45,444 nucleotides of DNA from an uncultured Pelagibacteraceae bacterium. Its GTDB lineage: Bacteria > Pseudomonadota > Alphaproteobacteria > Pelagibacterales > Pelagibacteraceae. Position numbers and translations under genes: made by a program. Shown one piece after another: positions 1 to 45,444 of the stretch (positions within the stretch are counted from its first letter, which is position 1; each line of letters opens with the position of its first letter). The notes under the pieces are model-generated. The model was given only the letters and a program-made list of their open reading frames with translations, had not been told where the DNA came from and did not search any database. The stretch lies in the NCBI GenBank assembly GCA_902516625.1, contig CABXYU010000005.1:1-45444 (forward strand). The letters are read 5' to 3'.

Positions 1-1
1 T

Positions 2-247
2 TTGAAAATTATTAAAGAGGAAGAAGAAAAGCAAAAACAACTTGAAAATATTAAGATTAAAGAATGGGAGGAAAAGTTTGATCGCGAACAAAAAGCGAAA
101 GAACATCGTGAAAATTTGAGAGAACAGAGATTGAGAGAAAAAGAATTGGAAAAATTGAGATCTTTTGAAGAAAAAGAAAATCCTGTTAATAAAGATTTTT
201 CAACTGGGTTGGAAAAATTTGAAATAGATAAAACTAAAGAAAACTAG
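2..247 (+). CDS. C-terminal part of a charged coiled-coil protein (partial)
   Basis: The reading frame is open to the left edge of the window, so this is probably the 3' end of a longer gene; the only start in view is a TTG at position 2. The visible 81 residues are almost entirely Glu, Lys, Arg and Gln in heptad-like spacing over residues 1-60, which predicts a long helical coiled coil, followed by a short polar tail. There is no membrane segment or Cys motif. I do not recognise a family. A small hypothetical gene follows 49 bp downstream on the same strand. Confidence 0.5.
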   Translation: MKIIKEEEEKQKQLENIKIKEWEEKFDREQKAKEHRENLREQRLREKELEKLRSFEEKENPVNKDFSTGLEKFEIDKTKEN

Positions 248-296
248 TACATTTTTAAGACCTAAAACTTTATATAATCTTAATAAATTCCATCAG

Positions 297-524
297 ATGA
301 ACAGTGAAAACGCTAGTAAATTATGGAAAATCATCCAACAGGCAGGAGATCACTTACAAGGACAATTGCCTGAGCACCCTAATCATCCCAGAGGAAGAAA
401 TCCATACGCACATGTTGCAATTTGTATAAAAAATAAATTTGCTTTAAGCTACAAAGATATACCTGATGATCAATTTGACAACGTTTTAAAATATATAGAA
501 TTTTTAAAGGAAAACCCGAGTTAA
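297..524 (+). CDS. small conserved-looking hypothetical protein, 75 aa
   Basis: This soluble 75-residue protein starts at the ATG at 297. The N-terminal half holds a Pro/His/Gly-rich segment (residues 23-37, with PEHPNHPRGRNPYAH), followed by a mixed hydrophobic-acidic C-terminal part that looks helical. There is no signal peptide or membrane segment. The pattern of a short basic loop followed by a folded acidic helix looks like a real gene rather than a chance frame. It ends 2 bp before the stop of the convergent amidinotransferase. I do not recognise the family and assign no function. Confidence 0.6.
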   Translation: MNSENASKLWKIIQQAGDHLQGQLPEHPNHPRGRNPYAHVAICIKNKFALSYKDIPDDQFDNVLKYIEFLKENPS

Positions 525-526
525 AT

Positions 527-1633
527 CTATTGTTTAGGGAAATAATCTTTCAATTGCCCTTCCCTATATACATCAGCTGTACAACAATGAAGTCCACCTC
601 CAAAAGCATAGGCATCCCTTAATTGAACAGGAATTACTTCCATTCCTAATTTATCAAGTTGTTCTGCTTGATACTTTTCACTTTGTTCTACACATACTGT
701 TTTTGGATCTAATACTAAAACATTCATTGAAAGCCAGACTGATGAGTAACATAAGGGTGGTGGATTATTGTGTGCTGGTTGAGCAGAGTCAACTATTTCC
801 CATCCATTATTTTCAAATAATTTTCTTTGTTCTTTAGGTAATCTTCTCTGTGGGTTGTTTATAATAAGACCTTCTCTTATAGGCGTAAATGTTGCATCAA
901 TGTGAATTGGATAAGGATCTCCCGGAAAATTCACAGCGTGTACTCTATGATTTTGAAAATGTCTTTTAAGCCAATCTATACCTTTAAGATTAGTAGTAAA
1001 ACCATGTTGAACTACAAGATCTTTTCCAAAACGTAACACATCGGCTGCATCAAAAAGTGGTTCTTCTTCCGTAGTAACAAAATATTTTTTTTCAGTCCAA
1101 TCTAATCGTTTTTGAACACCAATTTTTTCCGATAAATAATCTTTTCGATAATCTAAATCAGTCAACCTAGGTTTTGGTGCAGTTTCATGTCTCATATTTT
1201 TATCTTCTGAAAAATATTTTTGTATTAAGGGTCTATAATTAAGATATTCAAACCATCTACATCTGTAGCTCATGGTTGCTTCTAACATTTCATTTCCAAC
1301 TGTTAGAATTATATCTCTAGCAGGCATACAACCAAACATACTATCAACTTGCCAGTCAGGTGTTGAAATTTTTTGATTATGATTAATTGGTGTTGGTCTA
1401 TCAACTTTTATACCCCTTTTTTTTAAAAGAGATGCAAAGTTATCTAATAGCTCATTTGCTTTTTCGACAGTATCTTTTGTCCGAGGCCCATACTCACCTT
1501 TCATATCTGAGTCTTCTGGTACTTTTGCATCAAGCGCTGGCTCTGGAGCAGGTATGCAACAACCATCTGCTCTTCCAACAATCACATGTTTAAGTGGGTC
1601 CCATTCATTCCAACTATTTACTATTTTTTTCAT
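527..1633 (-). CDS. glycine amidinotransferase (AGAT-like)
   Basis: Predicted to transfer the amidino group of arginine to glycine, giving guanidinoacetate and ornithine. Its 368 residues align by eye with the catalytic domain of human AGAT. The three catalytic signatures are present in order: FDAADVLRFG (Asp at about residues 195-198), HIDATF (His244) and GGGLHC (Cys350, the nucleophile). The human-like KWLSMNVL segment appears as VWLSMNVL at about 300. There is no transit or signal peptide, so it should be cytoplasmic. A DMT permease lies 16 bp upstream on the same strand and may be co-transcribed. The acceptor could be another amine, because related enzymes use inosamine-phosphate or other amino acids. 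Confidence 0.85.
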   Translation of the reverse strand: MKKIVNSWNEWDPLKHVIVGRADGCCIPAPEPALDAKVPEDSDMKGEYGPRTKDTVEKANELLDNFASLLKKRGIKVDRPTPINHNQKISTPDWQVDSMFGCMPARDIILTVGNEMLEATMSYRCRWFEYLNYRPLIQKYFSEDKNMRHETAPKPRLTDLDYRKDYLSEKIGVQKRLDWTEKKYFVTTEEEPLFDAADVLRFGKDLVVQHGFTTNLKGIDWLKRHFQNHRVHAVNFPGDPYPIHIDATFTPIREGLIINNPQRRLPKEQRKLFENNGWEIVDSAQPAHNNPPPLCYSSVWLSMNVLVLDPKTVCVEQSEKYQAEQLDKLGMEVIPVQLRDAYAFGGGLHCCTADVYREGQLKDYFPKQ

Positions 1634-1649
1634 AATTATCTAATAATGT

Positions 1650-2555
1650 TTAATTAAGTGCTATATGTCTCTTATTCCATCTCATTATAAGACTGTAATA
1701 AATTAATGAGATAAAAAGAAAAAAACCTCCTACAATAGTATTTGTTGTGGGAATTTCATTTATTCCAAATAAAGGCAACCAGACCCAAAAAATTCCTCCA
1801 ATTACTTCAGTAAGTGATAATAGAGTTAATTCAGCTGCTGGTATAGCTTTTGAGCCAATTGAATATAAAATTAATCCAAGACACACTAAAGTTCCATGTA
1901 AAGAAAACATTGAACTATTATAACTTGTTGCAAAGAAGGGCTGTTTTGTAATCAAAATGATTGATGCTGCAAATACAAAACAAAATAATCCTGCTACAGC
2001 GACTGTTGTAAATTTAGGAGTTTCTTTTCTCCATCTAAGAGTTACAGAAAATACTGAAAAACCTACAGAGGATGTGATCCCAAATAAAAAGCCTAATAAA
2101 GAGCTTTTTTCAGTGTTTCCAATGGCCATTATAATTATTCCAATTGTGGCTAATGCAATTGAAACCCATACATTCATAGAAATTTTTTCTTTTAAAAATA
2201 GATAAGCTAATATTGCAGTAAAAAAAGGCATTGCAGCCAAACATAATAAGGTGATTGCAGCTGAGGTATTTGTAATAGAATATATAAAAGAAATCATTGC
2301 AACTCCTAAACCACATCCACCAATTATTCCCGATCTTCCAATTTTTTTATAATTTTTATAAAAATTTATTCCCTCCTCAAAATATAAATATAAATTTAAA
2401 ATTATGAATATAGTAAGGCCTCTACCGAAAATGTATTGCCATGGAACCATATGAGGATTGTCCATATATCTTACAACGAGAGGGCCAAAAGACCAGAGTA
2501 TTCCAGCAAATAATACAAGGGGTATTGCAACTTTTTCATTTTTTAGCTCAAACAT
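1650..2555 (-). CDS. EamA/DMT-superfamily permease
   Basis: An inner-membrane protein of 301 residues with about ten hydrophobic segments in the two-repeat EamA (RhaT-like) arrangement. Each half begins with a short polar loop and ends in a glycine-rich helix. The second repeat has the usual FLFGITSSVGFSVFSVTLRW type of segment, and the end is a short basic tail. This family mostly exports amino acids or metabolites or imports small solutes; no residue here fixes the substrate. It lies just upstream of the amidinotransferase on the same strand, so transport of a guanidino or amino compound is a guess. It is the first of three DMT permeases in the window. Confidence 0.8.
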   Translation of the reverse strand: MFELKNEKVAIPLVLFAGILWSFGPLVVRYMDNPHMVPWQYIFGRGLTIFIILNLYLYFEEGINFYKNYKKIGRSGIIGGCGLGVAMISFIYSITNTSAAITLLCLAAMPFFTAILAYLFLKEKISMNVWVSIALATIGIIIMAIGNTEKSSLLGFLFGITSSVGFSVFSVTLRWRKETPKFTTVAVAGLFCFVFAASIILITKQPFFATSYNSSMFSLHGTLVCLGLILYSIGSKAIPAAELTLLSLTEVIGGIFWVWLPLFGINEIPTTNTIVGGFFLFISLIYYSLIMRWNKRHIALN

Positions 2556-2681
2556 AATAGATATTTAATTGGAAATAGTTTTAACTACAACAATTATTAT
2601 TTTATTTTTTTTGCGTATTTTTGAAGCTTAAGTATAAGATACTATTTTTTAAGAATATAAGTAAGTAAGAAAATTAATTAA

Positions 2682-3080
2682 ATGGACTTGGAAATATTAA
2701 AAATTGCGTCAAATACAGATAACAATAGAAATATTAAAGGTCATACTCACTTTTCGAAACTTAAAAATTCATTATGTGGTGATGAAATCAAAATTAAGCT
2801 AATTGTAAAAAATGATAAGATTGTTGATTTTGGTTATCAAGGAAAATCCTGTGTATATTGCCAAGCTTCTGTGAGCTTACTTTCAAGAATCTCATTAAAT
2901 AATAGAATATTTAAAATAGATAAAATATGTGATGGTGCTAAAAATTTTTTTGATAATGATTTAAATAAACTAGAGGCTAATTTAAAGCCATTTAAGAAGC
3001 TTTTGAAAAAAAAAAATTATTTTAGAAAAAATTGTATATTATTACCTTTTAAAACATTAAAAAAGATAGTATCAAATTAG
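2682..3080 (+). CDS. NifU/SufU-like iron-sulfur scaffold homolog, divergent
   Basis: A protein of 132 residues with the IscU/SufU N-terminal fold signature. CGDEI sits at residues 32-36 (Cys32, Asp34), GKSCVYCQAS at 54-63 (Cys57 plus an extra Cys60), and RKNCILLPFKTL ends the protein (Cys118). These match the three-Cys plus Asp ligand set of SufU scaffolds, with a shortened C-terminus and a VYC instead of the usual AIS after the second Cys. It is followed 5 bp later by an HPP-family gene, so the two are probably one operon. The role, Fe-S cluster assembly or zinc-dependent sulfur relay, is inferred from the family. No sufBCDS genes lie nearby. Confidence 0.7.
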   Translation: MDLEILKIASNTDNNRNIKGHTHFSKLKNSLCGDEIKIKLIVKNDKIVDFGYQGKSCVYCQASVSLLSRISLNNRIFKIDKICDGAKNFFDNDLNKLEANLKPFKKLLKKKNYFRKNCILLPFKTLKKIVSN

Positions 3081-3085
3081 ACCTT

Positions 3086-3550
3086 ATGGGAAACATAAAA
3101 CAATCAATCATTGCTGGTATATTTTCAATTATAACTATCGGAGTTTTAACTTTTTTAACCTATAAAACTGAATTTGGAATATTCTTACTAGCATCCTTTG
3201 GATCTTCTATGGTGCTTCTTTATGGTTATCCAGAAAGTCCTTTTGCTAAACCGAAAAACGTTTTTTTTGGTCATTTGATTACAGCAATAGTGGGGTTGTT
3301 TTTTTTAAATTTTGTCTCCTTGCCTCTTTATGTGATAATTCCCTTAGCAGTTGGTTTTGGTGTTGGTTTGATGATTTTGTTTAATGTTACCCACCCTCCT
3401 GCTGGTGGAAATCCAATTATAGTAATAATTGGAAGTGTTTCAATCGATTACCTGTTTAGTCCAGTTATAACTGGTTCAATCATAATTATTATTTTTGCGT
3501 TAATAATTAATCGTTTTATTTTAAGAAAACCCTACCCTAGCCAAAAATAA
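3086..3550 (+). CDS. HPP-family membrane protein
   Basis: A protein of 154 residues with about four transmembrane helices and the family-defining motif THPPAGGNP near residue 107, preceded by a glycine-rich helix (VGFGVGLMILFN). HPP proteins are integral membrane proteins; plant and cyanobacterial members have been linked to nitrite transport across membranes. Here the substrate cannot be told from sequence. It starts 5 bp after the NifU-like gene and probably shares its transcript. The start is fixed by the ATG right before a basic N-terminus and the first hydrophobic helix. Confidence 0.8.
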   Translation: MGNIKQSIIAGIFSIITIGVLTFLTYKTEFGIFLLASFGSSMVLLYGYPESPFAKPKNVFFGHLITAIVGLFFLNFVSLPLYVIIPLAVGFGVGLMILFNVTHPPAGGNPIIVIIGSVSIDYLFSPVITGSIIIIIFALIINRFILRKPYPSQK

Positions 3551-3555
3551 TTCAT

Positions 3556-3584
3556 TTGCTTGAGAACTAAAAATAATGTTAGAT
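3556..3584 (+). promoter_or_regulatory. possible sigma-70-type promoter for formate dehydrogenase
   Basis: TTGCTT (3556-3561), a 17-bp spacer and TTAGAT (3579-3584) lie 33 bp upstream of the fdh start, and an AGGAGA ribosome site precedes the ATG at about 3609. The -10 match is weak, and AT-rich DNA gives such hits by chance. Confidence 0.3.
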
Positions 3585-3617
3585 GCGCTAAATAAACATT
3601 TTAATACAGGAGAATAA

Positions 3618-4817
3618 ATGAAAATACTATGTGTATTGTATGATGATCCTAAGGGAGGAATGCCAAAATCGTATGCACTTTCAGAGTTACCTAAGATAGA
3701 AAAATATCCAGATGGAATGACTTTACCTTCGCCCAAAGGAAGAGATTATACTCCAGGACAATTACTAGGGTGTGTTTCCGGTGAGCTTGGTTTGAGAAAA
3801 TTTTTGGAAAGCAATGGTCATGAATTAATAGTAACTAACAGTAAAGATGGAGATGGATGTGAGGCTGATAAACATATTGTAGATGCTGATATTGTTATTT
3901 CACAACCTTTCTTTCCATATTATTTGACAAAAGAGAGAATTGCCAAGGCAAAAAATCTAAAGATGGCAATCACAGCAGGAATTGGTTCAGATCACGTCGA
4001 TTTACAAGCTGCGATGGATAATAAAATTGATGTTGTTGAGGTAACTTATTGTAATTCTAGATCTGTAGCTGAGCACATTGTTATGATGATTGTCTCAATG
4101 GTAAGAGACTACCACAATCAACATAGAATTGTTAACGAAGGTGGATGGAATATTGCTGATGCAGTACAAAGATCTTATGACGTTGAAGGTATGCATATCG
4201 GAACAGTTGCTGCGGGACGTATTGGTTTAGATGCATTAAGAAAAATGAAACCATTTGATGTTCATTTGCATTATTTTGATAGACACAAATTACCAGACGC
4301 TGTTGAAAAAGAGCTTAATCTTACATTTCATGAGTCTGTAGAATCGATGGTAAAAGTTTGTGACGTGGTTACAATCAATTGTCCTCTGCACCCAGAAACT
4401 GAGAATTTATTTGATGATGCAATGATAAGTAAAATGAAAAAAGGTGCTTATATTGTAAACACTGCAAGAGGAAAAATCTGTAATCGTGAAGCAATTGCAA
4501 AAGCATTGAAAAGTGGACAATTAAGTGGTTACGCAGGTGATGTGTGGTTTCCACAGCCAGCACCTAATGATCACGTATGGAGGACTATGCCACATCACGG
4601 TATGACTCCTCACACTTCTGGAACATCTTTGACAGCACAAGCAAGATATGCTGATGGAGTAAGAGAGATACTGGAATGTTTTTTTGAGGGTAAAGAAATC
4701 AGAAATCAGTATTTGATTGTTAAAGATGGTCAGTTAGCAGGTATGGGTGCTCACTCATACAGTAAAGGTACAGCCACTGGCGGTTCAGAAGAAGCTGCTA
4801 AATATAAGAAAAAATAA
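3618..4817 (+). CDS. fdh: NAD-dependent formate dehydrogenase
   Basis: Oxidises formate to CO2 with reduction of NAD. The protein has 399 residues, close to the about 401 of the Pseudomonas sp. 101 enzyme, and follows it almost colinearly. The known catalytic and cofactor residues fall at identical numbers: Asn146, Asp221 (NAD selectivity, in YFDRHKLP), Arg284 in NTARGK, Gln313 in WFPQPAP, and His332 in TPHTSGTS. The dinucleotide-binding loop is GTVAAGRIGL (about 195-204), and the C-terminus keeps the GAHSYSKG and GGSEEAAK segments. It is cytoplasmic, metal-free and a single gene, flanked by its own RBS and a strong downstream hairpin, so it is likely transcribed alone. It fits a C1-oxidising lifestyle together with the glycine-cleavage operon further on. 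Confidence 0.95.
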   Translation: MKILCVLYDDPKGGMPKSYALSELPKIEKYPDGMTLPSPKGRDYTPGQLLGCVSGELGLRKFLESNGHELIVTNSKDGDGCEADKHIVDADIVISQPFFPYYLTKERIAKAKNLKMAITAGIGSDHVDLQAAMDNKIDVVEVTYCNSRSVAEHIVMMIVSMVRDYHNQHRIVNEGGWNIADAVQRSYDVEGMHIGTVAAGRIGLDALRKMKPFDVHLHYFDRHKLPDAVEKELNLTFHESVESMVKVCDVVTINCPLHPETENLFDDAMISKMKKGAYIVNTARGKICNREAIAKALKSGQLSGYAGDVWFPQPAPNDHVWRTMPHHGMTPHTSGTSLTAQARYADGVREILECFFEGKEIRNQYLIVKDGQLAGMGAHSYSKGTATGGSEEAAKYKKK

Positions 4818-4836
4818 ATTTAAAATTTTTAAAAAA

Positions 4837-4868
4837 GCGGTCTATATTATTATAGACTGCTTTTTTTT
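4837..4868 (+). terminator. rho-independent terminator after fdh
   Basis: A 10-bp stem (GCGGTCTATA with TATAGACTGC, one G-T pair) with a 4-nt TTAT loop is followed by eight T. The T run ends at 4868, immediately before the ATG of the next gene at 4869. Confidence 0.85.
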
Positions 4869-6320
4869 ATGAATAAAATTAATTGGAATTTCGATAACAC
4901 TTACTCCGGTCTATCAAACTCTTTTAAAGAAAATATAAATCCAATACCAGTTATCAAACCAGAGCTTATTTTAATAAACAAAAAACTAGCTGATGAGTTA
5001 AATTTAGATTTTTCAAAAATTTCAAATAAAGAGTTGTCTGAAATATTTTCAGGAAATCTTTTGCCTGAAGGAAGTAATTCAATTGCACAAGCTTATGCTG
5101 GACATCAATTTGGCCATTTTACAATGTTAGGTGATGGAAGAGCGGTGTTAATAGGAGAGCACGTTTCAAAAAAAAATAAAAAATATGATATTCAGTTTAA
5201 AGGTTCTGGAAAGACAGCTTTCTCAAGAAATGGTGATGGTCGTGCAGCTTTAGGTCCTATGTTGAGAGAATATATAATTAGTGAAGCTATGAATTATTTA
5301 AATATTCCAACGACAAGAGGTCTTGCTGTAGTCAAAACAGGAGAGAAAGTTTTAAGAGAAAAAAATCTGCAAGGTGCAATTCTTACACGTGTTGCTTCTA
5401 GTCATATCAGAGTAGGAACTTTTCAATATATTTCAGCTAGACAAAATTCTGATGAACTTAATATAATATTCAATTACACTTTGGAAAGACACTACCCTGA
5501 AATTAAGAAAACTGAGAATCCAGCTTTAGAGTTACTAGAAAGACTTATAGAAAAACAATGTGATTTAATTATTAATTGGATGCGTGTTGGATTTATTCAT
5601 GGGGTAATGAACACAGATAATATGACAGTTTCTGGTGAGACTATAGATTATGGCCCTTGTGCATTTATGGATATCTATGACCCTAAAGCTGTTTTTAGTT
5701 CCATTGATAAAATGGGTAGATATGCTTATTGCAATCAACCAGCTATAGCAAAATGGAATTTGGCTAGGTTTGCTGAATGTTTGATACCTTTAATAAATAA
5801 GGATTTTGATAAAGCTATTGATATTGCAACACAAAAAATTAATTCTTTTGAAAAGCAATACGAAGAAAAATGGATAGTAATGATGAAAAATAAGTTGGGT
5901 TTATTTAATTCTGAAGAGAGTGATAAATCATTAATACTTGATTTATTAACATGGATGCATAAAAAAAAGGCTGATTATACAAATACTTTTTGTGATTTAA
6001 TGGATCTTGGACCAAAAAAAGAGGTCATCTACAATGATATAGATTTTATAGAGTGGAAGAAAAGATGGAAAAAAAGAATATTAAAAAATAATAATACCAA
6101 AAAAAAATCCGTTGAATTGATGAGAAATCATAATCCTTTAGTTATTCCAAGAAATCATAGAGTTGAGGAGGTTTTAGTCTCTGCAGAGGAGGGAAATTTG
6201 GAACCTCTAAACAATTTTTTAAAAATATTAGAAAATCCATACAATAAACAAAAAAATACTTCCAATTTTCAATCTCTTTCAGGGTCAAATAAAAAATACG
6301 TAACTTTTTGTGGAACTTAA
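4869..6320 (+). CDS. selO: SelO (YdiU) family protein adenylyltransferase
   Basis: A pseudokinase that transfers AMP to proteins; in E. coli it acts in redox stress. The 483 residues match the usual length. Visible signatures are QAYAGHQFGHF (about 74-84), LGDGRA (87-92), the ATP-loop segment FKGSGKTAFSRNGDGRAALG, and HGVMNTDN (244-251) followed by ETIDYGPCAFMD. Asp250 and Asp260 correspond to the E. coli catalytic and metal aspartates. The C-terminus ends FCGT with Cys481, where SelO proteins carry a conserved Cys or selenocysteine. The ATG abuts the upstream terminator, so there is no room for a Shine-Dalgarno site; initiation may be leaderless-like or depend on readthrough. A weaker downstream start would cut conserved sequence, so this start is kept. 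Confidence 0.93.
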   Translation: MNKINWNFDNTYSGLSNSFKENINPIPVIKPELILINKKLADELNLDFSKISNKELSEIFSGNLLPEGSNSIAQAYAGHQFGHFTMLGDGRAVLIGEHVSKKNKKYDIQFKGSGKTAFSRNGDGRAALGPMLREYIISEAMNYLNIPTTRGLAVVKTGEKVLREKNLQGAILTRVASSHIRVGTFQYISARQNSDELNIIFNYTLERHYPEIKKTENPALELLERLIEKQCDLIINWMRVGFIHGVMNTDNMTVSGETIDYGPCAFMDIYDPKAVFSSIDKMGRYAYCNQPAIAKWNLARFAECLIPLINKDFDKAIDIATQKINSFEKQYEEKWIVMMKNKLGLFNSEESDKSLILDLLTWMHKKKADYTNTFCDLMDLGPKKEVIYNDIDFIEWKKRWKKRILKNNNTKKKSVELMRNHNPLVIPRNHRVEEVLVSAEEGNLEPLNNFLKILENPYNKQKNTSNFQSLSGSNKKYVTFCGT

Positions 6321-6321
6321 T

Positions 6322-7425
6322 TTAAAGAACGTATGGTTCAGGCCTAGCTTTTTTTCCTAGTACTCTCTCTACAGCCATATTAGATATATCTATTGATTGA
6401 TAGGCCCCAGTCGTAATTAGCTCTGTTAAAGCTCTTCCGATGCCTGGTGCTTGCATTAAACCACGGCCAGTAAATCCTGTTGCTAAATATACATTATCAA
6501 ATTTTGGATGTTTGCCAACAACAGCGTTGTTATCTAATCTATTGCAATCATAATAGCCTGCCCATCCTCCTGTTAATTTAAGTTCTTCCATAGCAGGTAT
6601 TCTATGTGCCAAGGCAGGCCAAACAAGCTCTTCAAAATCATTCCACGCAGGTTCTAAATCATTCGCATCAAAGACAGATTTTGGTGATCCTGCAAGATAT
6701 TCTTTTCCCTCTGGTCTCCAATAGACACCTGTTGTTAAATCACCTGTTAATGGCATCTCAGGTATATGTTTTGGACATTTAACTCTAAAAACAGTGTGTT
6801 TCTGTGGTTCAACTGGTATATCATCTAAAAGTTCTTTAGTCCAACAGCCTGCTGCTGAGATGATAGTTTTAGCTTTTATCTCTGAAAGAGTTTTTACCTC
6901 ACCTTTAATAAATTCCGCTCCTAGCTCCATAGCTTTACTCTTTAACGCACCATGAAACATAAAGGGGTCAATCCATCCCTCACTTTGATTATCAGTAAAA
7001 GTTGCTGTCTCTATTCCATCACTATTAATATATGGAAAAAATTTTTTTAATTCTGATCCTTTAATATTTTTAGTTCCTGCATTACAAGCCTTATGATTTT
7101 CTAGTGCTTTATATTGTTCTTCGGCATGTTCAGAGCCAAACAGCAACAAATACCCATTAGTTACCATGCTAGCGGTTGGATTTGGATTTTTTTTAGTTTT
7201 AAGTAACTCTGGTATTTGAAATATAAATTCCCTTGCAAATTTTCCTAAAAGAATGTTTTCTGTTTGAAAAAATTGTCTCCTAAAACCACCAAGTGATAAA
7301 GGAAAAGACGCCATTTTGTAAGTTGGGTCTCGCTCAATTACTTTTACTTTTCTTCCCTCTTTAGAGAGAAAATAGGCTGTTGCAGTCCCAATAATTCCAC
7401 CACCAACTATAACTACATCTTCCAT
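6322..7425 (-). CDS. FAD-dependent oxidoreductase, DAO family (FOXRED1-like)
   Basis: A protein of 367 residues starting with the Rossmann FAD motif VVIVGGGIIGTATAYFLS and ending with the typical DAO-family signature: YYDCNRLDNNAVVGKHP, then LATGFTGRGLMQAPGIGRAL. The segment LSLGGFRRQFFQ near residue 44 and the PEPYV ending resemble FOXRED1 and sarcosine/dimethylglycine oxidoreductase relatives. Substrates in this family are usually secondary or tertiary N-methyl amino acids or D-amino acids; which one is used here is not visible. It is cytoplasmic with no signal peptide. It ends 1 bp from the convergent selO stop, and tspO lies 3 bp upstream on the same strand. Confidence 0.85.
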   Translation of the reverse strand: MEDVVIVGGGIIGTATAYFLSKEGRKVKVIERDPTYKMASFPLSLGGFRRQFFQTENILLGKFAREFIFQIPELLKTKKNPNPTASMVTNGYLLLFGSEHAEEQYKALENHKACNAGTKNIKGSELKKFFPYINSDGIETATFTDNQSEGWIDPFMFHGALKSKAMELGAEFIKGEVKTLSEIKAKTIISAAGCWTKELLDDIPVEPQKHTVFRVKCPKHIPEMPLTGDLTTGVYWRPEGKEYLAGSPKSVFDANDLEPAWNDFEELVWPALAHRIPAMEELKLTGGWAGYYDCNRLDNNAVVGKHPKFDNVYLATGFTGRGLMQAPGIGRALTELITTGAYQSIDISNMAVERVLGKKARPEPYVL

Positions 7426-7428
7426 ATT

Positions 7429-7896
7429 TTAATTTAATAATAATAGATTAATATTGAGAAATAATGCATAGCACGACCAAAGTAAATAGGGAATCATAAG
7501 ATAAGAACTTACTTTATTTACATGTTTGAACCTTATAATTAGAATAATTATTAAGCTTATTAATATCACTAAATTTATAAAAGCTAAAAAAATATTATGA
7601 AAACCAAAAAAAAATATACTCCAAGTTGCATTAAAAAGAATATGAATAAAATAAATATAAACGGTATTCATTTCTCTTCTCTTGCTATGCCAAAAAAACC
7701 AAATTGATAAAGTCATCATAAAATATAGAGTTGTCCAAACAGGAGCAAAAACCCAATCAGGAGGGTTAAAATTTGATTTTTTCAATTGAGAATACCAAGG
7801 TTCTTTCAAGCTTATTGTTACTAAACCCCCAATAAATGAAGCAGAATAGGTGATGATGAAAAAAAGAGCAAATGATAATAATTTATTTTTAAGCAT
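7429..7896 (-). CDS. tspO: TspO/MBR family membrane protein
   Basis: A five-helix inner- or outer-membrane protein of the tryptophan-rich sensory protein family, which binds tetrapyrroles and affects oxidative and stress responses. The hallmark WYSQLKKSNFNPPDWVFAPVW follows helix 1, and NATWSIFFFG occupies the expected helix 3-4 region. I take the ATG at 7896 (MLKNKL...) because it gives the usual short N-terminus; an upstream ATG at 7914 would add six residues and leave only 6 bp to the divergent SDR. The flanking genes include an SDR and a lipid-modification set often associated with singlet-oxygen responses in other alphaproteobacteria. Confidence 0.88.
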   Translation of the reverse strand: MLKNKLLSFALFFIITYSASFIGGLVTISLKEPWYSQLKKSNFNPPDWVFAPVWTTLYFMMTLSIWFFWHSKRREMNTVYIYFIHILFNATWSIFFFGFHNIFLAFINLVILISLIIILIIRFKHVNKVSSYLMIPYLLWSCYALFLNINLLLLN

Positions 7897-7920
7897 ATAA
7901 GTACTATACATCACATTAAT

Positions 7921-8682
7921 ATGGATAAAAAAACAATTTGGATAACTGGAGGAAGTACTGGAATTGGTAAAGCTTTAGCCATCAAATTTGCAAAAAAAGG
8001 CTGGAACGTAGCAATCTCTGCGAGAAGAGAAAACTTGCTTCAAGAAATCTCAAATAATCATGAGAATATTTATGCATTTCCACTAGATGTAACTAATAAA
8101 TCTAAATGTAAAGAAGTTTTTGAAAAAATAAAGAACAAATTCCAAAGTATAGATATTTGTTTTTTTTCAACAGGTACATGGAACCCAAAGAAAGAGAGAG
8201 ATATTGATGTAGAACAAATAGAGGATGTATTTAAAATAAATTTCTTTGGCACATTAAATAGTATTAAAGCAGTAGAGGAATATTTTAAAAATAAAAAGAA
8301 TGGTACAATAACTATTGTCTCTTCAATTGCTGGTTATAGAGGTTTGCCAAACTCTACAGGTTATGGTCCCTCTAAGTCAGCTCTAAATAATCTTGCTGAA
8401 AGCTTATATTTTGATTTTAAAAGATCAAATGTCCGTATTTGCTTAGTATCTCCTGGTTTTATTAAAACACCAATGACAGACAAAAATGATTTCAAGATGC
8501 CTTTTTTGAAAACAACTGAATACGCTGCTGAAAAAATTTATGATGGATTAATTAATAAGAATGTTTTTGAGATTCACTTTCCAAAAACGTTAACAATAAT
8601 TCTTAAAATATTGAGTTTTTTACCTAATAAAATTTATTTTTATTTAGTTAGTAAAATGACAAAATATCAAAAAAAAAATTAA
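7921..8682 (+). CDS. short-chain dehydrogenase/reductase (SDR)
   Basis: A 253-residue classical SDR. The cofactor loop is TGGSTGIG at residues 9-16, the catalytic Ser lies in VSSIAGY (134-135), and the catalytic pair is Tyr148 and Lys152 (YGPSK). The segment VSPGFIKTPMTDK follows, as usual. The basic residues SARR after beta-2 suggest NADPH preference. The C-terminus has a hydrophobic stretch near residues 225-243 that could sit on the membrane. It is divergent from tspO and converges with the DUF3833 lipoprotein, overlapping its stop by 4 bp. Members of this group in ChrR-type operons are thought to act on lipids or aldehydes; the substrate here is unknown. Confidence 0.88.
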   Translation: MDKKTIWITGGSTGIGKALAIKFAKKGWNVAISARRENLLQEISNNHENIYAFPLDVTNKSKCKEVFEKIKNKFQSIDICFFSTGTWNPKKERDIDVEQIEDVFKINFFGTLNSIKAVEEYFKNKKNGTITIVSSIAGYRGLPNSTGYGPSKSALNNLAESLYFDFKRSNVRICLVSPGFIKTPMTDKNDFKMPFLKTTEYAAEKIYDGLINKNVFEIHFPKTLTIILKILSFLPNKIYFYLVSKMTKYQKKN

Positions 8683-9227
8683 TCTTTTACAAAAACAACA
8701 GTTAGCTCAGCAACTTTAAATCCAAACTTAGTCATGGTTGCTCTATTTATTGCTACTCGATCGTCTTGTAAGAATATCCAATCATCAAAAGTGATCTTCA
8801 TTTCTTTACCTTTCACTGGCACTAGTAAAACATATTCAAACTTAAAAGCTGGACCATAAGAGTAGCCTTTAGCTTTACCCACAACATCACCTGCCGTACC
8901 CTCATAATTGTTTTCATCGATTTTTGTAATTTGCCATTGTCTTGTTTGTACTTCTCCATCATCCCAATTAAATTTTTCGTCAAGAATTAATCTATTTCCA
9001 TCCCATTTTCCATTTAGATTTGCTGAAAACTGCCGTGTTACTTTTCCAGATCTATTTTGTAGTACACCCCAAGCCTTAACATCTCCCGACAAATACTCTT
9101 CAATAATTAATCTTGGTTCTTTATTCTTAAAATCTTCCGGATTCATTGAGCTATTTATTGAACAACTTGTAATTAAAAATAAAGAAATTATCAATAAAAT
9201 TGATCTAGTAAATTTTTTGTCGCGCAT
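8679..9227 (-). CDS. DUF3833-family lipoprotein
   Basis: A 182-residue protein with a signal peptide and lipobox (LFLITSC, Cys at about residue 22), so it should be a membrane-anchored periplasmic lipoprotein. The body matches DUF3833 as I know it: PEDFKNKEPRLIIEEYLSG near the start, then beta-rich sequence with FNWDDGEVQTRQW and the ending TKFGFKVAELTVVF. Function is unknown, but members are commonly encoded beside cfa-like methyltransferases, SDRs and DUF1365 proteins. It starts 15 bp after the cfa-like stop, so it is probably the last gene of that operon. Confidence 0.82.
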   Translation of the reverse strand: MRDKKFTRSILLIISLFLITSCSINSSMNPEDFKNKEPRLIIEEYLSGDVKAWGVLQNRSGKVTRQFSANLNGKWDGNRLILDEKFNWDDGEVQTRQWQITKIDENNYEGTAGDVVGKAKGYSYGPAFKFEYVLLVPVKGKEMKITFDDWIFLQDDRVAINRATMTKFGFKVAELTVVFVKD

Positions 9228-9242
9228 AAATAACCTTTGTAA

Positions 9243-10423
9243 CTATTTATTTTGAATTGAAAATTGAATTAAATCAATATTTTTTGATTTAAAACCAGCT
9301 TCACAATAACAAAGATAAAATTCCCACATTCTTTTAAAAGTTAAATCAAAACCTTGTTTTTTTATTATATCCCATTTCTTATAAAATTCTTTTCTCCAAA
9401 TAGCCAAAGTGTTGGAGTAATGATCTGCATATGACTCATATGAATTTATAGTCAGTCCGTTGTCTGACACATATTTATTAATACTACTTTTATTTGGAAG
9501 AAATCCTCCTGGAAAAATATATTTTTGGATAAAATCTTGTTTGTTCTTGTATCTATCAAACAAAGCATCATCAATTGTAATTGCTTGAATAGCACCCTTC
9601 CCATCACTTGATAAATTATTTTTGATTGTTTGAAAATAACTCTCTAAATAATTTTTGCCGACCGCCTCAATCATTTCAATTGAAGCAATTGAATTATATT
9701 TATTATTTAAATCCCTATAGTCTTTAATTTCGATATTTACTTTTTCATTTAAACCACATTTATGAATCCTTTCCCTGGCATACTCAAATTGTTTTTTTGA
9801 AATTGTGATACAGTCAAGTTTAACATCATATTTCTTTCCAACATACTCAGCAAATCCTCCCCAGCCACATCCTATTTCTAAAACTTTATCACCTGACTTT
9901 GGTTTAATTAAATCAATCAACTTTTGATATTTGTTATTTTGAGCATCGGTTAATTCTTTGTTTTTTTCATCAAAAATTGCACTTGAGTAGGTTAATGTTT
10001 TATCCAGCCATAATGAAAAAAATTCATTTCCGAGATCATAGTGTTTTGCAATATTTTTTTTACTTCTTACTTTTGTATTTTTAATAATAAGGTTTTTAAA
10101 AAAATTAATTAGAGGTAAATCCAACAAACCAGAAAATTTGTGAATTTGTTTTATGTTTCTTGCTGTTATTTCTATTAAGTCTGATAAATTTTCTGTCTCA
10201 AACTCTTCTTTCATATAAGATTCTGCAAATCCAATACTTCCTCCTTTGATTAAATTAAAAGTAAAATTTGGTTTTTTTTTATTTTTAGCTCTGCTTTAAG
10301 TTTTTGATCTGGATTACCAAATTTCAATAATTCCCCATTATGATTTACAACCTCTAAATATCCAACTTCTATGTTCTTTAACTTATTAAAAACAATTTTA
10401 TCTGAAATTTTATTTAAGTTCAT
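9243..10423 (-). CDS. cyclopropane-fatty-acyl-phospholipid-synthase-like methyltransferase (frameshifted)
   Basis: SAM-dependent methyltransferase acting on lipid acyl chains. The gene starts at the ATG at 10423, overlapping the DUF1365 stop as ATGA, and runs until a shift in the nine-T run at 10272-10280 (plus strand). One more base there joins it in frame to the downstream part and gives 393 residues, the expected family length. The restored junction reads KPNFTFNLIKGG then GFAESYM, a conserved CFA-family segment. The SAM site is VLEIGCGWGG, followed by EMIEAVGKNY. Where E. coli Cfa has its active-site His in LHTIG, this protein has QAITID, so it may be a UfaM-like methyltransferase rather than a true cyclopropane synthase. 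As assembled, only the 323-residue C-terminal part from 10214 is a clean frame. Confidence 0.8.
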
Positions 10424-11184
10424 TTTCCCTCAAACGATATATTATTTTTGATTTTAAATTTTTTTTTTATAAATTTAATTCCTTTAGTCCACAATTTAAA
10501 CGCTTCAAAATGTATCGCAGAGATAATTTTAAATGTCATTAATGGGTGTTTCAAGTAAGATTTAAGTAATTCCTTGCTATTAAGATTTTCTCTTTTGCCA
10601 TCTTGAGAGGCATATAAAATTTTATCATTTTCATGATATTGATCGATTATTACAGATAATTTTTCTCCAGGTTTCAAAAGTCTAAAAAAATAATTACAAT
10701 TCATTTCAATGAACGGTGATACATGAAATTTTTTAGAACAATTATGTTGAAAAAGTTTAGTATCATCCTCAATCTTGAAAATGTAAGTATGTTGTTCTCC
10801 AAAAGTATTTTTTACCTCATATAGTATTGATATTAGTTTTTCATTTGTATTATAAATATAAAAAACACTTAGTGGATTAAATACATAGCCAAATATTCTT
10901 GGATAACATAAAAGTTTAATTTTTATATTTTTTGAGTAAATTCCGTTTTCGTCTAAATTTTTCTTTACCCACTCTATTAATGGAGATCCATCTCGATCAC
11001 CATGGTCTTTCTCAAAAAAACTAATTAAATTGAATTTATTAAATGAAAAAAATTTTACTGTCTTATCTAAATGATCTAACTCTGATAAATCTAATAATAA
11101 AGAAAACACGCTATATTTAAAAAAATGAGTTTTAGGTTTGAATCTCTTATGAATTACAGTTCCATTATAGATTGAGCTAGTCAT
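10420..11184 (-). CDS. DUF1365 domain-containing protein
   Basis: A 254-residue protein matching DUF1365. Signatures are SIYNGTVIHKRFKP at the N-terminus, FNKFNLISFFEKDHGDRDGSPL near 48, and PRIFGYVFNPLSVFYIY near 93-109, followed by EVKNTFGEQHTYIF. It has no enzyme motif I know. The family nearly always sits between an FAD amine-oxidase-like gene and a cfa-like methyltransferase, exactly as here: the upstream FAD gene overlaps its start by 8 bp and the downstream gene overlaps its stop as ATGA. A role in modifying unsaturated or methylated fatty acids at the membrane is inferred from that context only. Confidence 0.88.
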   Translation of the reverse strand: MTSSIYNGTVIHKRFKPKTHFFKYSVFSLLLDLSELDHLDKTVKFFSFNKFNLISFFEKDHGDRDGSPLIEWVKKNLDENGIYSKNIKIKLLCYPRIFGYVFNPLSVFYIYNTNEKLISILYEVKNTFGEQHTYIFKIEDDTKLFQHNCSKKFHVSPFIEMNCNYFFRLLKPGEKLSVIIDQYHENDKILYASQDGKRENLNSKELLKSYLKHPLMTFKIISAIHFEAFKLWTKGIKFIKKKFKIKNNISFEGK

Positions 11185-12415
11185 TTAATTTTTCAAGCAT
11201 TTCAATAGATGATTTTATTCCATCCTCATGAAATCCGTAACCAAAATAACTTCCACAAAACAATAATTTTTCTTTATTTTGTAATTGTTTAAGTTCATTT
11301 TGATTTTCCAAAGCACCTTGATTGTAATATGGGTGGGTAAATTTTATTTTTTTTAAGATTTTATTGTCTGGAATTTCTTTAAAAGGATTTAAAGTTAAAA
11401 AAATATTTTTTTGATCTTTAAGATTTTGTAAAAGATTAAGCCAATATGATAATGAACTTTTACTCAAATCCTTTGGATCAACAAAAGAATTCCAAGATGA
11501 CCAGGCTTTTTTATTATTAGGCATAAAACTTTCATCTGTATGTAATACGGCAATATTTTCTTTATAATTAAATTTTGATAATATATTTTTTTCTTGAGGC
11601 GTAGGATTATCAATTAAAGAAAGGGCTTCATCCGCGTGGGTAGCGACCACAACCTTATCATAATCAAAATATTCATTATTTCCACCGTAGTAAACCTGAG
11701 CTCCACTAGAAGTTCTTTTAATAGAATTTATTTTATAATTTTTGTAATACTCGCCACTAATTTTGGATAAAACTTTTTTCACATATGTTCTACTTCTTTT
11801 TGCAACAGTATACCATTGAGGTCTATTTCTTAATTTGAATAAACCATGATTTTGGAAAAATTTTAAGAAGAAATTCATAGGCATTTTTCCTGCCTCATAA
11901 GGTGGCATAGACCAAATTGCAGAAACCATTGGAATTATATGATAATCAATAAAACCTTTTGACCATTTATTTTTTTCTAAAAATTCGTTTAAAGTCATTT
12001 CCTTGTCAAGACTTGAAATTTTATCACAAGACTTATAAAATTTTATTATATCAAAAAACATTCTTAAAAATTTCAAATTGAAAAAATTTGACTTGTTGAC
12101 AAAAATACCGGCAAGACCTTTGCCACAATATTCATAATTTGTATTTTCTACAGACACTGAAAATGACATATCACTTTTTTCAATATCAATATTAATTTCT
12201 TTGAAAAAATTTATCAAATTTGGATAAGTATGATGATTGAATACTATAAAACCAATATCAACTGAAATTTTTTTATTTTCGATATCTAAATCAACAGTGT
12301 GTGCATGTCCTCCAAAATGGTCTTCCTTTTCAAACAAATCTACTTGATGTTTTTTAGAGAGATAGTAAGCAGCACTTAAGCCTGATATGCCGGAGCCGAT
12401 TACAGCAATTTTCAT
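11177..12415 (-). CDS. FAD-dependent amine-oxidase-like oxidoreductase of the lipid cluster
   Basis: A 412-residue flavoprotein. The N-terminus IAVIGSGISGLSAAYYLS and DLFEKEDHFGGHAHTV is the two-part FAD motif of the amine oxidase/phytoene desaturase superfamily. GFIVFNHHTYPNL follows at about 56, and the C-terminal FAD segment is LLFCGSYFGYGFHEDG. Members beside DUF1365 and cfa-like genes include the desaturase of the furan-fatty-acid route described in Rhodobacter, so oxidation of a methylated acyl chain is plausible. It begins 4 bp after the gcvP stop and overlaps the DUF1365 start, tying the lipid set to the glycine-cleavage transcript. Confidence 0.85.
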   Translation of the reverse strand: MKIAVIGSGISGLSAAYYLSKKHQVDLFEKEDHFGGHAHTVDLDIENKKISVDIGFIVFNHHTYPNLINFFKEINIDIEKSDMSFSVSVENTNYEYCGKGLAGIFVNKSNFFNLKFLRMFFDIIKFYKSCDKISSLDKEMTLNEFLEKNKWSKGFIDYHIIPMVSAIWSMPPYEAGKMPMNFFLKFFQNHGLFKLRNRPQWYTVAKRSRTYVKKVLSKISGEYYKNYKINSIKRTSSGAQVYYGGNNEYFDYDKVVVATHADEALSLIDNPTPQEKNILSKFNYKENIAVLHTDESFMPNNKKAWSSWNSFVDPKDLSKSSLSYWLNLLQNLKDQKNIFLTLNPFKEIPDNKILKKIKFTHPYYNQGALENQNELKQLQNKEKLLFCGSYFGYGFHEDGIKSSIEMLEKLND

Positions 12416-12419
12416 TTAG

Positions 12420-15290
12420 TTAAGCTGCGTCTTCTTTGAATTCATCCATACTTGGACATGTGCAAAAAATATTCTTATCCCCATATACATTATCGACTCT
12501 TGCTACTGGCGGCCAAAATTTATTTATTCTTAAAAATTTAGCTGGATAAGCGGCCTCTTCTCTTGAATATTTATGATTCCAATTGTCAGATGCTAATTCG
12601 GTGTCAGTGTGAGGAGCATTCTTGACTGGATTATCAATTTTATCAAACTTCCCAGTCTTAATATGATCTATTTCTTGTTTTATCTTGATTAGAGTATCAC
12701 AGAACCTATCTAGCTCAGACAAATTCTCACTTTCTGTAGGCTCTATCATCATTGTTCCAGCTACAGGCCAAGACATTGTTGGCGCATGAAAACCAAAATC
12801 AATTAATCTTTTTGCAATATCTTCTTCTGTAATACCTGTCTCCGATTTGATTGATCTAATATCAATAATACATTCATGGGCAACATTGCCATTTGATCCT
12901 TTATACAAAATTGGATAATGATCTTTTAGTCTGCTGGCAATATAGTTTGCATTTAATATAGCAACTTGTGTAGCAAGTTTTAATCCCTCAGATCCCATCA
13001 TTTTTATGTACATCCAAGAAATTGATAAAATACTTGAACTTCCCCATGGTGCTGCCGAGACAGCTCCTATTCCAGTTGCAGGTCCACAATCTTTCACAAC
13101 CGGATGATTAGGAAGATAGACTTGTAAATGTCTTTTACATGCAATAGGTCCCATTCCAGGTCCTCCTCCACCGTGAGGTATACAGAATGTTTTGTGTAAA
13201 TTAATATGACAAACATCTGGACCAAAGTTTCCAGGTTTTGCTATACCAACAAGTGCATTTAAGTTTGCTCCATCCATGTAAACTTGACCTCCGTGTTTAT
13301 GAATTAGCTCACATATGTCTGATATCTTTTCCTCAAATACTCCATGTGTAGATGGATAAGTGACCATTAAAGCTCCAAGATTTTCAGAATGAATCTCTGC
13401 CTTTTTCTTTAAATCTTCAAAATCTACATTCCCTTCTTTATCACAATCAATAACCACAACTTTCATTCCAACCATTTGAGCACTTGCAGGATTGGTTCCA
13501 TGAGCTGAGCTTGGTATTAAACATATGTTTCTATTTTTATCTCCTCTATCTAAATGATATTTTCTTATCACCATCAATCCCGCATATTCACCTTGAGCGC
13601 CTGCATTTGGCTGAAGTGAAACCCCTGAAAAACCAGTAATTGATCTAAGCCAATTTTTAAGATCTGTAAACAATGTTCTGTATCCTTCCATCTGCTCAAT
13701 AGGTACAAACGGATGAGGTTCGGCTAATTCTCTCCATGAAATTGGAATCATTTCAGCGGTCGCATTTAATTTCATAGTGCATGAACCTAACGCGATCATC
13801 GTTCTGTTTAGAGCAATATCTTTATCTTCTAACCTCTTTAAATATCTCAACATTTCAGTTTCTGAATGATATGAATTAAAAACTGGATGTTCCAAGTATT
13901 TTGAGGTTCTTAATAAATTTTTTGGTAGATTGGGCAAACTTACCGTAGGATCCTCTTTTTTAATTGATTCTGCTGCATTAAAAATTTTTAATAACTGATT
14001 TACTCTATAAACATTTTTTTTCTCATCAAAAGAAACAGCAAGCATTTTAGAATTTACTTTTCGTATATTAACTTTTTGGTTTAAAGCATTTTTATAAATT
14101 TGATCAGTTTTTTCATTAGTTATAATTGTAACAGTATCAAAAAAATAATCAGAATGAAGTTCATATCCAGATTGTTTTATCTTATCAGCGAAATTCTTTG
14201 CTAATTGAGAAACCCTTTCAGAAATATTTTTAATTCCATTTGGACCATGGTAAATTGCATATGCAGCTGACACTATAGCTAGCAAAGCCTGAGCTGTACA
14301 AATGTTACTTGTGGCTTTGTCTCTTCTAATGTGCTGTTCTCTTGTCTGTAGTGATAATCTATAGGCTTTATTTCCATGTCTATCAACTGAAACACCAACT
14401 ATTCTGCCTGGCATAGATCTTTTATATTCATCTTTTGTTGCAAAAAATGCTGCATGAGGTCCTCCGTAACCCATTGGAATACCGAATCTTTGAGAACTAC
14501 CAACTGCAATATCAGCCCCAAGCTCTCGTGGTGTTTTTAGTTTGGCAAGTGAAAGGAGATCACATGCTAAAATTGCTTTACCATTTTTTTTATGAATTTT
14601 ACTTATTGCCTCACTAGGATCTTTAATATCACCCAAGGTTCCAGGGTACTGTAAAATTCCACAAACAATATCTTCTTTTAATTGTTCAATAGATTTATTC
14701 TCATTTCCAACAAGAACTTTAAGACCCATAGGCTCTGCCCTAGTTTGAATAACATCTATTGTTTGTGGATGACAGTTTTCGGAAACAAAAACTAAATTAC
14801 TATCACTTTTATTAAGTCTGTGACTTAAACCCATTGCCTCTGCAGCAGCTGTGCCTTCATCTAGTAAAGATGCATTTGCAATGTCCATTCCAGTAAAATC
14901 AACTATCATTTGTTGAAAGTTTAATAACATTTCTAATCTTCCTTGTGCTACTTCCGGCTGATAAGGTGTGTATGAAGTATACCAACCTGGGTTTTCTAAT
15001 ATATTTCTTAAAATTACATATGGAGTATATGTTCCGTAATAGCCCATACCAATAAAATTGGAGAATATTTGATTTTTTTTTGAAATTGCTTTTAATTTTC
15101 TTAATGCTTCATATTCTGAATTTGACTCACCAATATTTAGTTCGCCTTTAAAATGTATTTTTTCTGGCACAGTCTTGTCTATTAAATCATCTAGTGATTT
15201 ATAATTCAATTTTTTTAGCATCTCTGATTGATCCTCCTCGGAAGGACCAATATGTCTTTTTAAAAAGTCTTTTTGCGAATTATGTAACAT
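12420..15290 (-). CDS. gcvP: glycine dehydrogenase (decarboxylating), P protein
   Basis: The PLP enzyme of the glycine cleavage system: it decarboxylates glycine and passes the aminomethyl group to lipoyl-GcvH. The 956 residues are the full single-chain form, with both the N-terminal half (QRFGIPMGYGGPHAAFFAT at about 267) and the catalytic C-terminal half. The PLP lysine is Lys700 in INLHKTFCIPHGGGGPGMGP. MKLNATAEM (about 506) and PSSAHGTNPASA (593) are further signatures. Its ATG overlaps the gcvH stop by one base. It is third in the riboswitch-led gcvT-gcvH-gcvP operon. Confidence 0.97.
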   Translation of the reverse strand: MLHNSQKDFLKRHIGPSEEDQSEMLKKLNYKSLDDLIDKTVPEKIHFKGELNIGESNSEYEALRKLKAISKKNQIFSNFIGMGYYGTYTPYVILRNILENPGWYTSYTPYQPEVAQGRLEMLLNFQQMIVDFTGMDIANASLLDEGTAAAEAMGLSHRLNKSDSNLVFVSENCHPQTIDVIQTRAEPMGLKVLVGNENKSIEQLKEDIVCGILQYPGTLGDIKDPSEAISKIHKKNGKAILACDLLSLAKLKTPRELGADIAVGSSQRFGIPMGYGGPHAAFFATKDEYKRSMPGRIVGVSVDRHGNKAYRLSLQTREQHIRRDKATSNICTAQALLAIVSAAYAIYHGPNGIKNISERVSQLAKNFADKIKQSGYELHSDYFFDTVTIITNEKTDQIYKNALNQKVNIRKVNSKMLAVSFDEKKNVYRVNQLLKIFNAAESIKKEDPTVSLPNLPKNLLRTSKYLEHPVFNSYHSETEMLRYLKRLEDKDIALNRTMIALGSCTMKLNATAEMIPISWRELAEPHPFVPIEQMEGYRTLFTDLKNWLRSITGFSGVSLQPNAGAQGEYAGLMVIRKYHLDRGDKNRNICLIPSSAHGTNPASAQMVGMKVVVIDCDKEGNVDFEDLKKKAEIHSENLGALMVTYPSTHGVFEEKISDICELIHKHGGQVYMDGANLNALVGIAKPGNFGPDVCHINLHKTFCIPHGGGGPGMGPIACKRHLQVYLPNHPVVKDCGPATGIGAVSAAPWGSSSILSISWMYIKMMGSEGLKLATQVAILNANYIASRLKDHYPILYKGSNGNVAHECIIDIRSIKSETGITEEDIAKRLIDFGFHAPTMSWPVAGTMMIEPTESENLSELDRFCDTLIKIKQEIDHIKTGKFDKIDNPVKNAPHTDTELASDNWNHKYSREEAAYPAKFLRINKFWPPVARVDNVYGDKNIFCTCPSMDEFKEDAA

Positions 15291-15670
15291 TATGCAGAAC
15301 CCTCCTTTGCAAATTTATCGTAATCTTCTTTGCTCATTAAAGAATTTAATTCTGATTTATCTTTAATTTTTAATTTAAAAAACCATGCTGTATTCTCAGG
15401 ATCCTGATTTATTTTAGATGGGTCATCTACAATTTCTTGATTTATATCTACAACTTCACCACTCACTGGGGTATAAACATCACTTGCAGCTTTGGTAGAC
15501 TCTACTACACCTGCTGTTCCATCTTTATCAACGCTAGACCCTTTTTCAGGTAACTCTGCAAACACAATATCTCCTAACATTTCTGTTGCATGTTTTGTGA
15601 TACCGATTGTTGCCACATCCCCATCTAATTTAATCCACTCATGTTCTTTTGAATATTTTACTTCACTCAT
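15290..15670 (-). CDS. gcvH: glycine cleavage system H protein
   Basis: The lipoyl carrier that shuttles the aminomethyl group between GcvP and GcvT and on to lipoamide dehydrogenase. Its 126 residues are the usual length. It starts with the conserved [12 protein letters not shown], and the lipoylation site is Lys60 in [20 protein letters not shown]. The C-terminus has the usual FFKLKIKD strand. It sits between gcvT and gcvP with single-base overlaps on both sides, so translation is coupled. Lipoamide dehydrogenase and lipoate synthesis genes are not in the window. Confidence 0.97.
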
Positions 15671-16773
15671 TAATTTACTCCTTTGACATAGCTTTTTTTA
15701 TAAAAAGGCAAACTACAAATATTTGCTGGATGTTTTTTACCTCTTATCTCCAAAAATACTTTGGTATTTTTTTTTGAAAATTCATTTTCCACATAACCCA
15801 TTGCAACAGGTCCATTTACACTTGGCCCAAATGTCCCACTTGTAATCTCTCCAATATGAACATCAAATTGATTAAATATTTTTGTTTTTTCTCTAGCAAT
15901 TATTTTCCCCTCAGGTTTTATTCCAACTCTAATTTTATCAACACCATTATTTAATTGTTTAATAATTATATCAGAACCTATAAAATCTCCTTTAGATATT
16001 CTTTCTTTTGAAATTGCCCACTTTAAATTTGCTTCAACTGGAGTTTTATCTTTATCAAGATCATGACCATATAAACATAAGCCTGCCTCCAACCTTAGAG
16101 TATCTCTTGCTCCTAAACCTATTAACTTAGATCCTTTATTAATTAATTCTCTGGTTAATTTATCTGCAAAATTATTTAAGATAGATATCTCAAAACCATC
16201 TTCACCTGTATACCCTGAACGAGTAATAAACACTTTCTTGTTATCAAATGTAAACCAGTTTCCTGACATAAAATTTAGATCTTTCACTCCATCGAAAACC
16301 TCATTTAAGATTTGTGAAGATTTAGGGCCCTGAATTGCTATTAAAGATTTATTTTCATCCAAAACCATTTTGTACCTTTCTTTTAACAATTCTTTTAAAA
16401 TTTTGAAATCATTGTCTTTGCATGCAGCGTTTAGAATTATTAAGAAACCTTCATTAGTTTTTGTAATGATCAAATCATCATGTATCCCAGCATCTTTATC
16501 CATTAAGAAGCTATATTTTGAATGATTTAATTTTAAGTTTTTTAGATCTAATGGAAAAATCTTTTCTAGATCTTTTATTAAATCTTCACCACCATAAATA
16601 AACAGTTGGCCCATATGTGAAACATCAAAAATACCAGAGTGATTTCTCGTAAATTTATGCTCCTCCACTATACCCTCGGAATATTGAATTGGCATTTGAT
16701 AGCCTGCAAATTCTACAAATTTTGCGTTACAATCTTGGTGCAATTGATAAAGCGATGTTTTTTTTGTTTCCAT
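15670..16773 (-). CDS. gcvT: glycine cleavage system T protein (aminomethyltransferase)
   Basis: Transfers the C1 unit from aminomethyl-GcvH to tetrahydrofolate, giving 5,10-methylene-THF and ammonia. The 367 residues carry the family landmarks: GYQMPIQY and [19 protein letters not shown] in the first 55 residues, [10 protein letters not shown] near 190, [20 protein letters not shown] near 220-240, and [16 protein letters not shown] close to the C-terminus. It is the first gene of the gcv operon and begins about 10 bp downstream of the tandem glycine riboswitch. No strong Shine-Dalgarno is visible (AAAGAG at about 7 bp). Confidence 0.96.
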
Positions 16774-16783
16774 ATTAACTCTT

Positions 16784-16930
16784 TATACCCATCTGTATAT
16801 TTGCCTGAGAGTTTTGCTCCTTCGGCGAGAATTGAATCTCTTTCCAGAGTTAATACGTTACGGTCCTTTTGCCTGAGAGATTCCTGGGTGGTTGCTCCTT
16901 CGGCGCTACAAATTTTGTAGTCTCTCCCGT
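16784..16930 (-). promoter_or_regulatory. tandem glycine riboswitch upstream of gcvT
   Basis: Two consecutive aptamers are readable on the minus strand. Aptamer 1 (about 16929-16860) begins CGGGAGAGAC, has GCCGAAGGAGCAA, and closes with CTCTCAGGCAAAAGGACCG. Aptamer 2 (about 16857-16785) has CTCTGGAAAGAGA, GCCGAAGGAGCAA and CTCTCAGGCAAA before ACAGATGGG. These are the canonical glycine-riboswitch cores joined by a short linker. Glycine binding is expected to switch on gcvTHP, as known in SAR11 relatives. No clear terminator follows, so control is probably at translation initiation. Confidence 0.95.
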
Positions 16931-16934
16931 AGAA

Positions 16935-16967
16935 AGTATAACTTAAATCACTAGACTTATATGTCAA
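16935..16967 (-). promoter_or_regulatory. possible gcv operon promoter
   Basis: TTGACA (16967-16962) lies over the stop region of the DMT permease and TATACT (16940-16935) just upstream of the riboswitch. Spacing between them is 21 bp, longer than ideal. TATACT alone would place the transcript start right at riboswitch stem P1. Confidence 0.4.
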
Positions 16968-17842
16968 TGAGAAATACTTTTTTTACTCTTATTAAAAAGT
17001 GAGTAAAATTGAAGTAATACAGCTGACAGAATTATTGCTCCTCCAATTAATCCATAAATCGAAGGTCTTTCACTTACAAATAGAAATGCCCAAATGGGTC
17101 CCAGCACAGATTCGGATAACATAATAATACCTACCATCGCTGATGGTGTCGTTCTAGCTCCAATAGTAATAAAAATAAATCCAAACCCAACTTGAAAAAA
17201 TCCAGCTATAAAACCTAAAAAAATATCATGAGGCGATATTAAAATTTTAGTTGATAATATAAATCCAATCAAACATGAGCTTAAACCTGCTATAAATTGA
17301 GCTGGAACCATATCGACTGTTGGAAATTTTCTAACAATCATAATCAGCACAGCGAAAGTTATTGGCATGGTAAATGCTGCTAAGTTTCCAGATAATTCAC
17401 CTGGGGTTAATGAATTTCCTACCATTAATAAAACTCCAGAAAGTGCTAAAATAATTGAAAATAAAGTTAGTACTGAAATTTTTTCTTTCAGAAAGAAATA
17501 ACCAAAAATTGCTAAAAATATTATTTGTAGAGATATTATAAAATTAGTGTTTGCAACTGTTGTATTATACATTGCAAATACATAACCACAAAAACCAAAT
17601 GAGAGAATTACACCTCCAAAAAAACCAGGTAATCCTGACTTATAAAAAGCTTTAAATGTATCTTTTTTGTAACTAATTATTAAAAAAGTAAGAACGGTAA
17701 GAGAAAAAAATAGAGATCTCCAAAAAAGTATTTGCCAAAGAGTAGCTCCATCAAATGATTTAACTATTAAACCTCCAGTGCTTAAACTTAAAGCACCTAA
17801 AAAAATTAGTAATGGTCCTGGTAAATTTCTTATTATATTCAT
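16964..17842 (-). CDS. EamA/DMT-superfamily permease in the pxp operon
   Basis: A 292-residue inner-membrane protein with about ten helices in two EamA repeats. The first repeat includes GALSLSTGGLIVKSF and FWRSLFFSLTVL, the second FLGFIAGFFQVGFGFIFITIGARTTPSAMVGIIMLSE, a typical EamA end. Its ATG overlaps the pxpC stop (4 bp), so it is the third gene of the pxpB-pxpC transcript. Import or export of an amino acid or 5-oxoproline-related compound would fit the context, but the family gives no substrate. It ends just upstream of the gcv promoter and riboswitch. Confidence 0.85.
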   Translation of the reverse strand: MNIIRNLPGPLLIFLGALSLSTGGLIVKSFDGATLWQILFWRSLFFSLTVLTFLIISYKKDTFKAFYKSGLPGFFGGVILSFGFCGYVFAMYNTTVANTNFIISLQIIFLAIFGYFFLKEKISVLTLFSIILALSGVLLMVGNSLTPGELSGNLAAFTMPITFAVLIMIVRKFPTVDMVPAQFIAGLSSCLIGFILSTKILISPHDIFLGFIAGFFQVGFGFIFITIGARTTPSAMVGIIMLSESVLGPIWAFLFVSERPSIYGLIGGAIILSAVLLQFYSLFNKSKKSISH

Positions 17843-18786
17843 TGTATTTTTGAAATTAAGCTTTGTGTTTCAATTTCATACAACTTAAATAAGGTTTCTG
17901 CATCAGATAATTTAACTTCCTTAAACTTAATTTTTGATCCTGGAGGAATTTGGACTAATTTATCATAATCGGCACTTACTACTGAGGCTATTTTTGGATA
18001 TCCACCAATGGTTCCATGATCAGAAAGCATTATGATTGGATTTCCATCTGCCGGGACTTGAATCACACCCTTAAGCAATCCTTCTGATTTTATATTAGTG
18101 TCTACTATATTTTCAATCTTGGGCCCCTCCAGTCTCATGCCCATCCGATCAGTTAATTTTGAAACATTAAAATCTTTAGAAAAAAAATCTTTTTTTGATT
18201 TTTCTGAAAAATAATTAAAATTTGTACCCTTGATTACTCTAATATTTTCAATCTTGGTGTTTATAAAATCCAATTTTTTTTTAGTAAAATTATTATGAAT
18301 ATTTTTAATATTTATTTTTTGTAGATCTTTTATTTTTTTGCCTGAGTTAGATCCAATATTAGCTTTAGTATTTACTGAACAACTACCCCACTGATACTTT
18401 ATGTCAAATATTCCATTAATAGAAAGATATCCATAAACTGATTTATTAGTTGATAAAATATTTATCTCGTCGTTATTATCTAAAGTATAGCTCTCATAAC
18501 AATTTCCTTGAAATTTTTTATTACCCTTTTTTAACTCAAAATTTACATCACCAGAAATTGCAATATTTATTTGGCTCCCCTGATATTTAAGTAACGGACC
18601 TTGTAGAGCGAATTCTATTACTGCTGATCCAGATTCATTTCCTACTAACTTATTTGCTATTAAATAATTTCTATAATCCATTGCACCACTAAAAGGAATA
18701 CCAATATGATAAAGATTATTTCTTCCCTCATCTTGAAACGTTGTGTTTATACCAGCGCGTAATACTTCAAAATAATTAATTTCCAT
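17839..18786 (-). CDS. pxpC: 5-oxoprolinase subunit C (biotin-dependent carboxylase-like)
   Basis: With PxpA and PxpB it hydrolyses 5-oxoproline (pyroglutamate) to glutamate using ATP. The ATG at 18786 gives about 315 residues and the expected opening FEVLRAGINTTFQDEGR; a longer start at 18807 is possible but would extend further into pxpB. Signatures are GIPFSGAMDYRNYLIANKLVGN, KLTDRMGMRLEGP near 240, and GVIQVPADGNPIIMLSDHGTIGGYPKIA, all typical of the AHS2/KipA family. The N-terminus overlaps the pxpB C-terminus by 11 bp, and it overlaps the DMT permease at its 3' end. Confidence 0.92.
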   Translation of the reverse strand: MEINYFEVLRAGINTTFQDEGRNNLYHIGIPFSGAMDYRNYLIANKLVGNESGSAVIEFALQGPLLKYQGSQINIAISGDVNFELKKGNKKFQGNCYESYTLDNNDEINILSTNKSVYGYLSINGIFDIKYQWGSCSVNTKANIGSNSGKKIKDLQKINIKNIHNNFTKKKLDFINTKIENIRVIKGTNFNYFSEKSKKDFFSKDFNVSKLTDRMGMRLEGPKIENIVDTNIKSEGLLKGVIQVPADGNPIIMLSDHGTIGGYPKIASVVSADYDKLVQIPPGSKIKFKEVKLSDAETLFKLYEIETQSLISKIQ

Positions 18787-19453
18787 TAATTTTTTTAAAC
18801 TCCTCAATCGTTATCATTTTAAATGAAATTGAGTCTCCTGGGTTTATCAGATTTGGCTCATTTTCATTATTGGCATTAAAAATTTCTAAAGGTGTGTTGC
18901 CTATAATATTCCATCCACCTGGGCTTTCGAATGTGTAAACATTTGCAAATTGTTCTGTAATACCAACTGAACCCTTGGGTACTTTTACTCTTGGAGTCTC
19001 TAAACGTTTTACTCTCATATTTTTATCTAAATCTCCTAAAAAAGGCATTCCTGCTACAAATCCTGTCATATAGCAAAAATATTCTTTACTAAAAAAATTT
19101 TCTAAAATTTCATTTTTTTTTAATTTAATTTTTTCTTCTACTCGTTCAATATCTAGTGAGAAAGAGGAGTCGCAACAGACTGGAACCACTATATGTTTTG
19201 ACAACAATTTTTCATCTTTAATGATTTCGATATTTTCAATTAATTTTTTAATTTTACTAAAATTAGTTTTTTTTAAATCAAAAGAAATTATCAATTTATT
19301 GTATGAAGGTGTCAGATTCTTTATAAAATCAAAATTTTTATTTTTAATACTTTTAAAAAATTTGATTACATTCGAATTAGTCTTTTTATCTACTTCATTA
19401 CCAAAATCACAGTATGCAGCTGCGTCACCAAGATTTGATATATTTTTTATCAT
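18776..19453 (-). CDS. pxpB: 5-oxoprolinase subunit B (KipI/AHS1 family)
   Basis: A 225-residue partner subunit of the ATP-dependent 5-oxoprolinase. The family core is clear: FCYMTGFVAGMPFLGDLD, then LETPRVKVPKGSVGIT and FESPGGWNIIGNTPLEIF. The N-terminal LGDAAAYCDFGNEVD is the usual first strand-turn region, which supports the start at 19453. It is the first gene of a minus-strand set (pxpB, pxpC, DMT permease). The divergent pxpA start lies only 28 bp away. Confidence 0.92.
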   Translation of the reverse strand: MIKNISNLGDAAAYCDFGNEVDKKTNSNVIKFFKSIKNKNFDFIKNLTPSYNKLIISFDLKKTNFSKIKKLIENIEIIKDEKLLSKHIVVPVCCDSSFSLDIERVEEKIKLKKNEILENFFSKEYFCYMTGFVAGMPFLGDLDKNMRVKRLETPRVKVPKGSVGITEQFANVYTFESPGGWNIIGNTPLEIFNANNENEPNLINPGDSISFKMITIEEFKKINGN

Positions 19454-19481
19454 GCCATGTTATACTTCAACTATTTAAACT

Positions 19482-20255
19482 ATGGAAATTAATATAAATT
19501 GTGATTTAGGAGAGAAATCTAAACATCATTCTGATAAGCATGATCCAGATTTACTCGAAATAGTAAATTCTGCTAATGTTGCCTGTGGATATCACGCAGG
19601 TGATGAGGAAACTATGACTAAAGTTATAAGGATTTCAAAAAAAAATGGCGTCAGTATTGGTGCACATCCGTCTTTTAATGATCCTGAAAACTTTGGAAGA
19701 GAAAGAATGAATCTTTCATCAGCAGAAATAAAAAAGCTCATTATAGATCAATATGAAATTCTTCAAAAATTAGCCTCAGATCAAGGGGAAAACGTAACTC
19801 ATATAAAACCTCATGGAGCATTAAATAATATGGCATGTGAAGATTTGGAGCTGTCTTTAATACTTGCAAAAGTAATAAAAGATATCAACAAAGATTTAAT
19901 TTATTTGGTGCCAACAGGGTCCAAAATGCAAGAGGCTGCTAGAAGTTTAGATATGAATATCGCTTGTGAAATATTTGCAGATAGAAATTATGAAGATGAT
20001 GGAAACCTTGTATCAAGAAAAAAATCAAATGCTTTAATAACCGATCCAAAAATTGCTCAAAACCATGTTTTAAAGATGGTTCAAAGTCAGTCACTTAATT
20101 GTCACAGCGGAAAGCAAATACCTTGCGAAATCGACTCAGTATGTATACATGGTGATAATGAAAGTTCGCTGGCCACTGCACGATCAATAAAAGAAAATCT
20201 GGTCAAAAATGGTTTGGAACTTAAAACATTAACAGAATTAAAAAAATTTAAATAA
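19482..20255 (+). CDS. pxpA: 5-oxoprolinase subunit A (LamB/YcsF family)
   Basis: A 257-residue TIM-barrel-like subunit of 5-oxoprolinase. It begins ININCDLGE, the invariant family N-terminus, and has ANVACGYHAGDE (33-44), GAHPSFNDPENFGR and HIKPHGALNN, followed by ADRNYEDDGNLVSR and VCIHGDNESS near the end. The start is fixed because the conserved N-terminus begins right after the Met. It is divergent from pxpB and pxpC, an uncommon split for genes of one enzyme, and a TPR gene follows 2 bp later on the same strand. Confidence 0.95.
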   Translation: MEININCDLGEKSKHHSDKHDPDLLEIVNSANVACGYHAGDEETMTKVIRISKKNGVSIGAHPSFNDPENFGRERMNLSSAEIKKLIIDQYEILQKLASDQGENVTHIKPHGALNNMACEDLELSLILAKVIKDINKDLIYLVPTGSKMQEAARSLDMNIACEIFADRNYEDDGNLVSRKKSNALITDPKIAQNHVLKMVQSQSLNCHSGKQIPCEIDSVCIHGDNESSLATARSIKENLVKNGLELKTLTELKKFK

Positions 20256-20257
20256 TT

Positions 20258-20752
20258 ATGAAAAAAATAATAATTTTAATATTTTCTTTTATCCTAATTT
20301 ATACAAGTGCTTTTAGTGCTGGTAGTGATGGAGGAAGTAGCAGTAAAGTAAAAAAATTAAGCTCCTATGATTCTGCTGTAAACAAAATAAAAAAAGCAAA
20401 AAAATACGAGAAAAAAGGTAAAGATAAAAAAGCAAAAAAAACTTACAAAGAAGCCTTAAAATATCTTTACAAAGCTAATAAGGAAAAACCTGCTGACCCA
20501 GATACACTTAATTATTTAGGTTTTGCAAATAGAAAAGTTGATAATTTGAAAGATGCTGAAATATACTATTTAATGGGCTTAGAGATAAATCCAAATCACG
20601 TTGGGATAAATGAATATTTAGGCGAACTATACGTTATTACAAATAGAATGGACCTTGCACAAAAAAGACTTGCAGTGTTAATGAACTGTAATTGTAAAGA
20701 GTTTGATGAACTTAAAGCAGTTATAGATGGTAAAAAAGAATCTAAATATTAA
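20258..20752 (+). CDS. secreted TPR-repeat protein
   Basis: A 164-residue protein with a Sec signal peptide (residues 1-20, ending TSAFSA). A Lys-rich linker is followed by about three tetratricopeptide repeats; the clearest is DPDTLNYLGFANRKVDNLKDAEIYYLMGLEINPNH, broken here as two pieces around residues 77 and 94. The last repeat ends in CNCKEFDEL with two close cysteines that could bind metal or form a disulfide. It is probably a periplasmic protein-interaction module. It follows pxpA by 2 bp and converges with dctM, overlapping its stop by 4 bp. Its partner is unknown. Confidence 0.8.
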   Translation: MKKIIILIFSFILIYTSAFSAGSDGGSSSKVKKLSSYDSAVNKIKKAKKYEKKGKDKKAKKTYKEALKYLYKANKEKPADPDTLNYLGFANRKVDNLKDAEIYYLMGLEINPNHVGINEYLGELYVITNRMDLAQKRLAVLMNCNCKEFDELKAVIDGKKESKY

Positions 20753-22059
20753 TTTATATTTTTAATCATTTGCTCTGGCATCCATAGAGCTATTTCAGGA
20801 AAAATAACTACTAAAACAACCGCTAAAACCATTAATAGAAATAATGGAAACGCACTCTTTGCAATATACCCCATGTCTCGATTTGCCATTCCTTGTAAAA
20901 CAAATAAGTTAAAACCAACGGGAGGAGTAATTTGAGCCATTTCAACTACTATCACTAAAAAAATACCAAACCAAATCATATCAAAACCAGCTTGTCTAAT
21001 CATTGGTTCAATAATCGCCATTGTAAGAACTACAGCTGAGATACCATCTAAAAACATTCCAAGAATAATATAAAAAACCATCAATACAAAAATAAGTAAA
21101 TAAGGAGAAAGTTCCATACTTTCAATCCAAATAGCTAGGTTTCTTGGAAGTCCTGTAAAACCCATTGCTAAAGACAAAAAAGTTGAACCAGCCAATATAA
21201 AAGCAATCATACAAGAAGTTTTTGTTGCACCAAGAAGAGAGGATTTAAAAGTCTCTAAAGTTAAACTTTTTTGAAGATAAGATAGAATTAATGCTCCAAC
21301 AACACCTAAAGATGCTGCCTCTGTAGCAGTTGCTACTCCGCTGTAGATTGATCCTATTACTGAAAGAATAAGAATAATTACTGGCAAAAGTTGCTTTGAT
21401 CTTTTTATCTTTTCTAAAAATGAATAATCTTCAATAATTTTTGGCATATCTTTTTTATTCATTAAAGACCAAATTATTACGTAGGACATGAATATAAGAG
21501 CAATCATTATTCCAGGGATTATTCCAGCAATGAATAATTTTGCTATAGATTCTTGAACAGTAACACCATATATAATTAGAATAATTGATGGTGGAATAAG
21601 CAGACCCAAAGTGCCAGAACCTGCTAAGCTACCTAATAAAATTTTTTCAGGATAATTTCTTTTTCTCAACTCAGGAATAGACATTTTTCCAACAGTCGCT
21701 ACTGTGGCTGCAGATGAACCAGAGATTGCTGCAAATAATGCACATCCAACAACATTTACATGAATCAAACCTCCAGGTAATTTTTGCATCCATGGAGATA
21801 AACCTTTAAACAAATTTTCTGAAAGTCTTGTTCTAAATAAAATTTCTCCCATCCAAACAAATAAAGGTAATGCTGTTAAAGTCCATGATGATGCGGTGCC
21901 CCATATGGTTGTTGCCATAGCGTCTCCAACTGGTCTAGAAGTAAAAAGCATCATTCCAATAGCAGATACTCCCACCATACTTAATGCAACCCAAATTCCA
22001 GTACCTAAAAAGAACAATAAAACAGTAATAAAAAAAATTGTTAAGAATATCTCAATCAT
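20749..22059 (-). CDS. dctM: TRAP transporter large permease (DctM)
   Basis: The 12-helix transport subunit of a tripartite ATP-independent periplasmic transporter, driven by a sodium or proton gradient. It has 436 residues. Signatures are PLFVWMGEILFRTRL, ISGSSAATVATVGKMSIPEL, GSLAGSGTLGLLIPPSI and the C-terminal EMAQITPPVGFNLFVLQG, as usual for DctM. Its ATG overlaps the dctQ stop (ATGA). The substrate is set by DctP and is unknown; the pxpABC neighbourhood suggests pyroglutamate or another small carboxylate. Confidence 0.95.
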   Translation of the reverse strand: MIEIFLTIFFITVLLFFLGTGIWVALSMVGVSAIGMMLFTSRPVGDAMATTIWGTASSWTLTALPLFVWMGEILFRTRLSENLFKGLSPWMQKLPGGLIHVNVVGCALFAAISGSSAATVATVGKMSIPELRKRNYPEKILLGSLAGSGTLGLLIPPSIILIIYGVTVQESIAKLFIAGIIPGIMIALIFMSYVIIWSLMNKKDMPKIIEDYSFLEKIKRSKQLLPVIILILSVIGSIYSGVATATEAASLGVVGALILSYLQKSLTLETFKSSLLGATKTSCMIAFILAGSTFLSLAMGFTGLPRNLAIWIESMELSPYLLIFVLMVFYIILGMFLDGISAVVLTMAIIEPMIRQAGFDMIWFGIFLVIVVEMAQITPPVGFNLFVLQGMANRDMGYIAKSAFPLFLLMVLAVVLVVIFPEIALWMPEQMIKNIN

Positions 22060-22538
22060 TTTTTAATTATTCTCAAAATAAATTGATGAAAAACACTAAT
22101 AAAAAAAATGACCGACCCAATAGCTACACAAGTTTGAGGTATCCAAATTAATATCTCATCTGCACCTTCACTTCGTTCTTGAAACTTATAAGAAATCATT
22201 AACATTTTTACGAAGTAAAATGCTAGATACCCTGAAAAAAAACTTGCTATAGTTAAACACCATATTTCAGCAAGTCTTTTCCTATTTCCAGAAAGTTTTT
22301 CTAAAAATAAAGTTATCCTTATATGGCCTCCTTCAATAAAAGTGAAAGCTAGTGCAAAAAAAGATGCTGCTGCCATGCAGTAACCAGAATATTCAGCTAA
22401 ACCTCTTATATAAAATCCAAAAATTCTTGATGAAATACCTACTAAAATAAAAACAGCCACTAGTATGAGAAAAAATGCAGCGATATAACCAGAAAACTTA
22501 TAAAGTTTATTCAAAGTTGAATCTAAAGATTTAAACAT
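22056..22538 (-). CDS. dctQ: TRAP transporter small permease (DctQ)
   Basis: A 160-residue four-helix membrane protein with the DctQ pattern: FILVAVFILVGISSRIFGFYIRG, then LAEYSGYCMAAASFFALAFTF and GGHIRITLFLEKLS, and a final hydrophobic hairpin. It forms the membrane complex with DctM, whose start overlaps its stop. It lies 52 bp downstream of dctP, with a perfect palindrome in between that may keep dctP transcript more abundant than the permease part. Confidence 0.92.
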   Translation of the reverse strand: MFKSLDSTLNKLYKFSGYIAAFFLILVAVFILVGISSRIFGFYIRGLAEYSGYCMAAASFFALAFTFIEGGHIRITLFLEKLSGNRKRLAEIWCLTIASFFSGYLAFYFVKMLMISYKFQERSEGADEILIWIPQTCVAIGSVIFFISVFHQFILRIIKK

Positions 22539-22545
22539 AAATGAT

Positions 22546-22575
22546 TAAGGCCATTTATAATTATAAATGGCCTTA
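22546..22575 (-). repeat. perfect 30-bp palindrome between dctP and dctQ
   Basis: TAAGGCCATTTATAA is followed at once by its exact reverse complement. No T run follows on the minus strand, so it is more likely an mRNA-stabilising hairpin at the 3' end of the dctP message, or a protein site, than a terminator. Confidence 0.8.
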
Positions 22576-22590
22576 GGATAAATGATTTAA

Positions 22591-23562
22591 TTATTTATAT
22601 GCTGATAAAACAGCAGACCCTCTTGATCCAGCTTTTTGAGACCATTCCTTTGCCATCGTCTCTCCAACTTTTTCAAAATGAGCTTGTAAAGAAGAATTAA
22701 CTTTTCCAACTACCATTCCGGCATCTGCTAAAGCTTTCTTATCACCAACATTTCCTTGTTTTGATAATTGCCAACCTTTTCTCTCAGCTAATTTTGCTTG
22801 TTTCATAACCAAATCTTTTGTGGATTGGTCTAGTTTATTCCAAGCATCCTTGTTTACAATTATCATATTTTTCGGAAACCAAGCTGCAATATCATAAAAG
22901 TATTTTACTCCATTTTCCCAAATCTTAGAGTTCTTCCCTGTAGTTGGTGAGGTAATCATACTTTCAACAGCGCCAGTAGAAAATGCCTGACTTATTTCTG
23001 CAGCTTCAATTTTTGTTGGAGCCATACCAGTAAGTTCAGCTATTCTAATAGTCGCTGAGTTGTAAGCTCTAAACTTCAATCCTTTAAGATCATCTACAGA
23101 GTTGATTTCCTTTTTGCTATAAAGACCTTGTGCAGGCCATGGTACAGCATACAAAAACACAAGACCTTTTTTATCTAGTTCTTTAACAATCTCATCCTTT
23201 GACGCTCTATAAAGCTTCATTGCATCAGAATAAGATGTAGCCAGAAATGGTTGTGAGTCTATCTCTAACAACGGATCCTCTTTTCCTAATGCAGACATAA
23301 ATCTCTCTCCAATTTGAGCTTGTCCAGTTCTAACTGCTCGAAAGATCTCTCCACCTTTGAACAATGATCCACCAGGATGAGTTACAATCGTTAATTTACC
23401 TCCACTTTTTTCAGTCACATTTTTTGCGAATTCAGCTGCATTTGCAGAGTGGAAATTTCCAGCTCCATAAGCTAAAGCCATGTCCCACTTTTCTGCTAAA
23501 GCAACATTAATTGACAAAACTAATGAAACTAAAATAGTAAAAAAATATTTTATAAATTTCAT
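22591..23562 (-). CDS. dctP: TRAP transporter substrate-binding protein (DctP)
   Basis: A 323-residue periplasmic solute receptor with a signal peptide (residues 1-23, ending ALA before EKWDMALAYG). The family motif is DDLKGLKFRAYNSATIRIAELTG with Arg165 as the likely carboxylate-binding arginine, followed by EAAEISQAFSTGAVESMITSP. It has a strong GGAGG ribosome site upstream. It is first in a dctP-dctQ-dctM operon. Substrate cannot be read from sequence; Bordetella DctP6/DctP7 are TRAP receptors that bind pyroglutamate, which makes that ligand worth testing given pxpABC next door. Confidence 0.93.
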   Translation of the reverse strand: MKFIKYFFTILVSLVLSINVALAEKWDMALAYGAGNFHSANAAEFAKNVTEKSGGKLTIVTHPGGSLFKGGEIFRAVRTGQAQIGERFMSALGKEDPLLEIDSQPFLATSYSDAMKLYRASKDEIVKELDKKGLVFLYAVPWPAQGLYSKKEINSVDDLKGLKFRAYNSATIRIAELTGMAPTKIEAAEISQAFSTGAVESMITSPTTGKNSKIWENGVKYFYDIAAWFPKNMIIVNKDAWNKLDQSTKDLVMKQAKLAERKGWQLSKQGNVGDKKALADAGMVVGKVNSSLQAHFEKVGETMAKEWSQKAGSRGSAVLSAYK

Positions 23563-23653
23563 TTAACCTCCATTTTTATTAATAGTATTTCATAATGTAT
23601 CTTCAATTTTATCAATAAAAAAAAACACTACTTTTAATTGAATTATTAAAGAT

Positions 23654-24287
23654 TTGAATTATTATAAACCCATTTTGTTAGAAGAAACACTTATATTAAC
23701 CCAAATTATTTTTATAGATATTATCTTAGCGGCAGATAATGCAATCATTATAGGTTTAATTGCAGCTAATTTTGTTCCAAAAAATAGGAGGCAAATAATT
23801 TTATGGGGTGTTGCTGGAGCATTAGTCTTTAAAATTATTTTTGCTTTATTTGCAACTTATCTCTTTAAATTTTACTTTATAAAGATACTCGGTGGACTAT
23901 TATTAATTTGGATTGTAAATGACTTACGTAAAGATTTATTTGAAATAAAAAAAAGTAAAATCACCAAAAAAAAAATCAAATGAACCTTCATACATACAAA
24001 GTGTTTATAAAGTGCTATTTGCAGATATAACAATTAGTTTTGACAACGTAATAGGTGTTGTAGGAGCAGCAAAAGGAAATTTTAGCTTTATGATTTTTGG
24101 ATTAGTACTTTCGGTGGTTCTCACAGGAGCATTGGCAACATATCTTGCAAATTATATTCAAAAACATTTATGGATAGCTTATGTGGGTCTAGGTTTTATT
24201 CTTATTGTTGCTTTACAGCTTGTAATTGGTGGACTTGTAGATTTAGATATTTTATCAATTAATCAAGAATTTAAAAAATATTTTTAA
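23654..24287 (+). CDS. TerC-family membrane protein (frameshifted)
   Basis: An integral membrane protein of the TerC/YjbE family, members of which export manganese or other metals. The N-terminal part has DIILAADNAIIIGLIAANF and the C-terminal part DITISFDNVIGVVGAAKGNF, the two Asp-Asn metal signatures of the family's internal repeat. The two halves are in different frames. The break is a run of ten A (23966-23975); nine A would join them as KKKSNEPSYIQSVYKVLFAD and give 210 residues. The start is a TTG at 23654, since an in-frame stop lies just upstream and no ATG is available. No yybP-ykoY manganese riboswitch is seen upstream. Confidence 0.8.
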
Positions 24288-24298
24288 AGAATATTAAA

Positions 24299-25156
24299 TT
24301 GCCAATAAAACATTTATTCATTCTATTATTTATTATGATGGCGCATGGCAGTGCATTTCCTGTAGCTAAATTAGCTTTAAATAACTCGGTGCCACCTATA
24401 TTAATGGCATCTCTTCGTATGGGACTAGTTTTTTTAATTTTAATTCCTTTTTGGAATTTTCAATTACCAAATAAAAAATATTTTAAATCACTCATTTTTT
24501 TTTCTTTATCAATGGGTGTAATGGTTTATGTCTTTATGAATCTTTCACTATACCACTCCTCAATAATTTCACCTATTATTATGGGATCTCAATTGGCAAT
24601 TCCATTTGGGATAATGGCAAGTGCTTTGATTCTTAAAGAAAATATAAGTAAAAAAAAATGGATTTTAATTTTTACGTCTTTTATGGGTATATTTATTATT
24701 TTTTTCGATCCTGATTTAACCAAAAATTTATTAGGCTTATTCTTTGCAAGTCTAATGGCGCTATTTTTTGGTCTTGCTCAAGTTTACTCTCGATATTTAA
24801 AAGAATTGGACGTAAGTCTTATAAATTTGAGTACAGGAATTTTTGGTTTTGTAGTTTTAATTATGATCTCTTTTTTCTTAGAAGGAGATACCATAAATAA
24901 TTTTAAGAATATAAGTTTTAATTCATGGTCATTGATTTTTTATCAAGCGATAATTGTGTCTTTGTGTGCACATCTACTTATGTTTTATCTATATAAATTT
25001 TATACTGTTGGTAAGATATTTCCTTTTTACTCATTGTTTCCAATTTTTGGTATTTCTTTAAGTTTTTTGATTTTTGGAGAAATTCCATCTGTCTTATTTG
25101 CAATAGGGTCAATAATTGTTATCAGTTCTGTAATTTTACTCCATAAAATAAGATAA
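24299..25156 (+). CDS. EamA/DMT-superfamily permease
   Basis: A 285-residue membrane protein with about ten helices in two EamA repeats. HGSAFPVAKLALNNSVPPILMASLRM is the classic first-repeat opening (seen in two parts around residue 22), and the second repeat ends with FPIFGISLSFLIFGEIPS. The start used is a TTG at 24299, 11 bp after the terC stop, because it gives a complete first helix; the first ATG would start inside that helix. It is the third unrelated-looking DMT permease in the window, and its substrate is unknown. Confidence 0.8.
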   Translation: MPIKHLFILLFIMMAHGSAFPVAKLALNNSVPPILMASLRMGLVFLILIPFWNFQLPNKKYFKSLIFFSLSMGVMVYVFMNLSLYHSSIISPIIMGSQLAIPFGIMASALILKENISKKKWILIFTSFMGIFIIFFDPDLTKNLLGLFFASLMALFFGLAQVYSRYLKELDVSLINLSTGIFGFVVLIMISFFLEGDTINNFKNISFNSWSLIFYQAIIVSLCAHLLMFYLYKFYTVGKIFPFYSLFPIFGISLSFLIFGEIPSVLFAIGSIIVISSVILLHKIR

Positions 25157-25230
25157 TTTGCTTGTTGAAACTTTTAATAAATTAGATTTAATTTGGTCTT
25201 TTATAAATTGTTAACAAATAAAGGAATAAG

Positions 25231-26412
25231 ATGAAAAAACTATTTATTGCTGCATTTATATTTGTTTCTACATTTACAACAAATGTTTTTGCAGAAGTTA
25301 AAATGGGAATTATTTTAGGTTTTACTGGCCCTATTGAATCCCTTACACCAGCTATGGCGGCGTCTGCTGAGCTTGCTTTTAAAGAGGCTTCAGATTCTGG
25401 GTCGTTATTAAATGGTGAAAAAATTACAGTCGTAAGAGCAGACTCTACTTGTGTAGACTCAGCAGCAGCAACAGCAGCAGCTGAAGGTGTTATTTCACAG
25501 GGAGTTGCCGCTATAATGGGAGCTGATTGCTCAGGAGTAACTGGTGCAATTGCATCAAATGTTGCTGTACCGAATGGTGTTGTAATGATCTCGCCTTCTG
25601 CAACTTCTCCAGGACTTACTACATTAGATGACAAAGGTTATTTTTTTAGAACTGCTCCATCTGATGCTAGAGGTGGTCAAATCTTAGCGGATATTACAAA
25701 AGACAGAAAAGTAAAAAGTGTTGCAATCACTTACACTAATAATGACTACGGTAAAGGCTTAGCTGATGTTTATAAAGCAGCAGTTGAGGCTCATGGTATT
25801 AAAGTAACAACTGTTACAGCTCATGAAGATGGTAAAGCTGACTACTCTTCTGAAGTAGCTACTCTTGCTTCTGCAGGTGGTGACGCTGTTGCAGTAATAG
25901 GTTACTTAGACCAAGGTGGTAAAGGAATCATACAAGCATCTCTTGACTCAGGAGCTTTCGATAAATTTATTTTATCTGACGGTATGATTGGTCAATCATT
26001 GGTTGATGCATTTGGAAAAGATTTAAGAAAATCTTTTGGTTCAATGCCTGGATCAACTGGAAAAGGAGCTGGTGTATTTTCTAAAGTAGCAAGTGGTGCT
26101 GGAATAGATAGTTCTGGTCCTTATACAGGAGAGTCGTATGATGCGGCTGCTTTAATTGTTTTAGCAATGCAAGCAGGTGGATCAGCTGATAGAGCTTCTA
26201 TTGCAAAAAACGTAATGGATGTTGCTAATGCTCCTGGAACAAAGATTTACCCAGGTGAACTTAAAAAAGGTTTAGATTTATTAGCTAAAGGTAAAAAAGT
26301 TGACTACGAAGGAGCAACTGGAGTAACTTTTACTAGCGTCGGTGAAGCTGAAGGTTCTTTCTTAGAACAAGAAGTTAAAGGCGGAAAATTCAAAACTAAA
26401 AAACAAAGATAA
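25231..26412 (+). CDS. branched-chain amino acid-type ABC transporter substrate-binding protein
   Basis: A 393-residue periplasmic binding protein (LivJ/LivK, Peripla_BP_6 family) with a signal peptide (residues 1-21, ending NVFA). Mature sequence starts VKMGIILGFTGPIESLTPAMAASAE, the standard first lobe, and contains ADCSGVTGAIASNVAVPNGV and AITYTNNDYGKGLADVYK. An AAGGAA ribosome site precedes it and a strong terminator follows. It faces the minus-strand livG-livF-livH-livM set, which has no receptor gene of its own, so it is probably that transporter's receptor. The ligand may be any amino acid or a urea-like compound. Confidence 0.92.
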   Translation: MKKLFIAAFIFVSTFTTNVFAEVKMGIILGFTGPIESLTPAMAASAELAFKEASDSGSLLNGEKITVVRADSTCVDSAAATAAAEGVISQGVAAIMGADCSGVTGAIASNVAVPNGVVMISPSATSPGLTTLDDKGYFFRTAPSDARGGQILADITKDRKVKSVAITYTNNDYGKGLADVYKAAVEAHGIKVTTVTAHEDGKADYSSEVATLASAGGDAVAVIGYLDQGGKGIIQASLDSGAFDKFILSDGMIGQSLVDAFGKDLRKSFGSMPGSTGKGAGVFSKVASGAGIDSSGPYTGESYDAAALIVLAMQAGGSADRASIAKNVMDVANAPGTKIYPGELKKGLDLLAKGKKVDYEGATGVTFTSVGEAEGSFLEQEVKGGKFKTKKQR

Positions 26413-26428
26413 TTTTATCTTAAGATTT

Positions 26429-26462
26429 AAACCCCCAGCATTAATTTGTTGGGGGTTTTTTT
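26429..26462 (+). terminator. rho-independent terminator after the binding-protein gene
   Basis: A GC-rich stem (AACCCCCA with the later TTGGGGGTT) closes over an AT-rich loop and is followed by a run of T ending at 26462. It lies 17 bp after the stop codon. Confidence 0.9.
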
Positions 26463-26493
26463 GTAAAAAAATAAATTTCATTATATAATAAAT

Positions 26494-26553
26494 TAGTCCT
26501 GATTTAGAAAATAACTCTACTTGCTGGGACTTTAAACACAACGCTAAAGGAGA
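26494..26553 (+). promoter_or_regulatory. candidate SAM-II/SAM-V-type pseudoknot riboswitch
   Basis: Stem P1 pairs AGTCCT (26495-26500) with GGGACT (26526-26531). The loop opens with GATTTAG, as the SAM-II loop opens with GATTTAA. CTCT (26515-26518) and TTGC (26521-26524) in the loop can pair with GGAG (26549-26552) and with GCTAA (26543-26547, one T bulged) in the tail GCTAAAGGAG. SAM-II has the same order and a GCTAAAAAGG tail. The pseudoknot would bury the Shine-Dalgarno of the 55-aa ORF. Pairing was done by hand and the L3 segment differs from the SAM-II I remember. Confidence 0.5.
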
Positions 26554-26556
26554 AAA

Positions 26557-26724
26557 ATGAAACTAATAATACAATCAATCAAAAACTATTTTAAATCAAA
26601 AAAGGACAAGGGATTAGAGCCAGTATTCTTTGAAAAAATAGGTGATGAAAAAACATCAAGAGATGAAATGAAAAAAAATTTAATTAAAGCTTTAAAAAAA
26701 AATGGTTGGACTTTAAAAAAATAA
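26557..26724 (+). CDS. small basic protein of 55 aa, unknown function
   Basis: An ATG at 26557 follows AAAGGAG at ideal spacing and opens a 55-residue frame ending at a TAA. The protein is short, basic and soluble: MKLIIQSIKNYFKSKK, then a Glu/Phe segment (EPVFFEKIGD) and a Lys-rich end closing with NGWTLKK. There is no signal peptide or membrane helix, and the first 15 residues could form an amphipathic helix. The presence of a structured leader (a SAM-riboswitch-like fold) argues that it is a real, regulated gene. I do not recognise the family. A link to methionine or SAM metabolism is inferred from the leader only. Confidence 0.65.
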   Translation: MKLIIQSIKNYFKSKKDKGLEPVFFEKIGDEKTSRDEMKKNLIKALKKNGWTLKK

Positions 26725-26784
26725 ATATTTGTCAGCCATATACAATGCCCAAGCAATTGCCGCACCTAATATTATATATTTCAT
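26713..26784 (-). CDS. possible 23-aa single-helix membrane peptide
   Basis: An ATG at 26784 opens MKYIILGAAIAWALYMADKYLFF, split here as one hydrophobic helix of about 16 residues with a charged DK near the end, and a stop at 26713. It lies 4 bp upstream of nothing translated and overlaps the end of the 55-aa ORF on the other strand. No clear ribosome site was identified. It could be a chance frame. Confidence 0.2.
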   Translation of the reverse strand: MKYIILGAAIAWALYMADKYLFF

Positions 26785-26788
26785 AAAG

Positions 26789-28159
26789 TTATTTTATTTC
26801 TATTTTCTCAGGAAGTATACCTTTTGGTCTGTATCTCATAATTAATAATAGACCTGCACCCATCATTAAAAATCTAAAATACGGTACGCTTTCAATTAAA
26901 TGAACTTTTAAAAAATGAGTATCATCTAAACCTGCAGTTGTTAAGTTTACCAAATATAATCCAATTGGTGCTGACTCTATCCATAAGAACCAAACAACAA
27001 AACCACCAAGAATTGCACCAAAGTTATTTCCACTTCCTCCAACAATAACCATTACCCAAATTAAAAATGTATATCTCATTGGTCTATAACTACCTGGGGT
27101 AAATAACCCATCTTGTGTAACCAACATTGCTCCAGCTATTCCAACTATTGCTGAACCTAAAACAAAAATTAACAAATGTTGTTTAACAACATTTTTTCCC
27201 ATAGCGTTTGCAGCTTCTTCATTGTCTCTTATTGCTCTCATCATTCTTCCCCATGGTGAATAAAGTGCTTTTTGAGTTAGAATTAAAAGAATAATTACAA
27301 CAAATAAAAATAATCCTGAGTAGCAAAGTTTTACAAAGACTGATGATCCTTCGATTACAAGTTGATTTAAGGCAGTTTGTCTTTCTGAATAATCTGAAAT
27401 TAAACTCAATTTACTTGAATTAAATCTTTCAACTAAGTTAATAAACCAATCAGTTTGTTGTAAATTTACTTCATACGGTGCAGGACGTTTTAATCCAATT
27501 ACATTTTTAACTCCCCTGGTCAACCAATCTTCATGTTTAATAATTGCAATTACAATCTCAGATATTAATAAGGTCGCAATTGCTAAATAGTCTGCTCTTA
27601 ATCCTAAGGCAACCTTACCTATAACAAATGCTAATCCACCAGCAAACAAAGCTCCAACTATCCAAGAAAAAATAATTGGAAGACCGAGTCCACCTAAAAA
27701 GCCTGTTTTTGCTGGATCTACTTCTTCGATTGCCTCAATACCAGGTTCAGAGACAAATCTTATTATGATAATTCCTAAGATGATAATTGTAGCAATAATA
27801 TAAGTTCTTTTTTTAGTTTTTTCATATTTTTTTAAAACATATTTAACAGCTAACACCATTCCTATAATGAGAAACAGGCTAAATAAAATATTTGAACCAC
27901 CTGCGCTCCAGGCTTCTTGGACTGGATTAACTGAAATCAAAACTGCCGCTAAACCACCTAAAGCCGTATAACCCATTATCCCGAAATTAATAAGGCCAGC
28001 GTAACCCCATTGAATGTTTGCTCCCATAGTCATAACAGCTGAAATTAAACAAAGATTAAATATCGATAAAGCAATATTCCAAGATTGAAATATTCCCACA
28101 AGGATAATTAATCCCATCATAATGCTGTAAGCTGCAATTACGTTTAAATTTTTTCTCAC
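26789..28159 (-). CDS. livM: branched-chain-type ABC transporter permease LivM (long form)
   Basis: A 456-residue inner-membrane permease, about 100 residues longer than typical LivM. Landmarks are MGANIQWGYAGLINFGIMGYTALGG near the N-terminus, GLRADYLAIATLLISEI near 187, and the ATPase-contact loop SPWGRMMRAIRDNEEAANAMGKN, followed by YRPMRYTFLIWVMVIVGGSG. Extra sequence lies after the third helix (a basic stretch and two helices, around 105-165) and around 225-265. It overlaps the livH stop by 4 bp and is last in the livG-livF-livH-livM series. Confidence 0.93.
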   Translation of the reverse strand: MRKNLNVIAAYSIMMGLIILVGIFQSWNIALSIFNLCLISAVMTMGANIQWGYAGLINFGIMGYTALGGLAAVLISVNPVQEAWSAGGSNILFSLFLIIGMVLAVKYVLKKYEKTKKRTYIIATIIILGIIIIRFVSEPGIEAIEEVDPAKTGFLGGLGLPIIFSWIVGALFAGGLAFVIGKVALGLRADYLAIATLLISEIVIAIIKHEDWLTRGVKNVIGLKRPAPYEVNLQQTDWFINLVERFNSSKLSLISDYSERQTALNQLVIEGSSVFVKLCYSGLFLFVVIILLILTQKALYSPWGRMMRAIRDNEEAANAMGKNVVKQHLLIFVLGSAIVGIAGAMLVTQDGLFTPGSYRPMRYTFLIWVMVIVGGSGNNFGAILGGFVVWFLWIESAPIGLYLVNLTTAGLDDTHFLKVHLIESVPYFRFLMMGAGLLLIMRYRPKGILPEKIEIK

Positions 28160-29175
28160 AACACTTTCCCTTTAAAAATTCCCGACGGTCGATAAAGTAA
28201 TACAATAACTAGAATTGAAAACGATACAGCAAATTTATAATCAGTTGAAAGTAATTGAACTAAACCACCAGGCTCCATGCTTTCAGGTAAAACGTACATA
28301 AAGAATTTTCTGTAAGCATAAGTTAACAAAATTTCAGAGAATGCGATTACATATCCTCCTAAAAACGCTCCAAATGGATTTCCAATTCCACCAACTATTG
28401 CAGCTGCAAATATTGGAAGCATATTGTTAAAATATGTGAATGGTTTAAAACTTTTATCTAAGCCATATAAAGCTCCACCAATCGTCGCTAGAATGCCAGC
28501 TATGATCCAAGTTATCATGACTATTTTTTTTGGATCAATACCTGATAATAACGCTAAGTCTTCGTTATCTGAGTATGCTCTCATACTTTTTCCAGTCTTT
28601 GTTTTGTTTAGAAACCAAAAAAGGGTTGAAACTAAGACTAATGTCACAATAACTGTAATAACTTGAGTGGACTTAATTGCAAGACCTTCGTTTAATCCTG
28701 TCATTTCTTTAAATTCACCTGCCTTGATTAAAAATTTTTCTCCATCAAAAAATCTTCTATCTGAGGGACCAATAATAATACGTACTACCGCTTGTGTAAC
28801 AAACATTACTCCAATACTCACCATTGCTAATTGAACTGGGGGACTCTTGCTAACCCTATAATATTTAAAAACGAATTTATCTATTAAAAGCATATAACCA
28901 ACCATAAAAATTATTGCAAAAGGAATCGCTATAAGAGCTGTTGGCAAAAACCCAAGACCAATTCCAACAGACTGCAAATACCAAGTAAATAAAATAGTGA
29001 ACATAGTACCAAAGGACATCATGTCTCCTGTTGCAAAATTAGCAAATCGTAAAATTCCATAAATCAACGTCACAAAAATTGCACCGAGAGCTAATTGAGA
29101 CCCATATGCTAAAGCAGGAACAAAGATGTAATTTAATAAAAGTATAATTGCGTTTACAAAATCCATATTAACCAC
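28156..29175 (-). CDS. livH: branched-chain-type ABC transporter permease LivH
   Basis: A 339-residue permease with the LivH signatures GAIFVTLIYGILRFANFATGDMMSFG, the EAA-like loop KTGKSMRAYSDNEDLALLSGIDPKK, and MLPIFAAAIVGGIGNPFGAFLGG. It pairs with the downstream LivM to form the membrane channel. Its start overlaps the livF stop by 8 bp, and its stop overlaps livM. Two liv permease pairs occur in the window; this one belongs to the second set together with the frameshifted livG. Confidence 0.93.
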   Translation of the reverse strand: MVNMDFVNAIILLLNYIFVPALAYGSQLALGAIFVTLIYGILRFANFATGDMMSFGTMFTILFTWYLQSVGIGLGFLPTALIAIPFAIIFMVGYMLLIDKFVFKYYRVSKSPPVQLAMVSIGVMFVTQAVVRIIIGPSDRRFFDGEKFLIKAGEFKEMTGLNEGLAIKSTQVITVIVTLVLVSTLFWFLNKTKTGKSMRAYSDNEDLALLSGIDPKKIVMITWIIAGILATIGGALYGLDKSFKPFTYFNNMLPIFAAAIVGGIGNPFGAFLGGYVIAFSEILLTYAYRKFFMYVLPESMEPGGLVQLLSTDYKFAVSFSILVIVLLYRPSGIFKGKVL

Positions 29176-29875
29176 CTAAAAAAGAGCTTCTTACTCTTGG
29201 ATCTTCTAATAATTCTTTTCCAGTTCCAGAGTATCGATTCTCGCCTGTTACCAACACATAGCCTCTATCAGAAATATTCAATGCCTGTTTGGCATTTTGT
29301 TCAACCATTAAAATTGCAACATTAGTTCTTTTTACTTTAATTATATGATCAAATAATTCATCCATTACTATTGGTGAAACACCTGCGGTTGGCTCATCCA
29401 ACATAAGAACTGACGGTTTAATCATTAATGCTCTACCAAGAGCAACCTGTTGTCTTTGTCCTCCTGATAATTCTCCAACTAACTGGCTTTTTTTTTCTCT
29501 AAGGATTGGAAATAGATCATAAATTTCATCTATTACTGACTTGTAATCACTATTAATTAAAAAAGCTCCCATTTCTAAATTTTCTTCAACTGTCATTCCT
29601 GCAAAAACATTTTTAGTTTGGGGTACAAAAGAAATGCCTTCTTTCACTCGATCCTGGGGTGAAAGATTAGAAATATCTTTTCCGTTAATGATTACAGATC
29701 CTGATTTCAAGTTTAACAAACCCAACATTGCTCTCATAGCTGTAGATTTTCCTGCTCCGTTTGGTCCAAGAATTGATACTATTTCTCCTCTTTCAACATT
29801 AACAGAACATGAGTTAATTATGTCTGGGCCGTTCCCATATCCACCAGTCATTTTGTTTCCCTCAAAAAATGCCAT
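29168..29875 (-). CDS. livF: branched-chain-type ABC transporter ATP-binding protein LivF
   Basis: A 235-residue ABC ATPase. Walker A is GPNGAGKST (38-46), the signature is LSGGQRQQVALGRAL, Walker B is SVLMLDEPTAG, and the H-loop segment is VEQNAKQAL, the form typical of LivF. NVFAGMTVEENLEMG is also characteristic. It follows livG with no gap and overlaps livH, so the four genes form one unit. It energises uptake through LivH-LivM together with LivG. Confidence 0.94.
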   Translation of the reverse strand: MAFFEGNKMTGGYGNGPDIINSCSVNVERGEIVSILGPNGAGKSTAMRAMLGLLNLKSGSVIINGKDISNLSPQDRVKEGISFVPQTKNVFAGMTVEENLEMGAFLINSDYKSVIDEIYDLFPILREKKSQLVGELSGGQRQQVALGRALMIKPSVLMLDEPTAGVSPIVMDELFDHIIKVKRTNVAILMVEQNAKQALNISDRGYVLVTGENRYSGTGKELLEDPRVRSSFLGG

Positions 29876-30662
29876 TTAATTATCCTTCAATTTTGAACCT
29901 CTACCTAAATAACTCTCAATAACTTTTTCATCTTTTTTTGCATCCTCAACCGTTCCTTCGAAAAGCACTGAGCCCTCTGCCATAACAATTACTGGATCAC
30001 ATAATCGTCCTATAAAATCCATATCATGCTCAATCATACAAAAGGTATATCCTTTTTCTTTGTTGAGTTTTTCTATAGCTGTTCCTAAATCTTTAAGTAA
30101 AGTTCTATTAACACCTGCTCCAACCTCATCTAACAAAACAAGCTTTGCATCAACCATCATTGTTCGACCTAGCTCTAAAAGTTTTTTTTTGTCCTCCAGA
30201 CAAATTTCCGGCTAATTCATTTTTTAGATGACTAAGATTAAGAAAATCTACTACTTCCATCGCTTTTTCTTTAATTTGACTTTCCTCTCTGGCAACTAAT
30301 GAAGGTTTTAACAATGCGTTTATTAGTTTCTCTCCAGACTGATTGCCTGGAACCATCATCAAGTTTTCTAAAACTGATAAATTAGTAAACTCGTGTGCTA
30401 TCTGAAAAGTTCTAAGTAATCCTTTTGAAAATAACTCATAGGACGGAACATCAGTAATATTTTCATTGTTAAATAAAACACTACCAGACGAGGATTTTAA
30501 ATTTCCTGCAATTAAATTAAATAAAGTAGTTTTACCAGAACCATTAGGGCCAATTATACCAGTGATAGTTCCTTTTTTAACTTTGAGTGAGCACTCTGAT
30601 ACTGCAGCAAGACCTCCAAAATATTTTGACAAATTCTTAATTTCTAAAATATTTTCAGACAT
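29876..30662 (-). CDS. livG: branched-chain-type ABC transporter ATP-binding protein LivG (frameshifted)
   Basis: An ABC ATPase split by one base. The first part, from the ATG at 30662, carries KYFGGLAAVSECSL, Walker A GPNGSGKTT and signature LSGGQKK. The second part carries LVLLDEVGAGV (Walker B) and CMIEHDMDFI, the LivG H-loop. The break is a run of nine T on the plus strand (30182-30190). Eight would give LSGGQKKLLELGRTMM and a normal 261-residue LivG. The gene begins 3 bp after the proC-like stop. Since the rest of the transporter is intact, I expect the real gene to be whole or its message to be corrected by slippage. Confidence 0.85.
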
Positions 30663-30665
30663 CAA

Positions 30666-31433
30666 TTATTTATTTAGTCTTTTATGGATACTATTTAAAG
30701 CAGTTATTACAGATCTATAAGCGTCCTTTTTACTCATTTCCTTTAAACCCTGCTCATTCAATCCTTTCGGTGTTTGAGACTCTTTTACTAAATATTTTAA
30801 TTCTTTTTTTGAATTAATTACTGCATCTTCTGATAAGGCTAAAAATAATGTAGTGATATATTTTTGAGCATCTGTTCTTTTAACACCTTTTTTAACAAGC
30901 CACTCACTCATAACTCTTAACATTTCATAGTAAGAGGCCATCATTCCTGATGTTGACCAAAAATTAATTGATAGTTTTTCATTTTTAATTTCGACAGTAG
31001 AGCCAATTTTATCAAAAAAGTTTTTAACCTTTTTATTAGGAGGACAAATTGGAACTGGTCCTTTTTTTAAAGATATTGGTGGCAATGGTATAGCTCTTAT
31101 TATATTAGATTTCACTTTAATCATCTTTTTAAGTTGTGGCAGAGTAATCGTAGAGATAAAACTTATTATTGTTTGATTTTTTTTAAATCTTAAATCTTTA
31201 ATAATTTTTTCTCCTACATTGGGAGTTACTGATAAAAACACCCAATTAGAATTATTGATTACTTCTTGATTGTCTTTGGCAATGCTTACTTTTCTAAATT
31301 TTTTTCTAAGTAAATTTGATGTTCTCCTACTCCTAGGTGAAACTATAATTTTTTTAAACTTAATTTTTGAATTACAAATTCCAATTATAACCGATGAAGC
31401 TATTTTTCCGGTCCCTATAAAGCCTAATTTCAT
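30666..31433 (-). CDS. pyrroline-5-carboxylate reductase-like protein
   Basis: A 255-residue NAD(P)-dependent reductase of the ProC family. The N-terminus LGFIGTGKIASSVIIGI is the Rossmann motif, VFLSVTPNVGEKII and IIRAIPLPPISLKKGPVPICP follow as in ProC, and the C-terminal helical domain has TPKGLNEQGLKEM in place of the usual TPGGTT segment. That departure suggests a divergent member that may reduce another cyclic imine or keto acid. Its start overlaps the csiD-like stop (ATGA), and livG follows 3 bp later, so it is embedded in an amino-acid transport operon. A basic, Lys-rich surface is evident. Confidence 0.78.
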   Translation of the reverse strand: MKLGFIGTGKIASSVIIGICNSKIKFKKIIVSPRSRRTSNLLRKKFRKVSIAKDNQEVINNSNWVFLSVTPNVGEKIIKDLRFKKNQTIISFISTITLPQLKKMIKVKSNIIRAIPLPPISLKKGPVPICPPNKKVKNFFDKIGSTVEIKNEKLSINFWSTSGMMASYYEMLRVMSEWLVKKGVKRTDAQKYITTLFLALSEDAVINSKKELKYLVKESQTPKGLNEQGLKEMSKKDAYRSVITALNSIHKRLNK

Positions 31434-32380
31434 AATTTTGTAAAATTTGTTAATTTGTAATGATAGATTAATTTTTTGAAAAATGAACCCCTTATTCTCA
31501 ATAGTTCCCTACTTAAATCTTTGTTTTCTTTAAAAGGTTTTCTGCCATGTAGCCAAAAATAATTATTTGCAACCACTGCTGATCCAACTGGCAATTTAGT
31601 TATCACTTTATTCTCACTTTCCTCTAAACAATCAGACAATTTTTGTAAAAAATTACCCTGAGACATATTTTTTGGCTCTGGAAACTGATCGATGTAAGAT
31701 ATTTGAGGTTTGCCATTTTTGTCCTCAGAAAATATTGGATGTTCTACTTTATAATCAACATTTTTACTTTTAGGAGAGCCCCATAAAAAATTTTGTTTTC
31801 CAACTGGATCATTAAAAAGTTCATCGCAATATTCCCAATCATCCAAATGGAGCATTGCCGTTTCTCCGCCTTCTACATTTTTTTCCTCTATCTTCGTCAT
31901 TAAAAGCCAATCTGTTATTTCTTTGACATAAGTTCCATCGGTATGAAGGTCCATGTTTGTATAAGCTTTTCTCAAATATGAGTCACTCTTATCCTCATGT
32001 TTTACATGAAATCTTGCATAATATTTTCCTGCCATAGAATCGTGGTTTGGTATTCCAATTAAGTGAGATATTGCTGTTGAAAGTTTTACTAAAAAAGTAT
32101 CGTCAATATTTACATTCTTCTTTTCTGGGCCAATAATAAAACATCCAAGATTTCTATCTCGTATAATATCATTCATCAAAACACTAAGTTTATTTTCACT
32201 TAAGTCATCTAAACTCTTGGCAATAGTGAATCTGGTGAAAGGTTTGTATTCAATAGCTGTTAAATCAAATTTTTTAAATGGAAAAATTAATTTTTCAATA
32301 GTTTCATTTTTGATCTTAATATCAATTATTCTAGGAGATATATTGTTGGGTGATATGTCAAATCCAGATATATTATTCAT
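31430..32380 (-). CDS. glaH: CsiD/GlaH-type glutarate 2-hydroxylase
   Basis: An Fe(II)/2-oxoglutarate dioxygenase expected to turn glutarate into L-2-hydroxyglutarate, a step of lysine catabolism. The 316 residues align by eye with E. coli CsiD through most of their length: ISGFDISPNNISPRIID, AIEYKPFTRFTIAKSLDDL, GKYYARFHVKHEDKSDSYLR, LHTDGTYVKEITDWLLM, MLHLDDWEYCDELF, and YIDQFPEPKNM. The iron ligands are His146 and Asp148 (HTD) and His278 (WLHGRK), with RELLRIRG as the 2-oxoglutarate-binding arginine region. No lhgO, gabD, gabT or gabP homologue lies beside it as in E. coli; it sits instead between azlD and the proC-like gene. Confidence 0.87.
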   Translation of the reverse strand: MNNISGFDISPNNISPRIIDIKIKNETIEKLIFPFKKFDLTAIEYKPFTRFTIAKSLDDLSENKLSVLMNDIIRDRNLGCFIIGPEKKNVNIDDTFLVKLSTAISHLIGIPNHDSMAGKYYARFHVKHEDKSDSYLRKAYTNMDLHTDGTYVKEITDWLLMTKIEEKNVEGGETAMLHLDDWEYCDELFNDPVGKQNFLWGSPKSKNVDYKVEHPIFSEDKNGKPQISYIDQFPEPKNMSQGNFLQKLSDCLEESENKVITKLPVGSAVVANNYFWLHGRKPFKENKDLSRELLRIRGSFFKKLIYHYKLTNFTKL

Positions 32381-32424
32381 AATTTTTTTACTAATTTATA
32401 TAAATCTAAGTAATTTTTAAAGAC

Positions 32425-32748
32425 TTAAAAAAAGTTGTTGATTACACCTATTGAAATAGCTGAAAAAACTGTTGGATAAACAAAATTTTTCTTTGTCATA
32501 AAAAAAACTCCTAGACTTAGCAAAACTACTAAAAACCTGCTCAAATAACTTGCATCTAAAAGAGCTCCTGCAGGGAAGATAATTGTTCGAGCGATCAAAG
32601 CAGCTAATGTTGCGTATGCCAAGCAATTAAACCATCTAAAAATTTTTGAAGTCTCTTTAATTTTCAATGAAGATAATACTCCTAAAAATCTAGACAAGTA
32701 TGTAGCCAAGGATGTTACTAATATAGAAAGCAAAACACTAATTGACAT
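32425..32748 (-). CDS. azlD: AzlD-family branched-chain amino acid exporter subunit
   Basis: A small membrane protein of about 107 residues with four hydrophobic helices and the AzlD pattern: TSLATYLSRFLGVL, then FNCLAYATLAALIARTIIFP, and a last helix FPTVFSAISIG-like near the C-terminus. I take the ATG at 32748 because GGAG lies at good spacing in front of it; the longer frame would start on a TTG at 32760. It overlaps azlC by 11 bp. AzlC and AzlD together export branched-chain amino acids, the opposite direction to the liv systems next to them. Confidence 0.88.
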   Translation of the reverse strand: MSISVLLSILVTSLATYLSRFLGVLSSLKIKETSKIFRWFNCLAYATLAALIARTIIFPAGALLDASYLSRFLVVLLSLGVFFMTKKNFVYPTVFSAISIGVINNFF

Positions 32749-33442
32749 TTTTTTCTCCAATTAAAAATGAAATTGAACCAGCGATAAGACCGCCTAGCAA
32801 GATAGACCATTCAGGTGAAAAAAAATAAAAAACTGGACCAAGAATAGCACCTAATAAGACTGATAAAGTGATTTGTAATGTTTTCATTGCTCCAACCATC
32901 ATACAAGTAAAATAAATTGGGTTTAAAATTGCTAAGCCCATTAACATATCCTTATTTAAATGGTCTGCCAAATAAAAACCTAGTGCAGTTGCTAGAACTG
33001 AAACGCTTAGTGTTGCAGAACCAATTCCAATCCAAAAATCAACCCTATCTTTTTTTTTAACTGTTTCATAATCACTTTTCATAATTAACCAAGCTGAAAC
33101 AGCAATAAAATGACATGATAAGTAATATTTCCATTTTGGTTGACTTTCATCCATCATCAAAGGAAATAAAGATACAGCCATAGGGTAAAGTCTTGCGTTA
33201 ACAAACCAGACTGCAATAAAGATACTTAGTAATGATGCTCCAACAAGAATAGACTCTGCCATTACCAATGATCCTGGAAGAGCATAAATTAATACCGTTG
33301 ATAGAACACTCTCTTGAATATTAAAACCGATATTCTTTAGAAGTGCACCTATTGCTACAAAGCAGCATGCCAATGCTATTGCAGGGCTATCAGGTTTAAG
33401 AATTGATTTGTATCCTTTTAAGAAAAATTCTTTCTTTATCAT
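32738..33442 (-). CDS. azlC: AzlC-family branched-chain amino acid exporter
   Basis: A 234-residue inner-membrane protein of the AzlC/YgaZ family. Landmarks are the N-terminal GYKSILKPDSPAIALACCFVAIGALLKNIGF, LVMAESILVGASLLSIFIAVWFVNARLYPMAVSLFP, and YYLSCHFIAVSAWLI. It starts directly after the livF stop and overlaps azlD, so importer and exporter genes are transcribed together. This may act as an overflow valve when peptide or amino-acid uptake exceeds need. Confidence 0.9.
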   Translation of the reverse strand: MIKKEFFLKGYKSILKPDSPAIALACCFVAIGALLKNIGFNIQESVLSTVLIYALPGSLVMAESILVGASLLSIFIAVWFVNARLYPMAVSLFPLMMDESQPKWKYYLSCHFIAVSAWLIMKSDYETVKKKDRVDFWIGIGSATLSVSVLATALGFYLADHLNKDMLMGLAILNPIYFTCMMVGAMKTLQITLSVLLGAILGPVFYFFSPEWSILLGGLIAGSISFLIGEKNVN

Positions 33443-34228
33443 CTAGCCGCCCAGGAATAAACGACCTACATCAGGATTACCTAGAAGATCATCTCCCTTT
33501 CCAGCTATAGCAGTTTGTCCAGAGACTAAAACATACCCTATATCAGCGAACTCGAGACCTTTTTTGGCATTTTGCTCTACAAGTATTATAGTTTTTTTTT
33601 CATTCTCTTGAAGATCTCTTAATATTTCAAAAACCATATCTATATATCTTGGTTCTAAACCGATCGATGGTTCGTCAACTAATAATACTGAGGGCTTCAT
33701 AACTAATGCTCTAGAAATTTCTAACAATCTTCTTTCTCCTCCAGAAAGTACTTTAGCTGGTTGATTTCGTCTATTTCTCAATCTTTCATACTTTTCAAAA
33801 ATTCTCTCTGCTTCTTGATAAGACTCTTCAGTTTTTTCCTTTATAAACCCTCCCATTAATAAATTTTCTTCAACTGTCATATCTGGAAAAACAGAATTAT
33901 CTTGAAGTATGTATGCAATTCCAACAGATTTTAGTTTTTCAGCTGGACTTAAATTTGTGATTTCTTTTCCATCAATTTCTATTTGTCCAGAAAAAATATT
34001 TGTAAAACCATATATTGAATGAAGTATTGTAGATTTTCCAGCACCGTTTGGACCTATTAAACACAATGACTGCGCTTTACTTACAAAAAGATCAAAATTA
34101 TGAAGGATTTCCATCTTTCCATACCCTGCATTCATATTTTTGATTGTAAGATGCACATTTGATGGTGATAATTTTTTTAAGTCTTCAGCGACTGGTGCTT
34201 TACCCAAAACTTCATATTGATTAGACAT
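33443..34228 (-). CDS. livF: branched-chain-type ABC transporter ATP-binding protein LivF (first set)
   Basis: A 261-residue ABC ATPase with an N-terminal extension of about 25 residues before the ATPase core. Walker A is GPNGAGKST, the signature LSGGERRLLEISRAL, Walker B SVLLVDEPSIG, and the H-loop region VEQNAKKGL. NSVFPDMTVEENLLMGGF is typical LivF. It shares one base with the livG stop and touches azlC, so the genes are translationally coupled. It belongs to the livK-livH-livM-livG-livF system. Confidence 0.94.
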   Translation of the reverse strand: MSNQYEVLGKAPVAEDLKKLSPSNVHLTIKNMNAGYGKMEILHNFDLFVSKAQSLCLIGPNGAGKSTILHSIYGFTNIFSGQIEIDGKEITNLSPAEKLKSVGIAYILQDNSVFPDMTVEENLLMGGFIKEKTEESYQEAERIFEKYERLRNRRNQPAKVLSGGERRLLEISRALVMKPSVLLVDEPSIGLEPRYIDMVFEILRDLQENEKKTIILVEQNAKKGLEFADIGYVLVSGQTAIAGKGDDLLGNPDVGRLFLGG

Positions 34229-34968
34229 TATTGTGCTCCTAGATAAGCATCAATTACACGCTTATCATTTTTGATTTCATCAGGTGTTCCGTTGGCCAAC
34301 ATTTTACCATGTGCTAAACAAAAAATATTTTCAGCCAACTGCATAATTACTCTCATATTGTGTTCAATCACTAATAAAGTGATACCAAAATCTTGATTAA
34401 CTTTTATTAGTCTATCTATAATTCCATTAATTAATGTAGGATTTATACCTGCCGTTGGCTCATCTAATAAGAGCATTTCAGGTTCATTCATTAAAGCCAT
34501 TGCAAGCTCTAATAATTTTTGCTGACCAAAAGATAAATCTCCTGCTCTTAATTTTCTTTTTTGAAATAACCCAACAAAACTCAAAAGGTTTTCTGCTTTT
34601 TCTGTGAGGTCTTTAGGTATTTTTGAAAATATCTTTAATAAACTTGAGTCGCTGCCTTTATGACTAATTAGCATATTTTCAACGCAATTAAGTTTTCCAT
34701 AAATTCTTGTTTGTTGAAAAGTTCTTAATAAACCCAATTTTGCTATTACTGGAACAGGAAGTTCAGAAACTTCTTTTCCATTAAATTTTATTGATCCATT
34801 ATCTATAGGATAAGTTCCAACTATTGAATTAAACAAAGTAGTTTTACCAGAGCCATTTGGACCAATTAGACCCACAATTTTTCCTTTTTCAACAGACATA
34901 GAAATATCAACATTGGCTTTAACGCCACCAAACGATTTACTTACATTGTTTACCACTAGAATGCTCAT
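34228..34968 (-). CDS. livG: branched-chain-type ABC transporter ATP-binding protein LivG (first set)
   Basis: A 246-residue ABC ATPase, intact in this copy. KSFGGVKANVDISMSVEKG is followed by Walker A GPNGSGKTT, the LivG-typical LLRTFQQTRIYGKLNCVENML, signature LSFGQQKLLELAMAL, Walker B MLLLDEPTAGI and H-loop VIEHNMRVIM. The signature Phe replaces the usual second Gly, a known variant in LivG. Its start overlaps the livM stop by 4 bp. It serves as the internal comparison for the frameshifted second livG in this window. Confidence 0.94.
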   Translation of the reverse strand: MSILVVNNVSKSFGGVKANVDISMSVEKGKIVGLIGPNGSGKTTLFNSIVGTYPIDNGSIKFNGKEVSELPVPVIAKLGLLRTFQQTRIYGKLNCVENMLISHKGSDSSLLKIFSKIPKDLTEKAENLLSFVGLFQKRKLRAGDLSFGQQKLLELAMALMNEPEMLLLDEPTAGINPTLINGIIDRLIKVNQDFGITLLVIEHNMRVIMQLAENIFCLAHGKMLANGTPDEIKNDKRVIDAYLGAQ

Positions 34969-36014
34969 TTTAATTCTACCTGTGCTTTCCGATCAGCTTC
35001 ATCAACAACTTCACCAAATCTCTCTGGATATTTTTCTCTAAGCCAGCCCATAATTCCTTCTGGGAAATAAATCACTATTACAACAATAAGAACGCCGAGA
35101 GCAACATACTGCCAACCTAAAAAGAAAGTCCAAAAGCCCTCTTTAAAAATATGAAAGACTGTAGCTCCAATAATGGGTCCCCATAAAGTTCCTTTTCCAC
35201 CCAAGATTGCCATAAGGACCATAAATACTCCCATCTCTCTGCCATCAAAAGCAACATCAGTTGAGTCTATATATCCAACAAGACCTCCCATAATTCCACC
35301 AGCTAATCCACAGAAGAACGCAGATACCATCCAGCCAATTATTTTATACTTCATGGTTTCAATACCCATTGCTTCTGCTTTGTCTTCGTTATCTCTAATA
35401 GCATTAAGAATTAGTTTAAATCGCGTGGAATAAATTGCTCTTATCGTAATGAATGCAAGTACTAGAGCAAAAAAACTACAGAAATAAAAAAATTCTCCTC
35501 TTGCCTCTAAACCTCCAACATTTGGAAAAGGTGGTGTTGTAAATCCTTGGCCTGCTCCTATAATTTCAATACCTCCAGAAATTTCTCCAGCTGCAACTCC
35601 TAATCCTAGAGTACATATTGCAAAATAATGCCCTCTCAATCCCAAAATTGAATATCCAATTAAACCAGCAACAATAGTTGGAACAACCGCCGCTACAACT
35701 AAGCCAGCAGCCATACCTTGAAAAAATTGTGTGGGAGTATGAACAAATGTTTTTTCTCCTCCACTTTCAGTCCACTCAGCCAGTGGGAAGAACATACCAA
35801 CTTGCACAGATGCACATAAATACATTCCAAGTCCATAAAAAAGGATATTTCCAAATGAATTGTAACCCATCTCGCCACCTTGAATATTCCAAGTAACAGC
35901 AAGAATAATTAGTACACAAAGAATAGACAATTGGACTTTAAAAGCAGGAAATATAAATGGTGCAGCAAGACCAAAAACTAATATTGATGCATATAAAATG
36001 AGATTTTTGTTCAC
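34965..36014 (-). CDS. livM: branched-chain-type ABC transporter permease LivM (first set)
   Basis: A 349-residue permease of usual length. It has VTWNIQGGEMGYNSFGNILFYGLGMYL, GLRGHYFAICTLGLGVAAGEI, the ATPase-contact loop LILNAIRDNEDKAEAMGIE and MAILGGKGTLWGPIIGA, the standard LivM series. It overlaps livH by 4 bp and livG by 4 bp. The extra region seen in the second LivM (26789-28159) is absent here, so the two transporters are not recent duplicates. Confidence 0.94.
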   Translation of the reverse strand: MNKNLILYASILVFGLAAPFIFPAFKVQLSILCVLIILAVTWNIQGGEMGYNSFGNILFYGLGMYLCASVQVGMFFPLAEWTESGGEKTFVHTPTQFFQGMAAGLVVAAVVPTIVAGLIGYSILGLRGHYFAICTLGLGVAAGEISGGIEIIGAGQGFTTPPFPNVGGLEARGEFFYFCSFFALVLAFITIRAIYSTRFKLILNAIRDNEDKAEAMGIETMKYKIIGWMVSAFFCGLAGGIMGGLVGYIDSTDVAFDGREMGVFMVLMAILGGKGTLWGPIIGATVFHIFKEGFWTFFLGWQYVALGVLIVVIVIYFPEGIMGWLREKYPERFGEVVDEADRKAQVELK

Positions 36015-36904
36015 TTTAAGTACTCTCTCTTTCTAGAAAGCTTAAACCTTCTATATACAAGAATTAAAACTAATAATAAAAATACTGAGCCAATTCTAAA
36101 TTCTGTACCTAATATATAATCGGCAAACTCCTCAAATACACCAAGACCCATACCTGACATTGCAACACCAGGTAGATTTCCTAGACCAGCAACAATAACA
36201 ATCATAAATGATCTAATTGTGTATGGTAATCCCATATATGGATGAATTGTAAAAGTTATAGATATTAATGCTCCTGCAACCCCACACAAAGCTGCATTTA
36301 TTCCAAATGTTGCAGCATAAACTTTTTCTGTATCAACACCTAAGATCTTTGCTGCTCTTGCATTTTGAGCAGTTGCTCTTATTGCTCGACCAAGTTTAGA
36401 CTTTTTCATATATATTACTAAACAAATTGCAAAAGCAATACTTACTACTGCAGAAAATATTTTTGAGTTTGGTAAAACCACATTACTATCAAATAAAAAA
36501 GTTGTCCCATATCCTGAGTTAGCCAAAACAACATCAGCACCAAATGCAAAGTTCATTAATTGCATAAAAAGAATACTAATTCCAAAAGTTGCAAGTATTG
36601 AGATAAATAAATCTCTATCGACTACTTTGTTGATTACTAGTTTATAGATTCCAACTCCAACAAAATACATTATGAAGGGTGAAACAATTACTCCCCAGGC
36701 AGGGTGGATACCATATAGATACATAAAGTATGCAATGTAACCTCCAAGAATTACTAGATCACCTTGGGCTATATTAATGATATTCATAACTCCCCACTGC
36801 AAAGCCATACCATAAGCAATCAAAGCAAATAGCACTCCTAAAAGAATTCCGTCCAAGCAAGCTTGAACAGTTATCATAGGATACTGGAAAACCATGAAAT
36901 CCAT
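36011..36904 (-). CDS. livH: branched-chain-type ABC transporter permease LivH (first set)
   Basis: A 297-residue permease with GILLGVLFALIAYGMALQWGVMNIINIAQGD, the loop KLGRAIRATAQNARAAKILGVDTEKV, and IRSFMIVIVAGLGNLPGVAMSGMG, all LivH hallmarks. An AAGGGG ribosome site lies about 7 bp before the ATG and directly after a terminator-like hairpin, so transcription from livK must read through that hairpin. It overlaps livM by 4 bp. Confidence 0.94.
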   Translation of the reverse strand: MDFMVFQYPMITVQACLDGILLGVLFALIAYGMALQWGVMNIINIAQGDLVILGGYIAYFMYLYGIHPAWGVIVSPFIMYFVGVGIYKLVINKVVDRDLFISILATFGISILFMQLMNFAFGADVVLANSGYGTTFLFDSNVVLPNSKIFSAVVSIAFAICLVIYMKKSKLGRAIRATAQNARAAKILGVDTEKVYAATFGINAALCGVAGALISITFTIHPYMGLPYTIRSFMIVIVAGLGNLPGVAMSGMGLGVFEEFADYILGTEFRIGSVFLLLVLILVYRRFKLSRKREYLK

Positions 36905-36916
36905 AAATTGCCCCTT

Positions 36917-36951
36917 AAAAAAAAATACCCCCTAAACTTTAGGGGGTATTT
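36917..36951 (-). terminator. attenuator-type terminator between livK and livH
   Basis: On the minus strand AAATACCCCCTA and its complement close a short loop and are followed by nine T. It lies 13 bp after the receptor stop and ends 13 bp before the livH start, typical for partial termination that keeps the receptor more abundant than the membrane complex. Confidence 0.9.
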
Positions 36952-36963
36952 ATAGATTTGTTA

Positions 36964-38202
36964 TTATCTTTCAGACCACTTAGGAATTGGATGTATCAAC
37001 TTAGCTGATGCCCATTTAAGAGGAGCTACAACTTTGTTTTCACATTTTCCTGAGCTGTCACACATTACTTGGAAAAGTACCATAGGCTTATCAACATTTT
37101 GACCACCCTCTGCGAACTTAATGTTTCCATAGAATGTTTGCATATTTGTCGCCGCAAGAGCATCTCTTACTTTCTTTTTGTCAAAAGAATTTGCTCTTTC
37201 AAATGCATCTTTAAATACTAATAAAGCTGCAGATGACTCAGCTGATTGATATGGTGGATCGTACTTAAACTGCTTTTCAAAGTCTTTTGCATATTTCATT
37301 CCAGTACCAAAGAATTTATCTTTGTAAGTTAATGATTTATGCCATTGAGAAGCACAAAGTGCATACTGTGAATTTTTACCATGTTGTTTTGATAATTTCG
37401 CAGCATCGCAATGTGTCATTGCCAACATTGGAACATCTACCTTCATTTCTGCAATTTGTCTAATTGCAGTTAATGCTCCTTTAGTGTGTCCTGATACAAC
37501 AAGTACGTCTGGCTTCATTTGTTTTACTTTAACTAATGTTGCAGCCATATCGTTAAGTTCTTTTGGAAGCTTATCGTCAATAATGATTTCAGATCCAGTT
37601 CTTTTAGCAGCATCTAAAATACCTAGTCTCACGTCTTGTGAGAATGCATCTTGTTCAAATGCTTGTGCTATTCTTACTGGTTTTCCACCATTAAGTTCTA
37701 CTGCTGTTTCAATAGCTACATCAAGATATAAGTTTGCTGGAGCTAAAACTGCAAATAGATACTTGTAACCTTTAGTAAACAATGATCTAGAAGCACCATT
37801 TGCTTCAACCATTGGTACACCATATTTTTCTGTTACAGGCGCTATTGCTTTTGTTAAACCTGAGCTATATGGCCCAAGCATAAATTCAACACCATCTTGT
37901 GAAATTAATCTTTCTGCAAGCTGTGCGGCTCTCTTAGGGTTTGATTCATCATCGTAATAAATAATGTCAAACTTATAAGTTTTTCCCCCAACTTTTACAC
38001 CACCCATGCTATTTATTCTTTCAACAGCTAAGTTATATCCATTTTGTGTATGGACACCATTAGATGAGTATTTTCCAGTTAGTGAGATAGCAGCACCTAG
38101 TACAATCTTATCACCAACTACTTTTGCAAATGATACAACTGACGTTGATAATAAAATCGCTATCGCAGAAATAAAACTTAAGATTATTTTATTTATTTTC
38201 AT
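36964..38202 (-). CDS. branched-chain-type ABC transporter substrate-binding protein (first set)
   Basis: A 412-residue periplasmic receptor of the LivK/AmiC class with a signal peptide (residues 1-26, ending SFA). The mature start VGDKIVLGAAISLTGKYSSNGVHTQNGYNLAVERINSMGG is the standard first lobe (seen around residue 29-70), followed by IIYYDDESNPKRAAQLAERLISQDGVEFMLGPYSSGLTKA. The C-terminal half has CASQWHKS and a Cys pair (CDSSGKC) that may form a disulfide. It is the first gene of its operon with an AAAGGAAA ribosome site. The ligand is unknown. Confidence 0.94.
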   Translation of the reverse strand: MKINKIILSFISAIAILLSTSVVSFAKVVGDKIVLGAAISLTGKYSSNGVHTQNGYNLAVERINSMGGVKVGGKTYKFDIIYYDDESNPKRAAQLAERLISQDGVEFMLGPYSSGLTKAIAPVTEKYGVPMVEANGASRSLFTKGYKYLFAVLAPANLYLDVAIETAVELNGGKPVRIAQAFEQDAFSQDVRLGILDAAKRTGSEIIIDDKLPKELNDMAATLVKVKQMKPDVLVVSGHTKGALTAIRQIAEMKVDVPMLAMTHCDAAKLSKQHGKNSQYALCASQWHKSLTYKDKFFGTGMKYAKDFEKQFKYDPPYQSAESSAALLVFKDAFERANSFDKKKVRDALAATNMQTFYGNIKFAEGGQNVDKPMVLFQVMCDSSGKCENKVVAPLKWASAKLIHPIPKWSER

Positions 38203-38236
38203 TTTATTTCCTTTGTTATTAATTAATTAATAGTTG

Positions 38237-38265
38237 ATTAAATAAAGAAAATTAGATTTTTGCAA
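38237..38265 (-). promoter_or_regulatory. possible promoter of the first liv operon
   Basis: TTGCAA (38265-38260), a 17-bp spacer and TTTAAT (38242-38237, five of six consensus bases) lie 34 bp upstream of the receptor start. A second -35-like TTGACA is visible a few bases further upstream. Confidence 0.45.
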
Positions 38266-38291
38266 GTGTCAAAAGGCACCGCTCACTATAT

Positions 38292-38906
38292 TTAATATCG
38301 TTGTGTAATAATAATTATGAATGCAATAATGACTAAAACACTCGCTGAGATTGTATTAATTGTTTGTGGATTAGCTTTAATCCAAACAATAAGTTTTTGT
38401 GCCAATAAAGCGTAACCAATCAAAGAAAGAAAATCTAATATTATATAAGTTGTTATTAAAATAAAAAACTGGACAACATAATTTGAATTAAAATCAATAA
38501 ATTGTGGAAATATTAAAGGAAAAAATAGCCATGCTTTAGGACTTGTACCTGCAACTAAAAAACCATCTTTAAAAAAAGAAAAAAGGCTTTTTGAGGATAT
38601 TACTTTTGAATTAATGTCTTTTGGTTTTGATTGATAAACATCGTGAGCTAAATAAAATAAATAAATTACCCCAATCCATTTAAAAATATTTAAAAAATTT
38701 GGATTATCTGAAAAAAAAGTACCTAGCACAAATATAACTAAAGTTGCTTGTGTAAAATTTGCTGTTATATCACCTAATGCAGTCCAAATACATTTTTGAA
38801 CTCCATAATTCATTGAGTAAGAGACTATAACCACCCTAGGCGTTCCAGGAGTAATGAATAAGAAAATTATAATTTGTAAAAAAAGTATAAAATCTAGGGG
38901 GAGCAT
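38292..38906 (-). CDS. LysE/RhtB-family amino acid exporter
   Basis: A 204-residue inner-membrane protein of about six helices. The N-terminus has FLFITPGTPRVVIVSYSMNYGVQKCIWTALGDI (seen around residues 17-48), the LysE/RhtB signature with PGP changed to PGT. FLVAGTSPKAWLFFPLIFPQF near residue 115-135 is the second family motif. It should export an amino acid or related metabolite. Its ATG is only 2 bp from the end of a terminator-like T run, which suggests attenuation of its own leader. It lies 85 bp upstream of the liv receptor on the same strand. Confidence 0.88.
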   Translation of the reverse strand: MLPLDFILFLQIIIFLFITPGTPRVVIVSYSMNYGVQKCIWTALGDITANFTQATLVIFVLGTFFSDNPNFLNIFKWIGVIYLFYLAHDVYQSKPKDINSKVISSKSLFSFFKDGFLVAGTSPKAWLFFPLIFPQFIDFNSNYVVQFFILITTYIILDFLSLIGYALLAQKLIVWIKANPQTINTISASVLVIIAFIIIITQRY

Positions 38907-38908
38907 AT

Positions 38909-38965
38909 AAAAAAAAAGATAGTCCTTAAAAACCGGGAGCTAAAGATGGCTAAGAAGGACTATCT
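38909..38965 (-). terminator. 11-bp stem-loop with T run directly before the lysE-like gene
   Basis: AGATAGTCCTT (38965-38955, minus strand) pairs perfectly with AAGGACTATCT (38927-38917) around a 27-nt loop and is followed by eight T. A TATATT box lies just upstream on the same strand, so a transcript could begin at the stem itself: either a short RNA of about 55 nt or a terminator-controlled leader. Confidence 0.65.
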
Positions 38966-39027
38966 AGACCAATATAACACATCCTAAAAAAAATGCATTA
39001 TCGTTTTTTTTCAAATATAAAGGATTT

Positions 39028-39324
39028 ATGAAAAAAAAAGGTCACAGGCCTGTCACCAAGGCCAAAAATCCAGAACCCAATCTGGAAGATCCAGATTGGG
39101 TCATCTGGGCAGCTTGGGCTGATAGGATCACTTTTGAAGAAATAAAAAAAAAAACTGGATATTCAGAATCTCAGGTTATTAAAATTATGAGAAAATCTCT
39201 CAAGCCAGCTTCATTTAGATTGTGGAGAAAAAGAGTTCATGAAAAAAGTATTAAACACAGAAAAAAATTTGAATATTCACGAAAAAAGATATCTAGTAAA
39301 ATTAAAAAAGGTGACTATTTATAG
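39028..39324 (+). CDS. DUF2805 (TIGR03643-like) small basic protein
   Basis: A 98-residue protein with the family core DPDWVIWAAWADRITFEEIKKKTGYSESQVIKIMRKSLKP (seen around residues 21-60) followed by ASFRLWRKRVHEKSIKHRKKF. The middle looks like a small helix-turn-helix: FEEIKKKTGYSESQVIKIM. Such proteins are widespread in marine bacteria and have no known role; DNA or RNA binding is suggested by the fold-like pattern and the charge. A good AAAGGA ribosome site precedes the ATG. Glutaredoxin follows 3 bp later. Confidence 0.85.
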   Translation: MKKKGHRPVTKAKNPEPNLEDPDWVIWAAWADRITFEEIKKKTGYSESQVIKIMRKSLKPASFRLWRKRVHEKSIKHRKKFEYSRKKISSKIKKGDYL

Positions 39325-39327
39325 TTA

Positions 39328-39582
39328 ATGAAAAAAATTACAATTTATACTGGTCCATTATGCAATTATTGTGATGCTGCTAAGAGGTTACTAACTAGAA
39401 ATAATGCACCTTACAATGAAATTAATATTGCAAGTGTTGATGGAGCTATGGATGAAATGATTAAAAAAGCTAACGGAAAAAGAACCATTCCACAAATATT
39501 TTTTGATGACCAACATATTGGTGGATACGATGAAGTTCGTGCATTAGAAAAAGAAAATAAGTTGCAAGAATTACTAAAATAA
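39328..39582 (+). CDS. grxC: glutaredoxin 3
   Basis: An 84-residue glutathione-dependent thiol-disulfide oxidoreductase. The active site is CNYC (Cys12 and Cys15), a variant of the usual CPYC in which Pro is replaced by Asn. The glutathione-binding cis-Pro segment is GKRTIPQIFFDDQHIGGYDEV, seen from residue 50, and the length is normal. It starts 3 bp after the DUF2805 gene, so the two are probably one operon. It is cytoplasmic and would reduce ribonucleotide reductase or mixed disulfides. Confidence 0.93.
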   Translation: MKKITIYTGPLCNYCDAAKRLLTRNNAPYNEINIASVDGAMDEMIKKANGKRTIPQIFFDDQHIGGYDEVRALEKENKLQELLK

Positions 39583-39623
39583 TAACTAATTATAACTATT
39601 CCTATTTAATATTATAATACATT

Positions 39624-42014
39624 TTAAAAAGTACCAAAAAGTTCTATATTTGCACCATAGTTGGAAATATTATTAATCGAACTATAATTAGAATTTAATT
39701 TTAATTTAAAATTCCCAATATCTTTAGCATAACTTAAATTTGCTAAATTATTCGAAAGAGGATCAAAATCAAAAGCAAACTGGCTATTTTCCTCTTTTGA
39801 TTTACTTAATTTAATAATAAATTTTTCATTATAAAGTTTTCTCCTTGCATCAGCAATTCCATCATTGTTACTTAAACTTATTACTCTTTCATAATAAGGG
39901 GATATAGTAAAACCATTTAAGTATATCCATTCATATCCAATATTAGTTTTTAAACTTTCTTTTGAGTATGCTCCGATAATAGTATCTTTATTCACTGGAG
40001 TTTCTCCTTGATATATATATTCATAATCTATACTAGGAGTTAAATCATAAAGAACCTCTATTCCACCCATCAGTTGCAAAGATCCATCTTCATAAATCAT
40101 TTTATCCATATCAAATAAAAAACCAGCTGTAAGTTCTCCACTTCTAAAAGTATCTTCAGCATATCTAATATCAATTGTTGGGCTATTTATTGTGTTGCTA
40201 ATAAAATCGGTATATTCAGATAATCGAGTAACTCCATAAGTAAATTTTCCTGTAGGGGTTACATTTAAACTACCTAAAGTATTTTTTGTTCGATAATTTA
40301 TGGATGTAAATGCTTGTTTTCCGTTTCTTTCACCGGATAATTTACTTAAGTATTTGTTATTAAATCTTAAAGCACTTAAACCTACAACGGTATTTATATA
40401 TCTATTTTCATTTGTTGGTACAATTCCATATAAGTTTAAAGTTAAGGACTCCAGTTCAGTATTTTGTTTAGATTGATGAATATTTGACTCACCATCTGCA
40501 TATCTTATGGCCCAGCCTAAAAATCTATTATTACCAAATTTTCTGTCAGTACCATAAGTCAAACCTAATGATTTTACTGTTTTAGCTTTTTCAAAGCCTA
40601 ATTTATCCAAATTACTTATAGATAAATCTACTAAACTCCATGAAGACCATTTTGAAATCTTTTCCTTTTTTTCGGTATTACTTACTAGTGTAGCTAAGTT
40701 ATTTTTTAAAGATGGCTCAAATTTACTAGCCAAAGATTTTAATATAGGGTTCGGATAATTTATATTTATATTATGACTGGATAATTCCTCATTATCTCTA
40801 TTCCTTTTGATCCATTCAAATCTTTTAAAAATAGTAGAAACATTTAAAGTTATATTTTGTTTAGCTAGCTCAACTTGAGCACCCGTAGATGAAGTAGAAT
40901 CTGATACACAAGCAACCAAACCATAAGGACACTCTAATTGGAATGAATTGATTTGATCTACACCAGCACCATCTTGTTCTTGTACAATATAAATTCTCAT
41001 TCCGTCAGCTGAAAAAGAAAATCCTCTTGGCTGCCCAGTACCTTCTCTTCCTGCCGCTACATTACCAAAACCGTTGAGTTGGTGTCTTCCCATAAGCGAA
41101 GCTGTTGATACGTCAAAATTTTTCCCTAAACTATATTGGTAGATATAACTGTTAGGCCTTGGACCGCCACTAGAACTTTCTGTATCATTTGAGATTAAAA
41201 CAAACATAGCACTTCCAGTTTCATTAAACTCAATATCGTCCCCCTTATCATTACCAGTTTCATCTTCTACACCAATTGTCATTAAATCAACTTGATGTAT
41301 TTGTGTTTTAGAAGAAATATCAAAAGGTCCTGGTAAACTATAAGTAGTAACGACTGGAGCGTCATTAGTATCATTTATTGTAAAAAGTTTTGTACCATCT
41401 GTGCTTAATGCAAAATTCTCTTCAGCTCCAGAGGTAGAAAGAACATTAACAAAAGTTCTTGATGAAAATTCATTTGGTATGCTTAAATCAAATCTGGCAA
41501 TATTGCCGTTATCAGCCGATATAAAAAATTTTCTACCATTATCTACAATATTTATGCCTACTAATTGATTTCTTAAAAGCAGAAACCCAATGCTTTGATT
41601 AACTCTAAAAGCGTCAATAACATCACAACTCAAATCTCCATTATCTCTTCTAACTGATGTCATATCAAAAGGTCTACTAAGCCTGTTCATAGAAAGATTA
41701 CCTTGTCCTTTGTGGCTCTCTTGTTGTAAATTTGTTGTAAAAACTATTAGACCATCAGTACTAAATACAACATCCTGCGGTCGTTCTGTTGAGTCTTTAT
41801 CCAAGGTATCAAAATTTGGAGTATTGGCATCAAACCCTTCTGAACTTGTACATGTAGAGCTGTTTTGAGCTGGTATTCTTCCATCTAAAAATGTTGCTGT
41901 CAAAGAAGCTGCAAAAGCTAGAGATGAAAAGAGAAATACAAATAAAATTAAAAATATTTTAGGTTCAATTACTCCTTTAAATATATTTTTCATAATTTTA
42001 TTTAAATTTTTCAT
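39624..42014 (-). CDS. autotransporter-like outer-membrane protein with beta-propeller passenger
   Basis: A 796-residue surface protein. A signal peptide runs to about residue 36 (LFSSLAFA). Residues about 45-365 carry repeated segments of the type PQDVVFSTDGLIVFTT, ENFALSTDGTKLFTIND and PRGFSFSADGMRIYIV, spaced as blades of a beta-propeller. A linker follows, and from about 480 to the end there is an autotransporter-type beta-barrel with alternating strands (SLGLTYGTDRKFGNNRFLGWAIRYADG) and a terminal Phe (ELFGTF). Four cysteines in the passenger could form disulfides. It is last in the FecR, CHASE2-PP2C, autotransporter series. Adhesion or ligand sensing is likely but not shown. Confidence 0.8.
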   Translation of the reverse strand: MKNLNKIMKNIFKGVIEPKIFLILFVFLFSSLAFAASLTATFLDGRIPAQNSSTCTSSEGFDANTPNFDTLDKDSTERPQDVVFSTDGLIVFTTNLQQESHKGQGNLSMNRLSRPFDMTSVRRDNGDLSCDVIDAFRVNQSIGFLLLRNQLVGINIVDNGRKFFISADNGNIARFDLSIPNEFSSRTFVNVLSTSGAEENFALSTDGTKLFTINDTNDAPVVTTYSLPGPFDISSKTQIHQVDLMTIGVEDETGNDKGDDIEFNETGSAMFVLISNDTESSSGGPRPNSYIYQYSLGKNFDVSTASLMGRHQLNGFGNVAAGREGTGQPRGFSFSADGMRIYIVQEQDGAGVDQINSFQLECPYGLVACVSDSTSSTGAQVELAKQNITLNVSTIFKRFEWIKRNRDNEELSSHNININYPNPILKSLASKFEPSLKNNLATLVSNTEKKEKISKWSSWSLVDLSISNLDKLGFEKAKTVKSLGLTYGTDRKFGNNRFLGWAIRYADGESNIHQSKQNTELESLTLNLYGIVPTNENRYINTVVGLSALRFNNKYLSKLSGERNGKQAFTSINYRTKNTLGSLNVTPTGKFTYGVTRLSEYTDFISNTINSPTIDIRYAEDTFRSGELTAGFLFDMDKMIYEDGSLQLMGGIEVLYDLTPSIDYEYIYQGETPVNKDTIIGAYSKESLKTNIGYEWIYLNGFTISPYYERVISLSNNDGIADARRKLYNEKFIIKLSKSKEENSQFAFDFDPLSNNLANLSYAKDIGNFKLKLNSNYSSINNISNYGANIELFGTF

Positions 42015-42087
42015 AAAGTAAATTTCTTACATAAAAATTGATAAATTAGAACTTCTAAGTACCCATTTTAGGTTTTAAAAAGAATAA

Positions 42088-44144
42088 CTATTTGGGTTTT
42101 TTTATTATTTCAGTTTTATTAATATTTATTGCCATACAAGTAATATCATCTCTTAATTTTTCTGCACCCCAGTTTAACTCTTTCTCAATAGACTCAACAA
42201 TATTTTTAGGTGTCACATCTGACATGCCATCTATTATTTTTTGAACACCTTCGGCGCCTAATTCCTGACCATTCTTTAAATAACCTTCTGTAACTCCATC
42301 CGTATAGACTACAAATGTTTTGTCTTTTAAATTAATTGTATTTGATTTTACCATAGACTCAGTAAAATATTTTACAATTCCAATAGGTGGCATATCTGAT
42401 TTAATATAATCGTAGTTTTTATCTTTATCAAAAGTCAGAATACTCTCATGACCTGCATTTATAAAAACTAATTCTCCAGTTTTTTATGTTTAATTTTCCA
42501 AATACAGCTGTTACGAACATTCCTTTAAATTTTGCCTCAACCAACTCATTATTCACACCAAAAACTACTTTTTCTAAAGGAAATTTTAAATTTGTAAGTG
42601 TTCTAAAAATTGAAGACGCTTTTGCCATATACATACCTGCTTTTACACCTTTTCCAGATACATCAGCTAATGTAAAAAAATATTCTTCAGGTGTTGATCT
42701 TACTACATCAAAATAATCTCCTGATACATCTCTTGCAGGAACATTTTTTGCGAAGATAAAGTTTTCAAATTTAGAAATATCTGGAAATAAGCTTTTTTGA
42801 ACTCCTGCAGCTAACTCCCTTTCTTTTAAAAGTTTTGCTTCTTTTTGTAAATTAGCAAGAGCAAGTTTATTTTCCTCTATAAATCTGAAATAAAGCCCTG
42901 TTAAAAATGTCAAGGTTACAATAAATATTGGATAACTGATATCTACAAGTTCTGATCTAAATTTATATATTGAAAAACCAATTACTATAATTGCCAAAAG
43001 ATTGCCAAAAAAAATAGATAAGCTGTATTTAGGTTTAATCTTTTGTGATAGTACAAAAGTAATTAATGCAACAATGATAGAAAATAATAATTCAAATATA
43101 TAAGTATTTGGATTTCTAATTAAATATGATTGATCTAAAATATTTTCTATTACATTGGCATGCACCTCTACTCCAGGTATAGTTACACCTAATGGAGTTT
43201 TTACAAGATCGAATAATCCTTGGGCTGATGCACCAATTAAAACATATTTATCTTTAAAAAAATCTGATTGAAATTTTCCATCATAAACATCTGCAGCTGA
43301 TATGTATTGTTTTTTGTCTGACCTTTTATATTTTATCCAAATAATTCCATTAGGGTCAGAGTTTATCTTAAAAGGCCTTGCACTTATTCTATTTATACCA
43401 ATTTCGTTAAGTTCTACATAAATATTTTTTTTGATTAGATCCAACACGCACCATTTCTAATCCCATTGTTGGATATAATTTTTTATTAAATTGAACAATA
43501 AGAGGTAAGGATCTAATAATTCCATCCAATTGATCTAAAAAGGATATCGAGCCCAAACCTTTAACATCTTTCTCTAATATTTCTAATGATCCAATTGAGT
43601 AAGGATATGAATAAGTAAATTGTTTTGGATCTCCTCCTTTAGACAAAAATCTTGCTTTTGCTTTTCGATTGTAATTAGAGTGAGAGGGAACATTGCTACC
43701 TAAAACTGCAATTATAGACTTAGACTCTTTTAATTTTTCAGAGAAGATATCATCAGGGCTTTTTAATTTTTGAAGTTCTGTAATATCTGAAGGAATTAAA
43801 TCGTATGATTTTATTATTTCATCAGGCGATTGTTTATCTTTTTCAGTGAAAAAAATATCGAATCCTATAGCCTTAGGATTTGAGATATTTAGTTGATCAA
43901 GTATTTTTGCAAAAACATTTCTATTCCAGGGAAACTGTCCAAACTTTCCTAAACTTTTTTCATCAATATCAATGATAACAACATCACTGTCTTTTTTTTC
44001 AGCAAATATTTTTTGATACAAATCAAAACTTAAATATGAAACCGATTTTATAAAAGGTGGATTTATTATTTTTAATGAGATGAGTAATAAAAGAATTATT
44101 AAAAAAATTAAATAATTTGTATATTTTTGCAAAAATACTTTCAC
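42088..44144 (-). CDS. CHASE2-domain PP2C (SpoIIE-type) protein phosphatase (two frameshifts)
   Basis: A membrane sensor phosphatase. An N-terminal helix (about 10-30) leads to a periplasmic CHASE2 domain (DVVIIDIDEKSLGKFGQFPWNR, PKAIGFDIFFTEKD, then DKYVLIGASAQGLFD and VTIPGVEVHANVIENIL), three further helices and a short coiled coil. The cytoplasmic SpoIIE/PP2C domain follows: ARDVSGDYFDVV, LADVSGKGVKAGMYMAK, FINAGHESIL, YTDGVTEG and RDDITC, so all metal-binding Asp are kept. The frame breaks at an eight-T run (43425-43432) and a six-T run (42480-42485). One base less in each yields a single 684-residue protein. The target may be a STAS-type anti-anti-sigma factor, none of which is in view. 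Confidence 0.82.
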
Positions 44145-44205
44145 AAAACAAATCTATATTTAATTTAAATAAAGTAAATAAAAGTTAAAGAAAACCTGTT
44201 AACTA

Positions 44206-45420
44206 CTACTTCTTCTTTCTTCTTTTCTTCTTGGCTTTCCTTTTCTTGGCAGCTTTTTTCTTTTTTACAACTCTTTTCTTCTTAACTACTTTTTTCTTTT
44301 TCTTAGGTTTTTTCTTAACTACTTTTTTCTTTTTCTTAGATTTTTTCTTAACTGCTTTTTTCTTTTTCTTAGCTGGTTTTTTCTTAACAGCTTTTTTCTT
44401 TTTAGTTGCTTTTTTCTTCACAGCTTTTTTCTTCTTAGCTGGTTTTTTCTTCTCTGCTTTAGCTTTTTTCTTTTTACCTTTTTTATTTTTTGCCTTAGCT
44501 TTTTTCTTTTTACCTTTTTTATTTTCAGTTGCTTTGGCTTTTTTCTTTTTAGCTTTTTTCTTTTCTGCTTTAGCTTTTTTCTTTTTTTCAGCTCTATCTT
44601 TTTTTATTGCAACTTTCTTTTCTTTATCTTTTTTAATATTCTCCTTTATTATTGATTTAATTTCATCTTTTTCAAATCCCATTGCCTTAAGTTCTTTTTT
44701 AAGACTTTTTCTTAATTGTTTTCTCTCTTCTTTAGTTGAGTTTGGTGAAAGTTTTGCAACTCTCAATGATTTCATTTTTTTATTAAATTTCTTTAATTGA
44801 TTTTTTGTAATTTTTTTTGCTTGTCCAGGTGCTTTACCTTTTGTCATTGATGTCATGCTATATGGGTTATCAAGTAAAGTTGAGCCAAATTTGTTTCCAA
44901 CTAGAACTGCACCAGGTCTCATTCCTAAGGTATTATTTTTGCCCGGACCAACTAATAAAGTATCAGTTCTTCCATTTGAAACAATAGTTTGGAATTCTGT
45001 TCCTCTTGAACCAAGTGTTCCCTCTGGTACCTCAACAGTTAAACTGTCAGGATTTTTTTTACTTATAAGACCTGAAATAACTTTTAAGCTTCCCTGCTTA
45101 ACACTCGCAACAATTTTTCCATCATTTGTAGCTGGATCAAAAACGAAAGTGTCCATTACAACTTCAGAGTCCTCTCCTACAGTAAATGTTGATTGGTCTA
45201 AAAGTAAAATTTGTGTACCTGATCCTACTCCAGCATATATCGTTTCATTTAAATAAATTTTATCACCAGCTTTTAATTCTCTTGTCTCAGTTTTAACGGT
45301 ACCTGATATAGCACCAACAATTCCAACAAGTTGTTTTTCAATAGATAGCTTTTCTTCAGCGTAAGAGTTTACGCTAAGTAAAAAGAATAAGCCTATAGCT
45401 GTTGATAATATTTTTTTCAT
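44206..45420 (-). CDS. FecR-domain periplasmic protein with lysine-rich tail
   Basis: A 404-residue exported protein. The signal peptide is residues 1-21 (NSYA before EEK). A FecR domain spans about 28-180: VGIVGAISGTVKTETRELKAGDKIYLNETI, then SGTQILLLDQSTFTVGEDSEV and VEVPEGTLGSRGTEFQTIV. It is followed by a charged helical linker, and residues about 263-404 are nearly all Lys and Ala with some Val and Pro. FecR proteins without a sigma-factor partner are often encoded beside CHASE2 sensors, as here. It is probably the first gene of the module. The poly-Lys end might bind LPS, peptidoglycan or nucleic acid. Confidence 0.85.
   Translation of the reverse strand: MKKILSTAIGLFFLLSVNSYAEEKLSIEKQLVGIVGAISGTVKTETRELKAGDKIYLNETIYAGVGSGTQILLLDQSTFTVGEDSEVVMDTFVFDPATNDGKIVASVKQGSLKVISGLISKKNPDSLTVEVPEGTLGSRGTEFQTIVSNGRTDTLLVGPGKNNTLGMRPGAVLVGNKFGSTLLDNPYSMTSMTKGKAPGQAKKITKNQLKKFNKKMKSLRVAKLSPNSTKEERKQLRKSLKKELKAMGFEKDEIKSIIKENIKKDKEKKVAIKKDRAEKKKKAKAEKKKAKKKKAKATENKKGKKKKAKAKNKKGKKKKAKAEKKKPAKKKKAVKKKATKKKKAVKKKPAKKKKKAVKKKSKKKKKVVKKKPKKKKKVVKKKRVVKKKKAAKKRKAKKKRRKKK
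44209..44634 (-). repeat. low-complexity lysine-codon repeat in the FecR-protein tail
   Basis: About 142 codons of degenerate repeats of the form KKKAKAEKKK and AVKKKPAKKKK, histone-H1- or AlgP-like. The DNA is long A-rich (plus-strand T-rich) quasi-repeats, so copy number may vary between strains and reads may misassemble here. The opposite strand gives a spurious Phe-rich frame. Confidence 0.85.
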
Positions 45421-45444
45421 TCGTTAAAAATAACAAAATTTTTA

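Follow-up and report, generated by a model that had tools for sequence, protein, structure and literature searches.

SAM riboswitches are chiefly familiar as regulators of methionine genes. Why would a leader of this kind stand in front of a gene for a tiny basic protein of no known family, as appears to be the case in an uncultured Pelagibacteraceae bacterium? The question is raised by one locus in a stretch of 45,444 nucleotides from this organism (hereafter, the window), where the original prediction described a pseudoknot leader resembling SAM-II and SAM-V. Our answer, which we regard as fairly probable when taken as a whole, is that a SAM-II-type riboswitch has been rebuilt as a direct clamp on the Shine-Dalgarno sequence and travels with the tiny gene as a mobile unit, low SAM leading to production of the protein, most plausibly in conflicts with phages or mobile DNA.

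Anatomy of the leader in the window

A conserved SAM-II-type pseudoknot leader occupies positions 26495-26552 of the forward strand, where its letters were checked, and the ATG at 26557 lies 4 nt past the leader end. The features of the locus are as follows.

26431-26463, +: intrinsic-terminator-like hairpin with a T run, 3' of the livJ-like gene (sequence)
26484-26489, +: TATAAT, -10-like hexamer; the leader begins 5 nt downstream of it
26486-26563, +: match to RF00521 (SAM_alpha), 23.0 bits, gathering score of 36 not reached
26495-26500 with 26526-26531, +: P1 stem, AGTCCT with GGGACT, five Watson-Crick pairs plus U26500-G26526
26501-26507, +: GATTTAG, opening of the P1 loop (sequence)
26515-26518, +: CUCU (CTCT), 5' strand of P2b, partner of the Shine-Dalgarno GGAG (sequence, alignment)
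26521-26524, +: UUGC (TTGC), 5' strand of the core pseudoknot helix P2 (sequence, alignment)
26532-26542, +: L3, TTAAACACAAC, 11 nt (RF00521 alignment, canonical SAM-II copies)
26543-26552, +: GCTAA(A), 3' strand of P2, with GCTAA at 26543-26547 and T26545 bulged; the interval includes GGAG (sequence, alignment)
26549-26552, +: GGAG, 3' strand of P2b and Shine-Dalgarno sequence (sequence, alignment)
26557-26724, +: basic reading frame of 55 aa, net charge +9, no known family (ORF, family scans)

P1, GATTTAG, CTCT, TTGC, GCTAA with its bulged T, and GGAG all lie where the original prediction had placed them. It had also put the ribosome site inside the pseudoknot, which agrees with the anatomy: the Shine-Dalgarno GGAG can itself form the 3' strand of P2b. 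The tail of the window leader reads GCTAAAGGAG.

Since the livJ-like gene ends in a terminator-like hairpin, the unit presumably has its own promoter, and the hairpin would insulate it from upstream transcription. Several leader and sRNA families of Rfam match this hairpin only, below threshold. TATAAT at 26484-26489, which we take to be -10-like from the consensus, suggests a transcription start at or beside P1. Among 110 distinct leaders the best -10-like hexamer begins 17-18 nt before GATTTA in 60. Full matches number 24 of 110 versus 7 in shuffled upstream regions, while matches of five letters out of six occur in 68 of 110 shuffled regions, which are AT-rich.

A loose descriptor (GATTTR..TTGC..GCTAAA) has one match in the window and 11 in total across 200 order-2 Markov windows, i.e., about 0.05 per window. 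A single window is therefore only suggestive, and it is conservation across relatives that settles the reality of the leader.

Conservation and covariation

A model was built from 18 leaders, which match it by construction. When 397 genomes of the order were searched with it, 52 of them yielded strong copies, 59 matches of at least 64 bits in all; a further 31 matches did not exceed 33.5 bits and were left out of account. Stricter search filters applied at this database size. All 18 convincing homologues of the 55-aa gene have the leader upstream, with another small ORF placed between the two in L027. The four weakest homologue matches (L030-L033) were dropped as unrelated. Mean identity over 600 sampled pairs from 72 distinct units is 89.7% for the leader versus 62.9% for the upstream 45 nt and 66.1% for third codon positions.

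Covariation was analysed in 61 leaders, 58 of them distinct. Five of the six P1 pairs change on both sides among the 58, in an alignment that was fitted to P1 and so favours it, and two of these five depend on a single leader, L068. P1 types include AGTCC/GGACT, AGTCT/AGACT, GTCCG/CGGAC, GTCTT/AAGAC and ATCCG/CGGAT. Standard pairs fill 97.8% of pair cells versus 94.2% after shuffling, and none of 500 shuffles reaches the observed values; slid structures give 41-62%. For P2 and P2b, 99-100% of cells hold a pair and there is hardly any variation, with one-sided changes only (C-G to U-G and U-G to U-A); in P2b, paired in 100% of cells over the 58 leaders, two of the four pairs vary, each on one side. 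Because P2 and P2b barely vary, covariation cannot prove the pseudoknot. The original prediction had proposed covariation of both helices as a check: P1 bears it out, while P2 is conserved without covarying. The core letters are kept almost throughout the 61 leaders (GATTT in 60, CTTGC in 59, GCTAAA in 60). Together with the sub-threshold RF00521 match, P1 covariation and the core letters support the SAM-II-like pseudoknot that had been claimed.

Some copies depart from the common form. In L121 (4076-4150, reverse strand) AATTT replaces GATTT and the ORF is intact. L076 (3981-4054, reverse strand) is a degenerate copy in which a mutated leader core and an ORF cut to 18 codons occur together. 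A shorter-loop leader of the GATTTAGATACTCTAATTGC type precedes small ORFs again in L140, L150, L152, L156, L162 and L164, labelled Alphaproteobacteria.

Relation to SAM-II and SAM-V riboswitches

RF00521 is the only riboswitch family that matches the window leader in a permissive Rfam scan. Genome-wide its match has an E-value of 0.0019 and ranks second to a metX-like leader (the gene was read by eye), which at 29.4 bits also stays under the gathering score of 36. Related loci behave alike: 13 of 20 were matched at the permissive setting (23.0-27.8 bits, E 0.03-0.62 in a joint scan), none of the 20 reached the gathering score and seven had no match at E 1. Across the order, RF00521 exceeds the threshold in 37 of 397 genomes and reaches E 0.01 or better in 334, which makes the threshold a bad guide for these genomes. 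In a search of the window's own genome up to E 10, SAM_V (RF01826) did not match the leader, nor did it match any of the 20 related loci scanned. Of the two Rfam checks that had been proposed, the RF00521 one thus yielded a match short of its gathering score and the RF01826 one yielded none, and membership in SAM-V is not supported.

The sole strong RF01826 match of the window's own genome is a metY-like leader (L001, 1459-1567; 76 bits); just before it, SAM-II matches weakly at 15.5 bits. SAM-II followed by SAM-V is a known tandem arrangement, which this leader resembles. Two further RNA family matches lie on the reverse strand of the window, a glycine riboswitch aptamer (RF00504, 16851-16939, 70.1 bits) and an rhtB sRNA (RF01814, 38900-38982, 82.7 bits).

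For comparison, canonical SAM-II was collected as 35 matches in 29 of 57 genomes of other Alphaproteobacteria, and 25 sequences were compared. These copies read about CGTGGTGATTTGAGCCGACCGGCTTGCGGCCACGTAAAATAAACCGCTAAAAGGTCGG. Their GATTT, CTTGC, TTAAACA and CGCTAAA are kept in the window leader, and the order of P1, loop and tail of the H-type pseudoknot is the same in leaders of the window type and in all 25. The translational metX leaders in particular share P1, the GATTT loop start, CTTGC, an L3 of the TWAAA... form and the GCTAAA tail, as well as the predicted OFF logic. In SAM-II, however, P2b has about 6 bp, while here it has 4 bp (CUCU/GGAG) and is fused to the Shine-Dalgarno sequence; SAM-II precedes methionine genes, whereas the leader described here precedes mobile tiny genes of no known family and scores below the gathering threshold. 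SAM-V resembles the present leader in two respects, a Shine-Dalgarno sequence that here, too, can pair within a short helix after the core, and occurrence in marine Alphaproteobacteria. It differs by a P3 hairpin in L3, whereas our leader has an 11-nt L3 without a stem (by inspection), a P2 of the SAM-II type and no RF01826 match. The leader is best called a SAM-II variant by descent, formal membership in RF00521 failing on score.

SAM-II and SAM-V surround SAM with a U:A.U triple round the sulfonium, a uridine that holds the adenine and an adenine that holds the aminoacyl end, as described in PMC6061858. In our own mapping, the corresponding letters appear to be present in the leader. An RNA ligand other than SAM seems improbable. 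It would fit the sub-threshold RF00521 score, the shortened P2b and the unusual downstream gene, but 59-60 of 61 leaders retain the putative SAM-contact letters, and L3 has the canonical form. It had been argued that L3 lacks the SAM-II sequence and that a variant ligand was therefore possible. The consensus L3 of RF00521 is UUAAAcAAgUCGCUAAA and that of the window is TTAAACACAACGCTAAA; the two match, so this argument fails. Homology points to SAM as the probable ligand, and by analogy the leader is expected to work as a translational switch of the SAM-II/SAM-V type.

The tiny protein

A complete small ORF begins 3-6 nt after GGAG in 58 of 60 fetched loci, in L102 via GTG. The two exceptions are L068, which runs off the contig, and L076 with its shortened ORF. 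We compared 99 distinct ORFs drawn from L065-L124 and L126-L205, which come partly from the same genomes. Single-linkage clustering of phmmer matches at E 0.001 placed 91 of them in one linked group, which takes in N-terminally extended, split and shortened forms. The remaining eight have no detectable similarity to this group; they form a group of three (L065, L066, L067), a group of two (L075, L205) and three singles (L150, L156, L196). Two small ORFs follow one another in L074, and the downstream one resembles the ORF directly behind the leader in L075. Median net charge is +10 for the 83 main-motif ORFs, and a median dN/dS of 0.16 over 72 distinct sequences of the common type indicates purifying selection.

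The tiny proteins that were scanned have no convincing family match in Pfam, PHROGs, PADLOC, NCBIfam or PDB sequences; a weak match to HicA (E 0.1) was rejected. The common type is modelled as two helices (pLDDT 88.4), without a structural match in PDB or among viral structures. The original prediction described a small basic protein without a known place in methionine metabolism, and the charge of +9, the lack of a known family and the absence of any link found to methionine or SAM metabolism genes are in line with this.

Most tiny proteins belonging to one group is what would be expected of a gene with a single job, and one such job is a plain response to sulfur starvation: an accessory gene of the flexible genome would help the cell through methionine or SAM shortage. 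In a SAR11 isolate under sulfur limitation, the transcripts with the strongest upregulation lay downstream of SAM riboswitches, many of them in a hypervariable region (PMC5069961), which would fit this explanation. It is a possible one, held tentatively, and the neighbourhood of the unit, described below, bears on it in both directions.

Distribution of the unit

A pattern scan of one genome each for 84,980 species matched at least 119 stretches. Among the 80 loci listed, the labels are Pelagibacteraceae or Alphaproteobacteria, with L201 (Gammaproteobacteria) as the one exception. As a further difference from SAM-II, the leader was seen in SAR11-type genomes, in some genomes labelled Alphaproteobacteria and in one contig with a gammaproteobacterial label. 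In L201 two tandem leaders with different small ORFs lie on the reverse strand from about 7407, directly after tRNA-Ser; the first has no ATG, GTG or TTG start at the usual place, and genes of the contig were read by eye as serS, ftsK and trxB. In a class-level draw of 190 genomes just two matched, that of the window and another from its family.

Phage carriers were sought in several ways. The strict DNA pattern had no match in IMG/VR; the lone match of a looser pattern (L125) was rejected for its ill-fitting P1 and tail. Searches with protein profiles, one for the 55-aa group and one for a neighbour, c1 (see below), found no viral carriers, and tblastn against phage records gave two unconvincing matches (E 0.4). 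In the open-access literature we recognised no paper describing the leader-gene unit, which does not imply its absence from all print.

Mobility and tRNA-bounded stretches

In the window the unit sits between the livJ-like gene and a permease gene that converges on it, with 382 nt from one stop codon to the other. The same site was compared in a genus-level sample of 30 loci, of which 15 had a short measurable gap, the window being included in both counts. In all 14 relatives with such a gap it measures 72-205 nt and the unit is absent; a tblastn search for the tiny gene at the livJ-permease site found it in none of the 29 other loci. Three loci found through the leader (L083, L104, L111) carry the unit at this very site. 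The simplest reading is that the unit was inserted at the window site, loss being the alternative. A second copy, whose protein is 82% identical, is located elsewhere in the window's own genome. Sequence comparison identifies leader and gene as a mobile unit: a given site has it in some genomes and lacks it in others, and it turns up again at sites unrelated to one another.

In nine distinct loci (L088, L089, L091, L101, L105, L108, L109, L131, L134) an intact tRNA-Met stands on one side of the unit and a duplicate of the tRNA-Met core on the other. The duplicated core is exact over 46 nt in all nine and over 63 nt in L109, the longer stretch being shorter or imperfect in some; the window copy has no duplicated tRNA-Met core. 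Core-to-core distance is 1.0-3.8 kb, the leader is 369 nt from tRNA-Met in five of the nine loci, and other small genes vary among the five stretches whose ORFs were listed. GGTCC repeats were found between the ORF and tRNA-Met in L086, L088, L105 and L109, not in L095. In L109 (4310-4470) they form a GGTCC/GGACC cluster that looks like recombinase arm sites, and likewise in L086, L088 and L105. Of 59 loci scanned, 16 have a tRNA or tmRNA gene no more than 1 kb away, versus about 3 expected if 33 such genes per 1.2 Mb are assumed, the loci not being independent. tmRNA is another common integration site, and the unit adjoins it in L082, L093, L094 and L123.

Tycheposons and other tRNA-targeting integrative elements of marine bacteria (PMC10872708) share with these stretches a tRNA border (here tRNA-Met) and variable cargo between tRNA-derived ends. 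The stretches described here differ in spanning 1.0-3.8 kb. A tycheposon-like element would carry its own tyrosine recombinase; no recombinase was seen by eye among the ORFs of five of the nine stretches; in L089 there is a borderline Phage_integrase match on the far side of the tRNA.

Could the tiny protein serve the mobility of the element itself, as a SAM-gated factor of small integrative elements, either excisionase-like or governing directionality? Its size and charge fit, and so do the nine loci inside a duplicated tRNA-Met core, the 369-nt spacing in five of them and the GGTCC repeats between ORF and tRNA in four of five examples. Most copies, however, have neither a nearby tRNA nor a duplicated core, there is no excisionase family match and the predicted two-helix fold is unmatched. 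We consider this role unlikely.

Restriction-modification genes and c1

C5 DNA methyltransferases (PF00145) were found in 65 of the 397 genomes, namely in 24 of 52 carriers of the unit versus 41 of 345 non-carriers (Fisher p 4e-8); as the carriers are related, these counts are not independent. Within carriers, 25 of 30 C5 methyltransferases lie within 10 kb of a copy versus 0.64 expected at random positions, and in 15 of 60 loci a C5 methyltransferase ORF lies within about 4 kb. Restriction enzymes near copies are of the SinI (L070, and by clustering L100 and L107), AlwI (L085) and NgoFVII (L096) types. Other neighbours are an HNH nuclease in L095, an AIPR protein in L080, a Z1 protein in L112, a ResIII helicase in L088 and, in L082, a type I methyltransferase/specificity protein. 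As for the window's own genome, its second copy has N6_N4 and D12 methyltransferases and an AlwI-type restriction enzyme beside it.

This association has limits. Many copies of the unit stand alone, D12 methyltransferases are not enriched (2/28 versus 2/28), and of the 28 carriers that have no C5 methyltransferase 26 have no D12 one either. The unit can therefore do without restriction-modification of these kinds. Type II restriction-modification islands are frequent neighbours of a unit that is likewise found by itself and in genomes where neither C5 nor D12 was detected. Co-location may merely reflect shared islands.

A protein of about 112 aa without a known family, c1 (3638-3973 on the reverse strand of L095, where its net charge is -6), neighbours the unit in 17 of 60 loci, 13 of which have it divergent from the unit at near-constant spacing. 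In L095, L096 and L100 c1 lies between a nuclease or restriction gene and the unit. In L085 its orientation is reversed at unchanged distance, and no flanking repeats were found round the reversed gene. Several genomes without the unit have c1 near methyltransferases as well. An obligate partnership was rejected, as c1 is present in 16 of the 39 carriers tested (of 52) and in 9 of the 41 non-carriers that possess a methyltransferase. A structural model of c1 (mean pLDDT 72.7, partly unreliable) found no match.

The linkage with restriction systems, including that of the second copy in the window's own genome, and the divergent c1 between nuclease or restriction gene and unit in three loci could be taken to mean that the tiny protein is a safety valve, restraining the restriction enzyme when SAM is too low for methylation of the chromosome. 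A single protein group would then have to act on a wide range of unrelated enzymes; moreover, many copies stand alone, and carriers lacking C5 mostly lack D12 too. These points make a safety valve rather improbable. The same carriers, 26 of the 28 without C5 that lack D12 as well, speak for the sulfur-starvation response, which in turn leaves both the clustering with restriction genes and the tRNA-bounded stretches unexplained.

The defence-gene neighbourhood is also compatible with an abortive or alarm effector: infection would drain SAM, e.g., through a phage SAM lyase, the switch would open and the basic protein would stop the cell or the phage. Phages with SAM-degrading enzymes used as counter-defence are known (PMC7877911), and the eight dissimilar ORFs of the 99 found behind the same leader may also be seen in this light. 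As the searches of Pfam, PHROGs, PADLOC and NCBIfam offered the protein no convincing match, such an effector is a somewhat doubtful candidate.

Weighing these possibilities, we favour a role of the tiny protein in DNA conflicts, phage, mobile element and restriction taken together, with the plain sulfur-starvation response as the main single alternative.

Proposed mechanism and implications

By comparison with relatives, leader and ORF form a conserved unit of SAR11-type genomes, whose RNA is predicted to fold as a SAM-II H-type pseudoknot; P1 is supported by covariation, and P2 is consistent with the fold but near-invariant. The leader keeps the letters that would surround SAM in the SAM-II and SAM-V structures, and its homology suggests that the RNA binds SAM. 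From the anatomy, the pseudoknot would close on binding, the CUCU/GGAG helix would cover the ribosome site and translation would be prevented; at low SAM the tail would be free and the protein made. Comparison of loci shows the unit at sites unrelated to one another, within stretches bounded by a tRNA and close to restriction-modification genes. The weakest step is the last: the tiny protein would act under SAM depletion, for which conflicts with phages or other mobile DNA are the most plausible setting, ahead of methionine synthesis.

A more specific version is offered as a speculation. The riboswitch may be the sensor of a mobile conflict module, in which a nearly unchanged SAM-sensing RNA releases a tiny effector when SAM is drained. 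It is likewise conceivable that this effector is mostly one protein group, occasionally swapped, and that phage counter-defence or host takeover is among the causes of the drain.

What is new here is what the leader controls and how the unit moves; that leader and gene make up a mobile unit could not be seen by the original prediction. Such copies may have been overlooked because those scanned fall under the Rfam threshold and their proteins are too short for most annotation. In these very abundant ocean bacteria, a close relative of SAM-II appears to be the most constant part of a mobile unit that often lies near DNA-methylation defence genes. If SAM is the ligand, mobile or defence genes take their cue from the level of SAM.
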